A stretch of 64,000 nucleotides of DNA from positions 1 through 64,000 of the forward strand of contig JANXAL010000023.1 of assembly GCA_025062325.1 (NCBI GenBank), read 5' to 3'. Of this stretch, positions 1-64,000 are shown piece after piece. The position numbers and the translations under genes were made by a program. Origin of the DNA: Roseiflexus sp. GTDB taxonomy: Bacteria; Chloroflexota; Chloroflexia; Chloroflexales; Roseiflexaceae. Under the pieces are notes generated by a model that ran no database searches, was not told the DNA's origin, and saw only the letters and a program-made list of their open reading frames with translations. Positions within the stretch are counted from its first letter, which is position 1. Every line of letters begins with the position of its first letter.

Positions 1-384
1 GAAGCGCTCGAAGCCTGCGCCGGTGCCAATCGAGTCAATCGTGATGCTCCCCTTGTACCCCTCGTCCTTGAAGCGCTCAGCCATCCGCTGCGTCAGCGGA
101 AAGACCGTTGATGACCCCGCTGTCACAATGTTGCCGGTCACTGCTGCCGGATCAACATCGGGAAGACCGTCATAGTCGATCTCTGCCGCTGGTGCGGGGG
201 TTGGCGCCGCTGGCGCAGGGGTTGGCGCTGCTGGCGCCGTTGGTGCGGGGGTTGGCGCCGCCGGCACAGCAGTCGGTGCAGTCGTCGGCGTTGCAGCTGG
301 CTGAGGCTGGGGACCGCACGCTGCAACAACCGGTACGATCAGCGCCAGCATCAATGCCAGTGCGAAGATGCGCGTCTTTGGCAT
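1..384 (-). CDS. pstS: Phosphate ABC transporter substrate-binding lipoprotein PstS, N-terminal part
   Basis: Only the first 128 codons are in the window; the gene continues past the left edge. Residues 1-23 are a lipoprotein signal ending in VVAAC, with Cys23 as the expected lipidated residue. Residues about 26-66 are an Ala/Pro/Thr linker made of APTPAP-like repeats. The mature domain starts near residue 80 with the motif AGSSTVFPL, typical of the phosphate-contacting loop of PstS-type proteins. The family captures phosphate outside the membrane for the PstABC transporter. The ATG at 384 follows AAGGAGGAG. A Pho-box-like array lies upstream (500-554), which supports a phosphate role. Partners pstC/A/B are not visible. 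Confidence 0.88.
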   Translation of the reverse strand, partial: MPKTRIFALALMLALIVPVVAACGPQPQPAATPTTAPTAVPAAPTPAPTAPAAPTPAPAAPTPAPAAEIDYDGLPDVDPAAVTGNIVTAGSSTVFPLTQRMAERFKDEGYKGSITIDSIGTGAGFERF

Positions 385-499
385 GCTTCTCTCCTCCTTG
401 ACCATCTACAAAAGCACTTCCAGAAACGCAGACTCTCCAAAGCACGACAAGCTGCGTTAAGCAATTGAGTCTTCACGTTTCTCCGAGCGAACATTGTAG

Positions 500-554
500 A
501 GTATACGCCAACGAGGTTAAGGGTAAAGGGTCGTAGCGTTAAGTGAATGTTAAG
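500..554 (-). promoter_or_regulatory. Pho-box-like operator and -10 element of pstS
   Basis: Read on the minus strand, the hexamer CTTAAC occurs at 554-549, 543-538 and 521-516, in register with an 11-bp period; the unit at 532-522 is degenerate. After the last CTTAAC come exactly 10 bp and then TATACT (505-500). Tandem 11-bp repeats of PyTTAAPyPy(T/A) are known as the cyanobacterial SphR Pho box, and PhoB-family sites normally abut the -10 in place of a -35. The inference is phosphate-starvation control of pstS by a PhoB/SphR-type regulator. Confidence 0.65.
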
Positions 555-696
555 CATTACGATTCTGCTTGCATTCTGATCAGAAATCGACGCGATCACC
601 AGCCCGTGAGAACAGTACACTAAGCGCATAAGAAAGCTGGTGACGCCATGCTGCGGTGCAGGCGGAGATGCATTGTTGCGCGGCACGGAGTCGTGT

Positions 697-2319
697 ATGA
701 ACCTTGCCCCTTCTTCCCGCATTTCAACGCACAGTCTCTCGTTTACTCTCGCCCTGGCGCTGATCAGTCTCAGCGTCATCTCATTGCTGGTCAGCAACGC
801 GCTCCAGATGGCATCGAATTGGCAGATGCATCAGCGCGCCCTGGCGAATCAGCAGCAATCACTGGCGCATAGCGCTGCCGTTGAGGTGCGCACGTTGCTC
901 GATGAGCGCTGGAACACGCTGACAACGGCTATCAGAATGTCTGGCCTGGCGACGGCGCCAACGGAACAGCGCACCAGGGCGCTTGAGCAATTGCTGATCC
1001 TTGATCCATTATTGGAGCAACTGATAATTCTCGACGATGATCGGTTCGTCATTGCAAGTGCGAGCCGGCATCGTGGGAAGATGGTCGATTTTCTCGATCC
1101 GGCGCTTATCAACGATGTCGTGCATCAGACGAGGCTGCGCAATCGTTACATCAGTGCGTTGCGCGTTGATGCGGCTACTGGCGAACCGGGCATTGTGCTG
1201 GCGTTACCGCTCGTCGATTCGTTCGAGAACTATCACGGCGCACTCATCGCGATCATCAATGCTCGGTTTCTCTGGGAAACGATCAGGCGACAGACGCCTG
1301 ATCCCGCAAGTTTGGCGTATATTGTCGACCGCCAGGGGAGTCTGCTGGCGTGCTCCGATATGGCACGCGTCTTGCGCGGTGACAATGCTGCTGGCGTTGC
1401 CATTGTCCAGAAATTTGCTCGCGAGCGTTCTGCATCGATCCAGACTTTGCATTACGTCGGTTTGTCTGGTGTTGAGGTGGTCGGCAGCTATGAGGCGCTC
1501 AACGAGCCAGCCTGGGCGGTGGTGATCGAAACGCCGCGTGTGGTCGCCTATCGCCCGCTGCTGAATGATCTCGGCGTCTCCGGGTTGGTTCTCCTGGGCG
1601 TTATCATCGTATCTGGCGGCATTGGCATCTACCTGGCGCGCTGGTTGACGGCGCCACTGGTCAATCTCACCCGCGTGGCGGATCGGATTGCCTCGGGTGA
1701 GCGTAATATTCCGATTGTTGTGCGCGGTCCGCGTGAGATTCGGGTGCTGGCGCGCGCTTTTGCCGCTATGACGACGCAACTCGAAGCGAGCCTTGAAACG
1801 CTTGAACAGCGCGTCGCACAGCGCACTGCCGCTCTCCAGGAAGCGCTGGCTGAAGTCGAAACGCGGGCGCATGAACAGGCGCGGCTGCTGGAGGAAATTG
1901 CACGGCAGCGTCAGGTGATCCGTGAGCTGAGCGTTCCGGTGCTGCCCGTCACCGACGACGCGCTAGTGATGCCGTTAGTTGGCGCTATCGACGCCGAACG
2001 TCTGGCAGACATTCAGGACCGCGCGTTGCACGCACTGCAACGGTCACGCGCGCGCTATCTGCTGGTTGATATCACTGGTGTGCCGATCGTCGACAGTCAG
2101 GTAGCGCAGGGGCTGATCGCCGTTGCCAGCGCATGCCGGTTGCTCGGCGCCGAGATGGTGCTGATTGGCGTTCGCCCGGAAGTGGCCCAGACGATTGTGG
2201 GATTAGGGTTAGACCTTTCCTCGTTGCGCACTGCAGCTGACCTGCAAACGGTTCTGCGCGACCTTACTGTGCGTGTTGCGCATGATGGCGAAGTGCATGG
2301 GCGCAAGAACGCATTCTAG
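697..2319 (+). CDS. Membrane sensor with HAMP and RsbR-type STAS domain
   Basis: A 540-residue receptor. Transmembrane segments are seen at about 14-35 and 291-316, with a ~250-residue extracytoplasmic region between them that resembles a Cache-type sensor. HAMP (about 314-368), a coiled coil (about 369-415) and a C-terminal STAS domain (about 425-530) follow. The STAS core DITGVPIVDSQVA places Ser467 where RsbR of Bacillus has its first phosphorylated Thr, and Thr499 (in VAQTIVGLG) where RsbR has its second. No kinase or phosphatase domain is present. ATG 697 was chosen because GGAG lies just upstream; an in-frame ATG exists at 640. It is divergent from pstS and paralogous to the gene at 13230. 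The likely role is membrane input to a stressosome-like or anti-anti-sigma pathway; the ligand is unknown. Confidence 0.8.
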   Translation: MNLAPSSRISTHSLSFTLALALISLSVISLLVSNALQMASNWQMHQRALANQQQSLAHSAAVEVRTLLDERWNTLTTAIRMSGLATAPTEQRTRALEQLLILDPLLEQLIILDDDRFVIASASRHRGKMVDFLDPALINDVVHQTRLRNRYISALRVDAATGEPGIVLALPLVDSFENYHGALIAIINARFLWETIRRQTPDPASLAYIVDRQGSLLACSDMARVLRGDNAAGVAIVQKFARERSASIQTLHYVGLSGVEVVGSYEALNEPAWAVVIETPRVVAYRPLLNDLGVSGLVLLGVIIVSGGIGIYLARWLTAPLVNLTRVADRIASGERNIPIVVRGPREIRVLARAFAAMTTQLEASLETLEQRVAQRTAALQEALAEVETRAHEQARLLEEIARQRQVIRELSVPVLPVTDDALVMPLVGAIDAERLADIQDRALHALQRSRARYLLVDITGVPIVDSQVAQGLIAVASACRLLGAEMVLIGVRPEVAQTIVGLGLDLSSLRTAADLQTVLRDLTVRVAHDGEVHGRKNAF

Positions 2320-2383
2320 CAGAGCGGAGTGTGCCGTTTCCGTAAGCGCCAGTAGGTGGAATGCGAAGCGATAGGGTAATGCG

Positions 2384-2410
2384 AAGAGACGGTGCAATGC
2401 ACCGTCTCTT
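2384..2410 (+). terminator. Hairpin after the HAMP/STAS gene
   Basis: A 13-bp perfect inverted repeat (arms 2384-2396 and 2398-2410) with a one-base centre lies 65 bp after the stop codon. No clean U-run follows, so it may stabilise the 3' end instead of being a full intrinsic terminator. Confidence 0.5.
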
Positions 2411-2469
2411 GCGGTTCATTATGCAGAAATCGATATGCTTTCAACCCGTCATTGCCGCGTCGCCTATCG

Positions 2470-2498
2470 TTGACAGGTCATCGCCTGGCAGGTACAAT
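2470..2498 (+). promoter_or_regulatory. Sigma-70-type promoter, probably leaderless
   Basis: TTGACA (2470-2475), a 17-bp spacer and TACAAT (2493-2498) form a near-consensus promoter. The predicted start site (about 2504-2506) is only 2-4 nt before ATG 2508, so the mRNA of the next gene would be leaderless. Confidence 0.65.
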
Positions 2499-2507
2499 GT
2501 TTGTGCT

Positions 2508-2849
2508 ATGCCTGGGAAAGGTTCACGTCCATGCACCTCTCCGCCACGCGGCGTCATTGGGCGGTTGCGCGGTTCAGCCGCTGCGGCCGAACAGGCGTTG
2601 CGCGGGCGCACCGAGCGGATCAAACGCCTGACGCCTCCGCCGCCTCCTCTTTCCGCCGTGCTTGAACGTGCCCTGACGATTGGCGGGTTGCCGCTTCTCC
2701 TGGTACGCCTCTTCTGGTACAATCTGCGAGAGGTGCGTTTCTGGTGGCCCGTGGCGCTACCGCTGTTGGTCTGGACAGCGTGGCGAACCTACTATCGTGA
2801 ACGTGCACAAGCCCAGCGCCACGATAGAGCTGCGCAGACTCGCGCTTGA
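2508..2849 (+). CDS. Small membrane protein of unknown function
   Basis: 113 residues. Residues 1-45 are basic and Pro/Arg-rich with a run of five prolines; two adjacent hydrophobic, Trp-rich stretches follow (about 52-67 and 74-89), then a charged tail. No family is recognised. The gene is supported by the strong promoter directly upstream; there is no Shine-Dalgarno sequence, which fits a leaderless transcript. An upstream in-frame ATG (2361) would lie before the promoter and is not used here. It could still be a chance reading frame. Confidence 0.5.
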   Translation: MPGKGSRPCTSPPRGVIGRLRGSAAAAEQALRGRTERIKRLTPPPPPLSAVLERALTIGGLPLLLVRLFWYNLREVRFWWPVALPLLVWTAWRTYYRERAQAQRHDRAAQTRA

Positions 2850-2874
2850 CAACCCCTATCCACAGTGTAAGAAT
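2846..2874 (+). promoter_or_regulatory. Possible promoter of the kinase-regulator operon
   Basis: TTGACA (2846-2851) is followed after 16-17 bp by TAAGAAT (2868-2874), about 100 bp before the histidine kinase start. The -35 is perfect and the -10 is weak. Confidence 0.45.
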
Positions 2875-2974
2875 ACGGTGATATACGGCACAGTCGCCAG
2901 AGATGCGCGTCTGTACCCGATAGGTATGTTCACCGCGATCCGGTGATGCAGCGCGTTGCGCAGCGACAGGTGTT

Positions 2975-4525
2975 ATGAGCGCTTCCGTGCAGCCAGACAT
3001 TCAGAGCAGCTTGAAGACTAACATTCAAGCGATCGCGCTCGATCTGTGCACGATGATGGGAGCGAAGGCATGCTATCTGGCAATCCGCGAACGCCCAGCA
3101 GCGCCTCCCCGTTTCATCGGCGCTGCTAGTGTGCAAGGCGATCCGCCCGACTGGAATGAGATCGGCGGCGATCGCCTGCTGCGTCGAATCGGGCATAACA
3201 GCGTGCTGTCGATAGAGGAGCAGTCGTGCCATGCGCTGCTCTTGACGCTTCCTATAAGTGGTCGCGACCTCGGTGCGGCGATCCTCCTTTTCGACAACGA
3301 ACCGCCGCCGATATCTGATGCCGTTGTCGCAGCAGCGCGACTGGCCGGTCTGACGTTGGGGTCAGTCTGGCAGCTTGCTGCCCTGCATGATCAGGCGGAG
3401 CAGATGGTAGAGCGCACCCGGCTGCGTGAGATCCAGTTGAGTCGCAATCTCATTCGCGGGGTTATCGACAGCGTACCGATGGGTCTGGTGCTCATCGATC
3501 CCGCCGGGTACGTGTTGGCGGCAAATCGTGCGCTTGCCGGGCGCTTCGGTCTTGAACCGGCAATGCTGGTCGGACGCTTCTATGGCGATGTGCTCGGCGA
3601 GTGGAGTGAGTCGGCGGCTGCGCGCACCTTCGCCACACGCCAGCAGCAATGGTTACGGCGCACATTGCAGCGTCCCGGCGGCGGCGAGGCGTTGATCGAG
3701 ATCGCCAGCATTCCATTGTTCGACACCTCCGGTGCAGCACATCAGGCAGTTGAGGTGTGGGAGGACATCACCGAGCGCGTGGCGCTGCAAACGCAATTGG
3801 TGCGTGCCGAAAAACTTGCGGCCATCGGGCACCTGGCAGCCAGCATCGCGCATGAGGTCGGCAATCCGCTGCAGGCGATCCAGGGGTTTCTAGCGTTGTT
3901 TCTGGAACAGTGCCCTCCCGAAACGCCAAATCAACATTTCCTGCGACTTGCGGAAGAAGAGATCGAGCGGATTGTGCGCGTCCTGGAGCGCTTACGCGAT
4001 CTCTACCGTCCGCGCGCTGATGTTTTCACAAATGTGAATATCAATGAGTTGATCGAAAGCGTGTTATTGCTAACAAGCAAACAACTCGAACGTTCGCGCA
4101 TTCGTGTGCTGCGCGAACTGGATCCCGATCTTCCGGCTGTTCGGGGGGTTGCTGATCAACTGAAGCAGGTGCTGCTTAACCTGGTTCTGAATGCGGCAGA
4201 AGCTATGCCGAACGGTGGGACGCTGCACGTGCAGACATATCGTCACCATCTTGTGGATGGGCGCGAGACTATCGCAATTGCGATCACCGATACTGGTGTT
4301 GGTATTCCGCCAGATCAACTGACGCGGATATTTGACGGGCTGCATACGACGAAAGAGCGCGGCATGGGACTCGGATTGTACACCAGCAAGGCGATTGTTG
4401 AGCGTCACCTGGGACGCATCAGCGCTCAGAGCATCCCGGGTGAGGGTACAACCTTCGAGGTCGTATTACCAATCAGGCACGAGGAGATCCGCCATGAAAC
4501 AACCGGGGAAAATCCTGGTCGTTGA
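2975..4525 (+). CDS. Soluble sensor histidine kinase (GAF-like, PAS, HisKA, HATPase)
   Basis: 516 residues without transmembrane segments, so a cytoplasmic sensor. Residues about 10-140 look like a GAF-type fold. A PAS domain lies at about 155-265 (DSVPMGLVLIDPAG). HisKA follows with the phospho-acceptor His293 in SIAHEVGNPLQA, and a HATPase domain with DTGVGIPPDQL and GMGLGLYTSKAI. The family autophosphorylates on His and passes phosphate to a response regulator. The 3' end overlaps the regulator at 4494 by 32 nt, so the two are surely a pair. The stimulus cannot be read from the sequence; the GAF and PAS domains suggest an intracellular small-molecule, redox or light signal. Confidence 0.9.
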   Translation: MSASVQPDIQSSLKTNIQAIALDLCTMMGAKACYLAIRERPAAPPRFIGAASVQGDPPDWNEIGGDRLLRRIGHNSVLSIEEQSCHALLLTLPISGRDLGAAILLFDNEPPPISDAVVAAARLAGLTLGSVWQLAALHDQAEQMVERTRLREIQLSRNLIRGVIDSVPMGLVLIDPAGYVLAANRALAGRFGLEPAMLVGRFYGDVLGEWSESAAARTFATRQQQWLRRTLQRPGGGEALIEIASIPLFDTSGAAHQAVEVWEDITERVALQTQLVRAEKLAAIGHLAASIAHEVGNPLQAIQGFLALFLEQCPPETPNQHFLRLAEEEIERIVRVLERLRDLYRPRADVFTNVNINELIESVLLLTSKQLERSRIRVLRELDPDLPAVRGVADQLKQVLLNLVLNAAEAMPNGGTLHVQTYRHHLVDGRETIAIAITDTGVGIPPDQLTRIFDGLHTTKERGMGLGLYTSKAIVERHLGRISAQSIPGEGTTFEVVLPIRHEEIRHETTGENPGR

Positions 4526-5297
4526 TGATGAACGCGCAGTGCGCATTATGCTCGAAACAGCGCTGCGTGCGCACGGATATCGGGTCGAGACAGCGGCAAG
4601 CGGTGCTGATGCTCGTATGCGCCTTTCAAATGAAGAATTCGATCTGCTCCTGCTCGATCTCCAACTGGGGGATATCGATGGCATTGACATTCTGCGGGAG
4701 GTAAAGGAACGCTCGCCTGCAACTGAGGTCATTCTTCTGACCGCCCACGGATCGATCAACAGTGCCATTGCAGCGCTGCGCTATGGTGCATTCGATTATC
4801 TGCTCAAGCCAGCGCAGGTCGCGGAGATTCGCGAGCGGGTGGAGCGTGCGCTGCAACACCGTCGAATCAATCTCCGGCGTACAGAATTGCTCCAGCGCAT
4901 CAGCGAAAGCGCCCGCGCGCTGGGATTGATTGAGAGCGGCGGCAGCGCTGCACCATCGCCGTCTACGTCGAGCGATCATCTCACGGTTGGCCCCCTCGTG
5001 CTGGATCTGCGACGGCATGCCGCCTATCTTGGCGAACATGTATTGACGCTGACGCGCACTGAGTTTGCGCTGCTGACAGCGCTGGCGCAGAATCCCGATA
5101 CGGCGCTCAGCTATACGACCCTTTCCGAAGCGGTGTATGGTCGGGCGCAACCGGAAGACGAAGCGCGCTCGCTGCTGCGCCCGCATATCGCGCGGCTGCG
5201 TCAGAAGCTCGATGCGACCAAAACGCCAGGCATTGCGCTGATCAGTATCCGAAGCATGGGGTACATGTTGCAAACTGAGAGTCCACACGCTCCTTGA
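4494..5297 (+). CDS. OmpR/PhoB-family response regulator
   Basis: 267 residues. The receiver domain (about 1-120) shows the acidic pair in ILVVDDE, the phospho-acceptor Asp55 in LLLLDLQLGD, a conserved Thr in LLTAHGS and a Lys in YLLKPAQ. A C-terminal winged helix (about 165-262) carries the TRTEFALL and LRPHIARLRQKLD motifs of the Trans_reg_C family, so it binds DNA and controls transcription. GAGGAG precedes the ATG inside the kinase gene; the overlap implies translational coupling. The HMG-CoA lyase family gene starts 62 bp downstream and could be a co-transcribed target. Confidence 0.92.
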   Translation: MKQPGKILVVDDERAVRIMLETALRAHGYRVETAASGADARMRLSNEEFDLLLLDLQLGDIDGIDILREVKERSPATEVILLTAHGSINSAIAALRYGAFDYLLKPAQVAEIRERVERALQHRRINLRRTELLQRISESARALGLIESGGSAAPSPSTSSDHLTVGPLVLDLRRHAAYLGEHVLTLTRTEFALLTALAQNPDTALSYTTLSEAVYGRAQPEDEARSLLRPHIARLRQKLDATKTPGIALISIRSMGYMLQTESPHAP

Positions 5298-5359
5298 TTT
5301 GGTGTCTGGAGCGAGGAAGGGCGAGCATTGACGACGCCTGTGCGCACAAGGAGGTGACG

Positions 5360-6301
5360 ATGATTGCTGATCCCCGGTTGCCTCGTTCTGTGTCCATTCG
5401 CGAGGTCGGCCCGCGCGACGGGTTGCAGAACGAAGAGGTCATCCTCAGTACTGCCCAGAAAGTGCAACTGATCGACCGACTTGCCGATGCCGGTCTGACC
5501 CTCATCGAAGTTGGCGCCTTCGTTCGTCCCGCGAATGTGCCACAAATGGCGGATACGGCAGAGGTCTTCGCCGCCCTCTCCCGTCGTCCTGGCGTGGTCT
5601 ACAGCGCAATTGTCCCAAATGTCATCGGCGCGCGGCGCGCTATCGCTGCACGCGTGGATGCGCTTCAGGTCTTCCTCAGCGCCAGTGAGAGTCACAATCG
5701 CAGCAATGTCAACATGTCGATCGAGCAGTCGCTGACGCAGGCCGCTGACATTGCCGCCGTCGCTCGCGAGGCAGGCGTGCGTTTCGAGGCAGTGGTGTCG
5801 GTGGCCTTTGGTTGCCCGTTCGAGGGGGATGTACCGCTTGATCGGGTAATGGACCTGACAGCGCGGCTGTTCGATCTTGGCGCTGAACAGGTGACGTTCG
5901 GCGATACGACCGGCATGGGGCATCCAGGGCTTGTGCGCGCTCTGCTGCAGGCGTTCTATGCGCGCTTTCCGCAGGAACGTCCGCGTTTGCACCTTCACAG
6001 TGCGCGTGGTGCAGGGTTGGCGAATGTGCTGATGGCGCTTCACCTCGGCGTTGACGCCTTCGATGCCAGTGTCGGCGGAATCGGCGGATGTCCTTTTGCT
6101 CCTGGCGCCCCCGGCAATATCTGCACTGAAGATCTGGTGCATATGCTGCACGAGATGGGCATATCAACCGGCGTTCACCTCCCAACGCTCCTCGATGTTG
6201 CGCGTATGCTTGAAGGGATGCTGGGGCGTACCGTGCCGGGGCAGACCGTTAAGGCTGGCATTTGCAAGCATTTGCCCCCAGACGGCAGCCCGCGTCGATA
6301 G
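5360..6301 (+). CDS. HMG-CoA lyase family enzyme (hydroxymethylglutaryl-CoA or citramalyl-CoA lyase)
   Basis: 313 residues, the usual length. REVGPRDGLQNE at the N-terminus carries the metal-binding Asp and catalytic Arg of the family, DTTGMGHP is present, and GGIGGCPFAPGAPGN holds the catalytic Cys of the flexible loop. The family cleaves 3-hydroxy-3-methylglutaryl-CoA to acetoacetate and acetyl-CoA (leucine degradation). A relative in Chloroflexus acts as citramalyl-CoA lyase, giving pyruvate and acetyl-CoA, so either substrate is possible; no leucine-pathway neighbours are seen to decide. The start follows AAGGAGGTGACG. Confidence 0.88.
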   Translation: MIADPRLPRSVSIREVGPRDGLQNEEVILSTAQKVQLIDRLADAGLTLIEVGAFVRPANVPQMADTAEVFAALSRRPGVVYSAIVPNVIGARRAIAARVDALQVFLSASESHNRSNVNMSIEQSLTQAADIAAVAREAGVRFEAVVSVAFGCPFEGDVPLDRVMDLTARLFDLGAEQVTFGDTTGMGHPGLVRALLQAFYARFPQERPRLHLHSARGAGLANVLMALHLGVDAFDASVGGIGGCPFAPGAPGNICTEDLVHMLHEMGISTGVHLPTLLDVARMLEGMLGRTVPGQTVKAGICKHLPPDGSPRR

Positions 6302-6500
6302 GCATGTGCGGTATTCGGCGCTCGTCGGAACAATCCAGTTCACTTGCCAAATCTTCGATCTGACCGAGTCAACCCATCCCCGAACTGCTCCGCACTAGCT
6401 TGACCGGCGTGTGAGCAGGGTTGATTTCCTCACGGGCATAGGCTGAGAAGCGACGCAGGTTTTCTGTGTCCTGACACCTTGTTGCCCCTCATCCCTCCAA

Positions 6501-6570
6501 CTCACGGGTGTGGATTTTTCGGCAAGCCCTTACACTGCGTCGCCCGTTTGAGGCCGCAGTGCGCCCCAAC
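6501..6570 (+). repeat. Left-end fragment of the MITE-like family
   Basis: Begins CTCACGGGTGTGG and continues GCAAGCCCTTACACTGCGTCG, matching the left arm of the elements at 6691 and 7087. The right arm is missing. Confidence 0.6.
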
Positions 6571-6595
6571 TCTCCCTACTCTCCCCAACCCGCCG

Positions 6596-7055
6596 CCCCC
6601 CTGCCCCCGTAAGCAGGGGGGATAGGCGGTACAGCGCGTTGGCCAGGTGCTCATCCTCCCCCGCCTCTCGCAAGCGGGGGGATAGGCACCTCACAAGTGT
6701 AGATTTTTTGGCAAGCCCTTATGTTGCATCGCCCGTTTTGAGCGTCAGAATGCGCACATGCCCCCTTCTCCCCTGGTGGGAGAAGGGGGTAGGGGGGATG
6801 AGGGGGAAAAGGGCGTCAGGACGCGGAGAACATCCGTCGCACCCCAAAAACTCTACATCTGCGAGGGAATAGGCACCCCATCGCCCGCGTCGATGCGCCG
6901 TGCCCCCCTGCCCCTCGCAAGCGGGGGGATAGCCTACCGTCCAGCATCTGTGATCCTCGCCGATCCCCTGCCTCCCGCAAGCGGGGGGGATGGCGCATCA
7001 GAATGCGGCGCGCGCTGTTGACGATCCCCTGCCCCCCGCAAGCGGGGGGGATAGG
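6596..7055. repeat. Five palindromic units with 60-61 bp period, split by a MITE
   Basis: Units of about 28 bp, consensus CCCCTGCCNCCCGCAAGCGG followed by GGGGATAG, centre on 6610, 6671, 6918, 6978 and 7039. Each contains a perfect or near-perfect palindrome (CCCCCGC-AA-GCGGGGG). The roughly 32-bp segments between units differ from each other. The unit 2 to unit 3 distance is 247 bp, but becomes 60 bp after removal of the element at 6691-6868 and one copy of its target duplication. The whole 6302-7552 gap has no credible gene. Confidence 0.7.
6691..6868 (+). mobile_element. MITE-like element, 178 bp, with 9-bp target duplication
   Basis: Starts TCACAAGTGTAGATTTTTTG and ends with the inverted counterpart (CAAAAACTCTACATCTGCGAG). 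The inner part is a palindrome of CCCTTCTCCC type. ATAGGCACC occurs directly on both sides (6682-6690 and 6869-6877). It encodes no protein and would need a transposase in trans; 8-9 bp duplications occur in IS4, IS256 and IS1-type families. Confidence 0.75.
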
Positions 7056-7086
7056 GGGCACAAGAGGGTGGGAGAAGGGGGCAGAG

Positions 7087-7294
7087 CTCACAAGTGTAGG
7101 TTTTTCTGTCACGCCCTCATGTTGAGTCGCCCGTTTGAGGCCGCAGGACGCCCTACCTCCCCCTTCTCCCCCAACCCCCCGCATGCGGGGGGCACAGGGG
7201 GGTGCGGGAGAAGGGGGCAGGGCGGATGAGGGGAACAAGGGCGTCAGGATGCGGCAAACCCCACTTCGCACGTCAAAAAGCCTACACTCGAGAG
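7087..7294 (+). mobile_element. MITE-like element, about 205 bp
   Basis: Left end CTCACAAGTGTAGGTTTTTC and right end AAAAAGCCTACACTCGAG are inverted counterparts. The core contains CCCCCGCATGCGGGGGG, a palindrome also found in the copies near 17070 and 26300. Confidence 0.65.
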
Positions 7295-7552
7295 GGTGGG
7301 AGAAAGGGGCATTCGGGCGTTCCAATGCCCAGTACGGGCAGTGCACGGCGCGGGCGTGCCGGAACAGCCTCATCTTGTGAATTGTGAGAGCAGGGGTTTG
7401 AGGATGAGGCAAAACAAGGCATTGCGATGTGCACCTCTGGACGCTCACCTCTTTCTGGTTCTCAATCGAATTGAGATCAAATCGTAAAGTTCTATCCATC
7501 TTGTGAGCGGTACCATGCGCACGAGGCACTCACATTAATGAGGGAGGATGGA

Positions 7553-9040
7553 ATGTCCAGGCGCCTGTCATTCCAGAAGATTGCGAGACGCTACGTGCGC
7601 AGGGACGTTGGTCTAACGGCTTTTCTAATCGGTGCGGTCGTTGGTGCTCTGATTACTGTCATTGGTCTACTTCCATCGGCGGGATACGCCGAGCAGGACA
7701 GCATCAGCGCTGGAGCCGCCGTCTATCTTCCGGTAGTGACCAAAGCAAGTTGTTCGACGGATATGCCGCGCATCAATGCGCCGAAGTCTAGCGGCGACAT
7801 TCCTTTCGAGCGCACCGCCATTGCCTGGTTCGGCAAAGTTTCCCCAACGCAGAACTACACTGACATTCGGGTCGGGTACAATGCAAACGAACTATATGTG
7901 TACCTCGCTATCTTCGACCGTCACCTATGGTACGACGACAATCCCTCGCCGCAAACCCTCACCCAGTGGGACGCCGTGACCCTGCTGCTGGATACGTCCG
8001 GCGGCGCTGCACTCTCACCGTCATCGTGGAAGTTTGTCGCGCAGCTATATGGTGATCGGAGTCCGCAGCGCCGCGCGGTGTATCGTGGAAGCGCCACCGG
8101 CTGGCAGCAGACCAGCGTCGTCTTTGATGCACGCCCGGGCTGGCGTGGCAATGCGCTGAACGACAATAGCGCCAGCGATCGCGGGTGGGCGATGGGTTTT
8201 ACCATCCCCTTCAGCAGTCTGGGTCTCTCATCCGCGCCGCCTGATGGAACTGCCTGGCGTATGGCAGTCATCGTGCACGACCGCGACACGCGCGCCGGTC
8301 CGCCGGTAGGCGACCAATTCTGGCCCCCGCAAGGCCTGCTCGACGCTCCCGGATGCTGGGGCTTCCTGAACTTTGGTCTGCCTTCCTACCAGACCAGCGC
8401 AACACCGACTGGCTCGCTGATCATCCGGCGTCCGACGGAGCGCAGCCCGCTCGTGCCGGATGCCGATGTCGGCGGTGCAATTACCAATCAGTGTCCCGGC
8501 GACGAGAACCACATCTGGAACGAATGGGGGAACCGCAACTATGGACGCGCTCCCGACTTCAACATCCAGAATCAGTCCGACGTCTCTGACTGGCCCTGTT
8601 TTGCAAAGTATTATGTCACCTTCCCGCTCGATGGCATACCACGCGGCAAGGTGATCGTTTCCGCCACACTGACTCTCCATCAATTTGGCGGTTCTGGCGG
8701 AACAGACCGGGCACAGCCATCGTGGATTCAGGTACTGGTCGCGGCTGGTGACTGGAGCGAACAGACCATTACCTGGAACAACGCCCCAATCGCATACGAG
8801 AACATCGGCGGAAGCTGGGTAAGTCCCATTGACCGCTTTAGCTGGCCCGGCGTTCCGCGCACCTGGGACGTGTCGTATGCTGTGGCGCGGGCGTATGTGC
8901 GCGGCGAACCGCTGCGTTTGATCCTCTACAGCGCCGACTCGGATTATCACAGCGGGAAGTATTTCGTCTCCTCCGACACCGGCGATTGGAATATCGAAGG
9001 TCGTCCGCGTTTGGAGGTGCGGTGGGGCGAGGTGAGATAA
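7553..9040 (+). CDS. Secreted protein with CBM9-like and DNRLRE-type domains
   Basis: 495 residues. A long N-region with several Arg, a hydrophobic segment (about 20-41) and an AGYA-E junction suggest a signal peptide. Next comes a VYLPVVTK motif. Residues about 70-270 resemble a family-9 carbohydrate-binding beta-sandwich (AWFGKVSPTQNYTDIRVGY, WDAVTLLLDTSG). The C-terminal third (about 300-495) has the DNRLRE/CBM96 pattern: NYGRAPDF, YVTFPLDGIPRG, SEQTITWNNAP and a closing RPRLEVRW. The protein is probably a surface or extracellular carbohydrate- or matrix-binding protein; no catalytic domain is seen. ATG 7553 was preferred to 7538 because GGGAGG lies between them. Confidence 0.75.
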   Translation: MSRRLSFQKIARRYVRRDVGLTAFLIGAVVGALITVIGLLPSAGYAEQDSISAGAAVYLPVVTKASCSTDMPRINAPKSSGDIPFERTAIAWFGKVSPTQNYTDIRVGYNANELYVYLAIFDRHLWYDDNPSPQTLTQWDAVTLLLDTSGGAALSPSSWKFVAQLYGDRSPQRRAVYRGSATGWQQTSVVFDARPGWRGNALNDNSASDRGWAMGFTIPFSSLGLSSAPPDGTAWRMAVIVHDRDTRAGPPVGDQFWPPQGLLDAPGCWGFLNFGLPSYQTSATPTGSLIIRRPTERSPLVPDADVGGAITNQCPGDENHIWNEWGNRNYGRAPDFNIQNQSDVSDWPCFAKYYVTFPLDGIPRGKVIVSATLTLHQFGGSGGTDRAQPSWIQVLVAAGDWSEQTITWNNAPIAYENIGGSWVSPIDRFSWPGVPRTWDVSYAVARAYVRGEPLRLILYSADSDYHSGKYFVSSDTGDWNIEGRPRLEVRWGEVR

Positions 9041-9087
9041 CGAGACAAGTCTAACATTGGTTTTTGAGGCGGGCTGGCGACCCTGTG

Positions 9088-9110
9088 GGGTCAGGTCTTG
9101 GACCTGACCC
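9088..9110 (+). terminator. Hairpin after the DNRLRE-type gene
   Basis: GGGTCAGGTC, loop TTG, GACCTGACCC: a perfect 10-bp stem 48 nt after the stop. There is no U-run, so termination is only possible. Confidence 0.4.
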
Positions 9111-9123
9111 TGCGCCTGACACC

Positions 9124-9415
9124 CTCACAAGGGTGATTTTGCTGGCACGCCCTTACGTTGTGTAGCTTGTTTTGGGCGTTGCGATGCGCGCCCTTCTCCC
9201 TTCTCTCGTTATCGCTAGGAGAAGTGGGTGGGGAGGATGCTCAAAAGTGTGGCTTGTTCTGGCAATCTCTCCGCTGATTGTCTGTTTCAGGCATCAGGAT
9301 GCCGTAACTCCCCTTTCTCCCCTTGTGGGAGAGGAGATAGGGGGGACGAGGGAGAAAGGGCTTCAGGATGCGGCGAACCCGCTTCGCACCCTAAAAGCCT
9401 ACACTTGCAAGAGGG
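9124..9415 (+). repeat. Composite of MITE-like arms
   Basis: Left arm at 9124 (TCACAAGGGTGATTTTGC), a second degenerate left arm at about 9240 (CTCAAAAGTGTGGCTTG) and a right arm ending at 9415 (AAAAGCCTACACTTGCAAG). The order left-left-right suggests one element inserted into or recombined with another. No gene is seen in 9041-9520. Confidence 0.6.
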
Positions 9416-9520
9416 GATGAGGGGCAAAAGGCTGTCAAGACGCGACCAGCATTCATCGCACTCAAGAACGCTCCGTCTATAAGCATCCCCCATCTTCATT
9501 CGGTTCACGGAGAGGGGCAT

Positions 9521-11623
9521 ATGAGAATTGACAGGCATTCCTGCTGGGCAATTCTTCTGGCGCTTGTTCTTGCGCTTCCGGTTTTCAGCGCAACTTCGCT
9601 GAACGTGGTCGGGGATGTCTCCACTATCGCGTCTCAGGCGACGCAGCCACTGCAGGCAACTTCTGCCTCGCTGTACCTTCCGCTGATCACGCGCCCTTCC
9701 CCACACGTAAATGAGTGGAGCCAGCATGCGCACGATGCACAGCGCACCGGCTACACCCCCCAGACTGTCCCCTACCCCTGGCGCTGGCGCTGGGCCTGGA
9801 ACGGGCCTGACGCCCGCGGCGGCATCGCCAAGGTCACCACCGGCGGCTCGCTGCCGCGCAACGTCCAGCCCGTCACTGGCGGCGGGCGCGTCTACATCGC
9901 TGCGGGTGTCGACGGTGTCTTCGCCCTCAGCGAAGCCGACGGGCGGCAGCTCTGGCAGCGCAGCGGCATCGGCATCATTACCTCGACTGTTGCCTATGAC
10001 CGTGACACCGAGTCGGTGTTCGCCGTCGCTGTTGATCAGGCACGCAGTCCTGCCAACGGTCGACTCTACAAACTGCGCGCTCGGGACGGCGCAGTACTGG
10101 CTACCTTCAATGCGGGGCAGACCAGTGAGCCGCTGTTGCCCCTGCCCCCCGCCGTGCTTGACGACCGCGTCCTCTTCTCGATGGGCAACGCTGTCTACGC
10201 TGTTGACAAGCGCACGCTGCAGCAACTCTGGCGCTACGACGCGGGCGCCCTCGTCGCGGTCCCGCCTGCCTATTCCCCCACGCGCAACGTCGTTATCGTC
10301 GCCACCGAGCCGGACCTGTACGTCCATGCCATCAACAATCGCACCGGCGCGCGCCAATGGCGCGTGCGCCCGGTCCATTCCAGCCGCAATTTCAGCGACC
10401 CGACTGAGTTTCGCTACGGCTGGCCCGTCATCGCCGACAGCGCCGGGTATGCGCTGGTCAAGGCGCGCCTCGACTGGGAGACAATGTGGCGCGACTGGCC
10501 CCAGACCAACAGCGGGATGCGCCAGTTGCTGACCCAGAACCCTGGCGACCAGGCGCTCTTCGTGCTTGACTTGGACGACGGCAGCACGCCGTTCATCGCT
10601 CTCGTCGGGCACGGCGGCTACGGCGACGGCGGGTATATGCCGATGGGACCGCAACCGGTTGTCAAGCGCTTCCCCGATGGCAAAGAGGTGGTCTATACCA
10701 TCATCCGCGCCAAACACGTCTACGACCCGCGCTGGGATTCGCACTTCGGCGAGATGATGCTTGACAGGACGACCGTGAGCGGGCTGCAAGGGGGAGAGGT
10801 GCGCTTCATCGCCTACGACTATCCGCCGGGGAGCGCCCACCCGTACCTGCTCACGGACGAGCAGCCGAACGTGACGGTGGCAGGCGACTACCTATTCGGC
10901 GCGCACTGGGAGGCGGGGTTCGCGGCGCGCATTCTGGACCGCTCGGCAGGGCGCGGCAGTTTTAGCGCCAAGATTACGACCCAGCGCCTGGCGACGCTAG
11001 TGACCTCGCAGGACAACGCGGGGGCATGTCCGTTCAGCGCCTCGCACTATTGCGCAAGCGGACTGGAAAACACGCGCTTCTACGACTTTGGGTTCTACGT
11101 GTACTACCGGCAGGGAGCGGTGTACGACCGCTACTGGAGCGAATACGCGGTGTGGGTGGTGAGCAACGAGAATGTCTATTTCCGCAGCGTAGACGGGGCG
11201 ATTGTGGCGTTGACAAGCGGCGACCCGCAGGCGCACGCGGCGTCTGCCGTTGCGGTGGCGCCTGCGGCGCCGCTGCCGCCGCCTGCCGCGCAGCCGGAGG
11301 CGGTCATTCCGCACACAGCAGCGCGCGAATGGGACGGGCGAACGGTCGTGGTGACCGGCACGCTGCAGTACGTCTTCAACAACGGGAAACAGGTGTTGCT
11401 GGGGTTCAGCCGTCCGCACCAGGGAAGCTTCAAGGCGCTGATACGGCAGGAGGATTGGGTGCGCTTCGACGGGCGCCCGGAGATGCGGTACCGGGTCGGG
11501 CAAGCAGTGCGAGTGCGAGGGGTGATCCAGTGGTACCAGGGAGACCCAGCGATCTATGTGACAACGCCGGAGCAGATTGAGGTAGTGGACGAGCCGCCGG
11601 GGCAGATTGAGCAGGGCGTCTAG
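9521..11623 (+). CDS. Secreted PQQ-type beta-propeller protein
   Basis: 700 residues. A signal peptide (about 1-25, PVFSA) is followed by an unstructured stretch and the motif LYLPLITRPS. HDAQRTGYTPQTVPYPWRWR and the recurring blades (GRVYIAAGVDGVFALSEADG, GRLYKLRARDGAVLATFN, NAVYAVDKRTLQQLWRYDAG) are typical of outer-membrane-assembly/quinoprotein-like propellers, here without a dehydrogenase signature. An Ala/Pro hinge (about 575-600) leads to a C-terminal OB-like domain (about 605-690: VTGTLQYVFNNGKQVLLGFS). The likely role is extracellular binding or scaffolding. The start follows GGAGAGGGG. Enzymatic function is not claimed. Confidence 0.75.
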   Translation: MRIDRHSCWAILLALVLALPVFSATSLNVVGDVSTIASQATQPLQATSASLYLPLITRPSPHVNEWSQHAHDAQRTGYTPQTVPYPWRWRWAWNGPDARGGIAKVTTGGSLPRNVQPVTGGGRVYIAAGVDGVFALSEADGRQLWQRSGIGIITSTVAYDRDTESVFAVAVDQARSPANGRLYKLRARDGAVLATFNAGQTSEPLLPLPPAVLDDRVLFSMGNAVYAVDKRTLQQLWRYDAGALVAVPPAYSPTRNVVIVATEPDLYVHAINNRTGARQWRVRPVHSSRNFSDPTEFRYGWPVIADSAGYALVKARLDWETMWRDWPQTNSGMRQLLTQNPGDQALFVLDLDDGSTPFIALVGHGGYGDGGYMPMGPQPVVKRFPDGKEVVYTIIRAKHVYDPRWDSHFGEMMLDRTTVSGLQGGEVRFIAYDYPPGSAHPYLLTDEQPNVTVAGDYLFGAHWEAGFAARILDRSAGRGSFSAKITTQRLATLVTSQDNAGACPFSASHYCASGLENTRFYDFGFYVYYRQGAVYDRYWSEYAVWVVSNENVYFRSVDGAIVALTSGDPQAHAASAVAVAPAAPLPPPAAQPEAVIPHTAAREWDGRTVVVTGTLQYVFNNGKQVLLGFSRPHQGSFKALIRQEDWVRFDGRPEMRYRVGQAVRVRGVIQWYQGDPAIYVTTPEQIEVVDEPPGQIEQGV

Positions 11624-12237
11624 ACGATATTTATACCATGATGAGCCGCCAGCGCAGGGCGAGCAGAAACCGTCTGCGGAGGCGATCCTCGCCTGCGTGC
11701 CTCGCAGATGGGCAGAGCCGAGATTGGGTCGGAATGTCCGTCTCTCTGCGGCGACGGTCGCCTCCGCAAAACGCTAAAATGCTCCCATTACAGCGCCACA
11801 GAAAGAGGCGCGGGATATGAGAGGAACGAAGCGTCGGGACGCGGCAAATACGCTCTCTGAGACGAGATCTGGAGCCGGGTCTCAGACCTGATCTAATAAC
11901 TTGCTTGCCTGCCGCGATCGGCAACCATTGCCTTTGCGCCCTACTTGCAAAGAGAGCAATTATGTATACAATGGGTAAAGAGTGACTCTCACCTCGACTC
12001 GCTGGAGTCACATCTGCGTAACCACACGTTCCCCAAATGTCAAGCACAATGCCGTGTGCGACAAAAGCGACCTCGTGATCGCTGATCCAGGTTCAACGAT
12101 CCATCCTCTCCACGTTGTGACACGCTCAACCTAAGACGCGCCAGGATCGCATTCTCAACCAGCGCACCTCTCGCGGCGCAAACGTTCCGCTTGATGGCTC
12201 ATCCAACGACGTCTCGTCCCGCAAACAGGAGGTTCTC
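11624..12237. other. Gene-free gap with long-range inverted repeat
   Basis: TGCGGAGGCGA (11675-11685) and its exact complement (11758-11768) are 72 nt apart and could fold the end of the upstream mRNA. The rest holds the promoter candidate at 11945 and a roughly 270-nt leader of the downstream operon. No reading frame looks genuine. Confidence 0.4.
11945..11972 (+). promoter_or_regulatory. Possible promoter of the binding protein/STAS operon
   Basis: TTGCAA (11945-11950), 16 bp, TACAAT (11967-11972). It would give a leader of about 260 nt. Confidence 0.4.
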
Positions 12238-13230
12238 ATGCTCATCCTGACTCTGCGACGTATTGCCCTCTTTTCGCTCATGCTCGCCGTCGCACTCGCA
12301 GCCTGCACTGCGCCGACCTCCGCGCCAGCCAGCGGCGACGCTCCGCGTCGATGGCGCATCGGGATGTCTCAGGCGAACAATGCTGAGCCGTGGCGCCAGG
12401 CAATGAACGAACAGATCGCTGCCGCTGCCGCTCGCTATCCACAGATCCAGATCGAGTTCACCGATGCGCGTCAGAATAATGCACAGCAAGTCGCTGATGT
12501 CGAGGCTTTCCTGAGTAAAGGTATCGATCTCCTTATCATTTCGCCAAACGAAGCTACTCCGCTCACCAGCGTTGTCGCGAAAGTATTTCAGCGCGGCATT
12601 CCGGTCATTGTTCTGGATCGCAAGGTAAGGGGCAACCAATACACCATGTGGATCGGCGCCGACAATCGCCTGATTGGTCGAAAGGCAGGCGAGTACACCG
12701 CGCGCTGGTGCCGCGAGCAGCAACGATCGCCATGCACTGTGATCGAGCTGCGCGGACTGGAAGGCTCCACGCCCGCCCAGGAACGCGGCGATGGCTTTCG
12801 TGAAGGAATCGCCAGCAACCCGGACGTGCAGATTATCGCCAGTCAGAATGCCGACTGGCTCGCAGAACGGGCAGAGACGCTGTCACGCGTGCTCTTTGAT
12901 GCCAACCCTATGGTTGATGTGGTCTATGCCCACAACGACCCAATGGCGATCGCGTCCTTCAATGTGGCGCGAGACCGAGGACTTAACACGGACAAGATTC
13001 TTTTCATCGGCATCGATGCTCTCCCGACCCCCGACGGCGGCATTCAGGCAGTGCGACAGGGAAAACTTGATGTGACCTACGTGTACCCGACTGGCGGAGC
13101 AGAAGCCATCGAGTGGGCAATTCGGATTCTGGAGCGGCGTGAAACGCCGCCGCGCGAGGTCATTCTCGATACCGAGGAGGTGACCGGTGCGAATGCTGAC
13201 GCTGTGTGGCAAAAATACGGAGGGCAGTAA
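12238..13230 (+). CDS. Sugar-type periplasmic binding lipoprotein (PBP1 fold)
   Basis: 330 residues. A lipoprotein signal ends in VALAAC (Cys23). The mature protein matches the ribose/galactose-binding family: IGMSQANNAEPWRQAMNEQ, DVEAFLSKGIDLLIISPNEA, GIPVIVLDRKV, VYAHNDPMAIA and FIGIDALP. Such proteins capture a sugar and deliver it to an ABC transporter or to a membrane sensor. No permease or ATPase gene is adjacent; the next gene is a membrane receptor whose ATG overlaps this stop (TAATG), so a sensory role is more likely than transport. The start follows AGGAGG. Confidence 0.88.
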   Translation: MLILTLRRIALFSLMLAVALAACTAPTSAPASGDAPRRWRIGMSQANNAEPWRQAMNEQIAAAAARYPQIQIEFTDARQNNAQQVADVEAFLSKGIDLLIISPNEATPLTSVVAKVFQRGIPVIVLDRKVRGNQYTMWIGADNRLIGRKAGEYTARWCREQQRSPCTVIELRGLEGSTPAQERGDGFREGIASNPDVQIIASQNADWLAERAETLSRVLFDANPMVDVVYAHNDPMAIASFNVARDRGLNTDKILFIGIDALPTPDGGIQAVRQGKLDVTYVYPTGGAEAIEWAIRILERRETPPREVILDTEEVTGANADAVWQKYGGQ

Positions 13231-14759
13231 TGATGCGCAGTATTCGAACCACATGGTTGACTATTTTGCTCCTCTTTGCGCTCTTGCCTATGCTCGTCGT
13301 CGGTGGCGTGCTTTCCTGGCTCAGCAGAGATCTGCACACCCAGCAGGTATTGAGCGTCCAGCGCGAGGTTATCGAACGCGCCGAAGCGCTTCTGACGAAC
13401 TTTGTCGAAGAGGCGCTCCAGGAGGTGAATATTCTGGTGCGCACATCCGGGTTTGTCAACGGCTCAGCGGACCAGCAGCGCGCACTACTGTCACAGGCGA
13501 TCTTCGAGCGCAATCTGTTCGATAGCCTTGCCATCGTGGACGCCACCGGCACGGAGCGCCTGCGTATTTCGCGTCTCGGCGCCGCTCGTTCTGATCAGTT
13601 GACAAACCGTGCGTCCGATCCGCTGTTCACAGCGGCTGTGAGCGCTGAACGGCCAGCCTTTGGCGAAATCCGGCTCAATCCGGTCAACGGAGAATTATTG
13701 CTGCCAGTTGCTGTGCCGTACCGTTTTCCTGGCGATGCGACGACCACAGGCGTTCTGCTTGCCGAAACGCGCATGAGTCGGGTCATCGAGCAGGTCGTCA
13801 ACATACCGGTCGGGACCAAGGGTGCAGTCATACTCTTCGATCAGGAGGGACGCGTCATTGCCCACCGCAATCGCGACCTGATTGGGCGAACGGTGGCGTT
13901 GCCGACCGACGCCAGCGAACCTCAAGCGCTCTCGGGGGCGAGCGGCGAACCGGTATTAATGTCGTTACGCGACTTCGCAACCGGCGATGACTCGTTGCGC
14001 ATCGCAGTCGAGCAACCGCTCAACGAGGTGTATCAACCGTTTGTTCAGCATCTGCAGATTATCGCAGCGCTGGTAGCGCTGACCACAGGTGCGGCGGTGG
14101 CGGGAAGCATCGGCACGGTTCAGACAATCACTCGTCCAATTCTCAACCTTGCGCGGATGAGCGAAGCAATCAGCGCTGGCGATTTTTCGCAGCGGGTTCC
14201 GGTGACCAGAAGCGATGAGATTGGTCTGTTGCAACGGAATTTCAACCGCATGGCGGAGAACATTCTTGCACAGCAGACGACGCTCGCTGCGCGCAACGCC
14301 GAGCTTGAACAGAGTATGCAGGCGCAGCGCCAGTTATTCGAGACCGTGCAGCAACTCTCAACGCCCCTCTTGCCGGTATGGGAAGGCGTGGTAGTGATGC
14401 CGATTGTCGGGCACGTTGACGCCGAGCGCGGTCAGGCGATCCTCAACGCTCTGTTGAATGGGATTGCCGAACGGCGCGCGCGGGTCGCTATTCTGGATAT
14501 CACCGGCATTGCTGTGGTCGATACGTCTGTAGTCGCTATACTGACGCGCGCTATGCGAGCGGCTGCGCTGATCGGAGCGACGCCGATGCTGGCAGGCATC
14601 TCAGCGACGACAGCCTATCTGATGGTGCAGCAGGGAATTGCCGATCTAGACGTGCCGACGTATCGCAACCTGCAGAGCGCGATTATGGCGGCGATTGAAC
14701 GGAGTCGTAGCGATCCTGCGGGTGTTGGGCGTAATGGAACGCGGATGCGCGCCGATTGA
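13230..14759 (+). CDS. Membrane sensor with HAMP and STAS domains, partner of the binding protein
   Basis: 509 residues. Transmembrane segments at about 8-30 and 270-295 flank a Cache-like extracytoplasmic domain (SLAIVDATGTERLRIS, VILFDQEGRVIAHRNRDLIG). HAMP (about 290-345), a coiled coil and a STAS domain follow. In the STAS core DITGIAVVDTSVV, Thr432 matches the first phospho-Thr of RsbR; the second site is Leu464 and so cannot be phosphorylated. No kinase domain is present. GGAGG precedes the start, and the ATG overlaps the preceding TAA by one base, so translation is coupled. The likely ligand-input partner is the sugar-binding lipoprotein. Confidence 0.85.
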   Translation: MMRSIRTTWLTILLLFALLPMLVVGGVLSWLSRDLHTQQVLSVQREVIERAEALLTNFVEEALQEVNILVRTSGFVNGSADQQRALLSQAIFERNLFDSLAIVDATGTERLRISRLGAARSDQLTNRASDPLFTAAVSAERPAFGEIRLNPVNGELLLPVAVPYRFPGDATTTGVLLAETRMSRVIEQVVNIPVGTKGAVILFDQEGRVIAHRNRDLIGRTVALPTDASEPQALSGASGEPVLMSLRDFATGDDSLRIAVEQPLNEVYQPFVQHLQIIAALVALTTGAAVAGSIGTVQTITRPILNLARMSEAISAGDFSQRVPVTRSDEIGLLQRNFNRMAENILAQQTTLAARNAELEQSMQAQRQLFETVQQLSTPLLPVWEGVVVMPIVGHVDAERGQAILNALLNGIAERRARVAILDITGIAVVDTSVVAILTRAMRAAALIGATPMLAGISATTAYLMVQQGIADLDVPTYRNLQSAIMAAIERSRSDPAGVGRNGTRMRAD

Positions 14760-15183
14760 GAGGGATCATCCTGTCAAAGAATGTCACTTGTGGGATGCAT
14801 GCGCCACTCGCGTATGTGCAAAAGGACCGTTCTATGACCGCCTCGCCGCTCTGTCTCCCATAGCAAAGATCAACCGGACGTCGAACCTGTGAGACGCTGG
14901 CGCTGCTTCCAATGCCGACGCGACGGACGATTGCGTCGCTATGCTCGCAATCGCTTGCCGCAACCGACCGCTGTGTGGGCTCAAGCTCTCGCTGAGCGTG
15001 TGAATGCCCCGAAGGGGCTTGCCGACTGAGCAAGGGCTTCGCCCGCAGCGCAAAAGTCGAGACTCGGATTATATGAGCACACGCGCTGCCTAGCCTGGCA
15101 TTTGCTGCTAGCGTCGGCGAGTCAGCTCGATGCCCCAAGCCTGTGTCCTCATTGGCGTTGTGGAGCTGTGAGCAGTCGGTGAG
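14760..15183. other. Gene-free gap
   Basis: Contains a short repeat-like stretch near 15005-15055 (CCCCGAAGGGGCTTGCC, AAGGGCTTCGCCCGC) related to the dispersed sequences at 26790. No gene or clear promoter is seen. Confidence 0.35.
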
Positions 15184-15218
15184 CAAAAAAACGCGACCGG
15201 AGCCAAAGCTCCGGTCGC
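15184..15218 (-). terminator. Rho-independent terminator
   Basis: On the minus strand, GCGACCGGAGC, loop TTTG, GCTCCGGTCGC, then G and seven T. It lies 21 nt after the stop of the gene at 15240-15806. Confidence 0.9.
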
Positions 15219-15239
15219 AGCTGAATGCCAATTGTAATG

Positions 15240-15806
15240 CTATGCCTGTACGGGAGAACGCTTCTCAAAGTGAATGTACGGGGCTGAACGCACGGCTGCG
15301 TAGACCATGCCCAGAACCATCCCGTAGACCATATTCTGAATCAGAAAGGAAGGAGCATAGATTTCAAGCAGCAGCGGATTGACGATCGGCAGAACGATGA
15401 AGTAAGCAATCAACCAAATCGCCAAGCCATAGACGAAGCCGAACACCACTGGCGCGCCGTAGTCGAGCGGCATCTTCCAGATGCGGCAGGAGATTGTACC
15501 GTACAGAGCGCCGAAAAGCGCTGAGAAAGCGAGGTGGATCAGACTGCCAACGATGACCGGAGCAGCGACAAACCCTTCACCTGCAGTCGCACTCAGCCCC
15601 AACACAAATGTCGAGATCAGCTTCGCCGCCTTCCACAGGTCAGCGCCCATCGCAATCGCCAAGAGCGCCCCTACAAATGCCATCGTGACGCCGCCGACCA
15701 GACCAGCAACCGCGCCGCCGACCTCGATCTTCGTCAACAGAGGCGTTGCCGATATGCGCACTACCTGCGACGCTGCCGAACGACTGACCCGCAACTGCGT
15801 ACTCAT
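15240..15806 (-). CDS. Small polytopic membrane protein, copy 2 of a tandem pair
   Basis: 188 residues. After a short basic N-terminus there are about four hydrophobic helices (about 33-58, 83-108, 120-140, 155-175). It is clearly related to its neighbour at 15997: both contain YGLAIWLIAYFIVLP, NPLLLEIYAPxFLIQN and a WKAxKLIxTFV stretch. No named family is recognised. TAGGAGGAG precedes the ATG at 15806; longer in-frame starts have no ribosome site. The gene ends in a strong terminator, suggesting a two-gene unit with 15997. Confidence 0.8.
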   Translation of the reverse strand: MSTQLRVSRSAASQVVRISATPLLTKIEVGGAVAGLVGGVTMAFVGALLAIAMGADLWKAAKLISTFVLGLSATAGEGFVAAPVIVGSLIHLAFSALFGALYGTISCRIWKMPLDYGAPVVFGFVYGLAIWLIAYFIVLPIVNPLLLEIYAPSFLIQNMVYGMVLGMVYAAVRSAPYIHFEKRSPVQA

Positions 15807-15996
15807 TGCGCTCCTCCTAAAATACGCCAAAGTGAAAACCTGGAAATAACCTGCGGCTATCCACGGAGAAATCGTGTGCAGGGGTTCAATGTAGAGTATA
15901 GCAGGTTGGGCAAAATCTGTGCATGTCCAGAAGTCGAGATTGCGCCTCACCAATAAGAGGAGCCTTCCCCGCCGTTCGATGGGTTTGTGGTGCGCT

Positions 15997-16524
15997 TCAC
16001 GTGAGGTTTGTCACGAGCGAAGCGGAATGCAGGACTCCATACGCCAGCCCGGTTGAAAGCCCATACGTCAGGTTCTGGATCAGGAACGCTGGCGCGTAAA
16101 TTTCGAGCAACAGCGGATTGATCAGTGGCAGAACGATGAAATAGGCGATCAGCCAGATTGCTAGACCGTACACGAGGCCCAACACCATCGGTGCACCGTA
16201 ATTCAGCGGCATGTTCCAGACTCGCGTGGTCAGCACGCCAAAGCCGATCCCGAACAGCACAGAGAGTGCCAGATGGATCATGCTGCCGATGATCACCGGA
16301 CCGGCAAGGAAGCCCGGTGCTGCCACTGTAGCAGGGCTTACCACGAATGTAGCGATCAGTTTCGGCGCTTTCCAGAGATCATCGCCGATGGCAAGAGCAA
16401 GCGCTGCACCGACGATTGCCATCATCACCCCGCCGATCAGCCCGGCAAGCGCCCCACTCAGTTCGACCCGCATGCCAGATCGGGTCTCGACAGCCAATCC
16501 GTTCACGCTCGTCTCGATACTCAT
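15997..16524 (-). CDS. Small polytopic membrane protein, copy 1 of a tandem pair
   Basis: 175 residues with about four transmembrane helices. It is a paralogue of the gene at 15240 and shares WLIAYFIVLP and LLLEIYAPAFLIQN, so the pair arose by tandem duplication. Function is unknown; Gly/Ala-rich helices hint at helix packing as in small transport or scaffold proteins. AAGGAGG precedes the start, and a consensus promoter lies about 100 bp upstream. Confidence 0.82.
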   Translation of the reverse strand: MSIETSVNGLAVETRSGMRVELSGALAGLIGGVMMAIVGAALALAIGDDLWKAPKLIATFVVSPATVAAPGFLAGPVIIGSMIHLALSVLFGIGFGVLTTRVWNMPLNYGAPMVLGLVYGLAIWLIAYFIVLPLINPLLLEIYAPAFLIQNLTYGLSTGLAYGVLHSASLVTNLT

Positions 16525-16627
16525 GGGAAACCTCCTTGTGATCGGCGCATGATGTAATGCGCAACCGTATCGTTGGGATGTCCGCGCGTTGTTTCGGAGG
16601 CAGTGCGGAGAGAAGAATGTTCATTCA

Positions 16628-16657
16628 ATTATAGGAAATATAGATAAACTATGTCAA
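16628..16657 (-). promoter_or_regulatory. Consensus sigma-70 promoter
   Basis: On the minus strand TTGACA (16657-16652), 18-bp AT-rich spacer, TATAAT (16633-16628). Both hexamers are perfect. It drives the tandem membrane-protein genes with a leader of about 95 nt. Confidence 0.85.
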
Positions 16658-16779
16658 GTTTGTTCAAAAATGTACAAGCGACGCATGCGAGATCATCCTA
16701 AATGTGCAACCTGTGGTACGTCGCGCTATGCTCGCTCCGCCGCTAACCGCCTTCCTGTCTGCACTCCTTCAACCCCCTC

Positions 16780-17167
16780 TCAAGTATGGGCTTTTTAGGG
16801 TGCGAAGCGGGTTTACCGCATCTTGACACTCGTTTTCCCCTCATCCCCCCTACCCTCTTCTCCCACCCCCCTGCCTCCCCTTACAAGTGTAGAGTTTTTA
16901 GGGTGCGACGGAAGTTTGCCGCGTCCTGACGCCCTGTTTCCCCTCATCCCCCTACCCCCTTCTCCCACAAGGGGAGAAGGGGGTAGGGGGCGTCCCGCTG
17001 CCTGAAACGGGCAATGCAACACGAGGGGGCGCCGGAAAAATCTACCCTTGTGAGCCCCGCCTCCCCCGCATGCGGGGGGTTGGGGAGAGAAGGGGGAGTT
17101 TGCGCATCCTGACGCCCAAAACGAGCGATGCAACGAAAGGGCGTGCCGAAAAATCTCCACTTGTGAG
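16780..17167 (-). mobile_element. MITE-like element carrying a second element inside it
   Basis: The outer element has its right arm at 16780 (TCAAGTATGGGCTTTTTAGG) and its left arm ending at 17167 (CGAAAAATCTCCACTTGTGAG). Its core is interrupted by the inner copy at 16881-17057. Without the insert the outer element is about 200 bp, like the copy at 7087. The rest of 16658-17317 has no gene. Confidence 0.7.
16881..17057 (-). mobile_element. Inner MITE-like element, 177-178 bp
   Basis: Ends TTACAAGTGTAGAG and CTACCCTTGTGAG. GCCTCCCC occurs on both sides (16873-16880 and 17059-17066), an 8-bp direct repeat that points to insertion into the outer element. The length equals that of the copy at 6691. 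Confidence 0.7.
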
Positions 17168-17317
17168 TTCTAACCCTCAGTGGCGTGGCATAAATTGACA
17201 GGACTTGCCGTATGCGCTGCCCGCCGCAGATACCAATCCTCTTGCCCCTTGTCTCACGCCTCCTCTGCACGCTAGGCGTTCTTGTGGTAGGATTCTCCCA
17301 ACTGAGTGAGGACAACT

Positions 17318-18361
17318 ATGCATCTAGCAATTGTCGGCGCAGGTATGGCCGGTCTGAGCGCAGCGCGCGAACTCCTTCAGCGACGCCCTGATCTGTCCAT
17401 TACGATATATGAGAAGAGTCGCGGCTTTGGCGGGCGCGTGGCGACGCGTCGTCGTAATGGGTTTGTGTTCGATCACGGTGCGCAGGTCATCAAGGCGCCG
17501 GATGCGAACATAGAACGCCTGTTGCACGCCGAACTCTCAACCGAAGAGTTGCGCCGCATCGAGAAGCCGGTGTATGTCCTCCATGCTGATAACACGATTG
17601 CTGAGGGTGATCCTGCGCTCAATGCCGAACCCTCGTGGTTCTATGCCAGCGGTCTCAACCGATTGGGGAAACTGCTGGCTGCTGGGCTTGATGTGCGTCT
17701 GGGAGTCCGCATTGCTTCGCTGCGCCGTGAGGAGGGAACGGCGCGCTGGATGCTGTTTGACCTGAACGGCGCGCATGTCGGAACCGCCGACGCGGTGCTG
17801 CTGACGCCGCCAGCCCCGCAAACAGCAGAAATCCTGGCAACGAGCGATTTCGACCCGGGATTGCGCGATGCGCTGGTTCGGGAGCTGATCCATGTACCAT
17901 ATCGACGCTGCCTGACGCTGACGCTGGCGTATGACCGACCGATCGAGCGTCCGTTCTATGCGCTGGTCAATGTGGATCGGCAGCATCCGATGGCATGGCT
18001 GGCGCTCGAACACACGAAGGGAACAGAACGCTGCCCATCCGGGCACAGCCTGTTGATCGCCCAGTTAGCCGGGCATTTCAGCGTCCAACAGTGGGACGCG
18101 CCAGCCGATGAACTGGCGGCTGCCGTGGTTGAGATCGTCAGCATAGTGCTTGGCGAGGATCTCAGCCGACCCTTGTGGTACGATCGTCAGGGATGGCGGT
18201 ATGCCCTGCCAGACGGAATTGCACGTGCCTCCGTACTGAATACAATGCAGACCGGGCTTTTCTTTGCAGGCGACTACATCGCAGGATTGGGACGCATTCA
18301 TCTGGCGATCAAGAGCGGTTGGGAAGTTGCCGATGCTATCGAAGCCTGGCTCACACGATAG
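17318..18361 (+). CDS. FAD-dependent amine-oxidase/renalase-like oxidoreductase
   Basis: 347 residues. The N-terminal dinucleotide-binding motif IVGAGMAGLSAARELLQ and the second signature GRVATRR place it among renalase-like NAD(P)/FAD proteins; the C-terminus ends with GLFFAGDYIAGLGRIHLAIKSG, the FAD-binding GD box. Homologues oxidise isomeric NAD(P)H or amines; the substrate here is unknown. ATG 17318 was chosen (GAGG upstream) over GTG 17306. ccdA follows after 9 bp, so the two are probably co-transcribed. Confidence 0.82.
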   Translation: MHLAIVGAGMAGLSAARELLQRRPDLSITIYEKSRGFGGRVATRRRNGFVFDHGAQVIKAPDANIERLLHAELSTEELRRIEKPVYVLHADNTIAEGDPALNAEPSWFYASGLNRLGKLLAAGLDVRLGVRIASLRREEGTARWMLFDLNGAHVGTADAVLLTPPAPQTAEILATSDFDPGLRDALVRELIHVPYRRCLTLTLAYDRPIERPFYALVNVDRQHPMAWLALEHTKGTERCPSGHSLLIAQLAGHFSVQQWDAPADELAAAVVEIVSIVLGEDLSRPLWYDRQGWRYALPDGIARASVLNTMQTGLFFAGDYIAGLGRIHLAIKSGWEVADAIEAWLTR

Positions 18362-18370
18362 GAGTCATCG

Positions 18371-19288
18371 ATGTCTGTTCAAAACACCAATCCGGCGACT
18401 GCGCCGTCCGAGGCGCGGTTTCCCTGGCGCGCATTGTTCATTGGTCTCAGCATTGCGCTGGCGCTGGCGGCGATCGCCATTCTGAGCCAGGAGAGCAGCA
18501 GTCCGGTCGCGCCGCGCGGCGCCAGCATGCTCATCCTGGCGCCAGCTGCGTTTCTTGCTGGCGTGTTCAGTTTTCTCTCACCCTGCACCTTGCCGATCCT
18601 GCCCGCCTATTTCGCCTTTACCTTCCAGGCGCAACGCGAGCGGATCGTGATGATGACCGTCGCCTTCTTCCTGGGGCTGGCAACAACTATGGTGCTTCTT
18701 GGCGCCACGGCGACAGCGCTCAGTCAACTGCTGTTTCGCAACCTCGAGACGCTGACATTCATTGGCGGGCTAATCATTGTCGCCTTTGGCATTCTCAGCA
18801 TGCTGGGAAAGGGGTTTGGCGGCATCCAGATCCTGTCGCGCCCCTCGGCAAGCTTTGCAGGCTCATATTTGTACGGCGCCACCTTTGCGCTTGGATGGAC
18901 AGCGTGCGTGGGTCCGATCCTTGGGGCGCTGCTCACGCTGCTGGCGACACAGGGCATCGCCGTTTTGCAAGGTGCAGTGTTGTCGTTCATCTATGCGCTT
19001 GGTCTGGGCGCCCCGTTGATCGTTGTGGCGACGTTTTTCAGCCGCCTCGGTCCCGGCTCACCTTTCTGGAAAGCGTTGCGCGGGCGCGGGTTCAGCCTGA
19101 GCATCGGCAGGTATCAGCTGCACCTGCACACAACTAGCCTGATCAGCGGAGCGCTGCTGGTGATCATGGGGCTGCTGCTGGCAACCGGGCAACTGACGGC
19201 ACTGAGCGAGTGGGCGCAGCGCACGCCGCTGGCGCAGTGGGCGCTTAGCCTTGAACAGTGGGTGCAACGCTTGTTCTTCGGGCAGTAG
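18371..19288 (+). CDS. ccdA: CcdA/DsbD-family transmembrane thiol-disulfide transporter
   Basis: 305 residues with about seven membrane helices. Two conserved cysteines, Cys72 in FLSPCTLPILPAY and Cys179 in GWTACVGPILGALL, are the electron-carrying pair of the CcdA family, which passes reductant from thioredoxin across the membrane for cytochrome c maturation or extracytoplasmic disulfide reduction. The extra helix near the N-terminus (about 20-38) and the roughly 60-residue loop between the last helices exceed the minimal CcdA. It starts 9 bp after the oxidoreductase. Confidence 0.88.
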   Translation: MSVQNTNPATAPSEARFPWRALFIGLSIALALAAIAILSQESSSPVAPRGASMLILAPAAFLAGVFSFLSPCTLPILPAYFAFTFQAQRERIVMMTVAFFLGLATTMVLLGATATALSQLLFRNLETLTFIGGLIIVAFGILSMLGKGFGGIQILSRPSASFAGSYLYGATFALGWTACVGPILGALLTLLATQGIAVLQGAVLSFIYALGLGAPLIVVATFFSRLGPGSPFWKALRGRGFSLSIGRYQLHLHTTSLISGALLVIMGLLLATGQLTALSEWAQRTPLAQWALSLEQWVQRLFFGQ

Positions 19289-19310
19289 AGCAGAACGAAG
19301 GGATTTTTTG

Positions 19311-19733
19311 ATGAAAGATCAGCCTGACGCGGCGGGGTGCGTCGTCTACCGCTACGACGAACGTGGGCAGCCGCTCATTCTGTTGATCCATGACCAGTAC
19401 GGCAAGTGGACGCTGCCTAAAGGGCACCTCGACGATGGCGAGAGCGTGGAAGCGGCGGCGGTACGCGAGGTGCATGAAGAGACCGGGATGACCGGTGAGT
19501 TAGGGGCATTTGTTGGAACCATCGTCTACCAGGTGTCAAAGAAAGGCAAACCCTACCAAAAGCGCGTTGACTTCTTCCTGATGCGCGCCGATGGCAGGGA
19601 CGCCGTACCACAGGCTGCAGAAGGAATCAGCGCTGTCGCTTGGTTTTCCCCCGATGAGGCGCAGATGCGCGCCGGATATGATCAGATCCGCGACATCATC
19701 GCCCGTGCAACAGAGATGATTCCTCCGCCATAA
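19311..19733 (+). CDS. Nudix hydrolase
   Basis: 140 residues. A complete Nudix box runs from Gly38 to Met60: G-x5-E44-x7-R52-E-V-x-E-E57-x-G, which binds the metal and hydrolyses nucleoside diphosphate-linked compounds. WTLPKGHLDDGES is typical of the diadenosine polyphosphate/MutT-like branch. The ATG at 19311 has GAAGGGA upstream; longer in-frame starts overlap ccdA and lack support. Substrate cannot be assigned. Confidence 0.88.
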   Translation: MKDQPDAAGCVVYRYDERGQPLILLIHDQYGKWTLPKGHLDDGESVEAAAVREVHEETGMTGELGAFVGTIVYQVSKKGKPYQKRVDFFLMRADGRDAVPQAAEGISAVAWFSPDEAQMRAGYDQIRDIIARATEMIPPP

Positions 19734-19748
19734 CTCCTGGTCACGCTG

Positions 19749-20303
19749 TTATAACCGCGGCGGCACGACTCCCACCTGGTTCTGGTATTTGCCCGCCTTG
19801 TCGGCATATGACACAAGTGGCGGTTCATCGCTTTCAATAAATAAGACCTGCGCGATTCCTTCGTTGGCGTATATACGCGCTGGCAAGGGCGTCGTATTTG
19901 AGATTTCGATTGTCACATACCCGCACCACTCCGGCTCGAGCGGCGTCACATTCACGATGATGCCGCAGCGAGCGATGGTGCTTTTCCCCAATACGATGCA
20001 GAGCACATTGCGGGGAATGCGGAAGTATTCGACTGAGCGCGCGAGGACGAATGAGTTCGGCGGAATATCGCAGTAGTCGCCGCGAATATCGACGAACGAA
20101 CGCGGATCGAAGTGTTTGGGGTCCACCAGGGTGTTGAAGACATTGGTGAAGACCTTGAACTCATCGGCGACGCGCATATCGTAGCCATAGGATGAGAGAC
20201 CATACGAAATAATGCCGTCGCGCACCTGCTCGGCGACAAATGGCTCGATCATGCCATATTCGAGCGCCATTGTCTTGATCCAGCGGTCGGACTTGATTGT
20301 CAC
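19749..20303 (-). CDS. dcd: dCTP deaminase
   Basis: 184 residues, close to the bacterial norm. SSYGYDMRV, the nucleotide-binding [11 protein letters not shown] and [16 protein letters not shown] with the catalytic Glu, then [10 protein letters not shown], are the signature stretches of Dcd. It converts dCTP to dUTP for thymidylate synthesis. The start is the GTG at 20303, since AAGGAGGAG lies between it and an earlier in-frame GTG at 20321. It is convergent with the Nudix gene. Confidence 0.95.
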
Positions 20304-20524
20304 AACGACTCCTCCTTGCACGAACAGTCTGCCGGCGGTGCTGTGCCGTCAGCAGTCGTATGGATGCGGCATTATACCAGAGGTTCGCAACTCTGCTCTA
20401 CGCCCCTCTGTCGCACTGAGAATGCTCGAGACGTTCGAAGAGCCGGGTGCGATGGTAATCCGCTGTTTATTGAACTGTCGTATAATCAGACGGTGAGGAT
20501 AATCGTCTGGGGACATTACTGCCG
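20304..20524. other. Intergenic region with -10 candidate
   Basis: TATAAT at 20481-20486 (plus strand) lacks a recognisable -35. It may serve the DICT-domain gene or the small frame at 20525. Confidence 0.3.
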
Positions 20525-20653
20525 ATGCCGCAGCTAGCACCGATAACACACCCGCTGGCCAATACACTGTCAAGCGCTGACGCCTTTCACCCGTTGTTTT
20601 CGCCGTCCACGATCGACGTACCCGACCAGGAGACGTTCGTCCTATGCAACTAA
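20525..20653 (+). CDS. Possible 42-residue leader peptide upstream of the DICT gene
   Basis: A short frame beginning MPQLAPITHPLANTL, whose stop overlaps the start of the next gene by 10 nt (ATGCAACTAA). The overlap would allow translational coupling. No ribosome site is obvious and no homology is recognised, so this is speculative. Confidence 0.25.
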   Translation: MPQLAPITHPLANTLSSADAFHPLFSPSTIDVPDQETFVLCN

Positions 20654-21246
20654 CCCATCCGTCCACGCTCGATCATTATATCGGCGCGTTCAGCGCCTTC
20701 AGCTTCGCGTCATTCTTCCAGGAGCAGAGGAAAACCCTGCATAGCCGCAGGATGATGTTGGCATTGAGTTACCTGATTGAAGACCACGCTGCCGCGTCGC
20801 CGGAAACCTGTCTGATTGCAGCGTTTCAGCGCTTCTCGCACTACCGTCGGCAACTGCACCGCTATCGCCGCTTCGCTTCGCGGCTATCACGAGTGTTTGT
20901 ACTGGGGTTTCCCGACGAAGCCCCGCCCCAACTTCCAGACGTCACCACGATTGCGCTGAAAGCAGAGTGGCCCCTAGTGCACGAATGGGTGGTGATCGCC
21001 TGGGGACCGACGATCGCTGCCGCATTGGTTGCGTCTGACGAGGAACAGTGTGCGCCTTACTGTCTATCTCGCCGCTTTCAGGCGATCTGGACGACGAGCA
21101 GCGCCCAGATTGAGCCGATGGTTACAGCGTTCTACCACGCTCTTGGGCAACCAGCGCCGGTCTTTACGCGCGACATGCCGGCCACACAGCGCACGACGGT
21201 TGCCATGCAAAAAGATCTGACTGCGCGATTACGCGCAATCAGGTAG
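20644..21246 (+). CDS. DICT sensory-domain protein
   Basis: 200 residues. The middle and C-terminal parts (ALKAEWPLVHEWVVIAWGPTI, ALVASDEE, RRFQAIWTTSSAQIEPMV) resemble the DICT domain, a ligand- or light-linked sensory module found in cyanobacteria and Chloroflexota, usually attached to GGDEF, kinase or other output domains. Here it stands alone after a helical N-terminus rich in Arg/Tyr. The partner output is unknown. The nearest ribosome site (GGAG at 20629) is 11 nt upstream. Confidence 0.65.
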   Translation: MQLTHPSTLDHYIGAFSAFSFASFFQEQRKTLHSRRMMLALSYLIEDHAAASPETCLIAAFQRFSHYRRQLHRYRRFASRLSRVFVLGFPDEAPPQLPDVTTIALKAEWPLVHEWVVIAWGPTIAAALVASDEEQCAPYCLSRRFQAIWTTSSAQIEPMVTAFYHALGQPAPVFTRDMPATQRTTVAMQKDLTARLRAIR

Positions 21247-21279
21247 TGAGAGAATCCAGTCTGATGCGCCGCCGGGTTG

Positions 21280-21430
21280 TGCGCCTTCTGAACCCGCCCG
21301 CCCGGCGCCTGAAGTCGCGGGCTACGGCTGCAACGGACAACAGGGGGTTTTGCTCGAGATTCATCGGGGAGACTGCGAAGCCAGCCTGCACAGGCTGGCA
21401 ACCCCGACTATCGCGGGGTGGCGTCGGCTG
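21280..21430. repeat. Dispersed palindromic repeat, GCGGGCTACGG family
   Basis: CCCGCCCGGCGCCTGAAGTC and GCGGGCTACGGCTGCAAC, then AGCCTGCACAGGCTGGCAACC. The same blocks recur, inverted, near 26840-26925 and 34365-34430. Confidence 0.55.
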
Positions 21431-21499
21431 AGTCTGTCAAAGCCGATGCCACCGGTGCATCTGCAATGCTCTTTGTGGCGAGAGCGCCACAGAGTCCTG

Positions 21500-22150
21500 C
21501 TACCGATAGATCTCCCGATGGCGACTGCCGAACAGGAGTGCGATGCCGATGCCGATCAGCACTAGTGGCCACAGGATGCCAGCCAGGTGCGCCGCTGAGA
21601 CCATCAGCAGCAAGCCCATCGTGCCGAGCACCGCTGCTGGAACGAACATCCAGCGCATGCCCTGCGTGGTGCGCAGCAGCGCCAGAATTACGAACGTCGC
21701 CGCCAGCCCGAGGAACAGCACGCCGCCGACCGTCTGATCGGGCAGCACCTCGGAGGACACTGCGGTTGCCGCAAGACTGAGGAGCGCGCCTCCTGGAATA
21801 ATCGCCCACCAGCGAGAGCGGTTCATCAGGGCGATCGCCAGGAACCCCAGGCTCAGCACGCCAAGGAAGATGGCGCCTGTGAACCCCTCTGGCAGCCAGG
21901 GAAACAGTTCCTCAGCGCCAATCGTCAGCGCAATTCCCAACAGCGCGCCTGCAGGAATGGACGCCCACCAGTTTGCATCACTCTTCAGGAAGAAGTAGAG
22001 GAAAACAGCGCCGCCAGCGCCGAATGCCACAGCCCACATGAGCGCGCTCAAAAACCCCAGCATGCCAAAGTTCTGCAACAGGCTCAGCACCCCAAAGAGA
22101 ACGAGCAGAATGCCAATGATCAATGCATTCTTTGAAACCCGCGGTTCCAT
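21500..22150 (-). CDS. Polytopic membrane protein
   Basis: 216 residues, almost entirely hydrophobic with about seven or eight helices arranged as repeated pairs (SALMWAVAFGAGGAVFLYFF, then FTGAIFLGVLSLGFLAIALM, then VGGVLFLGLAATFVILALL). The repeats are linked by W-W-A/M-IPAGALL stretches, suggesting internal triplication. It ends in WPLVLIGIGIALLFGSRHR, like LiaF/DUF5668-type membrane domains. GAAAGGAGGG precedes the ATG. Confidence 0.8.
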   Translation of the reverse strand: MEPRVSKNALIIGILLVLFGVLSLLQNFGMLGFLSALMWAVAFGAGGAVFLYFFLKSDANWWASIPAGALLGIALTIGAEELFPWLPEGFTGAIFLGVLSLGFLAIALMNRSRWWAIIPGGALLSLAATAVSSEVLPDQTVGGVLFLGLAATFVILALLRTTQGMRWMFVPAAVLGTMGLLLMVSAAHLAGILWPLVLIGIGIALLFGSRHREIYR

Positions 22151-22577
22151 CGCACCCTCCTTTCACCGTGCGACCATTTTTGCCGCTTTCACCATAGCAC
22201 AAAGCGTTCTACGAATCATCCATCGAACAGCCGGAGTTGACTATGACTTTTGGCAGAGGCGGAACGATGCTTCTTCATTGTTCCCTGGTCAGGAGACATT
22301 TTACGTAAGCGATTCGTAACCTTAAGAGCTTGAAGCCGTCTCATCAAACGTGATATGGTCTCCATGCCTTTTTGACGAACATCCTGGTTCAGAAGCGCCT
22401 GCGATCTCCGCCTTTTTACCCAGAATGCGTAGTAGACAGGCAATTAACCATTGAAATCGAAAATATGCATTACGTTCCATTTCAGAACACTGCTATTCGC
22501 CGTTTCGCCGCTCCGCATTGCACTCCCGACCTCGACTTCTTCGCACATGGATGGCGCACGCTCGAGGAGAATGGTGT
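22151..22577. other. Intergenic region
   Basis: Divergent upstream sequences of the membrane protein and the peptidase gene. It is locally AT-richer than its surroundings (near 22300-22480), which may indicate old acquired DNA. No gene is supported. Confidence 0.35.
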
Positions 22578-24827
22578 ATGAATCCGAAATCGGTCACCCT
22601 GCTGGCGCTGGTTGTGCTGTTGTTCACAGCAACCGCTTGCACTGGCCCTCTACCCTCCGGTAGTCCGATGGTCACGCCCGATGTCGCGACGATCCAGAAG
22701 CCGACCGGATCGCCCCTCCCTACGATACCGCCGACTGTCATTCCCACCAGAGCACAGCCAACGGCGGCGCTAGCGACGGCGAAAGGGACCTATCTCATCA
22801 ACCAGCGCGCCACGAGCACACACAGCGCATTCGAGAGCGTCAATCTGGTGATCTACCGCGCAACGCTGACTGACGACCGACTGACCCTGCGCGTAGGGTT
22901 TCACAATGTCAGCGACGCGAGTTTTTATATTGCGGGGGGTCTCAGCGCCCGCGACATGCTCCTGGTCGATACTGCGGGCAATGAGTATGAGCCTATCGCA
23001 TTCAGTGACAACCTGAAAAACACCGATCCGCCAGGCGGCTTCTTGCCCGGTCAGGCAAACGTCGGCGATATTGCGTTTCCTGTGCCGACAGGACCGGCGC
23101 CCTACACGTTGCGCTGCCCGACCTACGAGCCGATGACATTCGAACTCAATCAACCAGCGCCTTCAGCAGCGCAATCGATACGTGAAGGAACATACCCGCT
23201 CGCAGTTGAGCTGTACAGCCGACGCAGCGAGCTCGTGCCGATCCGTCTGCGCCTGGACTCCGTCACGGTGACGCAGAAGGACGTAATCTTTCAGGTCTCC
23301 TTCATCAACACTCTTCGTCAGGGGTATGATCTCAAAGGGGTGAAGGGAAGCGACGCGCGTCTGCTCGATGCCGAGTTTGCAGCGTATGAGCCGATCCGTG
23401 TGAGCGACAATCTAACGGAGACTATCGCGCCGCCGAAAGGATGGCTGCCGGGACAGGCGCATGCCGGGCAGATTACGTTCCCGCGCCCGGAACGCATGGA
23501 AGAGATGCGGTTCATCTTCCCCGACTATGCCGCCGCCACGCTGCGTTTCGACGCATCCGGGCTGGCAGGCGCCGCCGTTACCTCGGCAGTCGGCGGGGCG
23601 CCGCCGCCAACCGCGACACCGACGGTGGAACAGGTCGCGCTGCGCGAACTGGAGAACCTGCTGGAACGGCAGGCGCAGGCGGTCACGACCGGCGACCTGA
23701 ACGCCTATCTGGCGACATTCGCCGAGGGTTTGCGCCAGGAACAGCAAACGATCTTCGAGCGACGCCGGAATGTCCCCTTGAGCGACTATCAGGTGAGCGT
23801 GTCGCCAGCGACGAGTTTGTGGCAGCCCGACGTGGAAAAGGGTCTCCTTCGTGACATCGATGTTGTCATCCGGTATCGGTTACGCGGCATACCGGAGGAC
23901 AATCCGCTCCAGCATCGGATGCGCGTCACCTTCGAGCGTCAGAATGGCGGCTGGGTCATCAGCAAGTACGAGCTGGAGAAACCGCTGCCGTTCTGGTGGA
24001 CCGGCGACGTGATTGTGCAGGAAACGCCGCACTTCCTGATCCTCGCCCGACCGGACGCTGGCGCCATCCTGGCGAAAGTGGCGCAGGAGTGCGAACAGGC
24101 ATACCGCGACATCCAGGCTGCCGGGCTTGAACCGGAGGCACGATTTGTGGCGTACTTCACAACGACGCAGGACGATTTCACGGCGCAAACCGGAATGGGA
24201 TCGCGCACCCTCGGCGTTGCGCTGTCGCTCTACGAACTGGTTGGCGATCAGATACAGACGCTGGGACGGGTATTTTACATCAACGGCAAGGCGTTCCAGG
24301 ATCAACCCAACGATAACGGACCCTTCGGACGGCTGGCGACCATCCGGCACGAACTGGTGCACCTGGCGCTGGCGCGCGAGACCCGGCCATTCACGCCGAT
24401 CTGGCTTGTCGAGGGCGCCGCGATGTACTACGCCGGGCAACTCCCGCCTGAACTCCGGCGCCGCCTGGTCGAAGACGGCAGGCTCGACTATCTGAGCCTG
24501 GAGCGACTCACCGGCGAAGAGAGCCTTGGCGCCTACGACTTCATTGGTCAGAGCGTCGGATATGAATACCTCTTCTCAGGTGAAACAGTACGCTACCTGA
24601 TCGAAACCTATGGCACAGATTCGTTTCGGGCATTCTACCGGTACTTCAGCCGTGTGCCGCCGGAGAAAATGATCGACCAGATGCCGTTGTTTTCAATCGG
24701 TTTCGGCTCGCAGTTCGGCAAACTCAGCCGGGAAGTGACCCCGGAGGCGCTAGCGAGCGTCTATGGGCTGACGATCGCGGACCTTGACGCAGCAGTCAAG
24801 CGATGGTTGCGGGAGCAGAAGCCATAA
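22578..24827 (+). CDS. Secreted lipoprotein with gluzincin (MA-type) peptidase domain
   Basis: 749 residues. A lipoprotein signal ends in FTATAC (Cys21). Two similar beta-sandwich repeats follow (about 65-190 and 200-335; each has LTLRVGFHNVS- or VIFQVSFINTL-like strands and FLPGQANVG/WLPGQAHAG). A helical NTF2-like region (about 355-470) comes next. The C-terminal third holds HELVH at 591-595 and Glu612 in WLVEGAAMYYAG, the zinc ligands of peptidase-MA-like gluzincins. It probably acts on the cell surface or in the medium. GAGGAGA precedes the ATG. The substrate is unknown. Confidence 0.82.
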   Translation: MNPKSVTLLALVVLLFTATACTGPLPSGSPMVTPDVATIQKPTGSPLPTIPPTVIPTRAQPTAALATAKGTYLINQRATSTHSAFESVNLVIYRATLTDDRLTLRVGFHNVSDASFYIAGGLSARDMLLVDTAGNEYEPIAFSDNLKNTDPPGGFLPGQANVGDIAFPVPTGPAPYTLRCPTYEPMTFELNQPAPSAAQSIREGTYPLAVELYSRRSELVPIRLRLDSVTVTQKDVIFQVSFINTLRQGYDLKGVKGSDARLLDAEFAAYEPIRVSDNLTETIAPPKGWLPGQAHAGQITFPRPERMEEMRFIFPDYAAATLRFDASGLAGAAVTSAVGGAPPPTATPTVEQVALRELENLLERQAQAVTTGDLNAYLATFAEGLRQEQQTIFERRRNVPLSDYQVSVSPATSLWQPDVEKGLLRDIDVVIRYRLRGIPEDNPLQHRMRVTFERQNGGWVISKYELEKPLPFWWTGDVIVQETPHFLILARPDAGAILAKVAQECEQAYRDIQAAGLEPEARFVAYFTTTQDDFTAQTGMGSRTLGVALSLYELVGDQIQTLGRVFYINGKAFQDQPNDNGPFGRLATIRHELVHLALARETRPFTPIWLVEGAAMYYAGQLPPELRRRLVEDGRLDYLSLERLTGEESLGAYDFIGQSVGYEYLFSGETVRYLIETYGTDSFRAFYRYFSRVPPEKMIDQMPLFSIGFGSQFGKLSREVTPEALASVYGLTIADLDAAVKRWLREQKP

Positions 24828-25090
24828 TGTGAAGCGCACTCCATTTCTGGCAAGAAACCATCACATTTGGAGATCAGATCTTCCCGAAAGTCATAGTCCA
24901 AGTCGGGTATCATAATTATGCAAGCAGCACAGGGAGGACTGCAACGGCGCAGGAGGTTCTCCCGTACAATGCCGTACCTGGCGGCGAGTCCCCATCGTTT
25001 CTGTTCTCGTTCCTCCCACCCCCGCACGGCTAATGGCGCCTTCTATACAATGCAGCGCGGTTGCAGTCCGCCTCGAAGGAGGTAGTGACC

Positions 25091-25807
25091 ATGGCAACCT
25101 GGCTCGAACGATACCGCAAAGGCCAACACGAACAGGTCTGGAACGAAATGATGGCGGCTGGCGAGCGGATTCGCAACGAGCCGCTCTTCTCCGACGCGCT
25201 GGCGGTTGCGCGCGAGACCATGCGGCGCGCCAGAGACAATATCGAGATTCTGAGGGCGCGTCTCGAGCGTATCGGCTATCGCTTCGCCTACCCGGATGAA
25301 GCGGTCAGGCCGCCGCGTCCTGACGTGCATCGCTGCATCGAAGAACTCGAGCGCCGCGTTGGACCGATGCCGCTCGCCCTGCGTGCGTGGTACGAGATTG
25401 TTGGATCGGTTAACTTCATCGGATACCACCCACAGTGGGACGAGTCTGCCTATACTGACCCGCTGGTGGTCGACCCAATCGATATGGCGCTTGAAGAATA
25501 CAGCATCTGGCGCGAGGCGTGCCGCGAATTCGGCAGAGAGGCGATGGGACCCTTCCACGCGCCGCTGGCGCCGGATTACTACCACAAGGCCGACATTGTC
25601 AGCGCTCCTCATCGGTCAGTGGTTGTCTACCGGATCATTCTGCCGAACCCGGCAGCTGATGCGCTGGTGCGCGATGAGCCGCACCACACGACCTTCGTCA
25701 ACTACCTGCGCACCTGTTTCCGCTGGGGCGGCTTCCCCGGCTTCGAGTACGCCGACGAGCGCCCCGCCGATCTGGAGCATCTGGTGAAGGGGTTGAAGGC
25801 AATCTAG
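25091..25807 (+). CDS. Conserved hypothetical protein, SMI1/KNR4-like
   Basis: 238 residues, soluble. VHRCIEELERRVGPMPLALR followed by AWYEIVGSVNFIGYHP looks like the start of an SMI1/KNR4 (SUKH) fold, a family often found in immunity proteins of toxin systems. The match is by eye only. No toxin gene is adjacent. AAGGAGGTAGTGACC precedes the ATG. Confidence 0.6.
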   Translation: MATWLERYRKGQHEQVWNEMMAAGERIRNEPLFSDALAVARETMRRARDNIEILRARLERIGYRFAYPDEAVRPPRPDVHRCIEELERRVGPMPLALRAWYEIVGSVNFIGYHPQWDESAYTDPLVVDPIDMALEEYSIWREACREFGREAMGPFHAPLAPDYYHKADIVSAPHRSVVVYRIILPNPAADALVRDEPHHTTFVNYLRTCFRWGGFPGFEYADERPADLEHLVKGLKAI

Positions 25808-25822
25808 GCGTTGAAGGTGCGG

Positions 25823-25905
25823 GGGTGAAAGGTAGGGGCGCACCGCTGGTGCGCCCTCGCGTGGGAAGGAGTAGGGGCACACCGCTGGTGCGCCCCTGCG
25901 TGTTA
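25823..25905. repeat. Two tandem hairpins GGGCGCACC-GCT-GGTGCGCCC
   Basis: Perfect stem 25836-25844/25848-25856 and a near-identical second copy at about 25875-25893. They lie just after the stop at 25807 and could act as transcript ends. Similar GGGGCGC hairpins follow the TRAP gene near 58760-58880. Confidence 0.55.
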
Positions 25906-26023
25906 TTAGACGTCATCCGTTGAACATCCCCGATCCTCGAGGTCTCTGCCGGGCAACCGTCTCTGCTGGAGAATACCGCTGGCAGCGTAGTTCCCGTTTA
26001 CTCGGGCAATCCCTCACCCTCCC

Positions 26024-26521
26024 GCTCACAAGCGTCGCGTTTTTGGGGTGCGATGAATGTTTTCTGTGTCCTAAGGCCCTTGTTCCCCTCCTCCCCTCTG
26101 TCCCCTTTTCCCCCTTTTAAGTGTAGGCTTTTTGGTGTGCGAAGCGGAATTGCCGCATCCTAGCGCCCTTGTTCCCCTCATCCCTCCTGCCCCCTTCTTC
26201 TACAAGGGGAGAAGGGGAGTCGAGGCGTTCCGATGGCTGAAATCCGCAATGCAACCAGAAGGCTCGCAAAAATCTACACCTGTGAGCCCCACGCGCCCCC
26301 CGCATGCGGGTAATTAGGGAGAAGGGGAATTGAGGGCGTCCTGATGCTTGAAACGGGCGATGCAACGTAAGAGCTTGCCGAAAAATCCACACCTGTGAGC
26401 TTCTCCAACCCCCCGCGCCCCCCCGTGCGGGGAGTTGGAGGAAGAAGGGGAGTTGCGCATCCTGAGATCAAAATAGGCAGTGTAACGTAAGGGCTTGCCG
26501 GAAAAAATCTACACCCGTGAG
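26024..26521 (-). mobile_element. Composite MITE-like element flanked by TCACCCTCCC
   Basis: Reading left to right: right arm (26024), right arm (about 26119), left arm (ending 26284), left arm (ending about 26400) and a further core plus left arm (ending 26521). This order fits one copy nested inside another plus a tandem remnant. TCACCCTCCC is present on both outer sides (26014-26023 and 26522-26531), so the composite or its founder inserted as a unit. Confidence 0.65.
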
Positions 26522-26569
26522 TCACCCTCCCATCCGCTCGCTCATCGCCATCAACCGCCTCCCCGCCCC

Positions 26570-26735
26570 GCATTCTCAACAGGCTTCTATCTGCTTTTCT
26601 ATTTGTTTATTCGCTTCCCATTCGTTGACCCCATTCGTTGACCCTATTCGCTTCCATTCGTTGATTCGCTTCCCATTCGTTGACCCCATTCGCTCCTATT
26701 CGCTTCTTCGTTTCCTATTCGCTGCCTGCGGCGAA
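26570..26735. repeat. Degenerate tandem repeats of CATTCGTTGACCC / CTATTCGCTTC
   Basis: About ten short units mixing ATTCGTTGAC and ATTCGCTTC occur between 26620 and 26725. The tract has low complexity and no gene. Confidence 0.6.
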
Positions 26736-26754
26736 TGGAATAGTCCAGTATTCC

Positions 26755-26925
26755 TCTACTGAAGCCCTGGCTGAGGACATGAAAGCCTCTCCGGGGCTTC
26801 TACGTCCTGAGCAAGGGCTTATGGAGCTTGAGAAAATAATTCGGTCTCGCCCGGTCCAGCTGGCGTAGGCGGGCTTCGCAACCGTAGCCCGCGACTTAGG
26901 CGCCAGGCGAGTTCAGAGGACGCGC
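26755..26925. repeat. Dispersed palindromic repeat, GCGGGCTACGG family (inverted)
   Basis: GGCGGGCTTCGCAACCGTAG and CCCGCGACTTAGGCGCCAGG match the block at 34380-34425 nearly base for base. Preceded by GAAGCCCTGGCTGAGGAC-type sequence. Confidence 0.6.
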
Positions 26926-27146
26926 GGCTTGGTAGCAGAGGTTTACGGATCTGATGTTACAGAGTTGCACATTGGACGTGGAGCGTTGTACACTACCCTA
27001 GAGCAAGCAAACGGTGCACGTGGACAGAATGGCAGGATGCCAGTAGCAGGTCCTTGTATGCACAAATTTTGGGCTTTTGCACCCTTGTATGCGCTTATTT
27101 GAAAAGTATGAAGGTCTGCTGCATCACTAGAGACGCTGAGGAAGAC

Positions 27147-27222
27147 TGGCGCGGGCGGGGCGATTCGAACGCCCGACCAACGGTTTAGAAGACCGCTGCT
27201 CTATCCACTGAGCTACGCCCGC
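27147..27222 (-). tRNA. tRNA-Arg (anticodon TCT)
   Basis: Read on the minus strand: acceptor GCGGGCG pairs with CGCCCGC, D-arm TAGCTCAGTGGATAGAGCA, anticodon loop CTTCTAA giving TCT, T-arm GGGCGTTCGAATCGCCC-type, discriminator G, and an encoded CCA. It decodes AGA/AGG. No integrase or attachment duplication is seen next to it. Confidence 0.97.
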
Positions 27223-27345
27223 TCTGTGATCACTATAGCACACGTTTGATGCAGCGACAAGCCTGAACGGAGGCGAGGGACGCAGTACTGACGGTGCGTC
27301 TGGATGCCCTCGTTGTTCGGCGCGTTCGTCGTGTGTCAGTGCCGG

Positions 27346-27455
27346 AGGACACGGATGTGCACGGATCAAGACGGATTCGCACGGATCCGGTCGTCGGCTA
27401 CCACAGTCATACCCGCGTACATCCGTCGCATCCGTGCGAATCCGTGTCCCCCTTT
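27346..27455. repeat. ACGGAT hairpin repeat, copy 1
   Basis: CACGGATGTGCACGGATC ... GACGGATTCGCACGGATC and the complementary GCATCCGTGCGAATCCGTG form a long imperfect stem. Related copies lie at 28077-28170 and 57299-57396. Confidence 0.6.
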
Positions 27456-27484
27456 CCGCAACCGAACTCAAGAGGAGGCGAAAC

Positions 27485-28030
27485 GTGCGTTTTGCAATTG
27501 GCGACTCAACGCTGGAACTGATCCGCGGCAATATTGTGGAGCAGGATGTTGATGCCATCGTCAACGCCGCCAACGAGACGCTGGCGCCGGGGGGCGGCGT
27601 TTCTGGGGCGATCCATCGCGCCGCCGGTCCGGAACTCGCCGAGGAGTGTGCGCGCATCGGCGGCTGCCCGACAGGCGAGGCGCGTATCACTGCTGGTTAT
27701 CGGTTGAAAGCGCGCCACGTGATTCATGCCGTCGGTCCTCGTTACACTGGCAGCCCGCGCGACGCAGAACTGCTCGCATCTGCCTACCGCTCATCGTTGC
27801 TGCTGGCAGCGCAGCATGGCCTGCGGAGCGTTGCTTTTCCGTCGATCAGCACCGGGATCTACGGCTATCCGCTCGATGAGGCTGCGCCGATTGCGCTGGC
27901 GACGTGCCGTGATATGCTGCAAAGCCATCCCCAACTTGCGCTGGTGCGCTTCGTCCTGTTCGATGAAGAGACCTTCCGCGCCTACGAGCGGGCTGCGCAG
28001 AGTATTGGGTTAGCGCCTACTGAGAATTGA
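27485..28030 (+). CDS. Macro-domain protein (ADP-ribosyl or O-acetyl-ADP-ribose hydrolase)
   Basis: 181 residues. DAIVNAANETLAPGGGVSGA is the ADP-ribose-binding loop of MacroD-type proteins, with HAVGPRY and SISTGIYGYPLDEAA completing the pocket. Homologues remove ADP-ribose from proteins or deacetylate O-acetyl-ADP-ribose in the cytoplasm. The start is GTG 27485, preceded by AGGAGG; this is the only well-placed ribosome site. Confidence 0.9.
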   Translation: MRFAIGDSTLELIRGNIVEQDVDAIVNAANETLAPGGGVSGAIHRAAGPELAEECARIGGCPTGEARITAGYRLKARHVIHAVGPRYTGSPRDAELLASAYRSSLLLAAQHGLRSVAFPSISTGIYGYPLDEAAPIALATCRDMLQSHPQLALVRFVLFDEETFRAYERAAQSIGLAPTEN

Positions 28031-28076
28031 CACGGCACTCTATATCATTGCAACGCAGAGACAGTGACATAAAAGA

Positions 28077-28170
28077 ACACGGATGCGCACGGGTGTGACG
28101 GATTCGCACAGATCGGCTGGGGATGGAGTGCGATCCGTGCGAGTCCGTCTCGATCTGCGCCAATCCGTGT
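28077..28170. repeat. ACGGAT hairpin repeat, copy 2
   Basis: ACACGGATGCGCACGG, GACGGATTCGCACAGATC and the reverse GATCCGTGCGAGTCCGT form an imperfect stem. It lies between the macro-domain and aldehyde dehydrogenase-like genes; the rest of 28031-28351 shows no gene. Confidence 0.6.
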
Positions 28171-28351
28171 GCTTCCAGGCGCTCCACTTCTCGCCTCGAC
28201 CCTGTTCGAGCGAACTATGCTATACTGCTCCTAAAACAGAGATACGCGCTCTGGCTGCAAGCGTCTGCGCTGGACTCTCATCGAAAGACAGTGCAGCGGT
28301 TGAGGAGATCGCTCTCAGGCGGATCGCTTGAAGCGAAACGAGAGCAGATTC

Positions 28352-29800
28352 ATGCACAAAGACATCAAAATCTACCGCAACTATATCGGCGGCGCCTGGA
28401 TGGAATCGCTGGCGCGCCGCCATGCGCCCAATATCAACCCTGCCGACGCCAGCGATCTGATCGGTGAGGCGCCGCTTTCAATCAGTGATGAGGCGATTGC
28501 CGCCGCCGAAGTGGCGGCGCATGCCTTTCGCTCCTGGCGCCAGACGCCTGCGCCTGAACGCGGGGCGCTGGTGTTGCGCGTGGCGCGCCTGCTGGCGGAA
28601 CGGGCGGAAGATGTTGTGCGTGTCATAGTGCGTGAGCAAGGCAAAACTCTCGCTGAAGCGCGCGCCGAGGTACAGCGCGCTGTCACATATGCGGAGTTCT
28701 GCGGCGGCGCTGCGGCTGCAACTGAAGGCGTCACTGTTCCGCTGCGCACCCCGGCGCACTTTGGCTATGCGCGCCGCCGTCCCCTTGGTGTTGTCGTGCT
28801 GCTGACGCCGGAATGGTCGCCGCTCGCGCTGCCGTTCGAGCGCCTGGTGCAGGCGCTGGTGAGCGGCAACACTGTCGTGCTGAAACCAGCCCTGGCGACG
28901 CCGGAAACTGCGGAATGGCTGGTGCGCTGCTTTGCCGATGCCGGCGCACCATCCGGCGTCGTCAATCTGGTCCATGGCGCAACAGATGAAACAGGGGCTG
29001 CCCTGATTGACCACCCGGCAGTTCGCGCAGTCTGGATTGGCGGGTCGCACGCCGATATTGCCGGTGCGCGGCGGCAGGCGGAGGCGCGGGCTATTCGCTT
29101 CAAGAGCGAGCAGATAGATGTCAATCCGGTCATCGTGCTCGAAGATGCTGATCTAGACTTAGCGCTGGCAAGCGTGATCGCTGGCGCCTTCGGGAATGCC
29201 GGTCAGTCGCACACTGCAACCAAACGGGTGATTCTCGTTCATCCGGTAGCGGATGCTTTTCTCGAAGAATTGGTTGAGCGCGTCTGCAGACTCCGCCTGG
29301 GGAGCGGCCTCGATGAGCGAGTCGGGATCGGACCATGCACCGATGAGGCGCAGATCCGGCAAGCGCTCGATCTGGTCCATCAGGCGCGGGCGGAGGGCGC
29401 TGAAGTGCTCTGCGGCGGTACGCGCGCGCAGGACGAGGCGCTGGCGCATGGCTACTTCTTGCGCCCGACGATCGTGGATCGGGTGCGGCCGGAGATGCGG
29501 ATCGCCCACATACCCGCGCCGGGACCGGTGCTGGCGGTGACGCGCGTCGAGAGTTTTGCCGAGGCGCTGGCGTATGCCAACCAACCACATATGGTTGTCG
29601 CTGCTGGCATCCACACCCGCGACGGCGCGCGCATGCTGCGCTTCGTCGACGAGATGAACGCGCGATCGATCCACATCAATGCGCCTACCACCAGCGACGA
29701 GCCACAGATGCCCATCAATCACGACGCTCTGATCGACTTCTTTAGCGAAACGAGCGCCGTTTACGTACAGTATGGCACAGGAAACGGGGGAATGGCGTGA
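28352..29800 (+). CDS. Aldehyde dehydrogenase homologue lacking the catalytic cysteine
   Basis: 482 residues, normal family length, with the Rossmann stretch SGNTVVLKPALATPETA and IVLEDADLDLA. Three active-site positions differ: the nucleophile loop reads FGNAGQSHTATKR, with His287 where the family has Cys; the oxyanion Asn motif TPWNFP is TPEWSP; and the ELGGK motif is EQIDV. NAD binding may persist, but normal thiohemiacetal chemistry cannot. The frame is intact, so this looks like a maintained pseudoenzyme, not a broken gene. Convergent with the gene at 29803, 2 bp apart. Confidence 0.85.
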   Translation: MHKDIKIYRNYIGGAWMESLARRHAPNINPADASDLIGEAPLSISDEAIAAAEVAAHAFRSWRQTPAPERGALVLRVARLLAERAEDVVRVIVREQGKTLAEARAEVQRAVTYAEFCGGAAAATEGVTVPLRTPAHFGYARRRPLGVVVLLTPEWSPLALPFERLVQALVSGNTVVLKPALATPETAEWLVRCFADAGAPSGVVNLVHGATDETGAALIDHPAVRAVWIGGSHADIAGARRQAEARAIRFKSEQIDVNPVIVLEDADLDLALASVIAGAFGNAGQSHTATKRVILVHPVADAFLEELVERVCRLRLGSGLDERVGIGPCTDEAQIRQALDLVHQARAEGAEVLCGGTRAQDEALAHGYFLRPTIVDRVRPEMRIAHIPAPGPVLAVTRVESFAEALAYANQPHMVVAAGIHTRDGARMLRFVDEMNARSIHINAPTTSDEPQMPINHDALIDFFSETSAVYVQYGTGNGGMA

Positions 29801-29802
29801 GG

Positions 29803-30639
29803 TTAGTTGTGCGGCGCTAGTGCATCCGCCAGCATCTGCGCCTGGTGCTGGATCGCTTCTAGATCGCCTGCCTGCGGCGCCAGATGTGCGTAGTGCTCGA
29901 AATCGGCCAGTGCGCCTAGCCAGTGGCCAATCCGGGCGCGCAACAATCCGCGGTCACGCAATTCACTGGCATCGAACGCCAGAAGAAGAATCCGATCAAC
30001 TGCTGCGAGCGCGCGCTCAAACTGTTCGCGCTGGATATAGGCGCTCTTCAGGTTGCGCAGAATGCGGATCAGGATCGACCGCCGCGATGGCGGCGCCATC
30101 ACCTTCTGGATCAGCGCTGGGTGGGTGTTTCCAGTAAACGCGGCGATCTGCCGTTCGCACTCCGCATATGACCACAACCTGCCACGGTTGAAGGGATCGA
30201 TGTACAGATCTCCCTCCTGCGAGTCGATGTAGCGCACTAGAAAATGCCCGGGCAACGCTAGCCCGACCATCGGCAGCCGCAACCGCCAGCCAATCTCCAG
30301 GTACAGCACCGAAAGCAGAATGGGCAAACCGACGCGCCGCGCAATGACCTGATCGAGGAAACTGTTGGCCGGATCGCTGTAATTCCAGTAGTTGCCGCGA
30401 AACCCAAGCTCCTCAAATAGATAAGCGTTCAATGCTGCAACAATGGCGCGCGCTCCTTGCCCGTCAGCAATTCGTTCCCGCGCGGCAGCAGCCATAGCAT
30501 CGATGGCCTGCAACGACGCCGGGAGATTGCTGTCCCCCTGGTCTTCCCAGGCAATGCAGAGCGCTGCCTCCGCCAGATTGATCTGGTCATCGGGCAGCCG
30601 AGCGATAGCGCGAAAACGACGACGTGCAGGCGAGGTCAT
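29803..30639 (-). CDS. SirB1/transglutaminase-like protein with TPR-type tail
   Basis: 278 residues. NAYLFEELGFRGNYWNYSDP, NSFLDQVIARRVGLPILLSV and LPGHFLVRY belong to the SirB1 N-terminal (transglutaminase-core-2) family; the catalytic Cys of true transglutaminases is not apparent. The C-terminal 90 residues (SAYIQREQFERALAAVDRIL, ALADFEHYAHLAPQAGDLEA) look like two or three TPR helices. The molecular role of the family is unsettled. No clear ribosome site precedes the ATG. Confidence 0.82.
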   Translation of the reverse strand: MTSPARRRFRAIARLPDDQINLAEAALCIAWEDQGDSNLPASLQAIDAMAAAARERIADGQGARAIVAALNAYLFEELGFRGNYWNYSDPANSFLDQVIARRVGLPILLSVLYLEIGWRLRLPMVGLALPGHFLVRYIDSQEGDLYIDPFNRGRLWSYAECERQIAAFTGNTHPALIQKVMAPPSRRSILIRILRNLKSAYIQREQFERALAAVDRILLLAFDASELRDRGLLRARIGHWLGALADFEHYAHLAPQAGDLEAIQHQAQMLADALAPHN

Positions 30640-30977
30640 AAGATGATAACGCGGTAAGAGTAACGAACCCTCCTGATGATATCACATGCTGGTGATGAGG
30701 GATGCGCATGCAGGGCATATGCCGCCGTCTGGCCCGTCATCCCGAACATGGTTGATTGAGGGCGGGTCTCAGACCCGCTACGCTCTGCCGCCTGCCGGGT
30801 GCGCTCTCCGTTCCCTGCCGGATGCAGCCGTCCGCCTGACCATTCATGATCGCCCCTCGATGATCGCTGCGTCCCCCCATTTCCCAATCGTCCATGCTAT
30901 AATGCACTAAGACCCCGGCTCTTCTCTGTCCGCTATGCGTTTTGAGCGGCGCGAGACTATTCTGTTAGTGCTGAAGC
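30640..30977. other. Divergent intergenic region
   Basis: Holds a perfect palindrome GCGGGTCTCAGACCCGC (30762-30778) whose core GGTCTCAGACC also occurs near 11879, and the extended -10 at 30895. Confidence 0.4.
30895..30903 (+). promoter_or_regulatory. Extended -10 promoter of the metallophosphoesterase operon
   Basis: TGCTATAAT, a perfect extended -10, about 75 bp before the gene; no -35 is needed or seen. Confidence 0.6.
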
Positions 30978-31829
30978 ATGCGTATTGCCTATACCGCAGA
31001 TCTTCATGGCAACCTTGATGGCTATCGCGCGTTATGCGAGTTTGCGGCGCGTCATGAGGCGCACGCCATCATTGTCGGAGGTGATCTCCTGCCCCACGCA
31101 ATACGACGCGATGATGCGTTGACAACACAGCGGACGTTCGTCGAGCGCGACCTGGCGCCGCTCCTGCGCACGTTCCGGTCGCACCACCCAACGATAGCGG
31201 TCTATCTGTTACCGGGTAACGACGATTGGATGGCGGCGTATGCCGCGGTTGAGGAGCTGGCAGTGGAAGGGCTGGCGTATCCGCTCCATGAGCGCGTCTA
31301 CCAACTGAGCGATCAGCTATGGCTTGCTGGGTATGCCTGTGTGCCGCCGACACCGTTCAGCATCAAGGACTTTGAGCGATGCGACGAGGGACGAACGCCG
31401 CCGTTCAGTTTCGATCACGCGCTGACCAGCCGTGGCGGTGTGATCCGACCACTGCAGCGCCATGAGTTCGAGGCGTTGCCGTCGATTGCGGAAGACCTGG
31501 CGATGCTCGCCAAGCGCAGCGACCCGCGTCGCACGGTGTACGTCTGCCACACGCCGCCTGCTGATACGCCGCTTGACCTGATGTCGAACCGGCGACACGT
31601 TGGCAGCCGTGCACTGCGGGCATTTATCGAACAGCATCAACCGCCGCTTACCCTGCATGGGCACATCCATGAAGCGCCCTCACTGAGCGGTACGTATGCT
31701 ACCCAGATTGGTGCGACCTGGTGCGTCAACCCAGGACGCGATCAGCGCTGTTTCCATGGCGTTTTGATTGATCTCACCGGCGGTGCGGTTCGTATGGAAC
31801 ACACCGTCTACGGCGTGCAACCGGAGTAG
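30978..31829 (+). CDS. Calcineurin-like metallophosphoesterase
   Basis: 283 residues. Metal ligands appear in order: Asp8/His10 (TADLHGN), Asp36 (VGGD), GND (LPGNDDW), His in VCHTPP and GHIHEAP, followed by a VNPGRDQ block. Such enzymes hydrolyse phosphodiesters or phosphomonoesters in the cytoplasm; the substrate is unknown. The moxR-like gene starts 14 bp after the stop, so the three plus-strand genes to 34276 form one unit. Confidence 0.88.
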   Translation: MRIAYTADLHGNLDGYRALCEFAARHEAHAIIVGGDLLPHAIRRDDALTTQRTFVERDLAPLLRTFRSHHPTIAVYLLPGNDDWMAAYAAVEELAVEGLAYPLHERVYQLSDQLWLAGYACVPPTPFSIKDFERCDEGRTPPFSFDHALTSRGGVIRPLQRHEFEALPSIAEDLAMLAKRSDPRRTVYVCHTPPADTPLDLMSNRRHVGSRALRAFIEQHQPPLTLHGHIHEAPSLSGTYATQIGATWCVNPGRDQRCFHGVLIDLTGGAVRMEHTVYGVQPE

Positions 31830-31843
31830 AAAGGTTATCGGCA

Positions 31844-32812
31844 GTGTTCAACACCATTGGCGACGTCAAAGCGGCGCTTAGCGCGCAGCGGTACATTCCT
31901 TCCGATGAAATCGCCACTACCGTGTTCCTGGCGGAAAAACTCGGCAAGCCCATCCTCGCCGAAGGTCCAGCGGGCGTTGGTAAAACTGAACTGGCAAAGG
32001 TGTGGGCAGCGACGACTGGACGTGAACTGGTCCGCCTTCAGTGTTACGAAGGTCTTGACGAGACTAAGGCGCTCTACGAGTGGGAGTATGCCAAACAACT
32101 GCTCTACACGCAACTACTGCGCGATAAACTCAACGATCTGCTGGCAGGCGTCACGACGCTTGCCGAGGCAGCCGACCGACTGGCTGCCGAGGAGGACGTG
32201 TTCTTCTCCAGCCGCTTCATGCTGCCGCGCCCGTTGCTTAAGGCCATCACCAGCGAACGACCGGTGACGCTGCTGATTGATGAAATCGACCGCGCTGATG
32301 CCGAGTTCGAGGCGTTTCTGCTCGAGGTGCTGAGCGATTTTCAGGTGAGCGTCCCCGAACTCGGCACCATTCGTGCTCGCCATCAACCGATGGTGGTGCT
32401 GACCAGCAACAACACCCGTGAACTCTCCGAGGCGCTGAAACGTCGCTGCCTCTATCTGCACATCGATTATCCGACTGCCGAACAGGAACTTCAGATTGTC
32501 AACCTGAAGGTTCCCGGTCTCCCCCCAAAACTGGCGCAGCAGGCGGTTGAACTGGTGCAGCGGCTGCGCGGCATGGATTTGAAGAAGCATCCGAGCGTCT
32601 CTGAGACGATTGACTGGGCGCGCGCACTGCTCGAACTCAACGCTCGCCATCTCGATCGTGCGACGATTGAGAGTACGTTGAATGTGCTGCTCAAATTCGA
32701 GGGCGACCTGCAGCGCGCACGCCGCGCTCTGGTACGTGATGAGGGGACCCGTCGTGACGAGTTCGGCCGTCTGCGGCGCGACGACGAGAGCGCTCGCTTC
32801 CGCGGCAACTAG
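31844..32812 (+). CDS. MoxR-type AAA+ ATPase
   Basis: 322 residues. Walker A GPAGVGKT (41-48), Walker B LLIDEIDRAD, sensor-1 VLTSNNTRELSEALKRRC and an Arg-rich sensor-2 region. MoxR ATPases act with VWA proteins as chaperones that insert metals or activate enzyme complexes; the CoxD/CoxE pair of CO dehydrogenase is the closest model. The next gene encodes such a VWA partner. The start is a GTG with AAAGG upstream. Confidence 0.88.
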   Translation: MFNTIGDVKAALSAQRYIPSDEIATTVFLAEKLGKPILAEGPAGVGKTELAKVWAATTGRELVRLQCYEGLDETKALYEWEYAKQLLYTQLLRDKLNDLLAGVTTLAEAADRLAAEEDVFFSSRFMLPRPLLKAITSERPVTLLIDEIDRADAEFEAFLLEVLSDFQVSVPELGTIRARHQPMVVLTSNNTRELSEALKRRCLYLHIDYPTAEQELQIVNLKVPGLPPKLAQQAVELVQRLRGMDLKKHPSVSETIDWARALLELNARHLDRATIESTLNVLLKFEGDLQRARRALVRDEGTRRDEFGRLRRDDESARFRGN

Positions 32813-32887
32813 CGGGTTGTAGCCTGTACTCATGCGGTTTTCGCCACATGCGAACCTGCGCCTGAGCGCGCAAGGGAGGAATGGGGG

Positions 32888-34276
32888 ATGGATCAGCGGA
32901 TTGTCGATTTTATCCATGCGCTGCGCGCGAAAGGGGTGCGTATTTCGGTCGCCGAAAGCATCGATGCAATGCGCTGCGTCGAAATCGCTGGCGTCGCCGA
33001 TAAACAGTTCTTCCGTTCGGCGTTGCGCACGTCGCTGGTAAAAGAACCGCGCGACTTGCCGACGTTCGATGAACTCTTTCCACGTTTCTTCGGTCTCGAC
33101 GCGCCGCCGCCGCTCCAGCAACCCGGCGGCGGCATGGCTCCCGAAGAGCGCGAAAAGCTGGCGCAGATACTGCAACAGATGCTTGCATCGCTCTCGCCGG
33201 AGCAACTCAAGCGCTTGTTCGAGATGATGATGACCGGGCGAGGCATGAGCGGCAGCCAGATGCGTCAGTTTCTCAATGAGAATACGACTGCCACTCAGAT
33301 GACCACCGGCTTCCAACCATGGGCTACGCGCCGCGCGCTGCGCGAATTGCAGTTCGATCGCCTGGAACAGTTGTTGCAGGAGTTGCTCCAGAAATTGCGC
33401 GAGGCGGGCGTGAGCGAAGCGGCGCTCCGACAATTGGAACAAGAGGCGCGCGAGAATCGCGAAGCGCTGGCGCAGCAGATCGGCAGAGAAGTCGGGAACG
33501 GACTGCAACAGCGCGAAGCGGAAGAGCGTCGCCGTCGCGTGGTCGAGGACTTGCAGGATCGTCCCTTCGAGGAGCTGAAGTACCAGGACGACGATGATCT
33601 GCGCGCCGTGATCAATCGACTGGCAGCGCAGTTGCGCACGCGCGTCGCGTTGCGGCAGAAGCGCGCCAACAGAGGGACGCTCGATGCGAAGCGCACGATC
33701 CGCGCCAACCTGCGCTACAGCGGCGTGCCGCTCGATATTCGCCATCGCCGCAAACACCTGAAGCCGCGCATTACCGTGATCTGCGACGTGTCTGGTTCAA
33801 TGCGCGCCGTTACTGGTTTTATGCTAATGCTCGTTTATGCGCTGCAGGACCAGATCAGCCGCACTCGTCCCTTCGTCTACTACCGCACCATCGCTGATGT
33901 CCAGGCCGATTTTCAGCGACTGCGCCCCGAAGAGGCCATCCGTGTCGTACCGGAGCGGGTCCAGGGAGGTCCCTGGCAGACGAGCCTGGGGTCCTGTCTG
34001 GAGACATTCACGCGTGATCATCTCGATGCGGTAGACCGCCGCACCACAGTGATCTTCCTCGGCGATGGCGATGATCATATGTCGCCGCCCAACCCGCGCG
34101 CCTTCGAGATCATCAAGCGCCGGGCGCATCGAGTCGTCTGGTTTAACCCTGAGCCGCCCCACCGCTGGGGGCGCGAGGACAATCACATGCACATTTACGG
34201 GCCAATGTGCGATGCAGTCCACCACGTGAGCAACCTGCGTCAGTTGGCCGCAGCAGTGGACAGGTTGTTTCCGTAG
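32888..34276 (+). CDS. CoxE-like VWA-domain protein
   Basis: 462 residues. The N-terminal 200 are helical (IVDFIHALRAKGVRISVAE, then long Gln/Glu/Arg-rich helices). The C-terminal VWA domain has the MIDAS motif DVSGS at 300-304 and a TVIFLGDGDDH strand. CoxE family proteins partner with MoxR ATPases. GGAGGAATGGGGG precedes the ATG, 75 bp after the ATPase. No CO dehydrogenase or other client gene is nearby, so the target is unknown. Confidence 0.88.
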   Translation: MDQRIVDFIHALRAKGVRISVAESIDAMRCVEIAGVADKQFFRSALRTSLVKEPRDLPTFDELFPRFFGLDAPPPLQQPGGGMAPEEREKLAQILQQMLASLSPEQLKRLFEMMMTGRGMSGSQMRQFLNENTTATQMTTGFQPWATRRALRELQFDRLEQLLQELLQKLREAGVSEAALRQLEQEARENREALAQQIGREVGNGLQQREAEERRRRVVEDLQDRPFEELKYQDDDDLRAVINRLAAQLRTRVALRQKRANRGTLDAKRTIRANLRYSGVPLDIRHRRKHLKPRITVICDVSGSMRAVTGFMLMLVYALQDQISRTRPFVYYRTIADVQADFQRLRPEEAIRVVPERVQGGPWQTSLGSCLETFTRDHLDAVDRRTTVIFLGDGDDHMSPPNPRAFEIIKRRAHRVVWFNPEPPHRWGREDNHMHIYGPMCDAVHHVSNLRQLAAAVDRLFP

Positions 34277-34647
34277 CCGGGCGAGAGCGCAAAATGCACC
34301 CGGCATTTCTCGACAAGAGTTTTCAGATAGGCTCTGGTGGAGTTTGAGAACATAATCCGGTATCGCCCGGTTAAGCCCGCGCAGGCGGGCTTCGCAACCG
34401 TAGCCCGCGACTTTGGGCGCCAGGCGGGTAGGCGGATAGCAGAATTTATTCAAAAACCATCAACCGCCAGGCGGGTAGGCGGATAGCGGAATAATTATTC
34501 AAAAACCATCAACCGCCGGGCGCAGGGCGCAGCCTGCAGCGGCCGGCTGCGCCAGGAGATCGCTTCGCCACGGCTCGCAATGCTGTCTGTCACGCTGGCG
34601 TCTGGAGCGGTGCCAGCGTCTTATGTGTTCAACGTCCGGTTGATCCC
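34277..34647. repeat. Repeat block: GCGGGCTACGG family plus 47-49 bp tandem repeat
   Basis: 34365-34425 matches the block near 26840-26925 (GCGGGCTTCGCAACCGTAGC). It is followed by two tandem units, 34418-34464 (47 bp) and 34465-34513 (49 bp), each running from CGCCAGGCGGGTAGGCGGAT to CAAAAACCATCAAC. A third unit begins and breaks off. No gene is seen. Confidence 0.7.
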
Positions 34648-35784
34648 CTATGAGAAGGCGCTATTGAGGATCGTCACGTCGCGGGGATGGCGCAGGATGG
34701 AACGCTCCCCTGCGCGATCCAGGTCGCCGGTGCAGCGGATGATCTGGCGTCGCTCGTATGCATCGAGCGCTCGCCGATAGTCTTCCCCTGCAAGATCGCA
34801 TTCCACGGAGTGGAATGCGCCGTCGATCAGCCCGCCAATCGTTACCCGTCCGCGAAGATCGTCGATAGGTTCCAGACGAACAACAAACCCCTGCACGACG
34901 ACATCCTCACGCGGCGTCGTCTCGCGGAGCGTGCGACCTGTATCTCGCAAGAATGGAACCACACCAGCAGGGATCTCGACTGCCGAGACAGTATCGACTG
35001 GCGCCGGGCGCAGCGGCGACCAGGCGACATCGAAACGGATCCGATCCGCCTGACTGCCCTCGTACAGCCCAACGAGCGCATCGCACAGTTCGGCGCTGAG
35101 GCCGCCGGGCGCCACTTCGAGCAGCGGCTCAATCGTCCCGCTGTGTACCGCGCGGTTGGCTGCATCGCGCAGGGTGTGGAGCGCCTGAATGAGCAGGAGC
35201 GTGACCCGGCGGGCGAATGGCGTCTTCCGTGACCCGGAACGGACCTGCGGCTGCACATCCGATGCAATCGGCGTATACACGGCGACAGTAAAACTGCTGT
35301 GTCCAATGCCAATGCGCGCCTGTTGCGCGTAGTGCAGCGCAGCTTCCGGCACGCGATCGCCGTACACAGGGCGCGGTTGCACAGCGCTGCACGCAGCAGC
35401 AAGCAGGAGGCGCTGTACGCTCGCAACAAATTGCGCCCCGCCGTGCAGTGAGATCGTTCCGCCGGATAGCGCCTCTCCCTCAGCGGAAATGCGAGTCACA
35501 TCACACGCAACGTTCTGAATATCAACCAGGATGTCGTGTTGCGACCGCTGCTCGACTGCTTCGAGCGTCTGCAGCGCCTCGGCGATGCGTGCAGCATAGT
35601 CGCGGTATGCACTGTTCAACGGCAGCAGAATCTCAAAAGTTTCACCATCGCTCTTGCGTTGCCAGATCGCATACTGACCCTGGTGATGCTCACGTTCGCG
35701 CCAGTGCCGCGCGCGCAGATAGGCAACCACGTCGTGTGGACGGACAGCGCGCAAAGTTGTGCTGTCGTGGATGGTTGCTTTCAC
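34648..35784 (-). CDS. Hypothetical protein co-encoded with a DUF4365 protein
   Basis: 378 residues, soluble, no recognised domain. The N-terminus (VRPHDVVAYLRARHWREREH, QYAIWQRKSDGETFEILLPL) is charged and looks like a DNA- or nucleotide-handling module; the middle part contains RRVTLLLIQALHTLRDAANR; the C-terminus has VVQGFVVRLEPIDDLRGRVT, an OB-like beta region. Its ATG overlaps the stop of the DUF4365 gene by 4 nt, so the two are translated together. It may be the effector or regulator of a two-gene system. Function is not known. Confidence 0.7.
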   Translation of the reverse strand: MKATIHDSTTLRAVRPHDVVAYLRARHWREREHHQGQYAIWQRKSDGETFEILLPLNSAYRDYAARIAEALQTLEAVEQRSQHDILVDIQNVACDVTRISAEGEALSGGTISLHGGAQFVASVQRLLLAAACSAVQPRPVYGDRVPEAALHYAQQARIGIGHSSFTVAVYTPIASDVQPQVRSGSRKTPFARRVTLLLIQALHTLRDAANRAVHSGTIEPLLEVAPGGLSAELCDALVGLYEGSQADRIRFDVAWSPLRPAPVDTVSAVEIPAGVVPFLRDTGRTLRETTPREDVVVQGFVVRLEPIDDLRGRVTIGGLIDGAFHSVECDLAGEDYRRALDAYERRQIIRCTGDLDRAGERSILRHPRDVTILNSAFS

Positions 35785-36281
35785 GGTCGCTGACCTTTCC
35801 CAATCATGTCCATGATACGCTTGAGTTCGTCCACGGTAAACTGCTGCCGCCGAGGAATCTGTACGGTCACTGACGCCTGTGATGCTGGTCGCGCCGGGAA
35901 GTCGCGGAGCGACAGAAAATAGCCGCAGCGCTGCAGAATCATCCGCTCTTCGTTTTGATCAAGCCACTGGTTCACATGCTCGGGAACGCAAACGACGATG
36001 AGCATCCGCGGCACCAGCACATCATCGCCGCGCAGATCGTCGTAGTTCTTCCTTTTGAGCGTGAAACGCATTGGATCGGATTGCCAGATGGGCTCGGCGG
36101 TGCATTTGAGTTGCACCTCCAGCCGCGGCGAGCGGATCGTGCCCCTGCCGCCGCGCATCGCAATCCCCAAATCGACGCTGTCGTCATCGACTTCAGGCTG
36201 GTAAACAGCATACCCGGCGACGCTCACAACGGCGCGCACCCAGGCGATGCTGAATTGCTCTTTTTGTCGTGACAGGTCCAT
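35781..36281 (-). CDS. DUF4365 protein with PD-(D/E)XK-like nuclease pattern
   Basis: 166 residues. EQFSIAWVRAVVSVAGYAVY, VDDDSVDLGI and RLEVQLKCT are typical of DUF4365; the Asp37 ... Glu55-x-Gln57-x-Lys59 spacing resembles the active site of PD-(D/E)XK nucleases. DUF4365 proteins are often found in defence or toxin neighbourhoods. A TATAAT on the minus strand (36330-36325) may be its -10. AAGAG lies before the ATG. Nuclease activity is an inference. Confidence 0.75.
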   Translation of the reverse strand: MDLSRQKEQFSIAWVRAVVSVAGYAVYQPEVDDDSVDLGIAMRGGRGTIRSPRLEVQLKCTAEPIWQSDPMRFTLKRKNYDDLRGDDVLVPRMLIVVCVPEHVNQWLDQNEERMILQRCGYFLSLRDFPARPASQASVTVQIPRRQQFTVDELKRIMDMIGKGQRP

Positions 36282-36330
36282 TATAATCTCTTATCAGGCA
36301 TCTGTCATTAGAACCTGTGTTCTCATTATA

Positions 36331-37275
36331 ATGCTTCTTGCAGATTATTACATTACTCTCCTGGTTCCTTCACTTATTGGCCTGGTCGAGGCGGTTATCC
36401 TGATACTTCTCAGGCGAGGCGAATTCTAACCCTCGCTTGGCGCTGCACTCCTTATGAATATCGCGTCCAATGCGCTGGAGGTTGCACTGAAACTGGTGTT
36501 CGACTTCAATTTTCTTGCGGGAGTTGCGCCGTTCATCGTCGCTTATCTCTTGGGCGTTGTTATTGAGTATGGCGTTCTGACACTCTTCAGGAGAGACGCT
36601 ATCCGGCAGAGTCTGGTTGCAACGATGACTCGCTTCCCCTGCTACCATCTCTCGTGCTGCCGCTTTTCTGGGATTCGCCTATGGCGTCTCCGATACAAGC
36701 GCTGCACTGCTGGTCGCGCAGACGATCATATCCGCCGCACCCGACGCTGGTCTACGCGGCCCGCGCTATAACGATCTGGTGTTTAGGTTCCAGTCGATGA
36801 TATGCCTGTTGATGGATCGCCTGGACAGCCCCGGAGGAGTTGCGCCGGGCATATTTGTCGCGTTTGGGTCCGTCAGCCCGGTCCTGTCGTCTAGGTTCTG
36901 GAGACAGGGATTAGCGCGGTCATCAGTTCTGTCAGGCAGGCGACGCTTATGCCTGCCCTGGCGACTGGGATCGGGAAAATGGTCGGCGCTTCGCCGCCAG
37001 TGCGGCGGGATGGCGGCTCCTTGCACTGGCGAGCGCGGCGCCAGCGCTGCTGCTGAGCGACTATCTGCTTCAGCGCGGCGGGGCTGCAGTCGTCTACTAC
37101 TCTCCCAAGAAGGGCGATAGGACAGTTGTTTCCCCAACCTCTGGCGCTGGCGGCGACGTCATCGGGAGCGGAGGTTGCCCTCGGCAGGCTGCCGTTCATG
37201 CTCATTCCCGGCGATGGTTTCAGCGCTATGCCGTTGATTGCGGCGCTGCTGCTGTCGGGAGCGCGCCACTACCTG
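36331..37275 (+). pseudogene. Decayed polytopic membrane-protein gene
   Basis: Hydrophobic protein pieces follow one another in the same direction but in different frames: MLLADYYITLLVPSLIGLVE (36331), LVFDFNFLAGVAPFIVAYLL and VVIEYGVLTLFRR (36454), AAAFLGFAYGVSDTSAALLV (about 36657), FAASAAGWRLLALASAAPAL (about 36980) and LPFMLIPGDGFSAMPLIAAL (about 37190). Stops and frame changes separate them. The original was a membrane protein of about 300 residues; the family is not recognised. The pieces lie next to the DUF4365 operon. Confidence 0.65.
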
Positions 37276-37296
37276 AAACCTTCCACTTTCCCACCT

Positions 37297-38115
37297 TCAA
37301 CGTCCCACGTCCGCCCGATACGGAATCGCCCCCGGTCCGATGCCCTCAACGCTACGCGCGGCGATACAGGCGGCGAAATGCGCCGCCTCAAGCGGATCGC
37401 CGGTTTCGTCCAGGCGCACGAGGAGCGCTGCCGCAAACACGTCGCCAGCGCCAGTCGGGTCGCGTTCGATAGCCGGGCAGGCGTCAATGTGGTATGGACG
37501 ACCTTTGATGAAGAGGGTCGCCCCGGCAGCACCGCGGGTCAGTGCGACGAGTGAGCAATGGCGTGCATAGGTGCGCGCCTGCTCTTCGTCGAACTGCAGA
37601 TCTTCGATGCTCATAACCAGCACATCAATCCGTTCCAGCACAAGCGGCGATGGATTCCAGGGCCGGTAGGCGATCGGTGCGGGGAGCGGCCCGCGCCAGG
37701 CGCGCATCATACCCTGCGGCGTCATGCCAAGGAGCGCGCGGGGGAAGGCATCTACCAGATATTCGGGCGTTTCCGCCAGGACCGGCGCCAGGTGCACAAT
37801 GCGCGCTGTGCGCCAGGCCAGAGGTACATCATCGAGCGTCAGGACTCCTGAGTCGGCGTGGAGGATCTGCACCCGTCCCTGAGGTGTGTAGCGATTCTCG
37901 AAGATTGGCGCGTCGATAGTTGGAACGAACGCTACTGCGATCTCGGCAGACCAGTCGGCTGGAATGGCAGCGCGCGCCGACACGATCCCCACACGGCGTC
38001 CTAATCGGCGGGCTGTCAGAGCGGCGTAGAGCGCCGTCCCTCCTGGCGCATACGAGCCATCGGGCGCCAGATCATGGGTCATATGACCGATCAAGAGATA
38101 GTCAGGGATCGTCAT
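37297..38115 (-). CDS. PfkB-family carbohydrate or nucleoside kinase
   Basis: 272 residues. The N-terminal substrate motif YAPGGTALYAALTARRLG and the C-terminal signature DPTGAGDVFAAALLVRL, with the catalytic Asp, define the ribokinase/PfkB family, which phosphorylates sugars or nucleosides with ATP. The length is slightly short (usual 300-320), mainly through a trimmed lid. The substrate is unknown. The gene starts at 38115, within the T-run of the jag terminator. Confidence 0.85.
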   Translation of the reverse strand: MTIPDYLLIGHMTHDLAPDGSYAPGGTALYAALTARRLGRRVGIVSARAAIPADWSAEIAVAFVPTIDAPIFENRYTPQGRVQILHADSGVLTLDDVPLAWRTARIVHLAPVLAETPEYLVDAFPRALLGMTPQGMMRAWRGPLPAPIAYRPWNPSPLVLERIDVLVMSIEDLQFDEEQARTYARHCSLVALTRGAAGATLFIKGRPYHIDACPAIERDPTGAGDVFAAALLVRLDETGDPLEAAHFAACIAARSVEGIGPGAIPYRADVGR

Positions 38116-38161
38116 AATTAAAAAAAGAGCGACCCAATCGGCGCACTGCCAACTGTCGCTC
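38115..38161 (-). terminator. Terminator of the rpmH-jag operon
   Basis: Minus strand: GAGCGAC arm (38161-38155), 21-nt loop, GTCGCTC arm (38133-38127), then a run of seven T. It lies 24 nt after the jag stop. Confidence 0.7.
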
Positions 38162-38184
38162 CCTCTGCTACCGTTGGACCAACG

Positions 38185-38871
38185 TCACGACCGTTTTGCC
38201 GGATAGATCACAACCTTCCGGTTCTCGCCCTCGCCGCTGCTTTCGGTATACACGGTCGGGTCGGATCGCAGCGCCAGATGCACAATGCGTCGTTCGTAAG
38301 CGGCCATTGGCTCCAGCATCAACGGGCGTCCGCTCTGGCGCACCCGTTCCGCCATCCGGCGCGCCAGCCCTTCAAGCGACTCCTGGCGACGCTGGCGATA
38401 ATTCCCGACATCAACGACAATCTGAGGCCATTTTTGCACCCGGCGACTCACCAGCAGGTTGACCATGAACTGGAGCGAACGCAGCGTTTCGCCGCGCCGC
38501 CCAATGAGGAGGCTCATCGCCTCTTCATCGGCGCCTTCGACGTGTAGGGTGATGGTTTCCTCCGGTTCACCGCGCTGATTGGGTACGGAGCTGACTACCG
38601 CAGTGACATAGGCGTGGATATCCATCCGTTCGAGGATATCCTCCAGAATCTGGCGCGCAATCTGTTCGATGGAACCGGTTGTCGCTGCACGCGGCGCCGG
38701 GGTTTCATCTGCTTCATCTTCAACGACGGTAACACGTACCAGCGCTTCATCGCCATTGCCGCCCGGTTCGAGCACCTCAATGGCCACCTCATCGCGATCT
38801 TTTCCAAGCTGCGCAAGAGCAAGACGAATTGCTTCCGCTACTGTGCGTGCACTGATTTCAATGCTTTTCAT
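38185..38871 (-). CDS. jag: RNA-binding protein Jag/KhpB
   Basis: 228 residues with the full Jag layout: Jag-N domain (about 1-50), a linker, a KH domain with LLIGRRGETLRSLQFMV and an R3H domain with AAYERRIVHLAL. It binds RNA and, with KhpA, tunes cell-envelope gene expression in Gram-positive models. It sits downstream of yidC in the conserved rpmH-rnpA-yidC-jag order. Confidence 0.95.
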   Translation of the reverse strand: MKSIEISARTVAEAIRLALAQLGKDRDEVAIEVLEPGGNGDEALVRVTVVEDEADETPAPRAATTGSIEQIARQILEDILERMDIHAYVTAVVSSVPNQRGEPEETITLHVEGADEEAMSLLIGRRGETLRSLQFMVNLLVSRRVQKWPQIVVDVGNYRQRRQESLEGLARRMAERVRQSGRPLMLEPMAAYERRIVHLALRSDPTVYTESSGEGENRKVVIYPAKRS

Positions 38872-38947
38872 GGAGCCCTCAGTTCGTATGGGATCCGCGC
38901 GCCGATGCGCTCTGACAGAAGTTGCGACGACGACTGCAACATTTTAC

Positions 38948-39973
38948 CTATTTGCGCGCCTTCCTGCGTCGCGGATTCATCTGTGACGCCACACGCCGCG
39001 CTTCCGCCGGAGTGGCGGCGCTTTCAACTGGCGCGGCGCTTTCTGCTGATTGCGACTGTGACTCAACCGGCTCGCTGCGCGACTCAGTCAGCGGCCGGAG
39101 CACGTCCCAAAAATCCACCTTACGTGATGGTTCCCCAGAAGAAGCGGCGTTTCCACCGCTGACAGCCGATGGCGCCGACGATGCAGGCGATGGCGTGACG
39201 GGCGGAAAAAGTCCGCCGTCGGTCGGCAGGAACTTGAGATAATTTGCCAGCGACCCCCATCCAGAGAAGATATACTGCTGAATGATCGACAGAATGCTGC
39301 CGACTACCCAATAGAGCACAGCGCCGCTTGGGAAGATGAAACCAATATAGCCGAACACAATCGGCAGGATCAGCATCGACTGCATCATCGCTTTCTGCTG
39401 CGGATCCTGCACGCGCGGCGTTGCCATCAGTTGCACGATCAACTGAAAGATCACCGAGAGGATGGGCAGGATGTAGTATGGGTCAGTCTTCCCCAGGTCC
39501 GGCAGCCAGAGGAAGCTGCCTGCCAGTTGCGGTTGCCCGAGCGTTGCCGTCGCAGTGCTGAGCGGAACACCCTGCTCACTCAGGACGCGCAGCATAGCGC
39601 TGCCCGCGTGCTCGGCGGGTGACACGCGCGTTAGATTGATCACTGCCTGATAGACGCCGAGGAAGATTGGGAGTTGCAAGAGCATCGGCAGACATCCGCC
39701 GACTGGATTGACTTTATACTCGCGGTAGAGACGCATCGTCTCTTCCTGGAGCTTCTGCGGGTCCTTGCCATACTTGCGCTGCAGTTCCTTCATGTGTGGC
39801 TGAAGTTCCTGCATCTTGCGCGACGACTGGAGCGATTTGATCGTTAGCGGCAGAATAAACACGCGCGCGACAATCGTGAAGAGAATGATGGCAAGACCGG
39901 CGCTGCCTGTCCACGTATAGAACGTCAACAGCACTCGCTCGAGAAGCTCTACAAACGCAAGCCAGATAGGCAT
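38948..39973 (-). CDS. yidC: Membrane protein insertase YidC/Oxa1
   Basis: 341 residues. About five transmembrane helices; the first (AIILFTIVARVFILPLTI) carries the conserved groove Arg. The cytoplasmic hairpin KMQELQPHMKELQRKYGKDP and KVNPVGGCLPMLLQLPIFLG are classic YidC stretches. The C-terminus is basic (NPRRRKARK), as in insertases that bind ribosomes. It inserts membrane proteins with or without SecYEG. There is no lipoprotein signal. The promoter at 40016-40044 suggests independent transcription in addition to the rpmH operon. Confidence 0.96.
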   Translation of the reverse strand: MPIWLAFVELLERVLLTFYTWTGSAGLAIILFTIVARVFILPLTIKSLQSSRKMQELQPHMKELQRKYGKDPQKLQEETMRLYREYKVNPVGGCLPMLLQLPIFLGVYQAVINLTRVSPAEHAGSAMLRVLSEQGVPLSTATATLGQPQLAGSFLWLPDLGKTDPYYILPILSVIFQLIVQLMATPRVQDPQQKAMMQSMLILPIVFGYIGFIFPSGAVLYWVVGSILSIIQQYIFSGWGSLANYLKFLPTDGGLFPPVTPSPASSAPSAVSGGNAASSGEPSRKVDFWDVLRPLTESRSEPVESQSQSAESAAPVESAATPAEARRVASQMNPRRRKARK

Positions 39974-40015
39974 GATGGTACACCCTTATCCCACACAATT
40001 GCATCTAGCGTGTGT

Positions 40016-40044
40016 ATTCTAGCGCATTTTTGGTTGTCTGTCAG
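40016..40044 (-). promoter_or_regulatory. Promoter upstream of yidC
   Basis: Minus strand CTGACA (40044-40039), 17 bp, TAGAAT (40021-40016), about 45 bp before the start codon. Confidence 0.6.
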
Positions 40045-40246
40045 GTCTGCTATCCAAGGGACATGACGTGGACGCAGCCGTTGACTCTTCCGCTGTAGGC
40101 GTGGACGACTCGTTCGCACGAGACATGCCCTGGATAGGCTAAGACGCCAGGCGCAGGCATTTGTCGGACCGCTCCTCCGCCTAGTGTTCGAGAGCGACAG
40201 GCGCAACCTAGAGCAAGGGGATTGCCTTATCGGCACGGACAACAAG

Positions 40247-40615
40247 CTATCGTTCGCCGGACGACCCGCTCACCGACGCCTGCACCAGACCCGCGCGCTT
40301 CAACAGTTGCTCGACCAGCGCCTGAAGTTGGGGAAACGCAATCTCTGCTAGCGCTGGCGAGCGTGCGATGAAGACCATGTCCCAACCTGGCACAATCTGA
40401 GGATACAGGAGGCGCACCGCTTCGCGCACTCGGCGTCGAATACGATTGCGCACAGTAGCTTTGCCCAGCCGTTTAGCGACGATAAAACCACAGCGCGAGA
40501 TCCGGCGTCGGTTGGGGGCGGCGTTAAGCATCAGCATTCCCGCGTCCCAGGCTCGACCATCGCGGCGCACTCGCTGATACTGATCAGGTGTGCGAAGGCG
40601 GTAGGCGCGTTTCAT
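40247..40615 (-). CDS. rnpA: Ribonuclease P protein component
   Basis: 122 residues. The RNR-type motif RNRIRRRVREAVRLL and the earlier FIVAKRLGKATVRN are diagnostic. It assists the RNase P RNA in 5'-end maturation of tRNAs. ATG 40615 (start MKRAYRLRTPDQY) fits the family; a longer frame would overlap rpmH. It lies 64 bp after rpmH. Confidence 0.95.
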   Translation of the reverse strand: MKRAYRLRTPDQYQRVRRDGRAWDAGMLMLNAAPNRRRISRCGFIVAKRLGKATVRNRIRRRVREAVRLLYPQIVPGWDMVFIARSPALAEIAFPQLQALVEQLLKRAGLVQASVSGSSGER

Positions 40616-40679
40616 CGCAGGCTGTGGGCGAGTAATACGGAGGGTCGGGGTTCTGCCCGGCGCCCACAGATTGGCAGGA

Positions 40680-40853
40680 CTACCGATGCCCGCGACGGAT
40701 CTGACGACGCTCGTCACTGACGGTCAGGCGATAGCGCCCCTGCAACCGCCGACGGCGCAACACTGCACGACCATCTTTGGTTGCCATGCGTGCCATAAAT
40801 CCATGCTTGCGGCGGCGCGGAATTCGTTTGGGTTGCCACGTTCGCTTGGGCAT
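40680..40853 (-). CDS. rpmH: Ribosomal protein bL34
   Basis: 57 residues: [20 protein letters not shown], then [20 protein letters not shown]. The core is fully conserved; the protein is about ten residues longer than the usual 44-47 because of a C-terminal tail ending RRQIRRGHR. It is part of the large ribosomal subunit and heads the rpmH-rnpA-yidC-jag cluster. Confidence 0.96.
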
Positions 40854-40995
40854 TGGTGCAAACCTCGCAACTTAACATAACAAATGCTAGGCTTTCTTGA
40901 ACTGCTTGCGTTTTAGCGCTCTCAGAAAGACCACTGCAGATCCAGAATGCGGCGCAACATTAACTGGCGCGGCATCGCCGCGCCTGTTCCGGCGC

Positions 40996-41025
40996 ATTAT
41001 ATCTGGTCTGAAAACGATGTGTCAA
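40996..41025 (-). promoter_or_regulatory. Consensus promoter of the rpmH operon
   Basis: Minus strand TTGACA (41025-41020), 18 bp, TATAAT (41001-40996). Perfect hexamers; leader about 135 nt. Confidence 0.85.
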
Positions 41026-41055
41026 GAATCGAACAGCATCGCTCCACTGCGAAGA

Positions 41056-41136
41056 TGCAAACGCACAAAGCCTCACAATCAATGCAACGCGCCTTTGCGT
41101 CTTCGCGTCTTTGCGTTGGCTTTTCTGAGAAGTCCT
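41056..41136. repeat. GACGC hairpin repeat, copy 1
   Basis: GCGCCTTTGCGTCTTCGCGT and TTTGCGTTGGCTTTTCTGAG are the reverse complement of the sequence blocks at 48043-48125 and 50031-50125. All three lie directly after or between genes. Confidence 0.6.
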
Positions 41137-42657
41137 TCAGTCGTCGTCCAGTTGCCGGAGCGTCCGGCGGATAGCTTCGCGCTGACGACGCAGGTTCCGG
41201 TCTTCCAGATCATCGTCATCATCCTCCTGTCGGCGGCGACGCTCGCTGCGACGTGGTCCGCCAAACTTTGACATCAGATCTTCGAGGGTGGCATTCCCGC
41301 TGAAGTCGTCATCGTCCGCTGAAGCATAGGCATCACTGAGCCGTTCACGCCGTGATAGGCGCTCTTCGCGCGATGCGCGTCCTTCGCCGCGCACCCGTTC
41401 TCCGCGCGGTCGTTCTTCACGCACCCGTTCCTCGCGCGGCGGCTCACGCGGCGTGTCCTCCAGTCGCATACTCAGACTGATCCGTTTGCTCTGCGGATCG
41501 ACATTGAGCACCCGCACCTGCACCTTATCACCGACCTTAACCGCGTCTTCAACGCGCGCCACGCGCGTATTCGACAACTCAGAAATGTGCACTAATCCGT
41601 CGCGTCCAACACCAATGTCAACGAATGCACCGAAAGGCGCCAACCCGCTGACTGTGCCCTCGAGAATCTGTCCCTTCTCCAGTTGCTGCAATTTCTGCAT
41701 ACGCTGCGCCCGCCGCAGGCTCAAGCTGATGCGCGCCCCCTCTGCATCGACTTCCAGAATTTTGAATGTGTAGGTCTGACCGACCTGAACAACGTCTTCC
41801 ACCTTTTCGACGCGCCCTTCCGCCAGTTCCGACACATGCACCAGGCCATCTTTGCCAACGCCAATATCAACAAAGACGCCAAAGGGCGCCAGTCCGGTCA
41901 CTGTCCCCTCGACATTATCGCCGACGCGCAGCGCAGCCAGTTTTTCATAATCCACCTCAGGCTTCTTCTTGCCGCGACTGCCGCGCGGTTCTGCGCTGCG
42001 ATCCTTGGTGCGCATCGTCAGGCTAATCCGCCGACCATCAGGTTCAACGCTTTTCACCCGCACCTTCACCGTGTCGCCGATCTTGACCAGATCACTCGGT
42101 GACTCAATTCGGGTGTCGCTCATCTCCGAAATATGCACCAGACCGTCGCGCCCAACCCCGATATCAACAAAGATGCCATACAACGCAATTGAGGTGACTC
42201 GCCCCTCCAGCTCCATGCCCGGCGTCAGATCCTTTACCCGTCGTGGGCGTCCGGCTGGCTCCCCGGCAGGCGCTTGATAACTTGCTGCTTCGGCAGTGCC
42301 GGCTGGTGGCGTCTCAGCAGCGGGCGTTTGGGCTTCCGGCGCGCTTCCGGCGCTGTCTGCCGGAAGCGCATGAGCAGCCGGTGTAGGGGCGTCTGCCGTA
42401 GCGCCAACTGCTGCAACTGCCGCTTCATCGGTCGTATGGGCGGGTTTAGCGCCATTTTCGCCGTTAGAAGATGCAACTGCGCCGCTTGCTTCCACCATCG
42501 CTCCCGCCTCAGCGCCGGACAGCGCTTCAGCCGCCGGGGGAGATTCTATCGACTGCTGCTGGATTTCCGCTTCCGCTACCGCCACGCCTTGTGGAGCTGG
42601 CGCCAGGTTGCCCAGCAGTTCATTCCGCTCTTCGACGGGACGCTCCTGATCGGTCAT
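41137..42657 (-). CDS. Three-S1-domain RNA-binding protein (ribosomal protein S1-like)
   Basis: 506 residues. An Ala/Glu/Pro-rich disordered region (1-145) is followed by three S1 domains (about 147-218, 245-315, 330-400), each with the F-V-D-I-G-V-G-(R/K)-D-G-L-V-H core, and a highly charged Arg/Glu then Asp-rich tail (LEDLMSKFGGPRRSERRRRQ). Domain 1 has YGIFVD, the others APFG(V/A)FVD. It probably binds mRNA during translation or decay, like bS1 of short type. ATG 42657 has AGGAGG 10 nt upstream. Confidence 0.85.
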   Translation of the reverse strand: MTDQERPVEERNELLGNLAPAPQGVAVAEAEIQQQSIESPPAAEALSGAEAGAMVEASGAVASSNGENGAKPAHTTDEAAVAAVGATADAPTPAAHALPADSAGSAPEAQTPAAETPPAGTAEAASYQAPAGEPAGRPRRVKDLTPGMELEGRVTSIALYGIFVDIGVGRDGLVHISEMSDTRIESPSDLVKIGDTVKVRVKSVEPDGRRISLTMRTKDRSAEPRGSRGKKKPEVDYEKLAALRVGDNVEGTVTGLAPFGVFVDIGVGKDGLVHVSELAEGRVEKVEDVVQVGQTYTFKILEVDAEGARISLSLRRAQRMQKLQQLEKGQILEGTVSGLAPFGAFVDIGVGRDGLVHISELSNTRVARVEDAVKVGDKVQVRVLNVDPQSKRISLSMRLEDTPREPPREERVREERPRGERVRGEGRASREERLSRRERLSDAYASADDDDFSGNATLEDLMSKFGGPRRSERRRRQEDDDDDLEDRNLRRQREAIRRTLRQLDDD

Positions 42658-42711
42658 GACCAACCGTCCTCCTGGTTTAGTTGCCTGTACTCTGTCTATT
42701 ACAGCCACACA

Positions 42712-43698
42712 CTAGCGTGTGCGGTCACGTAACTCTGCGCGCACCAGATCGGCGAGTCCGCGCTCCTGGACATCTTCAAGCCGGTAGTAGCTGCCCTTCA
42801 AGTGATACGCCAGTTGCCGCGCCAATCCGCGCTCGAAGATTGGATGTTCGGTATCAATCACCACCGCAGGTATCGATTGTGACGCGATAAAATCGGCCAG
42901 CGCGTAACTCTCTGCCTGTGGCGGCAGATCGCTCATCGACACATTCGCCTGACCGTCGGTGAGTACGACCAGCAGCGGCATGACCTCCGGGTCCTGACGG
43001 CGCGCGCGTTCCAGCACCTCATACCCCAGCAACAGACCGCGCGAGAGCGGCGTTTTACCGCCCGTCGGCATCTGCTGCAACCGGCGCTGCGCCAGTTCAA
43101 CGCTATTCGTCAACGGCAGCAGCAATGTCGCATAATCGCGCTGGAACGACACCAGCCCCACCCGGTCGCGGCGCTGATACGCATCACGCAAGAGCGACAG
43201 CACTGCCGCTTTGGTGGCGCGCATTCGCTCTTCCGCCGCCATGCTCCAACTGGCATCGACCACGAAGCAGACCGCGTTGCGTGTCTTACGCACCCGCACC
43301 TTCTGGCGCAGATCGCTGCGGCGGATAATGATTCGTCGCCCCAGTTGGTCGTCGCTGCACTCCATACGGCGACGACGCTGATGGGGCGCCGCTTGGCGCA
43401 GGGTGGCGTCCAGCGCCAGATCGGTGATCCGTTCTGCCGGACGACTGGTAATGTAACGCCCCTGTTTGCGGGTTGTGCGGGTGCGACTGCGTCTGCCCGG
43501 CGCCCGACGTTGCAGCCGGTCGCGCGCGCCTTCAATCTTGGGTGGGCGGAAGGTTGGGTCACTCATAAACGTTTTGCCGCCCTGCGTTTTGTCGCCGCCG
43601 GATGCTGCGCCCGTCTCGGTCGCCGCGTGCGCCGATGGCGGCAGCGCATCACTTGCATCGCGGTTGTGCCGTTCGCTCTCCGGTTGCCCGGCAGTCAC
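42712..43698 (-). CDS. Chelatase D-type subunit (VWA domain, no AAA part)
   Basis: 328 residues. A basic, disordered N-terminal half ([20 protein letters not shown]) precedes a VWA domain with [21 protein letters not shown] and VLTDGQAN. It matches the C-terminal half of magnesium-chelatase subunit D; the N-terminal AAA-like domain of BchD/ChlD is missing. It acts with the I-subunit ATPase as a motor for inserting Mg or Co into a tetrapyrrole. The GTG start overlaps the stop of the I gene by 4 nt. Confidence 0.85.
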
Positions 43699-44789
43699 GC
43701 CGTCAGCTTTTTTTTTACGTGTTCGGCAGGCGTCGACGTATCCTCGCCGATCTCACCCTTCACACGCTCTAGAATCTGCCCGACGCGCGCTTCGTCGAGT
43801 CTGACCTCGGTAAATGGTTGACGACGCATCCGATGGGGCAACGCCAGTTCCGCCGCCAGGCGAATATCCTCCACCGTCAGGCGCGTGCGCCCCGACCATG
43901 CCGCGTGCGTCCGCGCCGTCTCAAGAATAGCAAGGTCGGCGCGATGCCCATCGACGCCGAGCTCAAGCGCCAGCGCCGCTACTGCTGCCATATCGCCGCG
44001 TGTAATCGCCACAGCTGGCAACAGCGCGCGCGCCGCAATAATGCGTTGCGCCAGCGCCTCCTCTTCTTTTTGCCATCGCGCAACGAATGCATCTGGATCG
44101 CTCTCATACGCCAGGCGCCGCTCGATGACTTCCACCCGCCCGGCAATGTCGGTCAACCCGGTGATCTCAACCACCAGACCGAAGCGATCCAGAAGCTGCG
44201 GACGCAACTCCCCCTCTTCCGGGTTCATGGTGCCGACCAGAATGAACCGCGCCGGATGCGACACGCTGATCCCTTCGCGCTCGACGGTATTGACCCCCAT
44301 CGCTGCTGCGTCGAGCAGCACATCAACCAGGTGATCGTCAAGAAGATTGACCTCGTCCACGTAGAGCAACCCCCGGTTCGCCTGCGCCAGCAACCCCGGC
44401 TCAAAACGGCGCCGTCCCTCCGTTAGAGCATGTTCCAGGTCGAGCGAGCCGACGACCCGATCCTCCGAGGCTGCAACTGGCAGTTCGACCAGGCGAGTTG
44501 GTCGTTCTTCGACGGGCAACTCCTCGCCGCGCCGCAGCCGGGCTGCACACGTCTCGCACATCATGGCCGGACGGTCGGGCGGGCAACTGTAGGGACAGTC
44601 GGCAACGACTGTAATATGCGGCAGGAGCCGGGCAAGCCCGCGCACTGCGGTTGACTTGGCAGTGCCCTTTTCGCCGCGGATCAGTACGCCGCCGATGCGT
44701 GGGTTGATCGCATTCAGAATGAGGGCGCGCTTGAGGCGTTCCTGCCCGACTAGCGCGCTGAATGGGTAGATTGGCCGTTCTGATGGCAT
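43695..44789 (-). CDS. Chelatase ATPase subunit I (BchI/ChlI type)
   Basis: 364 residues. Walker [10 protein letters not shown] (39-47), Walker [13 protein letters not shown] and the arginine-finger region [17 protein letters not shown] are classic for BchI. An insertion carries four cysteines ([20 protein letters not shown]), a zinc-ribbon-like pattern known from the CobN-associated I subunits and not from, as I recall, proteobacterial BchI. It may thus serve cobalt or magnesium chelation; bchH or cobN is not in the window. ATG 44789 fits the family N-terminus. Confidence 0.88.
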
Positions 44790-44989
44790 TCGATATCCAA
44801 CACACTCACGCAACACAATGCGCTTCCGGTCGTCAGGAGACCGAAGCGCTGCCGTTTGATCTTGGCTTGACAACTATGGCACGACCAGCGGTAATAATCA
44901 TACTGTTCGTGTACCGGACGCGGTCATTGTCGCACAAAGGACGGCAAAAGTCAAACGCTTCACACCATTCGGATCGTCGCGCGTAGGTG

Positions 44990-44998
44990 TGGTATAAT
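44990..44998 (+). promoter_or_regulatory. Extended -10 promoter of the 45117 operon
   Basis: TGGTATAAT, a perfect extended -10, about 110 nt before the first start codon. The remainder of 44790-45116 shows no gene. Confidence 0.55.
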
Positions 44999-45116
44999 AT
45001 GAGCATGGCGCAGCATCGGCGCAGGAGTCGGGCTGCGCATTGTGTGTTTCCATCTGAGCGACCTCAGAAGTGGCGGCGCCATGGACGGGAAAAACATTAT
45101 CTACGGGGAGACGGCG

Positions 45117-45236
45117 ATGGACAAACTGGCGCAGCAGGTGCGCGCCACTGGCCAACCGCAGGACATCCAGAGCCTGACGGAGCGCTATCTGGAAATTCTG
45201 CGCGAGCTAGTGCTCGCAGGAGAACAGCAGGAATGA
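45117..45236 (+). CDS. Small acidic helical protein, first gene of a three-gene operon
   Basis: 39 residues (MDKLAQQVRATGQPQ...), predicted helical in SLTERYLEILRELVLAGEQ. GGGGAG lies just before ATG 45117; an in-frame ATG at 45081 would give 51 residues. Its stop overlaps the next ATG (ATGA), and AGGAG for the next gene lies within it, so it is very likely translated. No family recognised. Confidence 0.65.
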   Translation: MDKLAQQVRATGQPQDIQSLTERYLEILRELVLAGEQQE

Positions 45237-47095
45237 TAGCAGGCATCACTGAGCGACCGACGTTTACCGGCACCGATGAACAGCGGGCGCTGGCGGAAGA
45301 GATCTTTCAGTTGATGGTGGCGCAAGCGCGCCTCTTCGCCCTCGATGCGCCTATCCGTCAGACATTGAAGAACCTGGCGGACTTTTACGCCCGGCAACGC
45401 CAGATGGATCTCGCGGAGGCGGCGCGGTTGATCGATGAGGCGCTGCGCGTGAATGATCACGTGTTTACCCGCCAGGAAACCAACGGCGATGTCGTGTTCA
45501 TCACGTCGCGGCGCGGTCGATATGTTCCTCCGCAGGTGGATACTATTCATACCTTCAAACAGCGCCTGTATGAACCGGAAAATCCACTCCCCGTAGACGA
45601 CATCAGCGTAGTGGTAACGACGACGCGCCCGGCGCTGACAACGGTCGAACCGGTGTTTATCTCTGAATACTGGCAGCAGCAGGCCGGGCTGATCCCCGTC
45701 GTCGTTGAACAGCCAGCCGAGACGCCGGTTGAACCGGTCGTTAAGACGCCAGAGGTTGCAGCGCCGGTTAGCGTAAGCGAACCGGTTCCTGAGACGGTCA
45801 GTGTCACTCCGCCCTCTGAGCCGACTCAGGCAAATACGGTGATTGTACTGCCCAACGGCTTGCAGATCGACCTGCGCCGACCGGTCGAGGAGTTAATGGC
45901 GCAACACGGCAACACGCTTATGTCGCAGTTGCGCATAGCTATCGAAAACGACCCGCTTCGCCGCCTGGTGTTGTTTGGCAATCGGGCATTTCCTGAAGCG
46001 GCGCTTGTGAGTTTCGGCAAAAACGATCTGCGCCGTATCAGCGATTACATCAAGGAGGTCGGCGAGCCGCTGCTTGATACGCAGATCATTGCCGACATCT
46101 TCTACCACAATCCGCGCCAGAGCGATTACGAGATCTTCCGTTTCGCGCTCAACTATCGTCTGAGCCGCGAAAAAGACTTCGAATTCGTCGGTGTCGAAGG
46201 GGCATGTCTCTGGTCGGTGCGCAACCTGCCTGCCATTGGCACCAAACGTGTCAAGGCGAGTGAAATGGGGCAGCTTGCTGGCTACATCGAAGAGGGCTTC
46301 GATGACAGTCTGGCAGAACAGAGCATCGAATCCATCCGTAAGAGCGGGCAGGTCAGTCACGTGCTGACCTTCTTCGAGTGGGAGTATGGCATCCTGCCGC
46401 TGACGCGCGCGCTGGCGGCGCTTCTGCCTCAGCCATTGCTTTCCGATCAGCGGAGCGCGGTGTTGCGCTTTGAGTTGCCGCAGCACTACGTGAGCACGCT
46501 CGTTGAGCTGCGCTACCCGACGGGCAATCGCGGCGGGTGGCTTCAGGGACTCGAGGCGTTGTTCCACGATTACCTGGTTCCCGGCGCGCTGATTACGCTG
46601 ATGCGCACTGACGATCCGCGCACCTTTGCCATTACCTACGAGGAACAGGAGGAAACGCAGGATCGTCTGCTGGTGCTCGACGAAACGAAGAAGATGCCCA
46701 AATTCACCTTTGCTAATATGTCTTACACGTGCGTCGTCGATACCGATATGCTGGTGAACCAGCAGCAGTACGGGCGGTTGCGCAATCTTAAGGCGTTCCC
46801 GATGAATGAGCGCCGGAAAGCCGACCTGATGCTCGAGCACGTCTTCGAGGTGATCGGCACGCCGGTCGGGACGCGCACGGAGCCGAAATATGCCGCTTCG
46901 CTCGATATGCTGTTCGTCGCTCTGAATGTGTTGCGCCCGGCGTCGCGCGAATACCTGTCCCATCTTCTCGCCGAAGGCGACCGTTTCGTACCTGATGCAA
47001 GCCGTCCAGGTTGGTGGTTCTATACGCCGCCGCCGTTGCCGGAGGAAGAGGAAGAAGAGGATCAGGACGAAGCGAGTTTTGATGAGGAGGAGTGA
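45233..47095 (+). CDS. Large hypothetical protein with winged-helix-like segments and acidic tail
   Basis: 620 residues, soluble. The N-terminal 110 residues are helical with a winged-helix-like block (VNDHVFTRQETNGDVVFITS). A Pro/Val/Glu linker (about 150-195) follows. The C-terminal 400 residues have RAFPEAALVSFGKNDLRRIS, KDFEFVGVEGACLWSVRNLP and HVLTFFEWEYGILPLTRALA, and the protein ends in a run of Glu/Asp. It is likely a multidomain DNA- or protein-binding factor. It is coupled to the small gene before it and followed after 13 bp by a HEAT-repeat protein. No function assigned. Confidence 0.75.
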   Translation: MIAGITERPTFTGTDEQRALAEEIFQLMVAQARLFALDAPIRQTLKNLADFYARQRQMDLAEAARLIDEALRVNDHVFTRQETNGDVVFITSRRGRYVPPQVDTIHTFKQRLYEPENPLPVDDISVVVTTTRPALTTVEPVFISEYWQQQAGLIPVVVEQPAETPVEPVVKTPEVAAPVSVSEPVPETVSVTPPSEPTQANTVIVLPNGLQIDLRRPVEELMAQHGNTLMSQLRIAIENDPLRRLVLFGNRAFPEAALVSFGKNDLRRISDYIKEVGEPLLDTQIIADIFYHNPRQSDYEIFRFALNYRLSREKDFEFVGVEGACLWSVRNLPAIGTKRVKASEMGQLAGYIEEGFDDSLAEQSIESIRKSGQVSHVLTFFEWEYGILPLTRALAALLPQPLLSDQRSAVLRFELPQHYVSTLVELRYPTGNRGGWLQGLEALFHDYLVPGALITLMRTDDPRTFAITYEEQEETQDRLLVLDETKKMPKFTFANMSYTCVVDTDMLVNQQQYGRLRNLKAFPMNERRKADLMLEHVFEVIGTPVGTRTEPKYAASLDMLFVALNVLRPASREYLSHLLAEGDRFVPDASRPGWWFYTPPPLPEEEEEEDQDEASFDEEE

Positions 47096-47108
47096 AGGAC
47101 CAACGACG

Positions 47109-48038
47109 ATGGACCTTGCCGCTCATGTGCGCGCCCTCGCGGCGCGTGAACATCTTTCAATGAGTGAACTGCGTTCGCTTTCCGGGATCGACCCTCGCGA
47201 TCACGCTGCGGTGTGGGAGGAATGGCAGCGCATTCCCGCCAAACGGCGCATCGAAATCGCGCACGCCATGGTCGAACTTGCCGAGGACAATGTCGATCTT
47301 GATTTCACAGTTATGTTCCAGTGGCTGCTCGACGATGCCGATGCCGCCGTTCGCGCCAGCGCGATTGAAGGATTGTGGGAGTGTGACACGCTGCCGATTC
47401 TGCGGCGGATGCTGACACTGCTCCATGACCCTGCTGAGCAGGTGCGCGCTGCGGCGGCGATGGCGCTTGGGCGCTTCGCCTATATGGCAGAAATCGAGGA
47501 AATCGATGCGTCGTATGGTCAGCAGGTGCATGATGCGTTGCTGGCGCTGATCCGCGATCCGTCGCAACCGATCGAAGTGCGCCGCCGCGCCATTGAGAGT
47601 GCCGGATATTTCGCCGAAAGCGATGAAGTGCAGCAGCAGATCGAACTGGCGTATGCTAGTCCTGATCAGTTGATGCGCGAAAGCGCACTGATGGCGATGG
47701 GACGTTCAATGCTGCCGCGCTGGCTTCCGATTGTCAGCCGCGAACTCGAAAGCCCTTCCCCGGCGCTCCGCTACGAAGCTGCGCGCGCCGCCGGCGAAAT
47801 GGCGGATCTGGCACGCTCGCTCGTGTCGCGCATCGTTCGTCTGTGCAGCGACACCGATACAGAGGTGGCGCTGGCCGCGATCTGGGCGCTCGGTCAGATC
47901 GGCGGCGAAACAGCGCGCCGCACCCTGCAACGCATTCGCGGCAGTGACGATGAGGCGCGTCGTCAGGCGGCCGCCGAGGCGCTGGAAGAACTAACGCTCG
48001 AAGAGGGATTCTCCGGCGGCGACTGGCGCAATAATTAG
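47109..48038 (+). CDS. HEAT-repeat protein
   Basis: 309 residues. At least four HEAT/PBS-lyase-type repeats are visible, e.g. DADAAVRASAIEGLWEC, DPAEQVRAAAAMALGRFAY, SPALRYEAARAAGEMADLA and DTEVALAAIWALGQIGG. Such proteins are scaffolds, and some act in phycobiliprotein-type lyases, but the window has no bilin genes. It is the third gene of the operon that starts at 45117. The N-terminus (MDLAAHVRALAAREHLSMSE) is specific to this protein. Confidence 0.85.
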   Translation: MDLAAHVRALAAREHLSMSELRSLSGIDPRDHAAVWEEWQRIPAKRRIEIAHAMVELAEDNVDLDFTVMFQWLLDDADAAVRASAIEGLWECDTLPILRRMLTLLHDPAEQVRAAAAMALGRFAYMAEIEEIDASYGQQVHDALLALIRDPSQPIEVRRRAIESAGYFAESDEVQQQIELAYASPDQLMRESALMAMGRSMLPRWLPIVSRELESPSPALRYEAARAAGEMADLARSLVSRIVRLCSDTDTEVALAAIWALGQIGGETARRTLQRIRGSDDEARRQAAAEALEELTLEEGFSGGDWRNN

Positions 48039-48039
48039 C

Positions 48040-48152
48040 AGGTTGCTCAGAAAGGCTGACGCAAAGGCGCGAAGACGCAAAAAGGTGCGGTGGAAAGACA
48101 GTGCGCCTCTGCGTCTTCGCGCCTATCTTTTTCTTTGCGAGAAGAAATACTG
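48040..48152 (+). repeat. GACGC hairpin repeat, copy 2, possible terminator
   Basis: A perfect 14-bp inverted repeat GGCGCGAAGACGCA (48066-48079) and TGCGTCTTCGCGCC (48110-48123) with a 30-nt loop is followed by TATCTTTTTCTTTG. It could end the 45117 operon. The leading CTCAGAAAGGCTGACGCAAA is shared with copy 3. Confidence 0.65.
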
Positions 48153-48155
48153 TAG

Positions 48156-48944
48156 ATGACCGCCCGACTGATCGATCTTGGCGCCGATCTGACGCGCTAT
48201 ACCCGCGTATACCTCTCGCCGCATCTCGACGACGCCGCGTTGTCGTGCGGCGGGGCAATCGCCGCAGCTCCTGGACGGACGCTGGTGATCACTCTCTGCA
48301 CTGCGCCTCCGCCGCCTGGTGCGATCTTCAGCGCCGTGGCGCTCGAGTTCCACGCCGAATGGGGACTCGCGCCGGATGAGGCGCTGCACGTGCGATGGGC
48401 AGAGGATGCCGCCGCGATGGCTATCCTCGGCGTCGATTACGTGTACGCTGGCTGGCTCGACGCTATCTATCGCTTGCCGGACGTGTATTGCAGTCGCGCC
48501 ATGCTCTATCGTCCGCCAGTTCCCGATGATCCCGTGCTGCCGCAGGCGCGCAATTTGCTGAGGATGCTGATCGAATGCGCGCCGCACGCGACAGTCTATG
48601 CCCCGCTTGGCGTTGGCAATCATGTCGATCATCTGGCGGTCTTCGAGGCGACTGTCGCCTGCCCTCCTGACCGCATCGCGTTCTATGACGACGTTAACTA
48701 TGCCCTGACGCCCGGCGCCGTCGAGCAACGGCTGGCGGCAATTGGAAAGACGCTCGTTGCCGAACTCGTGCCGTTCGGTACAACGGCGCTGCGGACGAAA
48801 ATCGCGGCAATCGCCGCCTACCGCAGTCAGATGGCAGCGCTGTTCGGCGGAACAGCAGCAATGGAGGCGGCAATCAGCGCGTACCACGCAACGCTGGCGC
48901 AGGATCGCGGCGGGTACGCCGAGCGCATATGGCGGATCATGTGA
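48156..48944 (+). CDS. PIG-L family N-deacetylase
   Basis: 262 residues. The zinc site SPHLDDAALSCGG (His23, Asp25, Asp26) and NHVDH (155-159) define the PIG-L/LmbE family, which removes N-acetyl groups from GlcNAc-linked substrates. Substrates include bacillithiol-type precursors and surface glycans. It overlaps the FemAB-like gene by 16 nt, which favours a cell-surface role. Confidence 0.88.
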   Translation: MTARLIDLGADLTRYTRVYLSPHLDDAALSCGGAIAAAPGRTLVITLCTAPPPPGAIFSAVALEFHAEWGLAPDEALHVRWAEDAAAMAILGVDYVYAGWLDAIYRLPDVYCSRAMLYRPPVPDDPVLPQARNLLRMLIECAPHATVYAPLGVGNHVDHLAVFEATVACPPDRIAFYDDVNYALTPGAVEQRLAAIGKTLVAELVPFGTTALRTKIAAIAAYRSQMAALFGGTAAMEAAISAYHATLAQDRGGYAERIWRIM

Positions 48945-50023
48945 TTGAACAGCCTTCAGAATGCGCCACACGCGCCACGCCGACGGTAATCACGCCGGAG
49001 CGGGCGTCCTGGGATACGTTCGTTCTGGCGCATCCCGATGGTCATCTGCTGCAATCGTCGGGGTGGGGAGCGCTGAAAGAGCGTTTCGGCTGGAAGCCGC
49101 ACCTGCGAGCCGTTCGGGTCGGCAGCGTCATTCGCGCAGGCGCACTAGTGCTGGAAAAACAGCGGTTCGGTCTGGGGGCGCTGTACATACCGCGTGGTCC
49201 GCTCTTCAGCGGCGATCCGCGCATCGATGCGCTGCTGCTGGATGATCTGATGCGCCTGGGACGTCGTCGCCACGCAGTGTTTGTGCGACTCGAACCCAAC
49301 GTGGCGGAAGACGACCCGCGCGCTCCTGCGCTTCACCAGTTTCTGATCGCGCACGCGCTGCAGCCGATGGCGCCTATTCAGCCGCGCAGCACTATTCATC
49401 TCGACCTGACGCCGGAACCGCAGCGTCTCCTGGCAGGGATGAGTAAAGGGCATCGCGCTGACATCAAACGCGCTGCGCGGGAAGGGGTGATGGTGCGGGA
49501 AGGCGACTCATCCGCCGATGTCGACGCTTTCTACGCCATCATGCAGGAAACCAGCGCACGCGCCAGGTTCGCCATTCACGCGCGCGCGTACTATGCCAGC
49601 GTTTTGGACCTCTTCGGCGATGCTGTGCGGCTGTGGCTGGCAGAGCGCAACGGTGCAACCGTTGCCACGGCAATGACTGCAGCGTGGGGCGCGACGGCTA
49701 TTTACCTGTACAGCGGCTCAACGACTGAAGGATTGCAGTGCGGAGCGCAGCATGCCATTCAGTGGAATGCGATCCAGTGGGCGCGCGCGCGCGGCGCTGC
49801 TCGTTACGATTTCTGGGGCATTCCCGACGCACTCGGGCAGGCGGCCGCAACTGCCGACCCCGCTGCGCGCGCGCGCCTCGAAGCGGAAGCGGAGCACGAT
49901 CCGCTTTACGGCGTCTATCGGTTCAAAAAAGGATTTGGCGGAAGAACGATCCGCTACATGCCAGCCTATGATTACGTGCGTATTCCGCTGCTCTATGCGC
50001 TCTGGCAACGGCGCATAGCATAG
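48929..50023 (+). CDS. FemAB/GNAT-type peptidoglycan or lipid-linked aminoacyl transferase
   Basis: 364 residues. LLQSSGWGALKERFGWKPH, FGLGALYIPRGPLFSG, HLDLTPEPQRLLAGMSKGHR and the C-terminal KKGFGGRTIRYMPAYDYV are FemAB signatures. The family transfers amino acids from tRNA to peptidoglycan precursors or related lipid-linked targets. It overlaps the PIG-L gene, so the two are co-translated. Confidence 0.88.
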   Translation: MADHVIEQPSECATRATPTVITPERASWDTFVLAHPDGHLLQSSGWGALKERFGWKPHLRAVRVGSVIRAGALVLEKQRFGLGALYIPRGPLFSGDPRIDALLLDDLMRLGRRRHAVFVRLEPNVAEDDPRAPALHQFLIAHALQPMAPIQPRSTIHLDLTPEPQRLLAGMSKGHRADIKRAAREGVMVREGDSSADVDAFYAIMQETSARARFAIHARAYYASVLDLFGDAVRLWLAERNGATVATAMTAAWGATAIYLYSGSTTEGLQCGAQHAIQWNAIQWARARGAARYDFWGIPDALGQAAATADPAARARLEAEAEHDPLYGVYRFKKGFGGRTIRYMPAYDYVRIPLLYALWQRRIA

Positions 50024-50030
50024 AGCATCT

Positions 50031-50125
50031 CTCAGAAAGGCTGACGCAAAGGCGCACAGACGCGAAGAAGCGTAAGAGCGATTGCAAGCCGTCGCACCTG
50101 CGCGTCTTCGTGCCAATCTCTTTGA
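50031..50125. repeat. GACGC hairpin repeat, copy 3
   Basis: CTCAGAAAGGCTGACGCAAAGGCGC is shared with copy 2; the stem (GGCGCACAGACGCG ... CGCGTCTTCGTGCC) is imperfect. It lies between the FemAB-like gene and the small coiled-coil gene. Confidence 0.6.
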
Positions 50126-50148
50126 GCACTGTTGCGGAGGAATGGACG

Positions 50149-50418
50149 ATGGACGTGGAAGATAACCTGACCCTCGATGAAGCACGGCGCCTGATCGCCT
50201 ACCTGCGATCCGAACTCGAACGTCAGCGCGCGCTGAACGCCGAAATGCGCCGCGCTGTCGCCGACATGGCGCGCACCTTCCAGGAATCGCTGGCGCTGTC
50301 GCACCAGGCAGCGTTGGATGGCGACCTGGAGCGGGTGCGGCAGATCGTCATCGAAAATCGACGCGCCTGGCAACACTGGTTGCGCCAGATCGTCGAAGCT
50401 GCCGGGAGGAGGCCATGA
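50149..50418 (+). CDS. Small coiled-coil protein
   Basis: 89 residues, helical: LTLDEARRLIAYLRSELERQ, then QIVIENRRAWQHWLRQIVEA. No domain recognised. GGAGG precedes ATG 50149, and its TGA overlaps the next ATG (ATGA), so it is co-translated with the HAD hydrolase. It could be a regulatory partner. Confidence 0.7.
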   Translation: MDVEDNLTLDEARRLIAYLRSELERQRALNAEMRRAVADMARTFQESLALSHQAALDGDLERVRQIVIENRRAWQHWLRQIVEAAGRRP

Positions 50419-51170
50419 TCCGGGCTGTGGTCTTCGATATGGGTGGAACGCTCCTCAAATACCCACGCCCCGGCAACGGCACCTGGCGCGAGTTCGAGGA
50501 GCGCGGCATTCGTGGACTGTACCGCTATCTGGTAGCGCAGGGACACCCGATCGCCGCCGAGGAAGAGGCGTTCGTTGCGCGTATGTTCGAGCGACTGGCG
50601 CAGGGGTGGGAACAGGCGACCGGCGGGCGGATTAATCTGCGCGCCATTGACTGGATCGCCGCAGGCGCCGCTGACCACGATCTGGAGCTTTCCGATGGTG
50701 CGCTGATTGAGGCCGTTCATCACTACGCCCGTCCGCTGCGCGATGGCGTCACCGCTATGCCAGGCGCAGCGGAGGCGCTGGCGGAATTGCGCGCTCGCGG
50801 CGTTCGCGTCGGTCTGATCTCCAACACCATCTGGCCCGGCGACCTGCACCGTGAAGATCTGACGGCGCTTGGGTTGTGGCAGTACATCGAGTATGCCGTT
50901 TTTTCGGGCGATTTCGGCATCTGGAAGCCTCGCCCCCAGGTCTTTCTGCATGTGCTCGAGCGTTTGGGTGTGAATCCGGCGGATGCCGTCTTTGTCGGCG
51001 ACAGTCCGAAGGAAGACATTCGCGGCGCGCAGCAGGTTGGTATGCGCGCCATCTGGGTGCGCAGCCCGGAGTTCCCCCTGCCGCCCGACATCCATCCTGA
51101 TGCTATCGTCGAGAACCCTGGCGAGGTCGTGCCCCTTCTGGAGGCAGCTGGCGAATTGCCGCGCCTGTAA
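50415..51170 (+). CDS. HAD-superfamily hydrolase
   Basis: 251 residues. Motif I VFDMGGTLLKYP, motif II VGLISNT, motif III Lys in GIWKPRPQVF and motif IV GDSPKEDIRGAQ. In motif I the second acidic residue is Gly (DxG), so acid-base catalysis may differ from typical DxD phosphatases. Substrate unknown. Confidence 0.88.
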   Translation: MIRAVVFDMGGTLLKYPRPGNGTWREFEERGIRGLYRYLVAQGHPIAAEEEAFVARMFERLAQGWEQATGGRINLRAIDWIAAGAADHDLELSDGALIEAVHHYARPLRDGVTAMPGAAEALAELRARGVRVGLISNTIWPGDLHREDLTALGLWQYIEYAVFSGDFGIWKPRPQVFLHVLERLGVNPADAVFVGDSPKEDIRGAQQVGMRAIWVRSPEFPLPPDIHPDAIVENPGEVVPLLEAAGELPRL

Positions 51171-51271
51171 CGTCTTAATGCTAGATACAGCAGAGCGAAC
51201 GTGATATAGTGAAACCAAGTCTCAAAGTTGGGTCGCGGCAAAACGGAACTGGTTCTGTCAGGGAGGGTATT

Positions 51272-52579
51272 ATGCGACGATATCATCTTCTCAGTGGAAT
51301 GATGCTGGGGCTGACACTCATAGTGTCACTGGTGTTCATCCCTCGCGCTGAAGCGCAAACGGGTGAACGCTGCTTTCCTGAGACAGGTTTCTGCATCTCC
51401 GGTCGTATCCGTGAGTTTTGGGAACAAAACGGCGGTCTGCCGGTGTTTGGCTTTCCTATCACTCCTCTGCAGGAAGAACTGATCGAAGGCAAGCCGTTCA
51501 AGGTCCAATGGTTTGAGCGGAACCGTCTCGAACTCCACCCGGAGAACCCGCGTCCTTACGATGTCTTGCTTGGTCGTCTGGGAGTGGACCACCTGACCTC
51601 GCAGGGACGCGACTGGTTTGCGTTTCCCAAGAGCGCGCCACAATCCGGTTGCCGTTTCTTTCCGGAAACGGGGCATAATGTCTGCGGCGCTTTTCTGTCA
51701 CGATGGCGCGCTGACGGGCTTGAGCTCGACGGGAGGCCGGGGAAAACAGTGGCGGAGAACCTGGCTCTGTTTGGATTACCGTTGAGCGGAGTGATTGAGG
51801 AAACGTTAAGTGATGGCAAAACGTACCAGGTTCAATGGTTCGAGCGCGCACGCTTTGAGATGCATCCCGCAAATCCTCCGCAATATCGGGTTCTGCTGGG
51901 ATTGCTGGGGAAAGAAGTTCGTTCGTTAGCCGCACAACCGGCGTCGCCTGCGGCAGTAGTTACAGGAGATGCCGTTGCTCTTCGTGAAGGCCCCGGACCA
52001 GAGTATGTCGAGATTGGGCGGCTCGGTCAGTCTTCGGAAATCGATGTCATTGGTCAATTCAACAACTGCGCCTGGCTTAAAGTGCGCCATCGCGCACAAC
52101 CTCTGACCGGTTGGGTTCTCGCTGATGCGCAACAGGTGACGCTCCAGAAACAGTGTAGCACTATACCTCCGGGAACATTCCGCCCTATGACTGGCGTGCT
52201 TCAACCCGGACAACAAAGCGACGCCAGGGGCGAACTGACCGTAGAGAATGGCACAGAACGAGACGGCATCGTTATTCTGACCATAGGCGGCGCACCTCAG
52301 ATGTCCGCTTATGTCCGCTCACGCGACTCTCTGACTATGCGGGGCATCCCTGATGGTCTGTACCAGGTTTACTTCAGCACAGGCTCTGAATGGAATGGCA
52401 GGGAGTTCACGGTGAATGCCAGTTATCGCAGATTCAGGGATATGCTCAGGTTTGAGACCAGGGTGAGCGGTGATACAATCACATATACCACGTGGAGAAT
52501 AACCCTCCATCCCGTAGCAGGAGGAACCGCTCCAACTGACAACGTTGGTAGAGATAATTTCCCGGGTGTGGGAAGGTAG
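51272..52579 (+). CDS. Secreted protein with FPETG repeats and SH3-type domain
   Basis: 435 residues. Signal peptide (about 1-26, cleavage after AEA). Two similar repeats follow: CFPETGFCISGRIREFW with VFGFPITPLQEEL, KVQWFERNRLELHPEN; then CRFFPETGHNVCGAFLSRW with LFGLPLSGVIEETL, QVQWFERARFEMHPAN. This repeat is common in Chloroflexota secreted proteins. A bacterial SH3-like domain follows (GDAVALREGPGPEYVEIGRL). The C-terminal beta domain has no assignment. It is probably a cell-wall or matrix-associated protein. GGGAGG precedes ATG 51272. Confidence 0.8.
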   Translation: MRRYHLLSGMMLGLTLIVSLVFIPRAEAQTGERCFPETGFCISGRIREFWEQNGGLPVFGFPITPLQEELIEGKPFKVQWFERNRLELHPENPRPYDVLLGRLGVDHLTSQGRDWFAFPKSAPQSGCRFFPETGHNVCGAFLSRWRADGLELDGRPGKTVAENLALFGLPLSGVIEETLSDGKTYQVQWFERARFEMHPANPPQYRVLLGLLGKEVRSLAAQPASPAAVVTGDAVALREGPGPEYVEIGRLGQSSEIDVIGQFNNCAWLKVRHRAQPLTGWVLADAQQVTLQKQCSTIPPGTFRPMTGVLQPGQQSDARGELTVENGTERDGIVILTIGGAPQMSAYVRSRDSLTMRGIPDGLYQVYFSTGSEWNGREFTVNASYRRFRDMLRFETRVSGDTITYTTWRITLHPVAGGTAPTDNVGRDNFPGVGR

Positions 52580-52989
52580 TTTGGAGGATCGATCGCAAGA
52601 TGCGTCGTAACACCCCTTCTTGTCGCACCTGAATCACCCGCTGCGGAGATGGTGCGCATCTCCGCAGCGGGATTGGCCACATTCTCTTTGACGTGCACGA
52701 CAGATTCGCCTCTCTCTATGACGTTGGTACTATGAATAATATGCCTGTTTGTCCCCCGGACAGCAGACATGATGACCCATTTCATTAAGAACAGGTTCAT
52801 ACTATACTACCGCCTGTAGCGCGTTGTGACAAACGCCACAATTCAGGGGACGCACAGAGTTTCTCTGGCAGACCAGTGTTTTCCGATCTGCGGCCCATCG
52901 GAGATGGCGCTCCATGTGTCATCAACCGATTGGCCGCAAATGATTCCGGGTGGAACAGGTTCCCGTTTCTCACAGCGAAAGGAGGAACA
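52580..52989. other. Intergenic region before the ATPase module
   Basis: Contains the hairpin at 52637-52671 and a TATACT (52803-52808) with a poor -35. No gene is seen. Confidence 0.4.
52637..52671. terminator. Strong 15-bp hairpin
   Basis: CCCGCTGCGGAGATG, loop GTGCG, CATCTCCGCAGCGGG. It has a perfect stem without a U-run on either strand. It separates the secreted-protein gene from the ATPase module. Confidence 0.6.
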
Positions 52990-53457
52990 ATGCCGCCTCT
53001 TCCGCAAACCGCACAACAGCGAGCGCAACGCGCAATCGCGCGGATTGAAGCGCTTGGCGGCGGCGGCGCCTTGCCAGCCGTGCTCACATCGCACGATGCT
53101 ATCGCCTGCATGGGACGCGCCTGGTTTCACGATCTGCTCCGCAGCGGACGGTTGCCCGGCGTCCAAGTGGTGCCGCAGGGCGTCTGGCGTTGTGATCGGG
53201 ATACGTTTGTTGAATGGCTGATGGAGGTAAGCCATGGCTCCACGACAGCGATGGACATCGCTGAGCGATCTTGTACGTCACGCGCTGCGGCAGCAGGAGT
53301 GGCTGTCGCTGCGCGAAGCAGCCGAACTCTATCGGGTCACCGACGAGACGATGCTGGCGTGGGTGCGTGCGGGCGCATTTCCGTCCAGAGTCATCGACGG
53401 ACGGACATGGGTGGCGCGCGCGGAACTCGAAGCGGCGCTGCGCCGAAAACCAGGTGA
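52990..53457 (+). CDS. Excisionase-like helix-turn-helix protein, gene 1 of the ATPase module
   Basis: 155 residues if the frame is read to its stop. Residues 1-80 form a believable small DNA-binding protein: LTSHDAIACMGRAWFHDLLR, then VPQGVWRCDRDTFVEWLMEV, similar to MerR/excisionase-type HTH_17 proteins. Beyond about residue 82 the composition turns Ser/Arg/Gly-rich and looks out of frame, and the next gene overlaps by 224 nt. Either the tail is real, or the ancestral stop was lost or a frameshift links the two HTH parts. GGAGG precedes ATG 52990. Confidence 0.6.
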   Translation: MPPLPQTAQQRAQRAIARIEALGGGGALPAVLTSHDAIACMGRAWFHDLLRSGRLPGVQVVPQGVWRCDRDTFVEWLMEVSHGSTTAMDIAERSCTSRAAAAGVAVAARSSRTLSGHRRDDAGVGACGRISVQSHRRTDMGGARGTRSGAAPKTR

Positions 53458-53476
53458 TTGCAATGACAACGACTGA
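53234..53476 (+). CDS. Second helix-turn-helix protein, gene 2 of the ATPase module
   Basis: 80 residues. WLSLREAAELYRVTDETMLA, then WVRAGAFPSRVIDGRTWVAR is a clear HTH_17/excisionase fold and resembles the domain in the preceding gene. GGAGG lies upstream of its ATG inside gene 1. It overlaps gene 3 by 14 nt. It could regulate the module or act as a recombination directionality-type factor. Confidence 0.8.
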   Translation: MAPRQRWTSLSDLVRHALRQQEWLSLREAAELYRVTDETMLAWVRAGAFPSRVIDGRTWVARAELEAALRRKPGDCNDND

Positions 53477-53888
53477 TCGCAGTGATTCCTTGATCGACGT
53501 GCTGATGCGCGCTCTGCAATCAGCGTCTGCGGCGCCTGCAGACGTTGCTGACAGAGTCGCTTCGTTCGATCCTTTCAGTACTTTGTCGCCATCTCCGTCG
53601 TTAGGGCTGTCGGTTGAACGTCTTGCAGCAATCGTGACCATGCTGGCGGCAGCGCCGACGATTGTGGCGGCGACACCGCCGGGAGTCACCAAAGGACGCA
53701 TATCTGCTCTTCTTGCGCCGGAAGAGCGACGCCACGCCGCCCTGATTATGGAGTGGCTCGACAAGGCGGGCGTCCTCGTCGAGCCGCGTTCCGAAGCGCT
53801 GCGTTGGCGTGAACCGCGCCCGTTTTGCAGCGATGACATCGACTGGATCGTTGCACGGGTTCGGTTGGTACACACGGAGGCGCCATGA
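53463..53888 (+). CDS. Winged-helix-like small protein, gene 3 of the ATPase module
   Basis: 141 residues. The N-terminal half is Ala/Ser/Pro-rich and low in order; the C-terminal half (GRISALLAPEERRHAALIME, WLDKAGVLVEPRSEALRWRE) looks like a winged helix, as found at the end of FtsK and coupling ATPases. Its stop overlaps the ATPase start (ATGA). It may supply DNA recognition in trans to the ATPase; that is inference. Confidence 0.65.
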   Translation: MTTTDRSDSLIDVLMRALQSASAAPADVADRVASFDPFSTLSPSPSLGLSVERLAAIVTMLAAAPTIVAATPPGVTKGRISALLAPEERRHAALIMEWLDKAGVLVEPRSEALRWREPRPFCSDDIDWIVARVRLVHTEAP

Positions 53889-56803
53889 GCCGGGGATCGA
53901 TCCGTAACAGAGAAGCCAGTCCGCCGCCAGCAACCCGTCCGCCACGCCCCGATCTGCCGCTGCACATCGTGCGCGCGCTGGCGTTTGTCTGTATTGCACT
54001 GGCATTCGCCCGCCCGCTAGCGTTGCCGCTGATCGCGGCATTCCCGCCAGCGTCATTTTCGGCGCTCCGCTTGATGAACGATCCGGCGATTGCCTTGCTT
54101 GCGTTGCTGCACTATGTGTTTGAACCGTCGATCTTTCCGGCAATTGTCATCAGCGCTCAGACAGCGCTGTATGTTCTGCTGGGCGAACTCTTGTTCGCCC
54201 TGGCGACGGTAACCCTGTCTCGTCATATGGCGCAGCGCGCAGTGCGCTCGCCGCTGTGCCTGCGGATCCGCCCGACCCATCACGCCGCAGAGCGCACCGG
54301 ACCGGTCGCAAAACCTGGCGCCCTTATGCGGTTGATCCACGGAGGCACGACGTTGCGTTCCTGGATGTACGCGGCGCCGCGCTACACCCTGCTCGTCAGC
54401 GGCGCGCCAGACCTGCCTGCTGAACTGGGAACGTTGATCACAGGTTCGCCGGAAGAGCGCCAGCGCACGATGGCTGCACTGGATGGCGCAGTGCGCAGCA
54501 GTGCGCCAGGAACGCTGATCAGCGCCTCCGATGATCCGCTGCTGGCTGCGGCGACGCCGGGGCGCTGGATCGCCTGGCAGCGCTTCGGGCTGGCGCTGCC
54601 GCCAGCCTACCCGCTCCACGCGCCGACCGTCGCTATCGAGACCGAACTGGCAGGCGTGTTGCTGGCAGCGGTACGCCCGTATGCGAGCGTAGCCCATGCC
54701 GGGCTGGAGATGGCGCTGCACCCTCAGATCGGTTGGGCGTTGGGGCGGCAGTGGCGGGCGCGCGCAACGGCGCTGAAACTGGCGCTCGAACAGCGCCAGG
54801 ATTACGCGCTGGCGCCGGATATTGCTGCAATCGAGGCAAAACTGGGCGATGCGGCGTTCGAGGCGACCATCGTGGCAACTGCGGTTGCCGAACGTCTCGA
54901 CGATGCCATCGCCGCGCTGCACGCCATCGGCGATGCGCTCGGCGCCTTTCAGCAGCGCACCGCCAGTCGTCTGCAACGCCTCGTCCCGGTTGGTCGTATC
55001 TCGATACACCAGGTATCCGATGGAAATGCAGCCAACGTCATCACTCGCCTGCGCACGCCGCTCGTTGCGCCGCCGCCTGCGCTCCTGTTGCCGTTCCGTC
55101 TCTGGCGCGGACCAGATATTCTGACTGCGGGGGAACTCGGCTATCTCTGGAACCCGTCCTCCACGCCATCGAGCGGATTGGTGCGCTGTGATCCGTGTCG
55201 TCGAATCGCAGCGCCGCCGCACGCCTTCTGCGGCAGCGATCCGGAACGCATCGTGGTGGGATATGCCACCCATACCGATGGGCAGCGTGCGCCGGTTGGA
55301 CCGACGCTGCGCGATCTGCGCCAGATCCTGCACCTGACCGCTGGCATGGGCGCCGGGAAGAGCCGGTTGCTGGCAAACCTGTGTCAGCAACTTGTGCCGC
55401 ACGGGTTTATGCTCATCGACGGCAAGGGCGACGACCGGGGCGGCAGTCTGGTGGATACGGTGCGGCAGCTCATCCCGCTGGCAGACGAAGAGCGGCTGAT
55501 TCTGCTCGATCCCCTCGATACCGCCTGGCCTATCGGTCTGAATCCGCTGGCGGGCGTGGACGCCGCGCAGCCGGGTGGCGCCGACCTGGCGCTGGGGCAG
55601 ATTCTGGCCACCTTTGCGCGTATCGACCCTGGAACGTGGGAACGGTCGCCTGGCATGCAGCAGTTCGCGCGGATGGCGGCACTGCTCGTGCTGGAAGGCG
55701 AAGCGCGTCCTACGCTGGCGCACGTCAAGCAGGCGTTGCTCGACGAAGCGTACCGGGAGGAATTGCTGCAATCAACGCGCAATATCGAGGTTGTCAGTTT
55801 CTGGCGTGAAACATATCTGCGCCTGGGAGAGGGGCAACGATCCAGTTGCGACGCGCTGCTGCGGCGGTTTGATGCGCTGCTGACCCCTGAAACGACGCGC
55901 TACTTGGTGGCGCAGGCGCAACCGACGCTCGATCTGGCGCAGATGATCGCCAACCGCATGATCGTCCTCGTGCCATTGCCCGATGTGGCGCTGGGCGGGC
56001 TGGCTGGCGCCGTCGGGATGCTGATTGCCCAGGCGTTTGTGCGCGCCGCATTCAGTCGGAGCGGCGGCGACCAGAATCGCCACGACTATCCGCTGGTCAT
56101 TGACGAGTTGCAGGTGCTGCTTGGCAATAGCGACACAACCGACATGGCGACCGCTATCACCCGTCTGCGGTCGCTGGGCATCCCGGCGATCTACGCCCAT
56201 CAGGCGCTGGCGCAGTTGGGTAATCTGCGCGACCTGATGCTGATCAACGCAGGCAACCGGATCATGCTGCAAACTCAGGAACCCGACGCAAGCATCTATG
56301 CGCGCGCCTACGCCGCCAGCGGTCTCACCGCTGCCGACCTGAGCGGGCAGCCGCCGCACGATCACCAGTACGCCATCTTGCGCTGCCGCGGCGTAGTCGC
56401 AGGACCGTTTTCAATGCAACCGCTCCCCTGGCCCGTTATCCGGGATGAACCTCCGCCACCCTATGCCGGACCTCAATGGCGCGAGGTTCTTCCTGAAGAC
56501 GGCGATCCGGCGGATCGCTTGATTGCACAGCTTGTGTACGATGCCAATACCAGCGCGAGCGCCGCACGAGAACTGGCGCAACTTGGCGATGAGGACTGGC
56601 GCCGCCTGCTCCATCGCTGGGAGTGCATCAGGCGCTGCCAACGCCAGTATATTCTGGATCATCCGGGCTGCATTCCCGACCGGTTGGAGCGTCAGCGCTG
56701 GCTCTCGCGCCTGTATGCGGCGCGTCCGCGGGTGCTGGCGGCGGCGGAGTATCTGCGCGGGCGTCAAAAAAGATCGCATCAGAAAGCCTTAAACACGAGT
56801 TGA
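53885..56803 (+). CDS. Membrane-anchored coupling-type (VirD4/TraG-HerA-like) ATPase, gene 4 of the module
   Basis: 972 residues. Three hydrophobic segments (about 27-52, 57-78, 85-118) anchor it. A long helical middle region (about 130-440) precedes the motor. Walker A is GMGAGKS (487-493) in HLTAGMGAGKSRLL, and Walker B is YPLVIDELQVLL (Asp740-Glu741). GIPAIYAHQALAQLGNLRDL and NAGNRIMLQTQEPD are the conserved sensor stretches of T4SS coupling proteins. It probably moves DNA or protein through a membrane. The C-terminus is basic (YLRGRQKRSHQKA). No relaxase, VirB or integrase is nearby. Confidence 0.82.
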   Translation: MSRGSIRNREASPPPATRPPRPDLPLHIVRALAFVCIALAFARPLALPLIAAFPPASFSALRLMNDPAIALLALLHYVFEPSIFPAIVISAQTALYVLLGELLFALATVTLSRHMAQRAVRSPLCLRIRPTHHAAERTGPVAKPGALMRLIHGGTTLRSWMYAAPRYTLLVSGAPDLPAELGTLITGSPEERQRTMAALDGAVRSSAPGTLISASDDPLLAAATPGRWIAWQRFGLALPPAYPLHAPTVAIETELAGVLLAAVRPYASVAHAGLEMALHPQIGWALGRQWRARATALKLALEQRQDYALAPDIAAIEAKLGDAAFEATIVATAVAERLDDAIAALHAIGDALGAFQQRTASRLQRLVPVGRISIHQVSDGNAANVITRLRTPLVAPPPALLLPFRLWRGPDILTAGELGYLWNPSSTPSSGLVRCDPCRRIAAPPHAFCGSDPERIVVGYATHTDGQRAPVGPTLRDLRQILHLTAGMGAGKSRLLANLCQQLVPHGFMLIDGKGDDRGGSLVDTVRQLIPLADEERLILLDPLDTAWPIGLNPLAGVDAAQPGGADLALGQILATFARIDPGTWERSPGMQQFARMAALLVLEGEARPTLAHVKQALLDEAYREELLQSTRNIEVVSFWRETYLRLGEGQRSSCDALLRRFDALLTPETTRYLVAQAQPTLDLAQMIANRMIVLVPLPDVALGGLAGAVGMLIAQAFVRAAFSRSGGDQNRHDYPLVIDELQVLLGNSDTTDMATAITRLRSLGIPAIYAHQALAQLGNLRDLMLINAGNRIMLQTQEPDASIYARAYAASGLTAADLSGQPPHDHQYAILRCRGVVAGPFSMQPLPWPVIRDEPPPPYAGPQWREVLPEDGDPADRLIAQLVYDANTSASAARELAQLGDEDWRRLLHRWECIRRCQRQYILDHPGCIPDRLERQRWLSRLYAARPRVLAAAEYLRGRQKRSHQKALNTS

Positions 56804-56920
56804 AAACGTTCGATGGCATTTCACAGCGTCCTGATGAGGAAACATACTTGACAAACGCTGTATACTGCGTATTGAAGAGAAAAAGTCATACGACAGCTCC
56901 ACAGAAAGGATAGAAGCAGT

Positions 56921-57199
56921 ATGCAGAAAACCGACTTCATCAAGGCGGTCGCCGAGCGAGCGAACCGGTCGCAGAAGGAGACGAAGGAAATCGTCGATGC
57001 GGCGCTGGAAGTCATTACCGAGGCGTTGAAGCGCGGTGAGAAAGTCACGCTCACCGGCTTCGGGACGTTCGAGGTGCGGCAGCGCCAGGCGCGCGAGGGG
57101 GTGAATCCGCAGACCCGCACGAAGATCCACATTCCGGCGACCCGGACGCCTGGCTTCAGCGCCAGCAGCACCCTGAAGAACGCTGTGAAGGAGGGGTAA
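56921..57199 (+). CDS. hup: HU-family DNA-binding protein
   Basis: 92 residues. MQKTDFIKAVAERANRSQKE and GFGTFEVRQRQAREGVNPQT and TKIHIPATRTPGFSAS are textbook HU. It bends and compacts DNA as a dimer. AGAAAGGATAGAAGC precedes the ATG. It is followed by a good terminator. Confidence 0.95.
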   Translation: MQKTDFIKAVAERANRSQKETKEIVDAALEVITEALKRGEKVTLTGFGTFEVRQRQAREGVNPQTRTKIHIPATRTPGFSASSTLKNAVKEG

Positions 57200-57229
57200 G
57201 GTTCGCTTCGGGCGATCCGGTAAAGCCGT

Positions 57230-57270
57230 GCGCGTCAGCGAAGCGCTCGCTGGCGCGCGTTTGTTCTACA
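57230..57270 (+). terminator. Terminator of the HU gene
   Basis: GCGCGTCAGCGA (57230-57241), loop AGCGC, TCGCTGGCGCGC (57247-57258; one U-G pair), then GTTTGTTCT. It lies 31 nt after the stop. Confidence 0.7.
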
Positions 57271-57298
57271 GGTACAAGCGCGGTTTGTCATGATCAGG

Positions 57299-57396
57299 AA
57301 TACGGATTTACTCGGACCGCGACGAACTCACGCGGATCCGCTTGCGATAGAAGGCGACTGATCCGTGCCTATCCGTCGCAATCCTGCGAATCCGGG
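57299..57396. repeat. ACGGAT hairpin repeat, copy 3
   Basis: ATACGGATTTACTCGGACC, ACTCACGCGGATCCGC and the inverse GATCCGTGCCTATCCGTCGC form an imperfect stem, related to copies at 27346 and 28077. The gap 57271-57552 shows no gene. Confidence 0.55.
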
Positions 57397-57487
57397 GGCT
57401 CCTGTGCACCCTACAACCGGCGCGTCGAAACGTTGTGCATGGCTGCTCCCCATGACAACATTGCCTTGCGCATCTAAACGTTATCAA

Positions 57488-57504
57488 GTATACTTTTCGT
57501 ATAC
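57488..57504. promoter_or_regulatory. Inverted repeat GTATAC-N5-GTATAC
   Basis: Two GTATAC hexamers separated by TTTTC, 49 bp before the TRAP binding-protein gene; the TATACT within it could double as a -10. It may be an operator. Confidence 0.45.
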
Positions 57505-57552
57505 CCCTCCTTTGGTTCAACAGATGGTTCTGAAGCAAGGAGCAGCAACACC

Positions 57553-58761
57553 ATGCAACGACGAGTGTTTCTTCGCAGCGTCGCGGCGGGCAGTGCGGCC
57601 CTGACGGCTGTCACCCTGGCAGCGTGCGGTCAGGCGCCGGCGCCAGCCCAGCAGGCGACGACCGCTCCCGGTCAGCAGGCGACGACTGCACCAGCCCAGC
57701 AGGCGACGACTGCGCCGGCAGCAACCGCGCCACAGGCGCAGGCGCCAGCCCAGACGACTGAAATGCCCGCGCTTGAGTGGGACATGGCTACCAGTTGGCC
57801 TGTTGCACTCGACACGATCTTTGGCGGCGCTCAGACAGTCGCAGACCGTGTGGCGGCAATGACCGACGGAAAGTTCAAGATTAAGCCGCGTGCGGCAGGC
57901 GAACTTGCACCTGCTCTCCAGGTACTCGACGTGGTGCAGCAGGGCGCCGTTCCGATCGGTCATACTGCATCGTATTACTATGTTGGTAAGAGCCCAGTCA
58001 CTGCATTTGGCACCTCGCTGCCCTTTGGTCTCAATGCCCAGCAACAGAATGCCTGGCTGTACGAAGGCGGCGGACTGGAGAAACTGCAGGCAGTGTATGC
58101 CAAACTCTTCAACGTTATCCAGTTCCCGGCTGGCAACACCGGCACTCAGATGGGCGGCTGGTTCCGTAAGGAGATCAATACTGTCGCCGACCTCCAGGGT
58201 CTCAAGATGCGCATCCCCGGTCTCGGTGGCCAGGTGCTGACTAAACTTGGCGTTACAGTGCAGGTCATCCCAGGTGGCGAAATCTTCCAGGCATTGCAGA
58301 CCGGCGCCGTCGACGCGGCGGAGTGGGTCGGGCCGTATGACGACGAGAAACTTGGTCTGAACAAAGCGGCAAAGTTCTACTACTATCCAGGATGGTGGGA
58401 GCCGGGTCCGACGCTAGAAGTGCAGATCAATCTCGACAAATGGAATGAGCTGCCCAAGGCGTATCAGGAGGCGATCAAGACGGCGGCGGCTGAGGCGAAC
58501 ATTACGATGCTGGCGCGGTACGATGCGCGCAACCGCGAAGCCCTCAAGCGCCTGGTGGAGGGCGGCGTCCAACTGAAACCCTACAGCCGCGAAATCCTTG
58601 AGGCCGCTGAAAAGGCTGCGTTCGAACTGTATGATGAGTTCGCCGCCAAGGACGCCGATTTCAAAGCGATCTACGAGGATTGGAAGGCGTTCCGCGCGGC
58701 GATCTACGAGTGGCACAAGGTGAACGAGGCAGGGTACACCAACTACGCCTATAGCAAGTAG
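57553..58761 (+). CDS. TRAP transporter binding lipoprotein (DctP family), orphan
   Basis: 402 residues. The N-terminus combines a twin-arginine motif (RRVFLRS) with a lipobox (TLAAC, Cys25), so export by Tat and lipid anchoring are likely. A QQATTAP repeat linker occupies about 33-70. The mature domain has [47 protein letters not shown] and [20 protein letters not shown], as in TakP-type proteins that bind 2-oxoacids or related carboxylates. No DctQ or DctM follows, so the membrane partners must lie elsewhere. Confidence 0.9.
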
Positions 58762-58884
58762 GGACGCCCCTCTGTAGGCGCTCCCAATGGATAGGGCAAT
58801 TGCGGGCAGGGCAGGCCTCCGTGCCTGCCCCTACGAGGACAGAGACATTTACGGTAGGGGCGCTCCCCCTGGGCGCCCGCGATA
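58762..58884. repeat. Hairpins GGGCAGGC and GGGGCGC after the TRAP gene
   Basis: GGGCAGGC (58809-58816) pairs with GCCTGCCC (58823-58830); a GGGGCGCTCCCCCTGGGCGCCC motif follows. They end both convergent genes and resemble the pair at 25823-25905. Confidence 0.5.
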
Positions 58885-59955
58885 CTATCTGAGTACGTCC
58901 GACAATCTTCGCACCTCGAACCCCATTGCTGCAAATCGATCCAGAATCGTCGGCAGTGCATCGGCAGTTGCTTCACTGCCGCAGTGCGCCAGAATGATTG
59001 CACCGCGCAAGTCTTCCGGGCTAAGTTTTCGGGTCACCCGCTCAACCAGAAACTCCGGCGTCTTCGGTTCGCCAACCGAATCCAGGCTGTCGAGCGTCCA
59101 GTAGACTGGCAGATACCCTTCCGACAGGGCCACGCGTAGCACCCGTTCGTTGTACGCACCATATGGCGGACGGAAGAAGGGTCGCGTTGTCGCTCCCGGC
59201 GCAATCTCCTGCAGGATCTCCTCGGTTTCGTTCAGTTCGCGGCGGATGGCGTCATCATCGAGCGTTGTCAGGTCGGGATGGTTCGTCGTGTGGTTGGCGA
59301 GTTCGTGACCGTCCGCTACCATCCGCCGCACCAGGTCGGGATTAGCGCGCATCCAGCGTCCGGTCAGGAAAAAGGTGATCGTTATGCCGCGTTTGCGCAA
59401 CGCCTCCAGGATGCGCGGCGTCGGCGCCGCACCTGCGCCAGCGTCGAAGGTCAGGGCGATCCAGGGGCGCTCTGTGCCGCCGCGTCGCACCAGCAGCGCA
59501 TCACCTGCGTCAGAGGGCGCAAGCAGTGGCACAACCAGCTCTCTGCCAACACGCAGCGGCGCTTTGAGTCGGTTGTATGTTTCAATAAGATCGACAGTGC
59601 TATTGTAGCGTTCCGCAATCTGTTCGAGCGTCTCACCTGGAGCGACCCGATGCCCCGCATAGCCAATGATGCGCAGTGGGATGGCCGTGGACGGAGGCTC
59701 AGGCGTTGGCGGCGTGGGCGCAACAGTTGGAACAGGGAACGCGGTTGGCAGCAGCGCATTCGGTGTCGTTGACAGCAATGCGGTCGATGTGACCGAAATG
59801 CTAGCAGTCGGCGCTGGAAGAACAGGCGTCGCTGCTGGTTCGAGCGCCAGCGGCGTCGGCGGGCGATGCGCCACGTCGTTAAGGAACCAGCCCAGCGCAA
59901 TTCCTGTCAGCAGGGTTATGATGATGAGTGGGAGACTTGTACTGCACTTTTCCAT
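58885..59955 (-). CDS. Polysaccharide deacetylase with LysM domain
   Basis: 356 residues. One membrane segment (about 8-25), a Pro/Thr-rich linker (about 30-95), a LysM domain (about 102-145: RVAPGETLEQIAERYNSTV) and a NodB deacetylase domain (about 160-350) with TFDAG, HTTNHPD, RPPYG and LAHC motifs. The usual TFDDG appears as TFDAG, so the second Asp is replaced. It probably acts on peptidoglycan or surface glycans outside the membrane. ATG 59955 was chosen; a TTG lies at 59967. Confidence 0.85.
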   Translation of the reverse strand: MEKCSTSLPLIIITLLTGIALGWFLNDVAHRPPTPLALEPAATPVLPAPTASISVTSTALLSTTPNALLPTAFPVPTVAPTPPTPEPPSTAIPLRIIGYAGHRVAPGETLEQIAERYNSTVDLIETYNRLKAPLRVGRELVVPLLAPSDAGDALLVRRGGTERPWIALTFDAGAGAAPTPRILEALRKRGITITFFLTGRWMRANPDLVRRMVADGHELANHTTNHPDLTTLDDDAIRRELNETEEILQEIAPGATTRPFFRPPYGAYNERVLRVALSEGYLPVYWTLDSLDSVGEPKTPEFLVERVTRKLSPEDLRGAIILAHCGSEATADALPTILDRFAAMGFEVRRLSDVLR

Positions 59956-59971
59956 ACCATCCGCCAATACG

Positions 59972-60487
59972 CTATCTTGATCGACGGATGTTTGCTCGCA
60001 GAAGTTCCCGAAACTCGTCTATCGCTTTCTGATCAGCAAATGCGCGCTTTGGCACCACCGAATACGCCCAGCGACCATGGATCAACACGAAGACGCGGTC
60101 ACTCTCGACAAACGATTGGTAGCGGTCCCAGGGACGACTGATCCGTTCTGTACCGAAGCAAAAATGGACGCCCTTGCGGTCAAAGACGGTTTCTATCGGC
60201 TGGCGCAATGCTGGACTGCTGCGAAAAGCAGACCAGACGAGCAGCAGCGGTACGGGATCAAACCAGGTGAACAACCCAAGCGCCAGCAGCAGCAGCGCCG
60301 CCGGTTGCACTCCTGCTGTCAACGATATCCACACGGCGCTGAAGATGGCGATCACAGCGACGCCTTTGTAGAACAGGTGCTTGCGCGTCGAGCGCTGGTA
60401 AAGTCGACAGGCGTGGAGTTGTTCGTCAAGCGTGTGGGTGTATCGCAGCGTCACGCTTTGTGCACTCGCTGATGTTGCTGCTGTCAT
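59972..60487 (-). CDS. YcxB-like membrane protein
   Basis: 171 residues. A pair of hydrophobic helices (about 42-60 and 62-88) and a C-terminal domain ([40 protein letters not shown]) match the YcxB-like family. Function is unknown. Its start overlaps the LysM gene stop by 4 nt (ATGA). It is the middle gene of the mutS2-to-deacetylase run. Confidence 0.8.
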
Positions 60488-61101
60488 GGAATAATCAACT
60501 CCTGTCCAATACGCAAGTTATCGGCGGCGGCAGGCGTCAGATTATTGGCGCGCAGCAGCGCCTCGACTGTCACGCCGTTGCGTTCTGCAATTGCGCGCAG
60601 CGTGTCTCCTGGTTGCACGACATACCGCCGCAGACCCGTCTGTTGTGTAGGGGTGGCAGTCGGTTCGGGCGTCGCCGTTGGCGCGGCGGTCGGTTCGGGC
60701 GTCGCCGTCGGCGCAGCGGTCGGTTCGGGCCTCGCCTTCGGCGCGGCAGTCGGTTCGGGCATTGTGATCGATTCCGGTGTTGCTGTTGCCGCTGCGGGTT
60801 GTACTGCTGGTGTGTCGGTAATCTCCTCTGGCGACAGAACGCTGGTCGGCAGAATCGAAGGCGCTTCGACAACAGGCGCGGCAATTGGCTGCATCACAGT
60901 CAATCCGGCGATGCGCAGGCTCGACGTATCGCTGCGCGCCAGGACGAAGACCGCGCTAAACGCTGCCCCGAAGATGATAACTGCTAGCGTCAAACGCACC
61001 CGCTCATTGAGGCGCTGCCGCGTCAGCCGCAGCGCGATGGCGCCGATCAGCGGCAACAGGAGCGCCGTTAGCAGGAGCGAGAACACCATCCACTGCGACA
61101 T
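60484..61101 (-). CDS. LysM-domain membrane protein
   Basis: 205 residues. Two hydrophobic segments (about 4-24, 36-57), then a low-complexity linker with a ten-residue period ([10 protein letters not shown] type, four copies) and a C-terminal LysM domain ([20 protein letters not shown]). It probably anchors at peptidoglycan. The nucleotide repeat lies at about 60655-60765 and may vary in copy number. It starts 7 bp after mutS2. Confidence 0.85.
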
Positions 61102-61108
61102 AGTCGGG

Positions 61109-63661
61109 TCACCGTTCCTGCAGCCGCACAATGGTGACGCCTTCGCCGCCTTCCGTTGCGCTGGCGCTGCTGAACGATGCGACCAGTTTGTGATCCTTGA
61201 GCAGATCGCGCACCGTCTGCCGCAGTGCGCCGGTGCCTTTGCCATGAATGATCCGCACCCACGGCAATCCGGTAAGATAGGCGTCATTCAGGTAGCGATC
61301 AAGACGGTCGCGCACATCGGCAGCCCGCCAGCCGCGTATATCGAGTTCGAGCGATACATCACGCGGGACGGGGATGGATATCCCGCGCGATTCGTCGATC
61401 AGGCGAGCAAGCTGCCCCTCTTTCCCATAGCCACGCTTTTCGCGCGTCAGTTCGGAGAGATCGACCTGCATCCGAAACCCGCCAACTTGGACGTCGGCAG
61501 TCTGCTCTTCCTCATTGATCGAAAGGATCTCACCGATCAACCCCACGGAGCGCACCCGCACGACGTCTCCGGGTCGAAGCGGGCGCGGACCGGGCTCAAT
61601 GGCGGTCGTCACAGCGACACGTTCAGCAGGTTTGCCGGGCGGCGTTTCAGGGAGCCTGGCACGAGCCTCCTGCAGTCGTCGCTCTGCCTCTTCGAGCCAT
61701 TGGCGCGACACCGATACCGAGCGAAACTCATCGCGCAACCGCCGCATCTCGCTGCGCACCTGGCGCAGCTCTGCTTCAATTTCCTCACGCGCCGCCTGCC
61801 AGGCCTCGTCGCGCCGCGCCTCGAATTCGCGCAACTCGGCAGCGAGTCGTTCGCGGTATTTCTCAGCATCGGCACGCACCTCCGCTGCGCGCTGCAACTC
61901 GGCCGCAGCAGCGTTGCGCTCACGATGGATGCCCGCGAGCAGGTCTTCAACCTGAACGTCCTGGCGCGCCATGCTAGCACGGGCGCGCTCGATCAGCGCC
62001 GGTGACAGCCCCAGCCGCGCTGCGATGGCCAGCGCATTCGAGCGCCCTGGCAAACCGATGGTCAATTTGTACGTCGGTGCAAGGGTTTCGACATCGAACT
62101 CAACCGATGCGTTTTCGACGCCGGGTGTGGCGTAGGCAAACGCTTTCAACTCAGCGTAGTGCGTCGTGGCGACGCCAAGCACGCCGAGCTCCAGCAATCG
62201 CTCAATAATCGCGCGCGCCAGCGCCGAGCCTTCCACCGGATCGGTGCCGGCGCCAAGCTCATCGAGCAACACGAGCGCCGGAAGGCGGTCGGTATGCGCT
62301 GCTTCAGGCGAGGTATTGGCAGTGATCGTGCGCTCGTCGGTCGGATGCTCCGCTATGGACCCTTCGGCGTTCTCCGCGGTCGGATGCTCTGCTATGGACC
62401 CTTCGGCGTTCTCCGCGACTGGCTCGCCTTCCAATGCGCGCAGAATGCGGATAATGTTCGTCATGTGCGACGAGAAGGTCGAAAGGCTCTGTTCGATGCT
62501 CTGCTCATCGCCAATATCGGCGAAGATCTGTTTGAACACTGGCAGGCGCGACGGTTGGGATGCAGGAATGTGCATTCCTGCCTGCGCCATCACCGCCAGC
62601 AGGCCGGTCGTTTTGAGTGCAACAGTTTTACCGCCAGTGTTGGGACCGGTGATCAGCAGAATCCGAAACGGACCGCCGAGGCGCATATTGATCGGCACGA
62701 CCTTCTGCGGATCGATCAACGGATGTCGCGCAGCAGTCAGGAGGAGGGGCGGTTCGTCAGGCGACAGCGGCGCATCGACGATCTCTGGCATCACACAGCG
62801 CATCGCAGCAGCATATCGCGCCATAGCAAGCGCCAGATCGAGGGTTGCCAGCGTCTCGACGCCGATGATAATCGCGTCGGCGTGGTCGCCGACCTGCGCC
62901 GACAGTTCCGCCAGGATGCGCTCGACTTCTTCCTGCTCGGCGAGTTGCAGTTCGCGCCAGGCATTGTTCAGATCGACGACTGTGAGCGGCTCGATATACA
63001 GCGTGGCGCCGCTTGCCGATTGATCGTGCACCAGACCGCGAATAGCGCGGCGGTGTGTGGCTTTCACCGGGATCACATAGCGCCCGTTGCGCACCGTGAT
63101 GATCGGCTCCTGCAGCGCATCGGCGTGGGACATGATCAAGCCGTGGAGTTTTTCCTGCAGGCGGTTGAATGCAGTGCGCACCTCAGCACGCAGCCGCGCC
63201 AGTTTAGGGCTGGCACTGTCGAGCACCTGACCATCATCCCCAATTGCGCGCGCAATGACATCTTCAATCTCTGGCAAGAGCGGCAGGTGAGCAGCAATCT
63301 CGCGGATGAGCGGAAAGGCTTCCGGGTCAAGCTTGAGCAGCGTCGTGCGCAGACGACGTGCGCTGGCGAGCGTTGCCGCGATGTCCAGGAGCGTCGATGC
63401 ATCGCACACTCCGCCGCGCCGCGCCCGACCAACCGCCGGACGCACATCGCGCGCGCCGCCGATCGTGAGGTCGGGCATCTCATCGAGCAAACGGCGCGCC
63501 TCATCGGTCAGGCGCAGGCGTCGGCGCACCTCAGCCGGGTCGACCGACGGCGTCAGGCTTAACGCCATCTCGCGCGACACTGAAAATGCCGTGTAGCGTG
63601 CGAGATGCTGACGGACTTTAGGAAACTCGAGCGTTTCGAGCGTCTGGAGGGCGATAGCCAC
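61109..63661 (-). CDS. mutS2: Endonuclease MutS2
   Basis: 850 residues (usual about 780). MutS core with Walker [10 protein letters not shown] (Lys345), [20 protein letters not shown], a coiled coil with many Arg/Glu, and a C-terminal Smr domain ([40 protein letters not shown]). It suppresses homologous recombination or resolves collided ribosomes. An insertion near residues 416-441 is a 39-bp tandem duplication. The start is GTG with GAGG upstream. Confidence 0.93.
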
Positions 63662-63707
63662 GGAAAGAACCTCGAAAAAGCAGGCAGGACCATACTGCCG
63701 GGAATAA

Positions 63708-64000
63708 TCACCGGATGATAAAGATAATTTCAGTTTCGCGCGGCAGAATCGGCTTTACCGACTCATAGATCAGCGGCAGGATGTTGTTGGCGAAGAACTG
63801 AACAAGCACCGAACCGCGCACTCCGCTCTGGAACGATTTGACGATCGGAAATGTCACCGTCCCCGCTGTATCGCGAAATACGAACAGTTGCTCGAGCAGA
63901 ATGGCGAGCATGCCCAGGAACAACGCTCCCATTACCAGACCGAGCAGCGTACCGACGATTTTGTCGATGAAATCTAGGCTGGCGGGCATTTTAGCGTAGC
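63708..64000 (-). CDS. CvpA-family membrane protein, C-terminal part
   Basis: About 97 codons are visible; the 5' end lies beyond the right edge because the frame stays open. The membrane helix FIDKIVGTLLGLVMGALFLG and the later QSGVRGSVLVQFFANNILPL are CvpA-like (colicin V production family). The family is linked to envelope integrity. It lies upstream of mutS2 in the same direction (47 bp), an arrangement common in bacteria. Confidence 0.75.
   Translation of the reverse strand, partial: YAKMPASLDFIDKIVGTLLGLVMGALFLGMLAILLEQLFVFRDTAGTVTFPIVKSFQSGVRGSVLVQFFANNILPLIYESVKPILPRETEIIFIIR

Follow-up and report, generated by a model that had tools for sequence, protein, structure and literature searches.

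A compact four-gene module in a 64,000-nucleotide stretch of a Roseiflexus genome (contig JANXAL010000023.1, positions 1 to 64,000; here called the window) probably encodes the coupling half of a conjugation-like machine that is fixed in the chromosome. This would be a hybrid of a Tad (type IVc) pilus and a type IV secretion system (T4SS), and its other components are encoded at a second locus. The hybrid is apparently relaxase-less and vertically inherited, and probably derives from mobile-element machinery.

Results

The four-gene module

The four overlapping open reading frames of the original prediction were confirmed as described, at 52990-56803 on the + strand. The first gene, HTH1 (52990..53457, +), is preceded by GGAGG before its start at 52990 and codes for a small helix-turn-helix-like protein, whose match to Pfam HTH_17 (0.0073) was under the cut-off. 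Using tblastn, HTH1 relatives with 59-98% identity were detected in G002, G004, G005, G009, G010, G007 and G013. The conserved portion corresponds to approximately 52990-53235 (MPPLPQ...VEWLMEVS) and the frame stays open until 53457. Where HTH1 ends on its 3' side is regarded as variable, because this open extension runs across most of HTH2 in the window's genome (G000) and G005 but is shorter in G007 and G009. The dN/dS value was 0.03 in the single pair G000-G005, and was not computable for G009.

HTH2 (53234..53476, +) encodes an excisionase/MerR-type HTH_17 protein (Pfam HTH_17, 2.6e-8) with dN/dS of 0.09-0.15. Loss of HTH2 from G003 and G001 was considered and ruled out by a whole-genome search, which located the gene at a separate, third locus; no HTH1 was found beside it in these two genomes.

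The third gene, wH (53463..53888, +), had no significant Pfam match. Its product is 47-51% identical to the C-termini of protein P605 of G007 and P397 of G010 (tblastn, alignment A3), and its homologue forms the C-terminal domain of the protein encoded directly upstream of VirD4 in both genomes. The AlphaFold2 (AF2) model was helix-rich with a short two-strand element and of low confidence, and a Foldseek search with it gave no significant match. The name winged-helix, taken from the topology of this model and the label in the original prediction, is therefore given as probable. The dN/dS of wH was 0.19-0.37. HTH1 and wH were accepted as real genes because relatives keep both and their dN/dS is below 1 wherever it could be computed.

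The wH stop codon and the start of the fourth gene (53885..56803, +) share four nucleotides (ATGA). The next gene to the right codes for an HU-family DNA-binding protein (56921..57199, +; PF00216, 1.2e-32), for which no membership in the machine is claimed; a MutS2-like gene also lies near the ATPase gene.

The window ATPase as a probable VirD4-type motor

The fourth gene, present as a single copy in the genome, encodes a membrane ATPase of 972 amino acids. Its motifs GMGAGKS (Walker A, 487-493) and VIDELQ (Walker B, 737-743) are conserved in alignments A1 and A2. About two N-terminal membrane helices are predicted, with hydropathy peaks at 32-50, 71-89 and 91-109 and long helices at 24-51 and 84-120 in the AF2 model (pLDDT 75). 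The region around 120-400 can be aligned with the segment that precedes the motor in TrwK/VirB4. Residues 440-860, approximately, form a RecA-like motor that contains an all-alpha insertion, the helices of 565-676 sitting between the motor strands in the model.

No Pfam or NCBIfam model matched above its cut-off. The best profile match in the PDB was DotL (1.5e-4), and the match to the CedB model was marginal (E 0.09). In structural comparison the fold matched VirB4, DotL, TrwB and HerA with Z scores of 14.6-17.7 (TrwB 16.3, DotL 16.9 and Cag-beta 15.0, over about 330-360 residues), and the FtsK motor domain was also among the matches. VirB4 (17.7) and VirD4-type proteins (16-17) were nearly tied, so that the fold alone also fits VirB4. 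The label "coupling protein" was chosen because the protein has membrane helices and a profile match to DotL, and because VirB4 exists as a separate protein.

The ATPase thus has the P-loop RecA-like motor, the all-alpha domain and, by prediction only, the N-terminal membrane anchor of coupling proteins. Association with a VirB4-containing T4SS was seen in G007, where the genes are contiguous, and in G010 and G013 on contigs joined by homology. The same partnership is inferred within Roseiflexus itself, and the window ATPase is most likely a VirD4-type coupling protein. A VirD4/TraG-like motor accompanied by small HTH proteins, as originally proposed, was upheld, and the gene order is kept in close relatives.

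Second locus with VirB4, VirB6-like and Tad genes

Neither in the window nor in the rest of its contig were other T4SS or Tad genes found. To that extent the earlier statement that there is no VirB channel was correct; for the genome it was not, as the sole VirB4 gene is on another contig, C136, clustered with genes for a VirB6-like protein, an M23/M15 wall peptidase, small membrane proteins and a Tad pilus. VirB4 (60-61% identical to that of G007) occurs once in G000; all Roseiflexus genomes have it, as does G009, of the sister genus. Its match to the NCBIfam VirB4-like model (5.7e-57) was nevertheless under the curated cut-off.

The cluster of Tad, VirB6-like, peptidase and VirB4 genes was read, and found, in five Roseiflexus genomes (G000, G001, G003, G004 and G005) and in G009. 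The domains detected were TadE, SAF, T2SSE, CbiA, M23 and a TraG P-loop, with TrbL below threshold. In G003 the Tad domains beside the T4SS genes scored 1.1e-26 (T2SSE), 1.2e-9 (CbiA), 2.6e-5 (TadE) and 9.4e-8 (SAF). Genes for a CpaF/TadA ATPase, CpaE, TadE and SAF/CpaB thus adjoin the T4SS genes; TadB/TadC had no family match, and their names are based on location, size and homology with the cluster of G007. Among the genes read, none was recognized as coding for a VirB8-like protein, a pilin or a prepilin peptidase.

Split layout and gene fission

The motor and VirB4 loci are likewise apart in G001, G003, G004, G005 and G009. In the closed genome G003 they are separated by about 2.3 Mb, and VirB4, VirD4 and HTH2 are dispersed over three loci, all being retained. 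By contrast with this split layout, a single Tad-T4SS cluster includes the motor and the genes that accompany it in G007, G010 and G013: on one contig of G007, HTH1-HTH2 and wH-VirD4 flank the segment from VirB6 to VirB4, and G010 and G013 have the same order across several contigs joined by homology. Since more distant elements as well as G007 have contiguous clusters, the idea that the compact module of four genes is ancestral was rejected as less parsimonious.

The equivalent of P605 is divided between the two Roseiflexus loci at the wH boundary, its N-terminal half staying with VirB4. This split is a gene-fission scar. An FtsK-like origin of the N-terminal half of P605/P628, suspected by eye, was not supported by profile search.

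In G009 and all Roseiflexus genomes the motor gene is followed by HU; a different gene follows VirD4 in G007 and G010. From HU onward the right flank is syntenic in G009 and, as far as the contigs reach, in all Roseiflexus genomes.

Selection and phylogeny

VirD4, VirB4 and HTH2 are common to the same 10 genomes. The module genes are under purifying selection; dN/dS was 0.12-0.22 for VirD4 and 0.05-0.08 for VirB4, and the dS values of the two match. In the VirD4 tree Roseiflexus, G009, G010 and G007 form one clade (support 96/94), and in most of the elements surrounding it VirD4 is followed by a Replic_Relax gene. The tree of VirB4 agrees with this one in being compatible. The distances of the two proteins are correlated (r = 0.97), co-occurrence and congruence here coming from one family and partly reflecting shared ancestry.

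Relaxases and mobility

No relaxases of families PF03432, PF08751, PF03389, PF02486 and PF07514 were found in the 10 genomes. A sixth family, PF13814, gave weak matches in G000, G001 and G003 and a match in a separate element of G010. The former were rejected as relaxases: the G000 gene, conserved in G001 and G003, encodes a 209-aa regulator-like protein beside suf-type genes. With no credible match linked to the system in any of the six families, the claimed absence of a relaxase held.

No direct repeats of at least 14 nt flank the module, and no tRNA, att site or RNA-family association was found near it. A variable insertion site is not supported, as the right flank is constant across the genus and in G009 and the dS of the loci match. 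Only remote ATPase matches were obtained from plasmid collections, in 7 plasmids (31% for a Herpetosiphon plasmid), and none from phage collections; no mobile carrier of the module was therefore found.

Discussion

In the proposed machine the Tad pilus would make contact with a cell or surface, the M23/M15 protein would open the wall, and VirB4, the VirB6-like protein and the small membrane proteins would form the channel. The window ATPase would dock on this channel as a VirD4-type coupling protein and push the substrate in, while wH, HTH1 and HTH2 may deliver or recognize the substrate, in the manner of relaxosome accessory proteins, or regulate the system.

As to the substrate, exchange of DNA between cells, as by archaeal Ced, is our slightly preferred guess over protein export. 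It is a tentative proposal that Roseiflexus and its close relatives possess a domesticated, relaxase-less Tad-pilus/T4SS machine swapping chromosomal DNA among neighbours, a counterpart of Ced/Ups, in which the module would supply the loading motor, with HTH1, HTH2 and wH as DNA-binding adaptors replacing the relaxosome. Small putative DNA-binding proteins stay with the motor, and the nearest VirD4 relatives occur in Replic_Relax elements, making DNA transfer the likely ancestral role. Both points weigh against the possible, similarly uncertain alternative that proteins such as effectors or adhesins are what the apparatus exports, or injects when cells touch, VirD4 being the protein receptor and the HTH and wH proteins regulators or adaptors. 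That alternative is favoured by the lack of credible relaxase matches, the PF13814 matches being likely false or part of a separate element, by DotL and Cag-beta, which are among the closest fold relatives and serve protein-exporting systems, and by ComEC, another candidate route of DNA uptake present in 8 of the 10 genomes.

A decaying ICE or plasmid remnant with no present function, as the original prediction had allowed, is improbable. It would fit the mobile-type elements harbouring the nearest VirD4 relatives, the scattered gene order, the ragged end of HTH1 and its absence beside HTH2 in G003 and G001; however, the genes are intact and under purifying selection, the right flank is syntenic, the dS values of VirD4 and VirB4 match, and VirB4, VirD4 and HTH2 were kept in G003 despite their dispersal. 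We consider it just as doubtful that the module is a stand-alone intracellular DNA pump (e.g. for chromosome handling, FtsK/HerA-like) independent of the VirB4 locus. The structural matches to HerA and FtsK motor domains and the position of the gene beside HU and near the MutS2-like gene are in line with such a role, but in G007, G010 and G013 VirD4 is a member of the T4SS cluster, shares its phyletic pattern and has N-terminal membrane helices, and HU is not the neighbour in G007 and G010. The VirB4/VirB6-like/Tad cluster at the second locus also speaks against the minimal pump suggested earlier. The finding named beforehand as evidence against the original reading, that the module is a piece of a larger known conjugative element of this genome, has in spirit been made, the module being read as the coupling part of a larger conjugation-like machine, but this machine appears chromosomally fixed and inherited vertically, not mobile.

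The VirB4-type ATPase, VirB6/TrbL-like protein, wall hydrolase, VirD4-type motor and small membrane proteins resemble monoderm T4SS/conjugation machinery, from which the Roseiflexus system differs in having no relaxase found, a chromosomal location, vertical inheritance, a distant coupling protein and a joined Tad cluster. According to the part of the account used here, the T4SS of Patescibacteria, for which co-option was proposed, are chromosomal and mostly relaxase-less, with a monoderm-type VirB4 and a coupling gene usually far from virB4 (PMC12102498). The Roseiflexus system is similar in its chromosomal location, the lack of a detected relaxase, the monoderm-type VirB4, the remote coupling gene and the proposed co-option, but belongs to another phylum and includes a Tad cluster, none being mentioned in that part for Patescibacteria (PMC12102498). 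The archaeal Ced/Ted DNA import systems are domesticated, chromosome-encoded conjugation machineries without relaxase, and Ced operates with Ups type IV pili in Sulfolobales (PMC9905601). Compared with these, the putative transport system of Roseiflexus has in addition a motor of the VirD4 type, and its VirB4 gene adjoins a Tad-type cluster. On the Flp/Tad-pilus plasmids of the monoderm Cutibacterium acnes a tad locus lies beside VirB4-, FtsK- and TcpC-like transfer genes (PMC5696575); there the system is plasmid-borne, in contrast to the fixed chromosomal one of Roseiflexus.

A motor that looked like an orphan thus probably belongs to a larger conserved machine; split secretion systems of this kind escape scans limited to a window. 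The Roseiflexus loci illustrate how a conjugation apparatus can undergo domestication, become linked to a pilus and later be dispersed over the chromosome, with selection still acting on its parts. Should the machine transport DNA, it would be a bacterial parallel to archaeal Ced.

The four-gene module

As originally predicted, the four genes overlap and occupy positions 52990-56803 on the + strand. HTH2 is a clear HTH_17 protein in Pfam, HTH1 has a weaker family match, and no significant family match was obtained with the probable winged-helix protein (wH). Within 52990-53476 the HTH1 frame is open across most of HTH2 in the genome of the window (G000) and in another Roseiflexus genome, G005; it is shorter in the relative G007 and in the sister genus (G009). 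Judged from the sequences, its 3' stretch over HTH2 appears to be a drifting overlapping extension.

The ATPase gave no significant match in the Pfam search. It contains the Walker motifs GMGAGKS (A) and VIDELQ (B) and predicted N-terminal membrane helices. Its AlphaFold2 model (11-sequence alignment; pLDDT 75, pTM 0.56) resembles the VirB4, DotL, TrwB, Cag-beta and HerA motors in structure comparison (Z 14.6-17.7), and a profile built from 15 relatives matched DotL in the PDB at 1.5e-4. TrwK/VirB4 could be superposed on residues ~117-939 with Z near 14, but with an rmsd of 9-10; this superposition hints at a VirB4-like region ahead of the motor. The protein was called VirD4-type because a separate VirB4 is present (see below) and because of the N-terminal helices.

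The ATPase gene is single-copy in G000 and was found in all five other Roseiflexus genomes (77-92% identity) and in the sister genus (67-68%). In all of these an HU gene adjoins it, followed, wherever the contig reaches that far, by DctP transporter and polysaccharide-deacetylase genes. This right flank is constant, whereas the flank left of 52990 varies among Roseiflexus genomes. A MutS2-like gene with MutS_V and Smr domains lies ~4 kb to the right of the module (61109-63661, minus strand). The G002 and G004 assemblies break inside wH, and HTH1-HTH2 are therefore found on different contigs, which extend to the wH gene at their ends. In G003 (position 444,838; L128:5477-7158) and G001 (region L129) HTH2 is at a third chromosomal locus, where HTH1 was not found beside it. 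A 76-aa ORF near this HTH2 has a relative in G007, a small gene that precedes the Tad cluster there (L050:6574-6861).

A second locus with VirB4 and Tad genes

In three relatives (G007, G013 and G010) the module homologs sit within one cluster with Tad and T4SS genes, contiguous in G007 and joined by homology from several contigs in the other two. The order is Tad genes, HTH1, HTH2, VirB6/TrbL-like, peptidase, two small membrane proteins, P222, VirB4, P417, a wH-ending protein and VirD4. With G007 VirB4 as query, one homolog (60-61%) was found in G000, in every Roseiflexus genome and in G009; that of G000 is at 11094-12944 of contig C136. The predicted absence of a VirB channel thus holds within the window and fails for the genome. 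The VirB4 regions of six genomes (G000, G001, G003, G004, G005, G009) contain Tad, VirB6-like, peptidase, small-protein, VirB4 and P417 genes in the same order, and the gene identities at this second locus have domain support. G003, a closed genome, has its VirB4 locus at 2.72 Mb and its VirD4 locus at 5.01 Mb. The G003 Tad cluster also encodes a second T2SSE-type ATPase besides CpaF (L070:6240-7481).

A related T4SS lineage, with VirB4 ~35% identical to the Roseiflexus type, was seen in G057, G396 and a second G010 system (L120/L121, L123, L124). VirB6-like, peptidase-like and P417-like genes accompany it in G057 and G010; no adjoining Tad genes were seen.

Ten genomes were searched for relaxases with six Pfam families. 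Five families had no matches. PF13814 gave only weak matches in three Roseiflexus genomes, where the gene matched is regulator-like and adjoins suf-type genes, and a match in G010 within a separate element.

Probable origin of the split

wH corresponds to the C-terminus of the proteins directly upstream of VirD4 in G007 (P605) and G010 (P397). The VirB4 locus of Roseiflexus and G009 encodes a protein that aligns to the N-terminal part of P605/P397 and ends just before wH, and in the window wH has a gene of its own, preceding VirD4. This layout is the trace expected from splitting one ancestral cluster. A fusion in the G007/G010 lineage is a possible alternative, but VirD4 is already immediately preceded by the wH protein in the more distant elements of ZM16-3 (G037, contig C70) and Chloroploca (G056). 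Splitting of the cluster may have proceeded by duplication and reciprocal loss, or by translocation.

In the VirD4 tree Roseiflexus groups with G009 (99/98), joined by G010 and G007 (96/94), and next to them come elements in which a Replic_Relax gene follows VirD4 (sub-threshold in one). This grouping is also compatible with the VirB4 tree. The same 10 genomes, all of one family, carry VirB4, VirD4 of this clade and HTH2. VirD4/VirB4 dS values agree pair by pair (0.45/0.45, 0.67/0.58, 0.85/0.87, 1.15/1.23), and VirD4 and VirB4 distances correlate with r = 0.97, which is expected under shared descent and alone is not proof of interaction. dN/dS was 0.12-0.22 for VirD4, 0.05-0.08 for VirB4, 0.19-0.37 for wH, 0.09-0.15 for HTH2 and 0.03 for HTH1 (single computable pair).

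Comparison with known systems and proposed function

No earlier description of the split Roseiflexus Tad/T4SS system was found in the open-licence literature. Patescibacteria have chromosomal, monoderm-type, mostly relaxase-less T4SSs whose coupling genes are usually encoded at a distance from virB4 (PMC12102498). The archaeal Ced/Ted systems are domesticated conjugation machines, and Ced operates with a type IV pilus (PMC9905601). In C. acnes plasmids a tad locus is paired with VirB4-, FtsK- and TcpC-like genes (PMC5696575).

ComEC is present in eight of the ten genomes, and natural uptake therefore has a separate candidate. In the Roseiflexus machine the Tad pilus would make contact, the wall would be opened by the M23/M15 protein, the channel and its ATPase would be provided by the VirB6-like protein and VirB4, and the window ATPase would be the substrate motor, with wH, HTH1 and HTH2 as putative adaptors or regulators; the cargo may be either DNA or protein.
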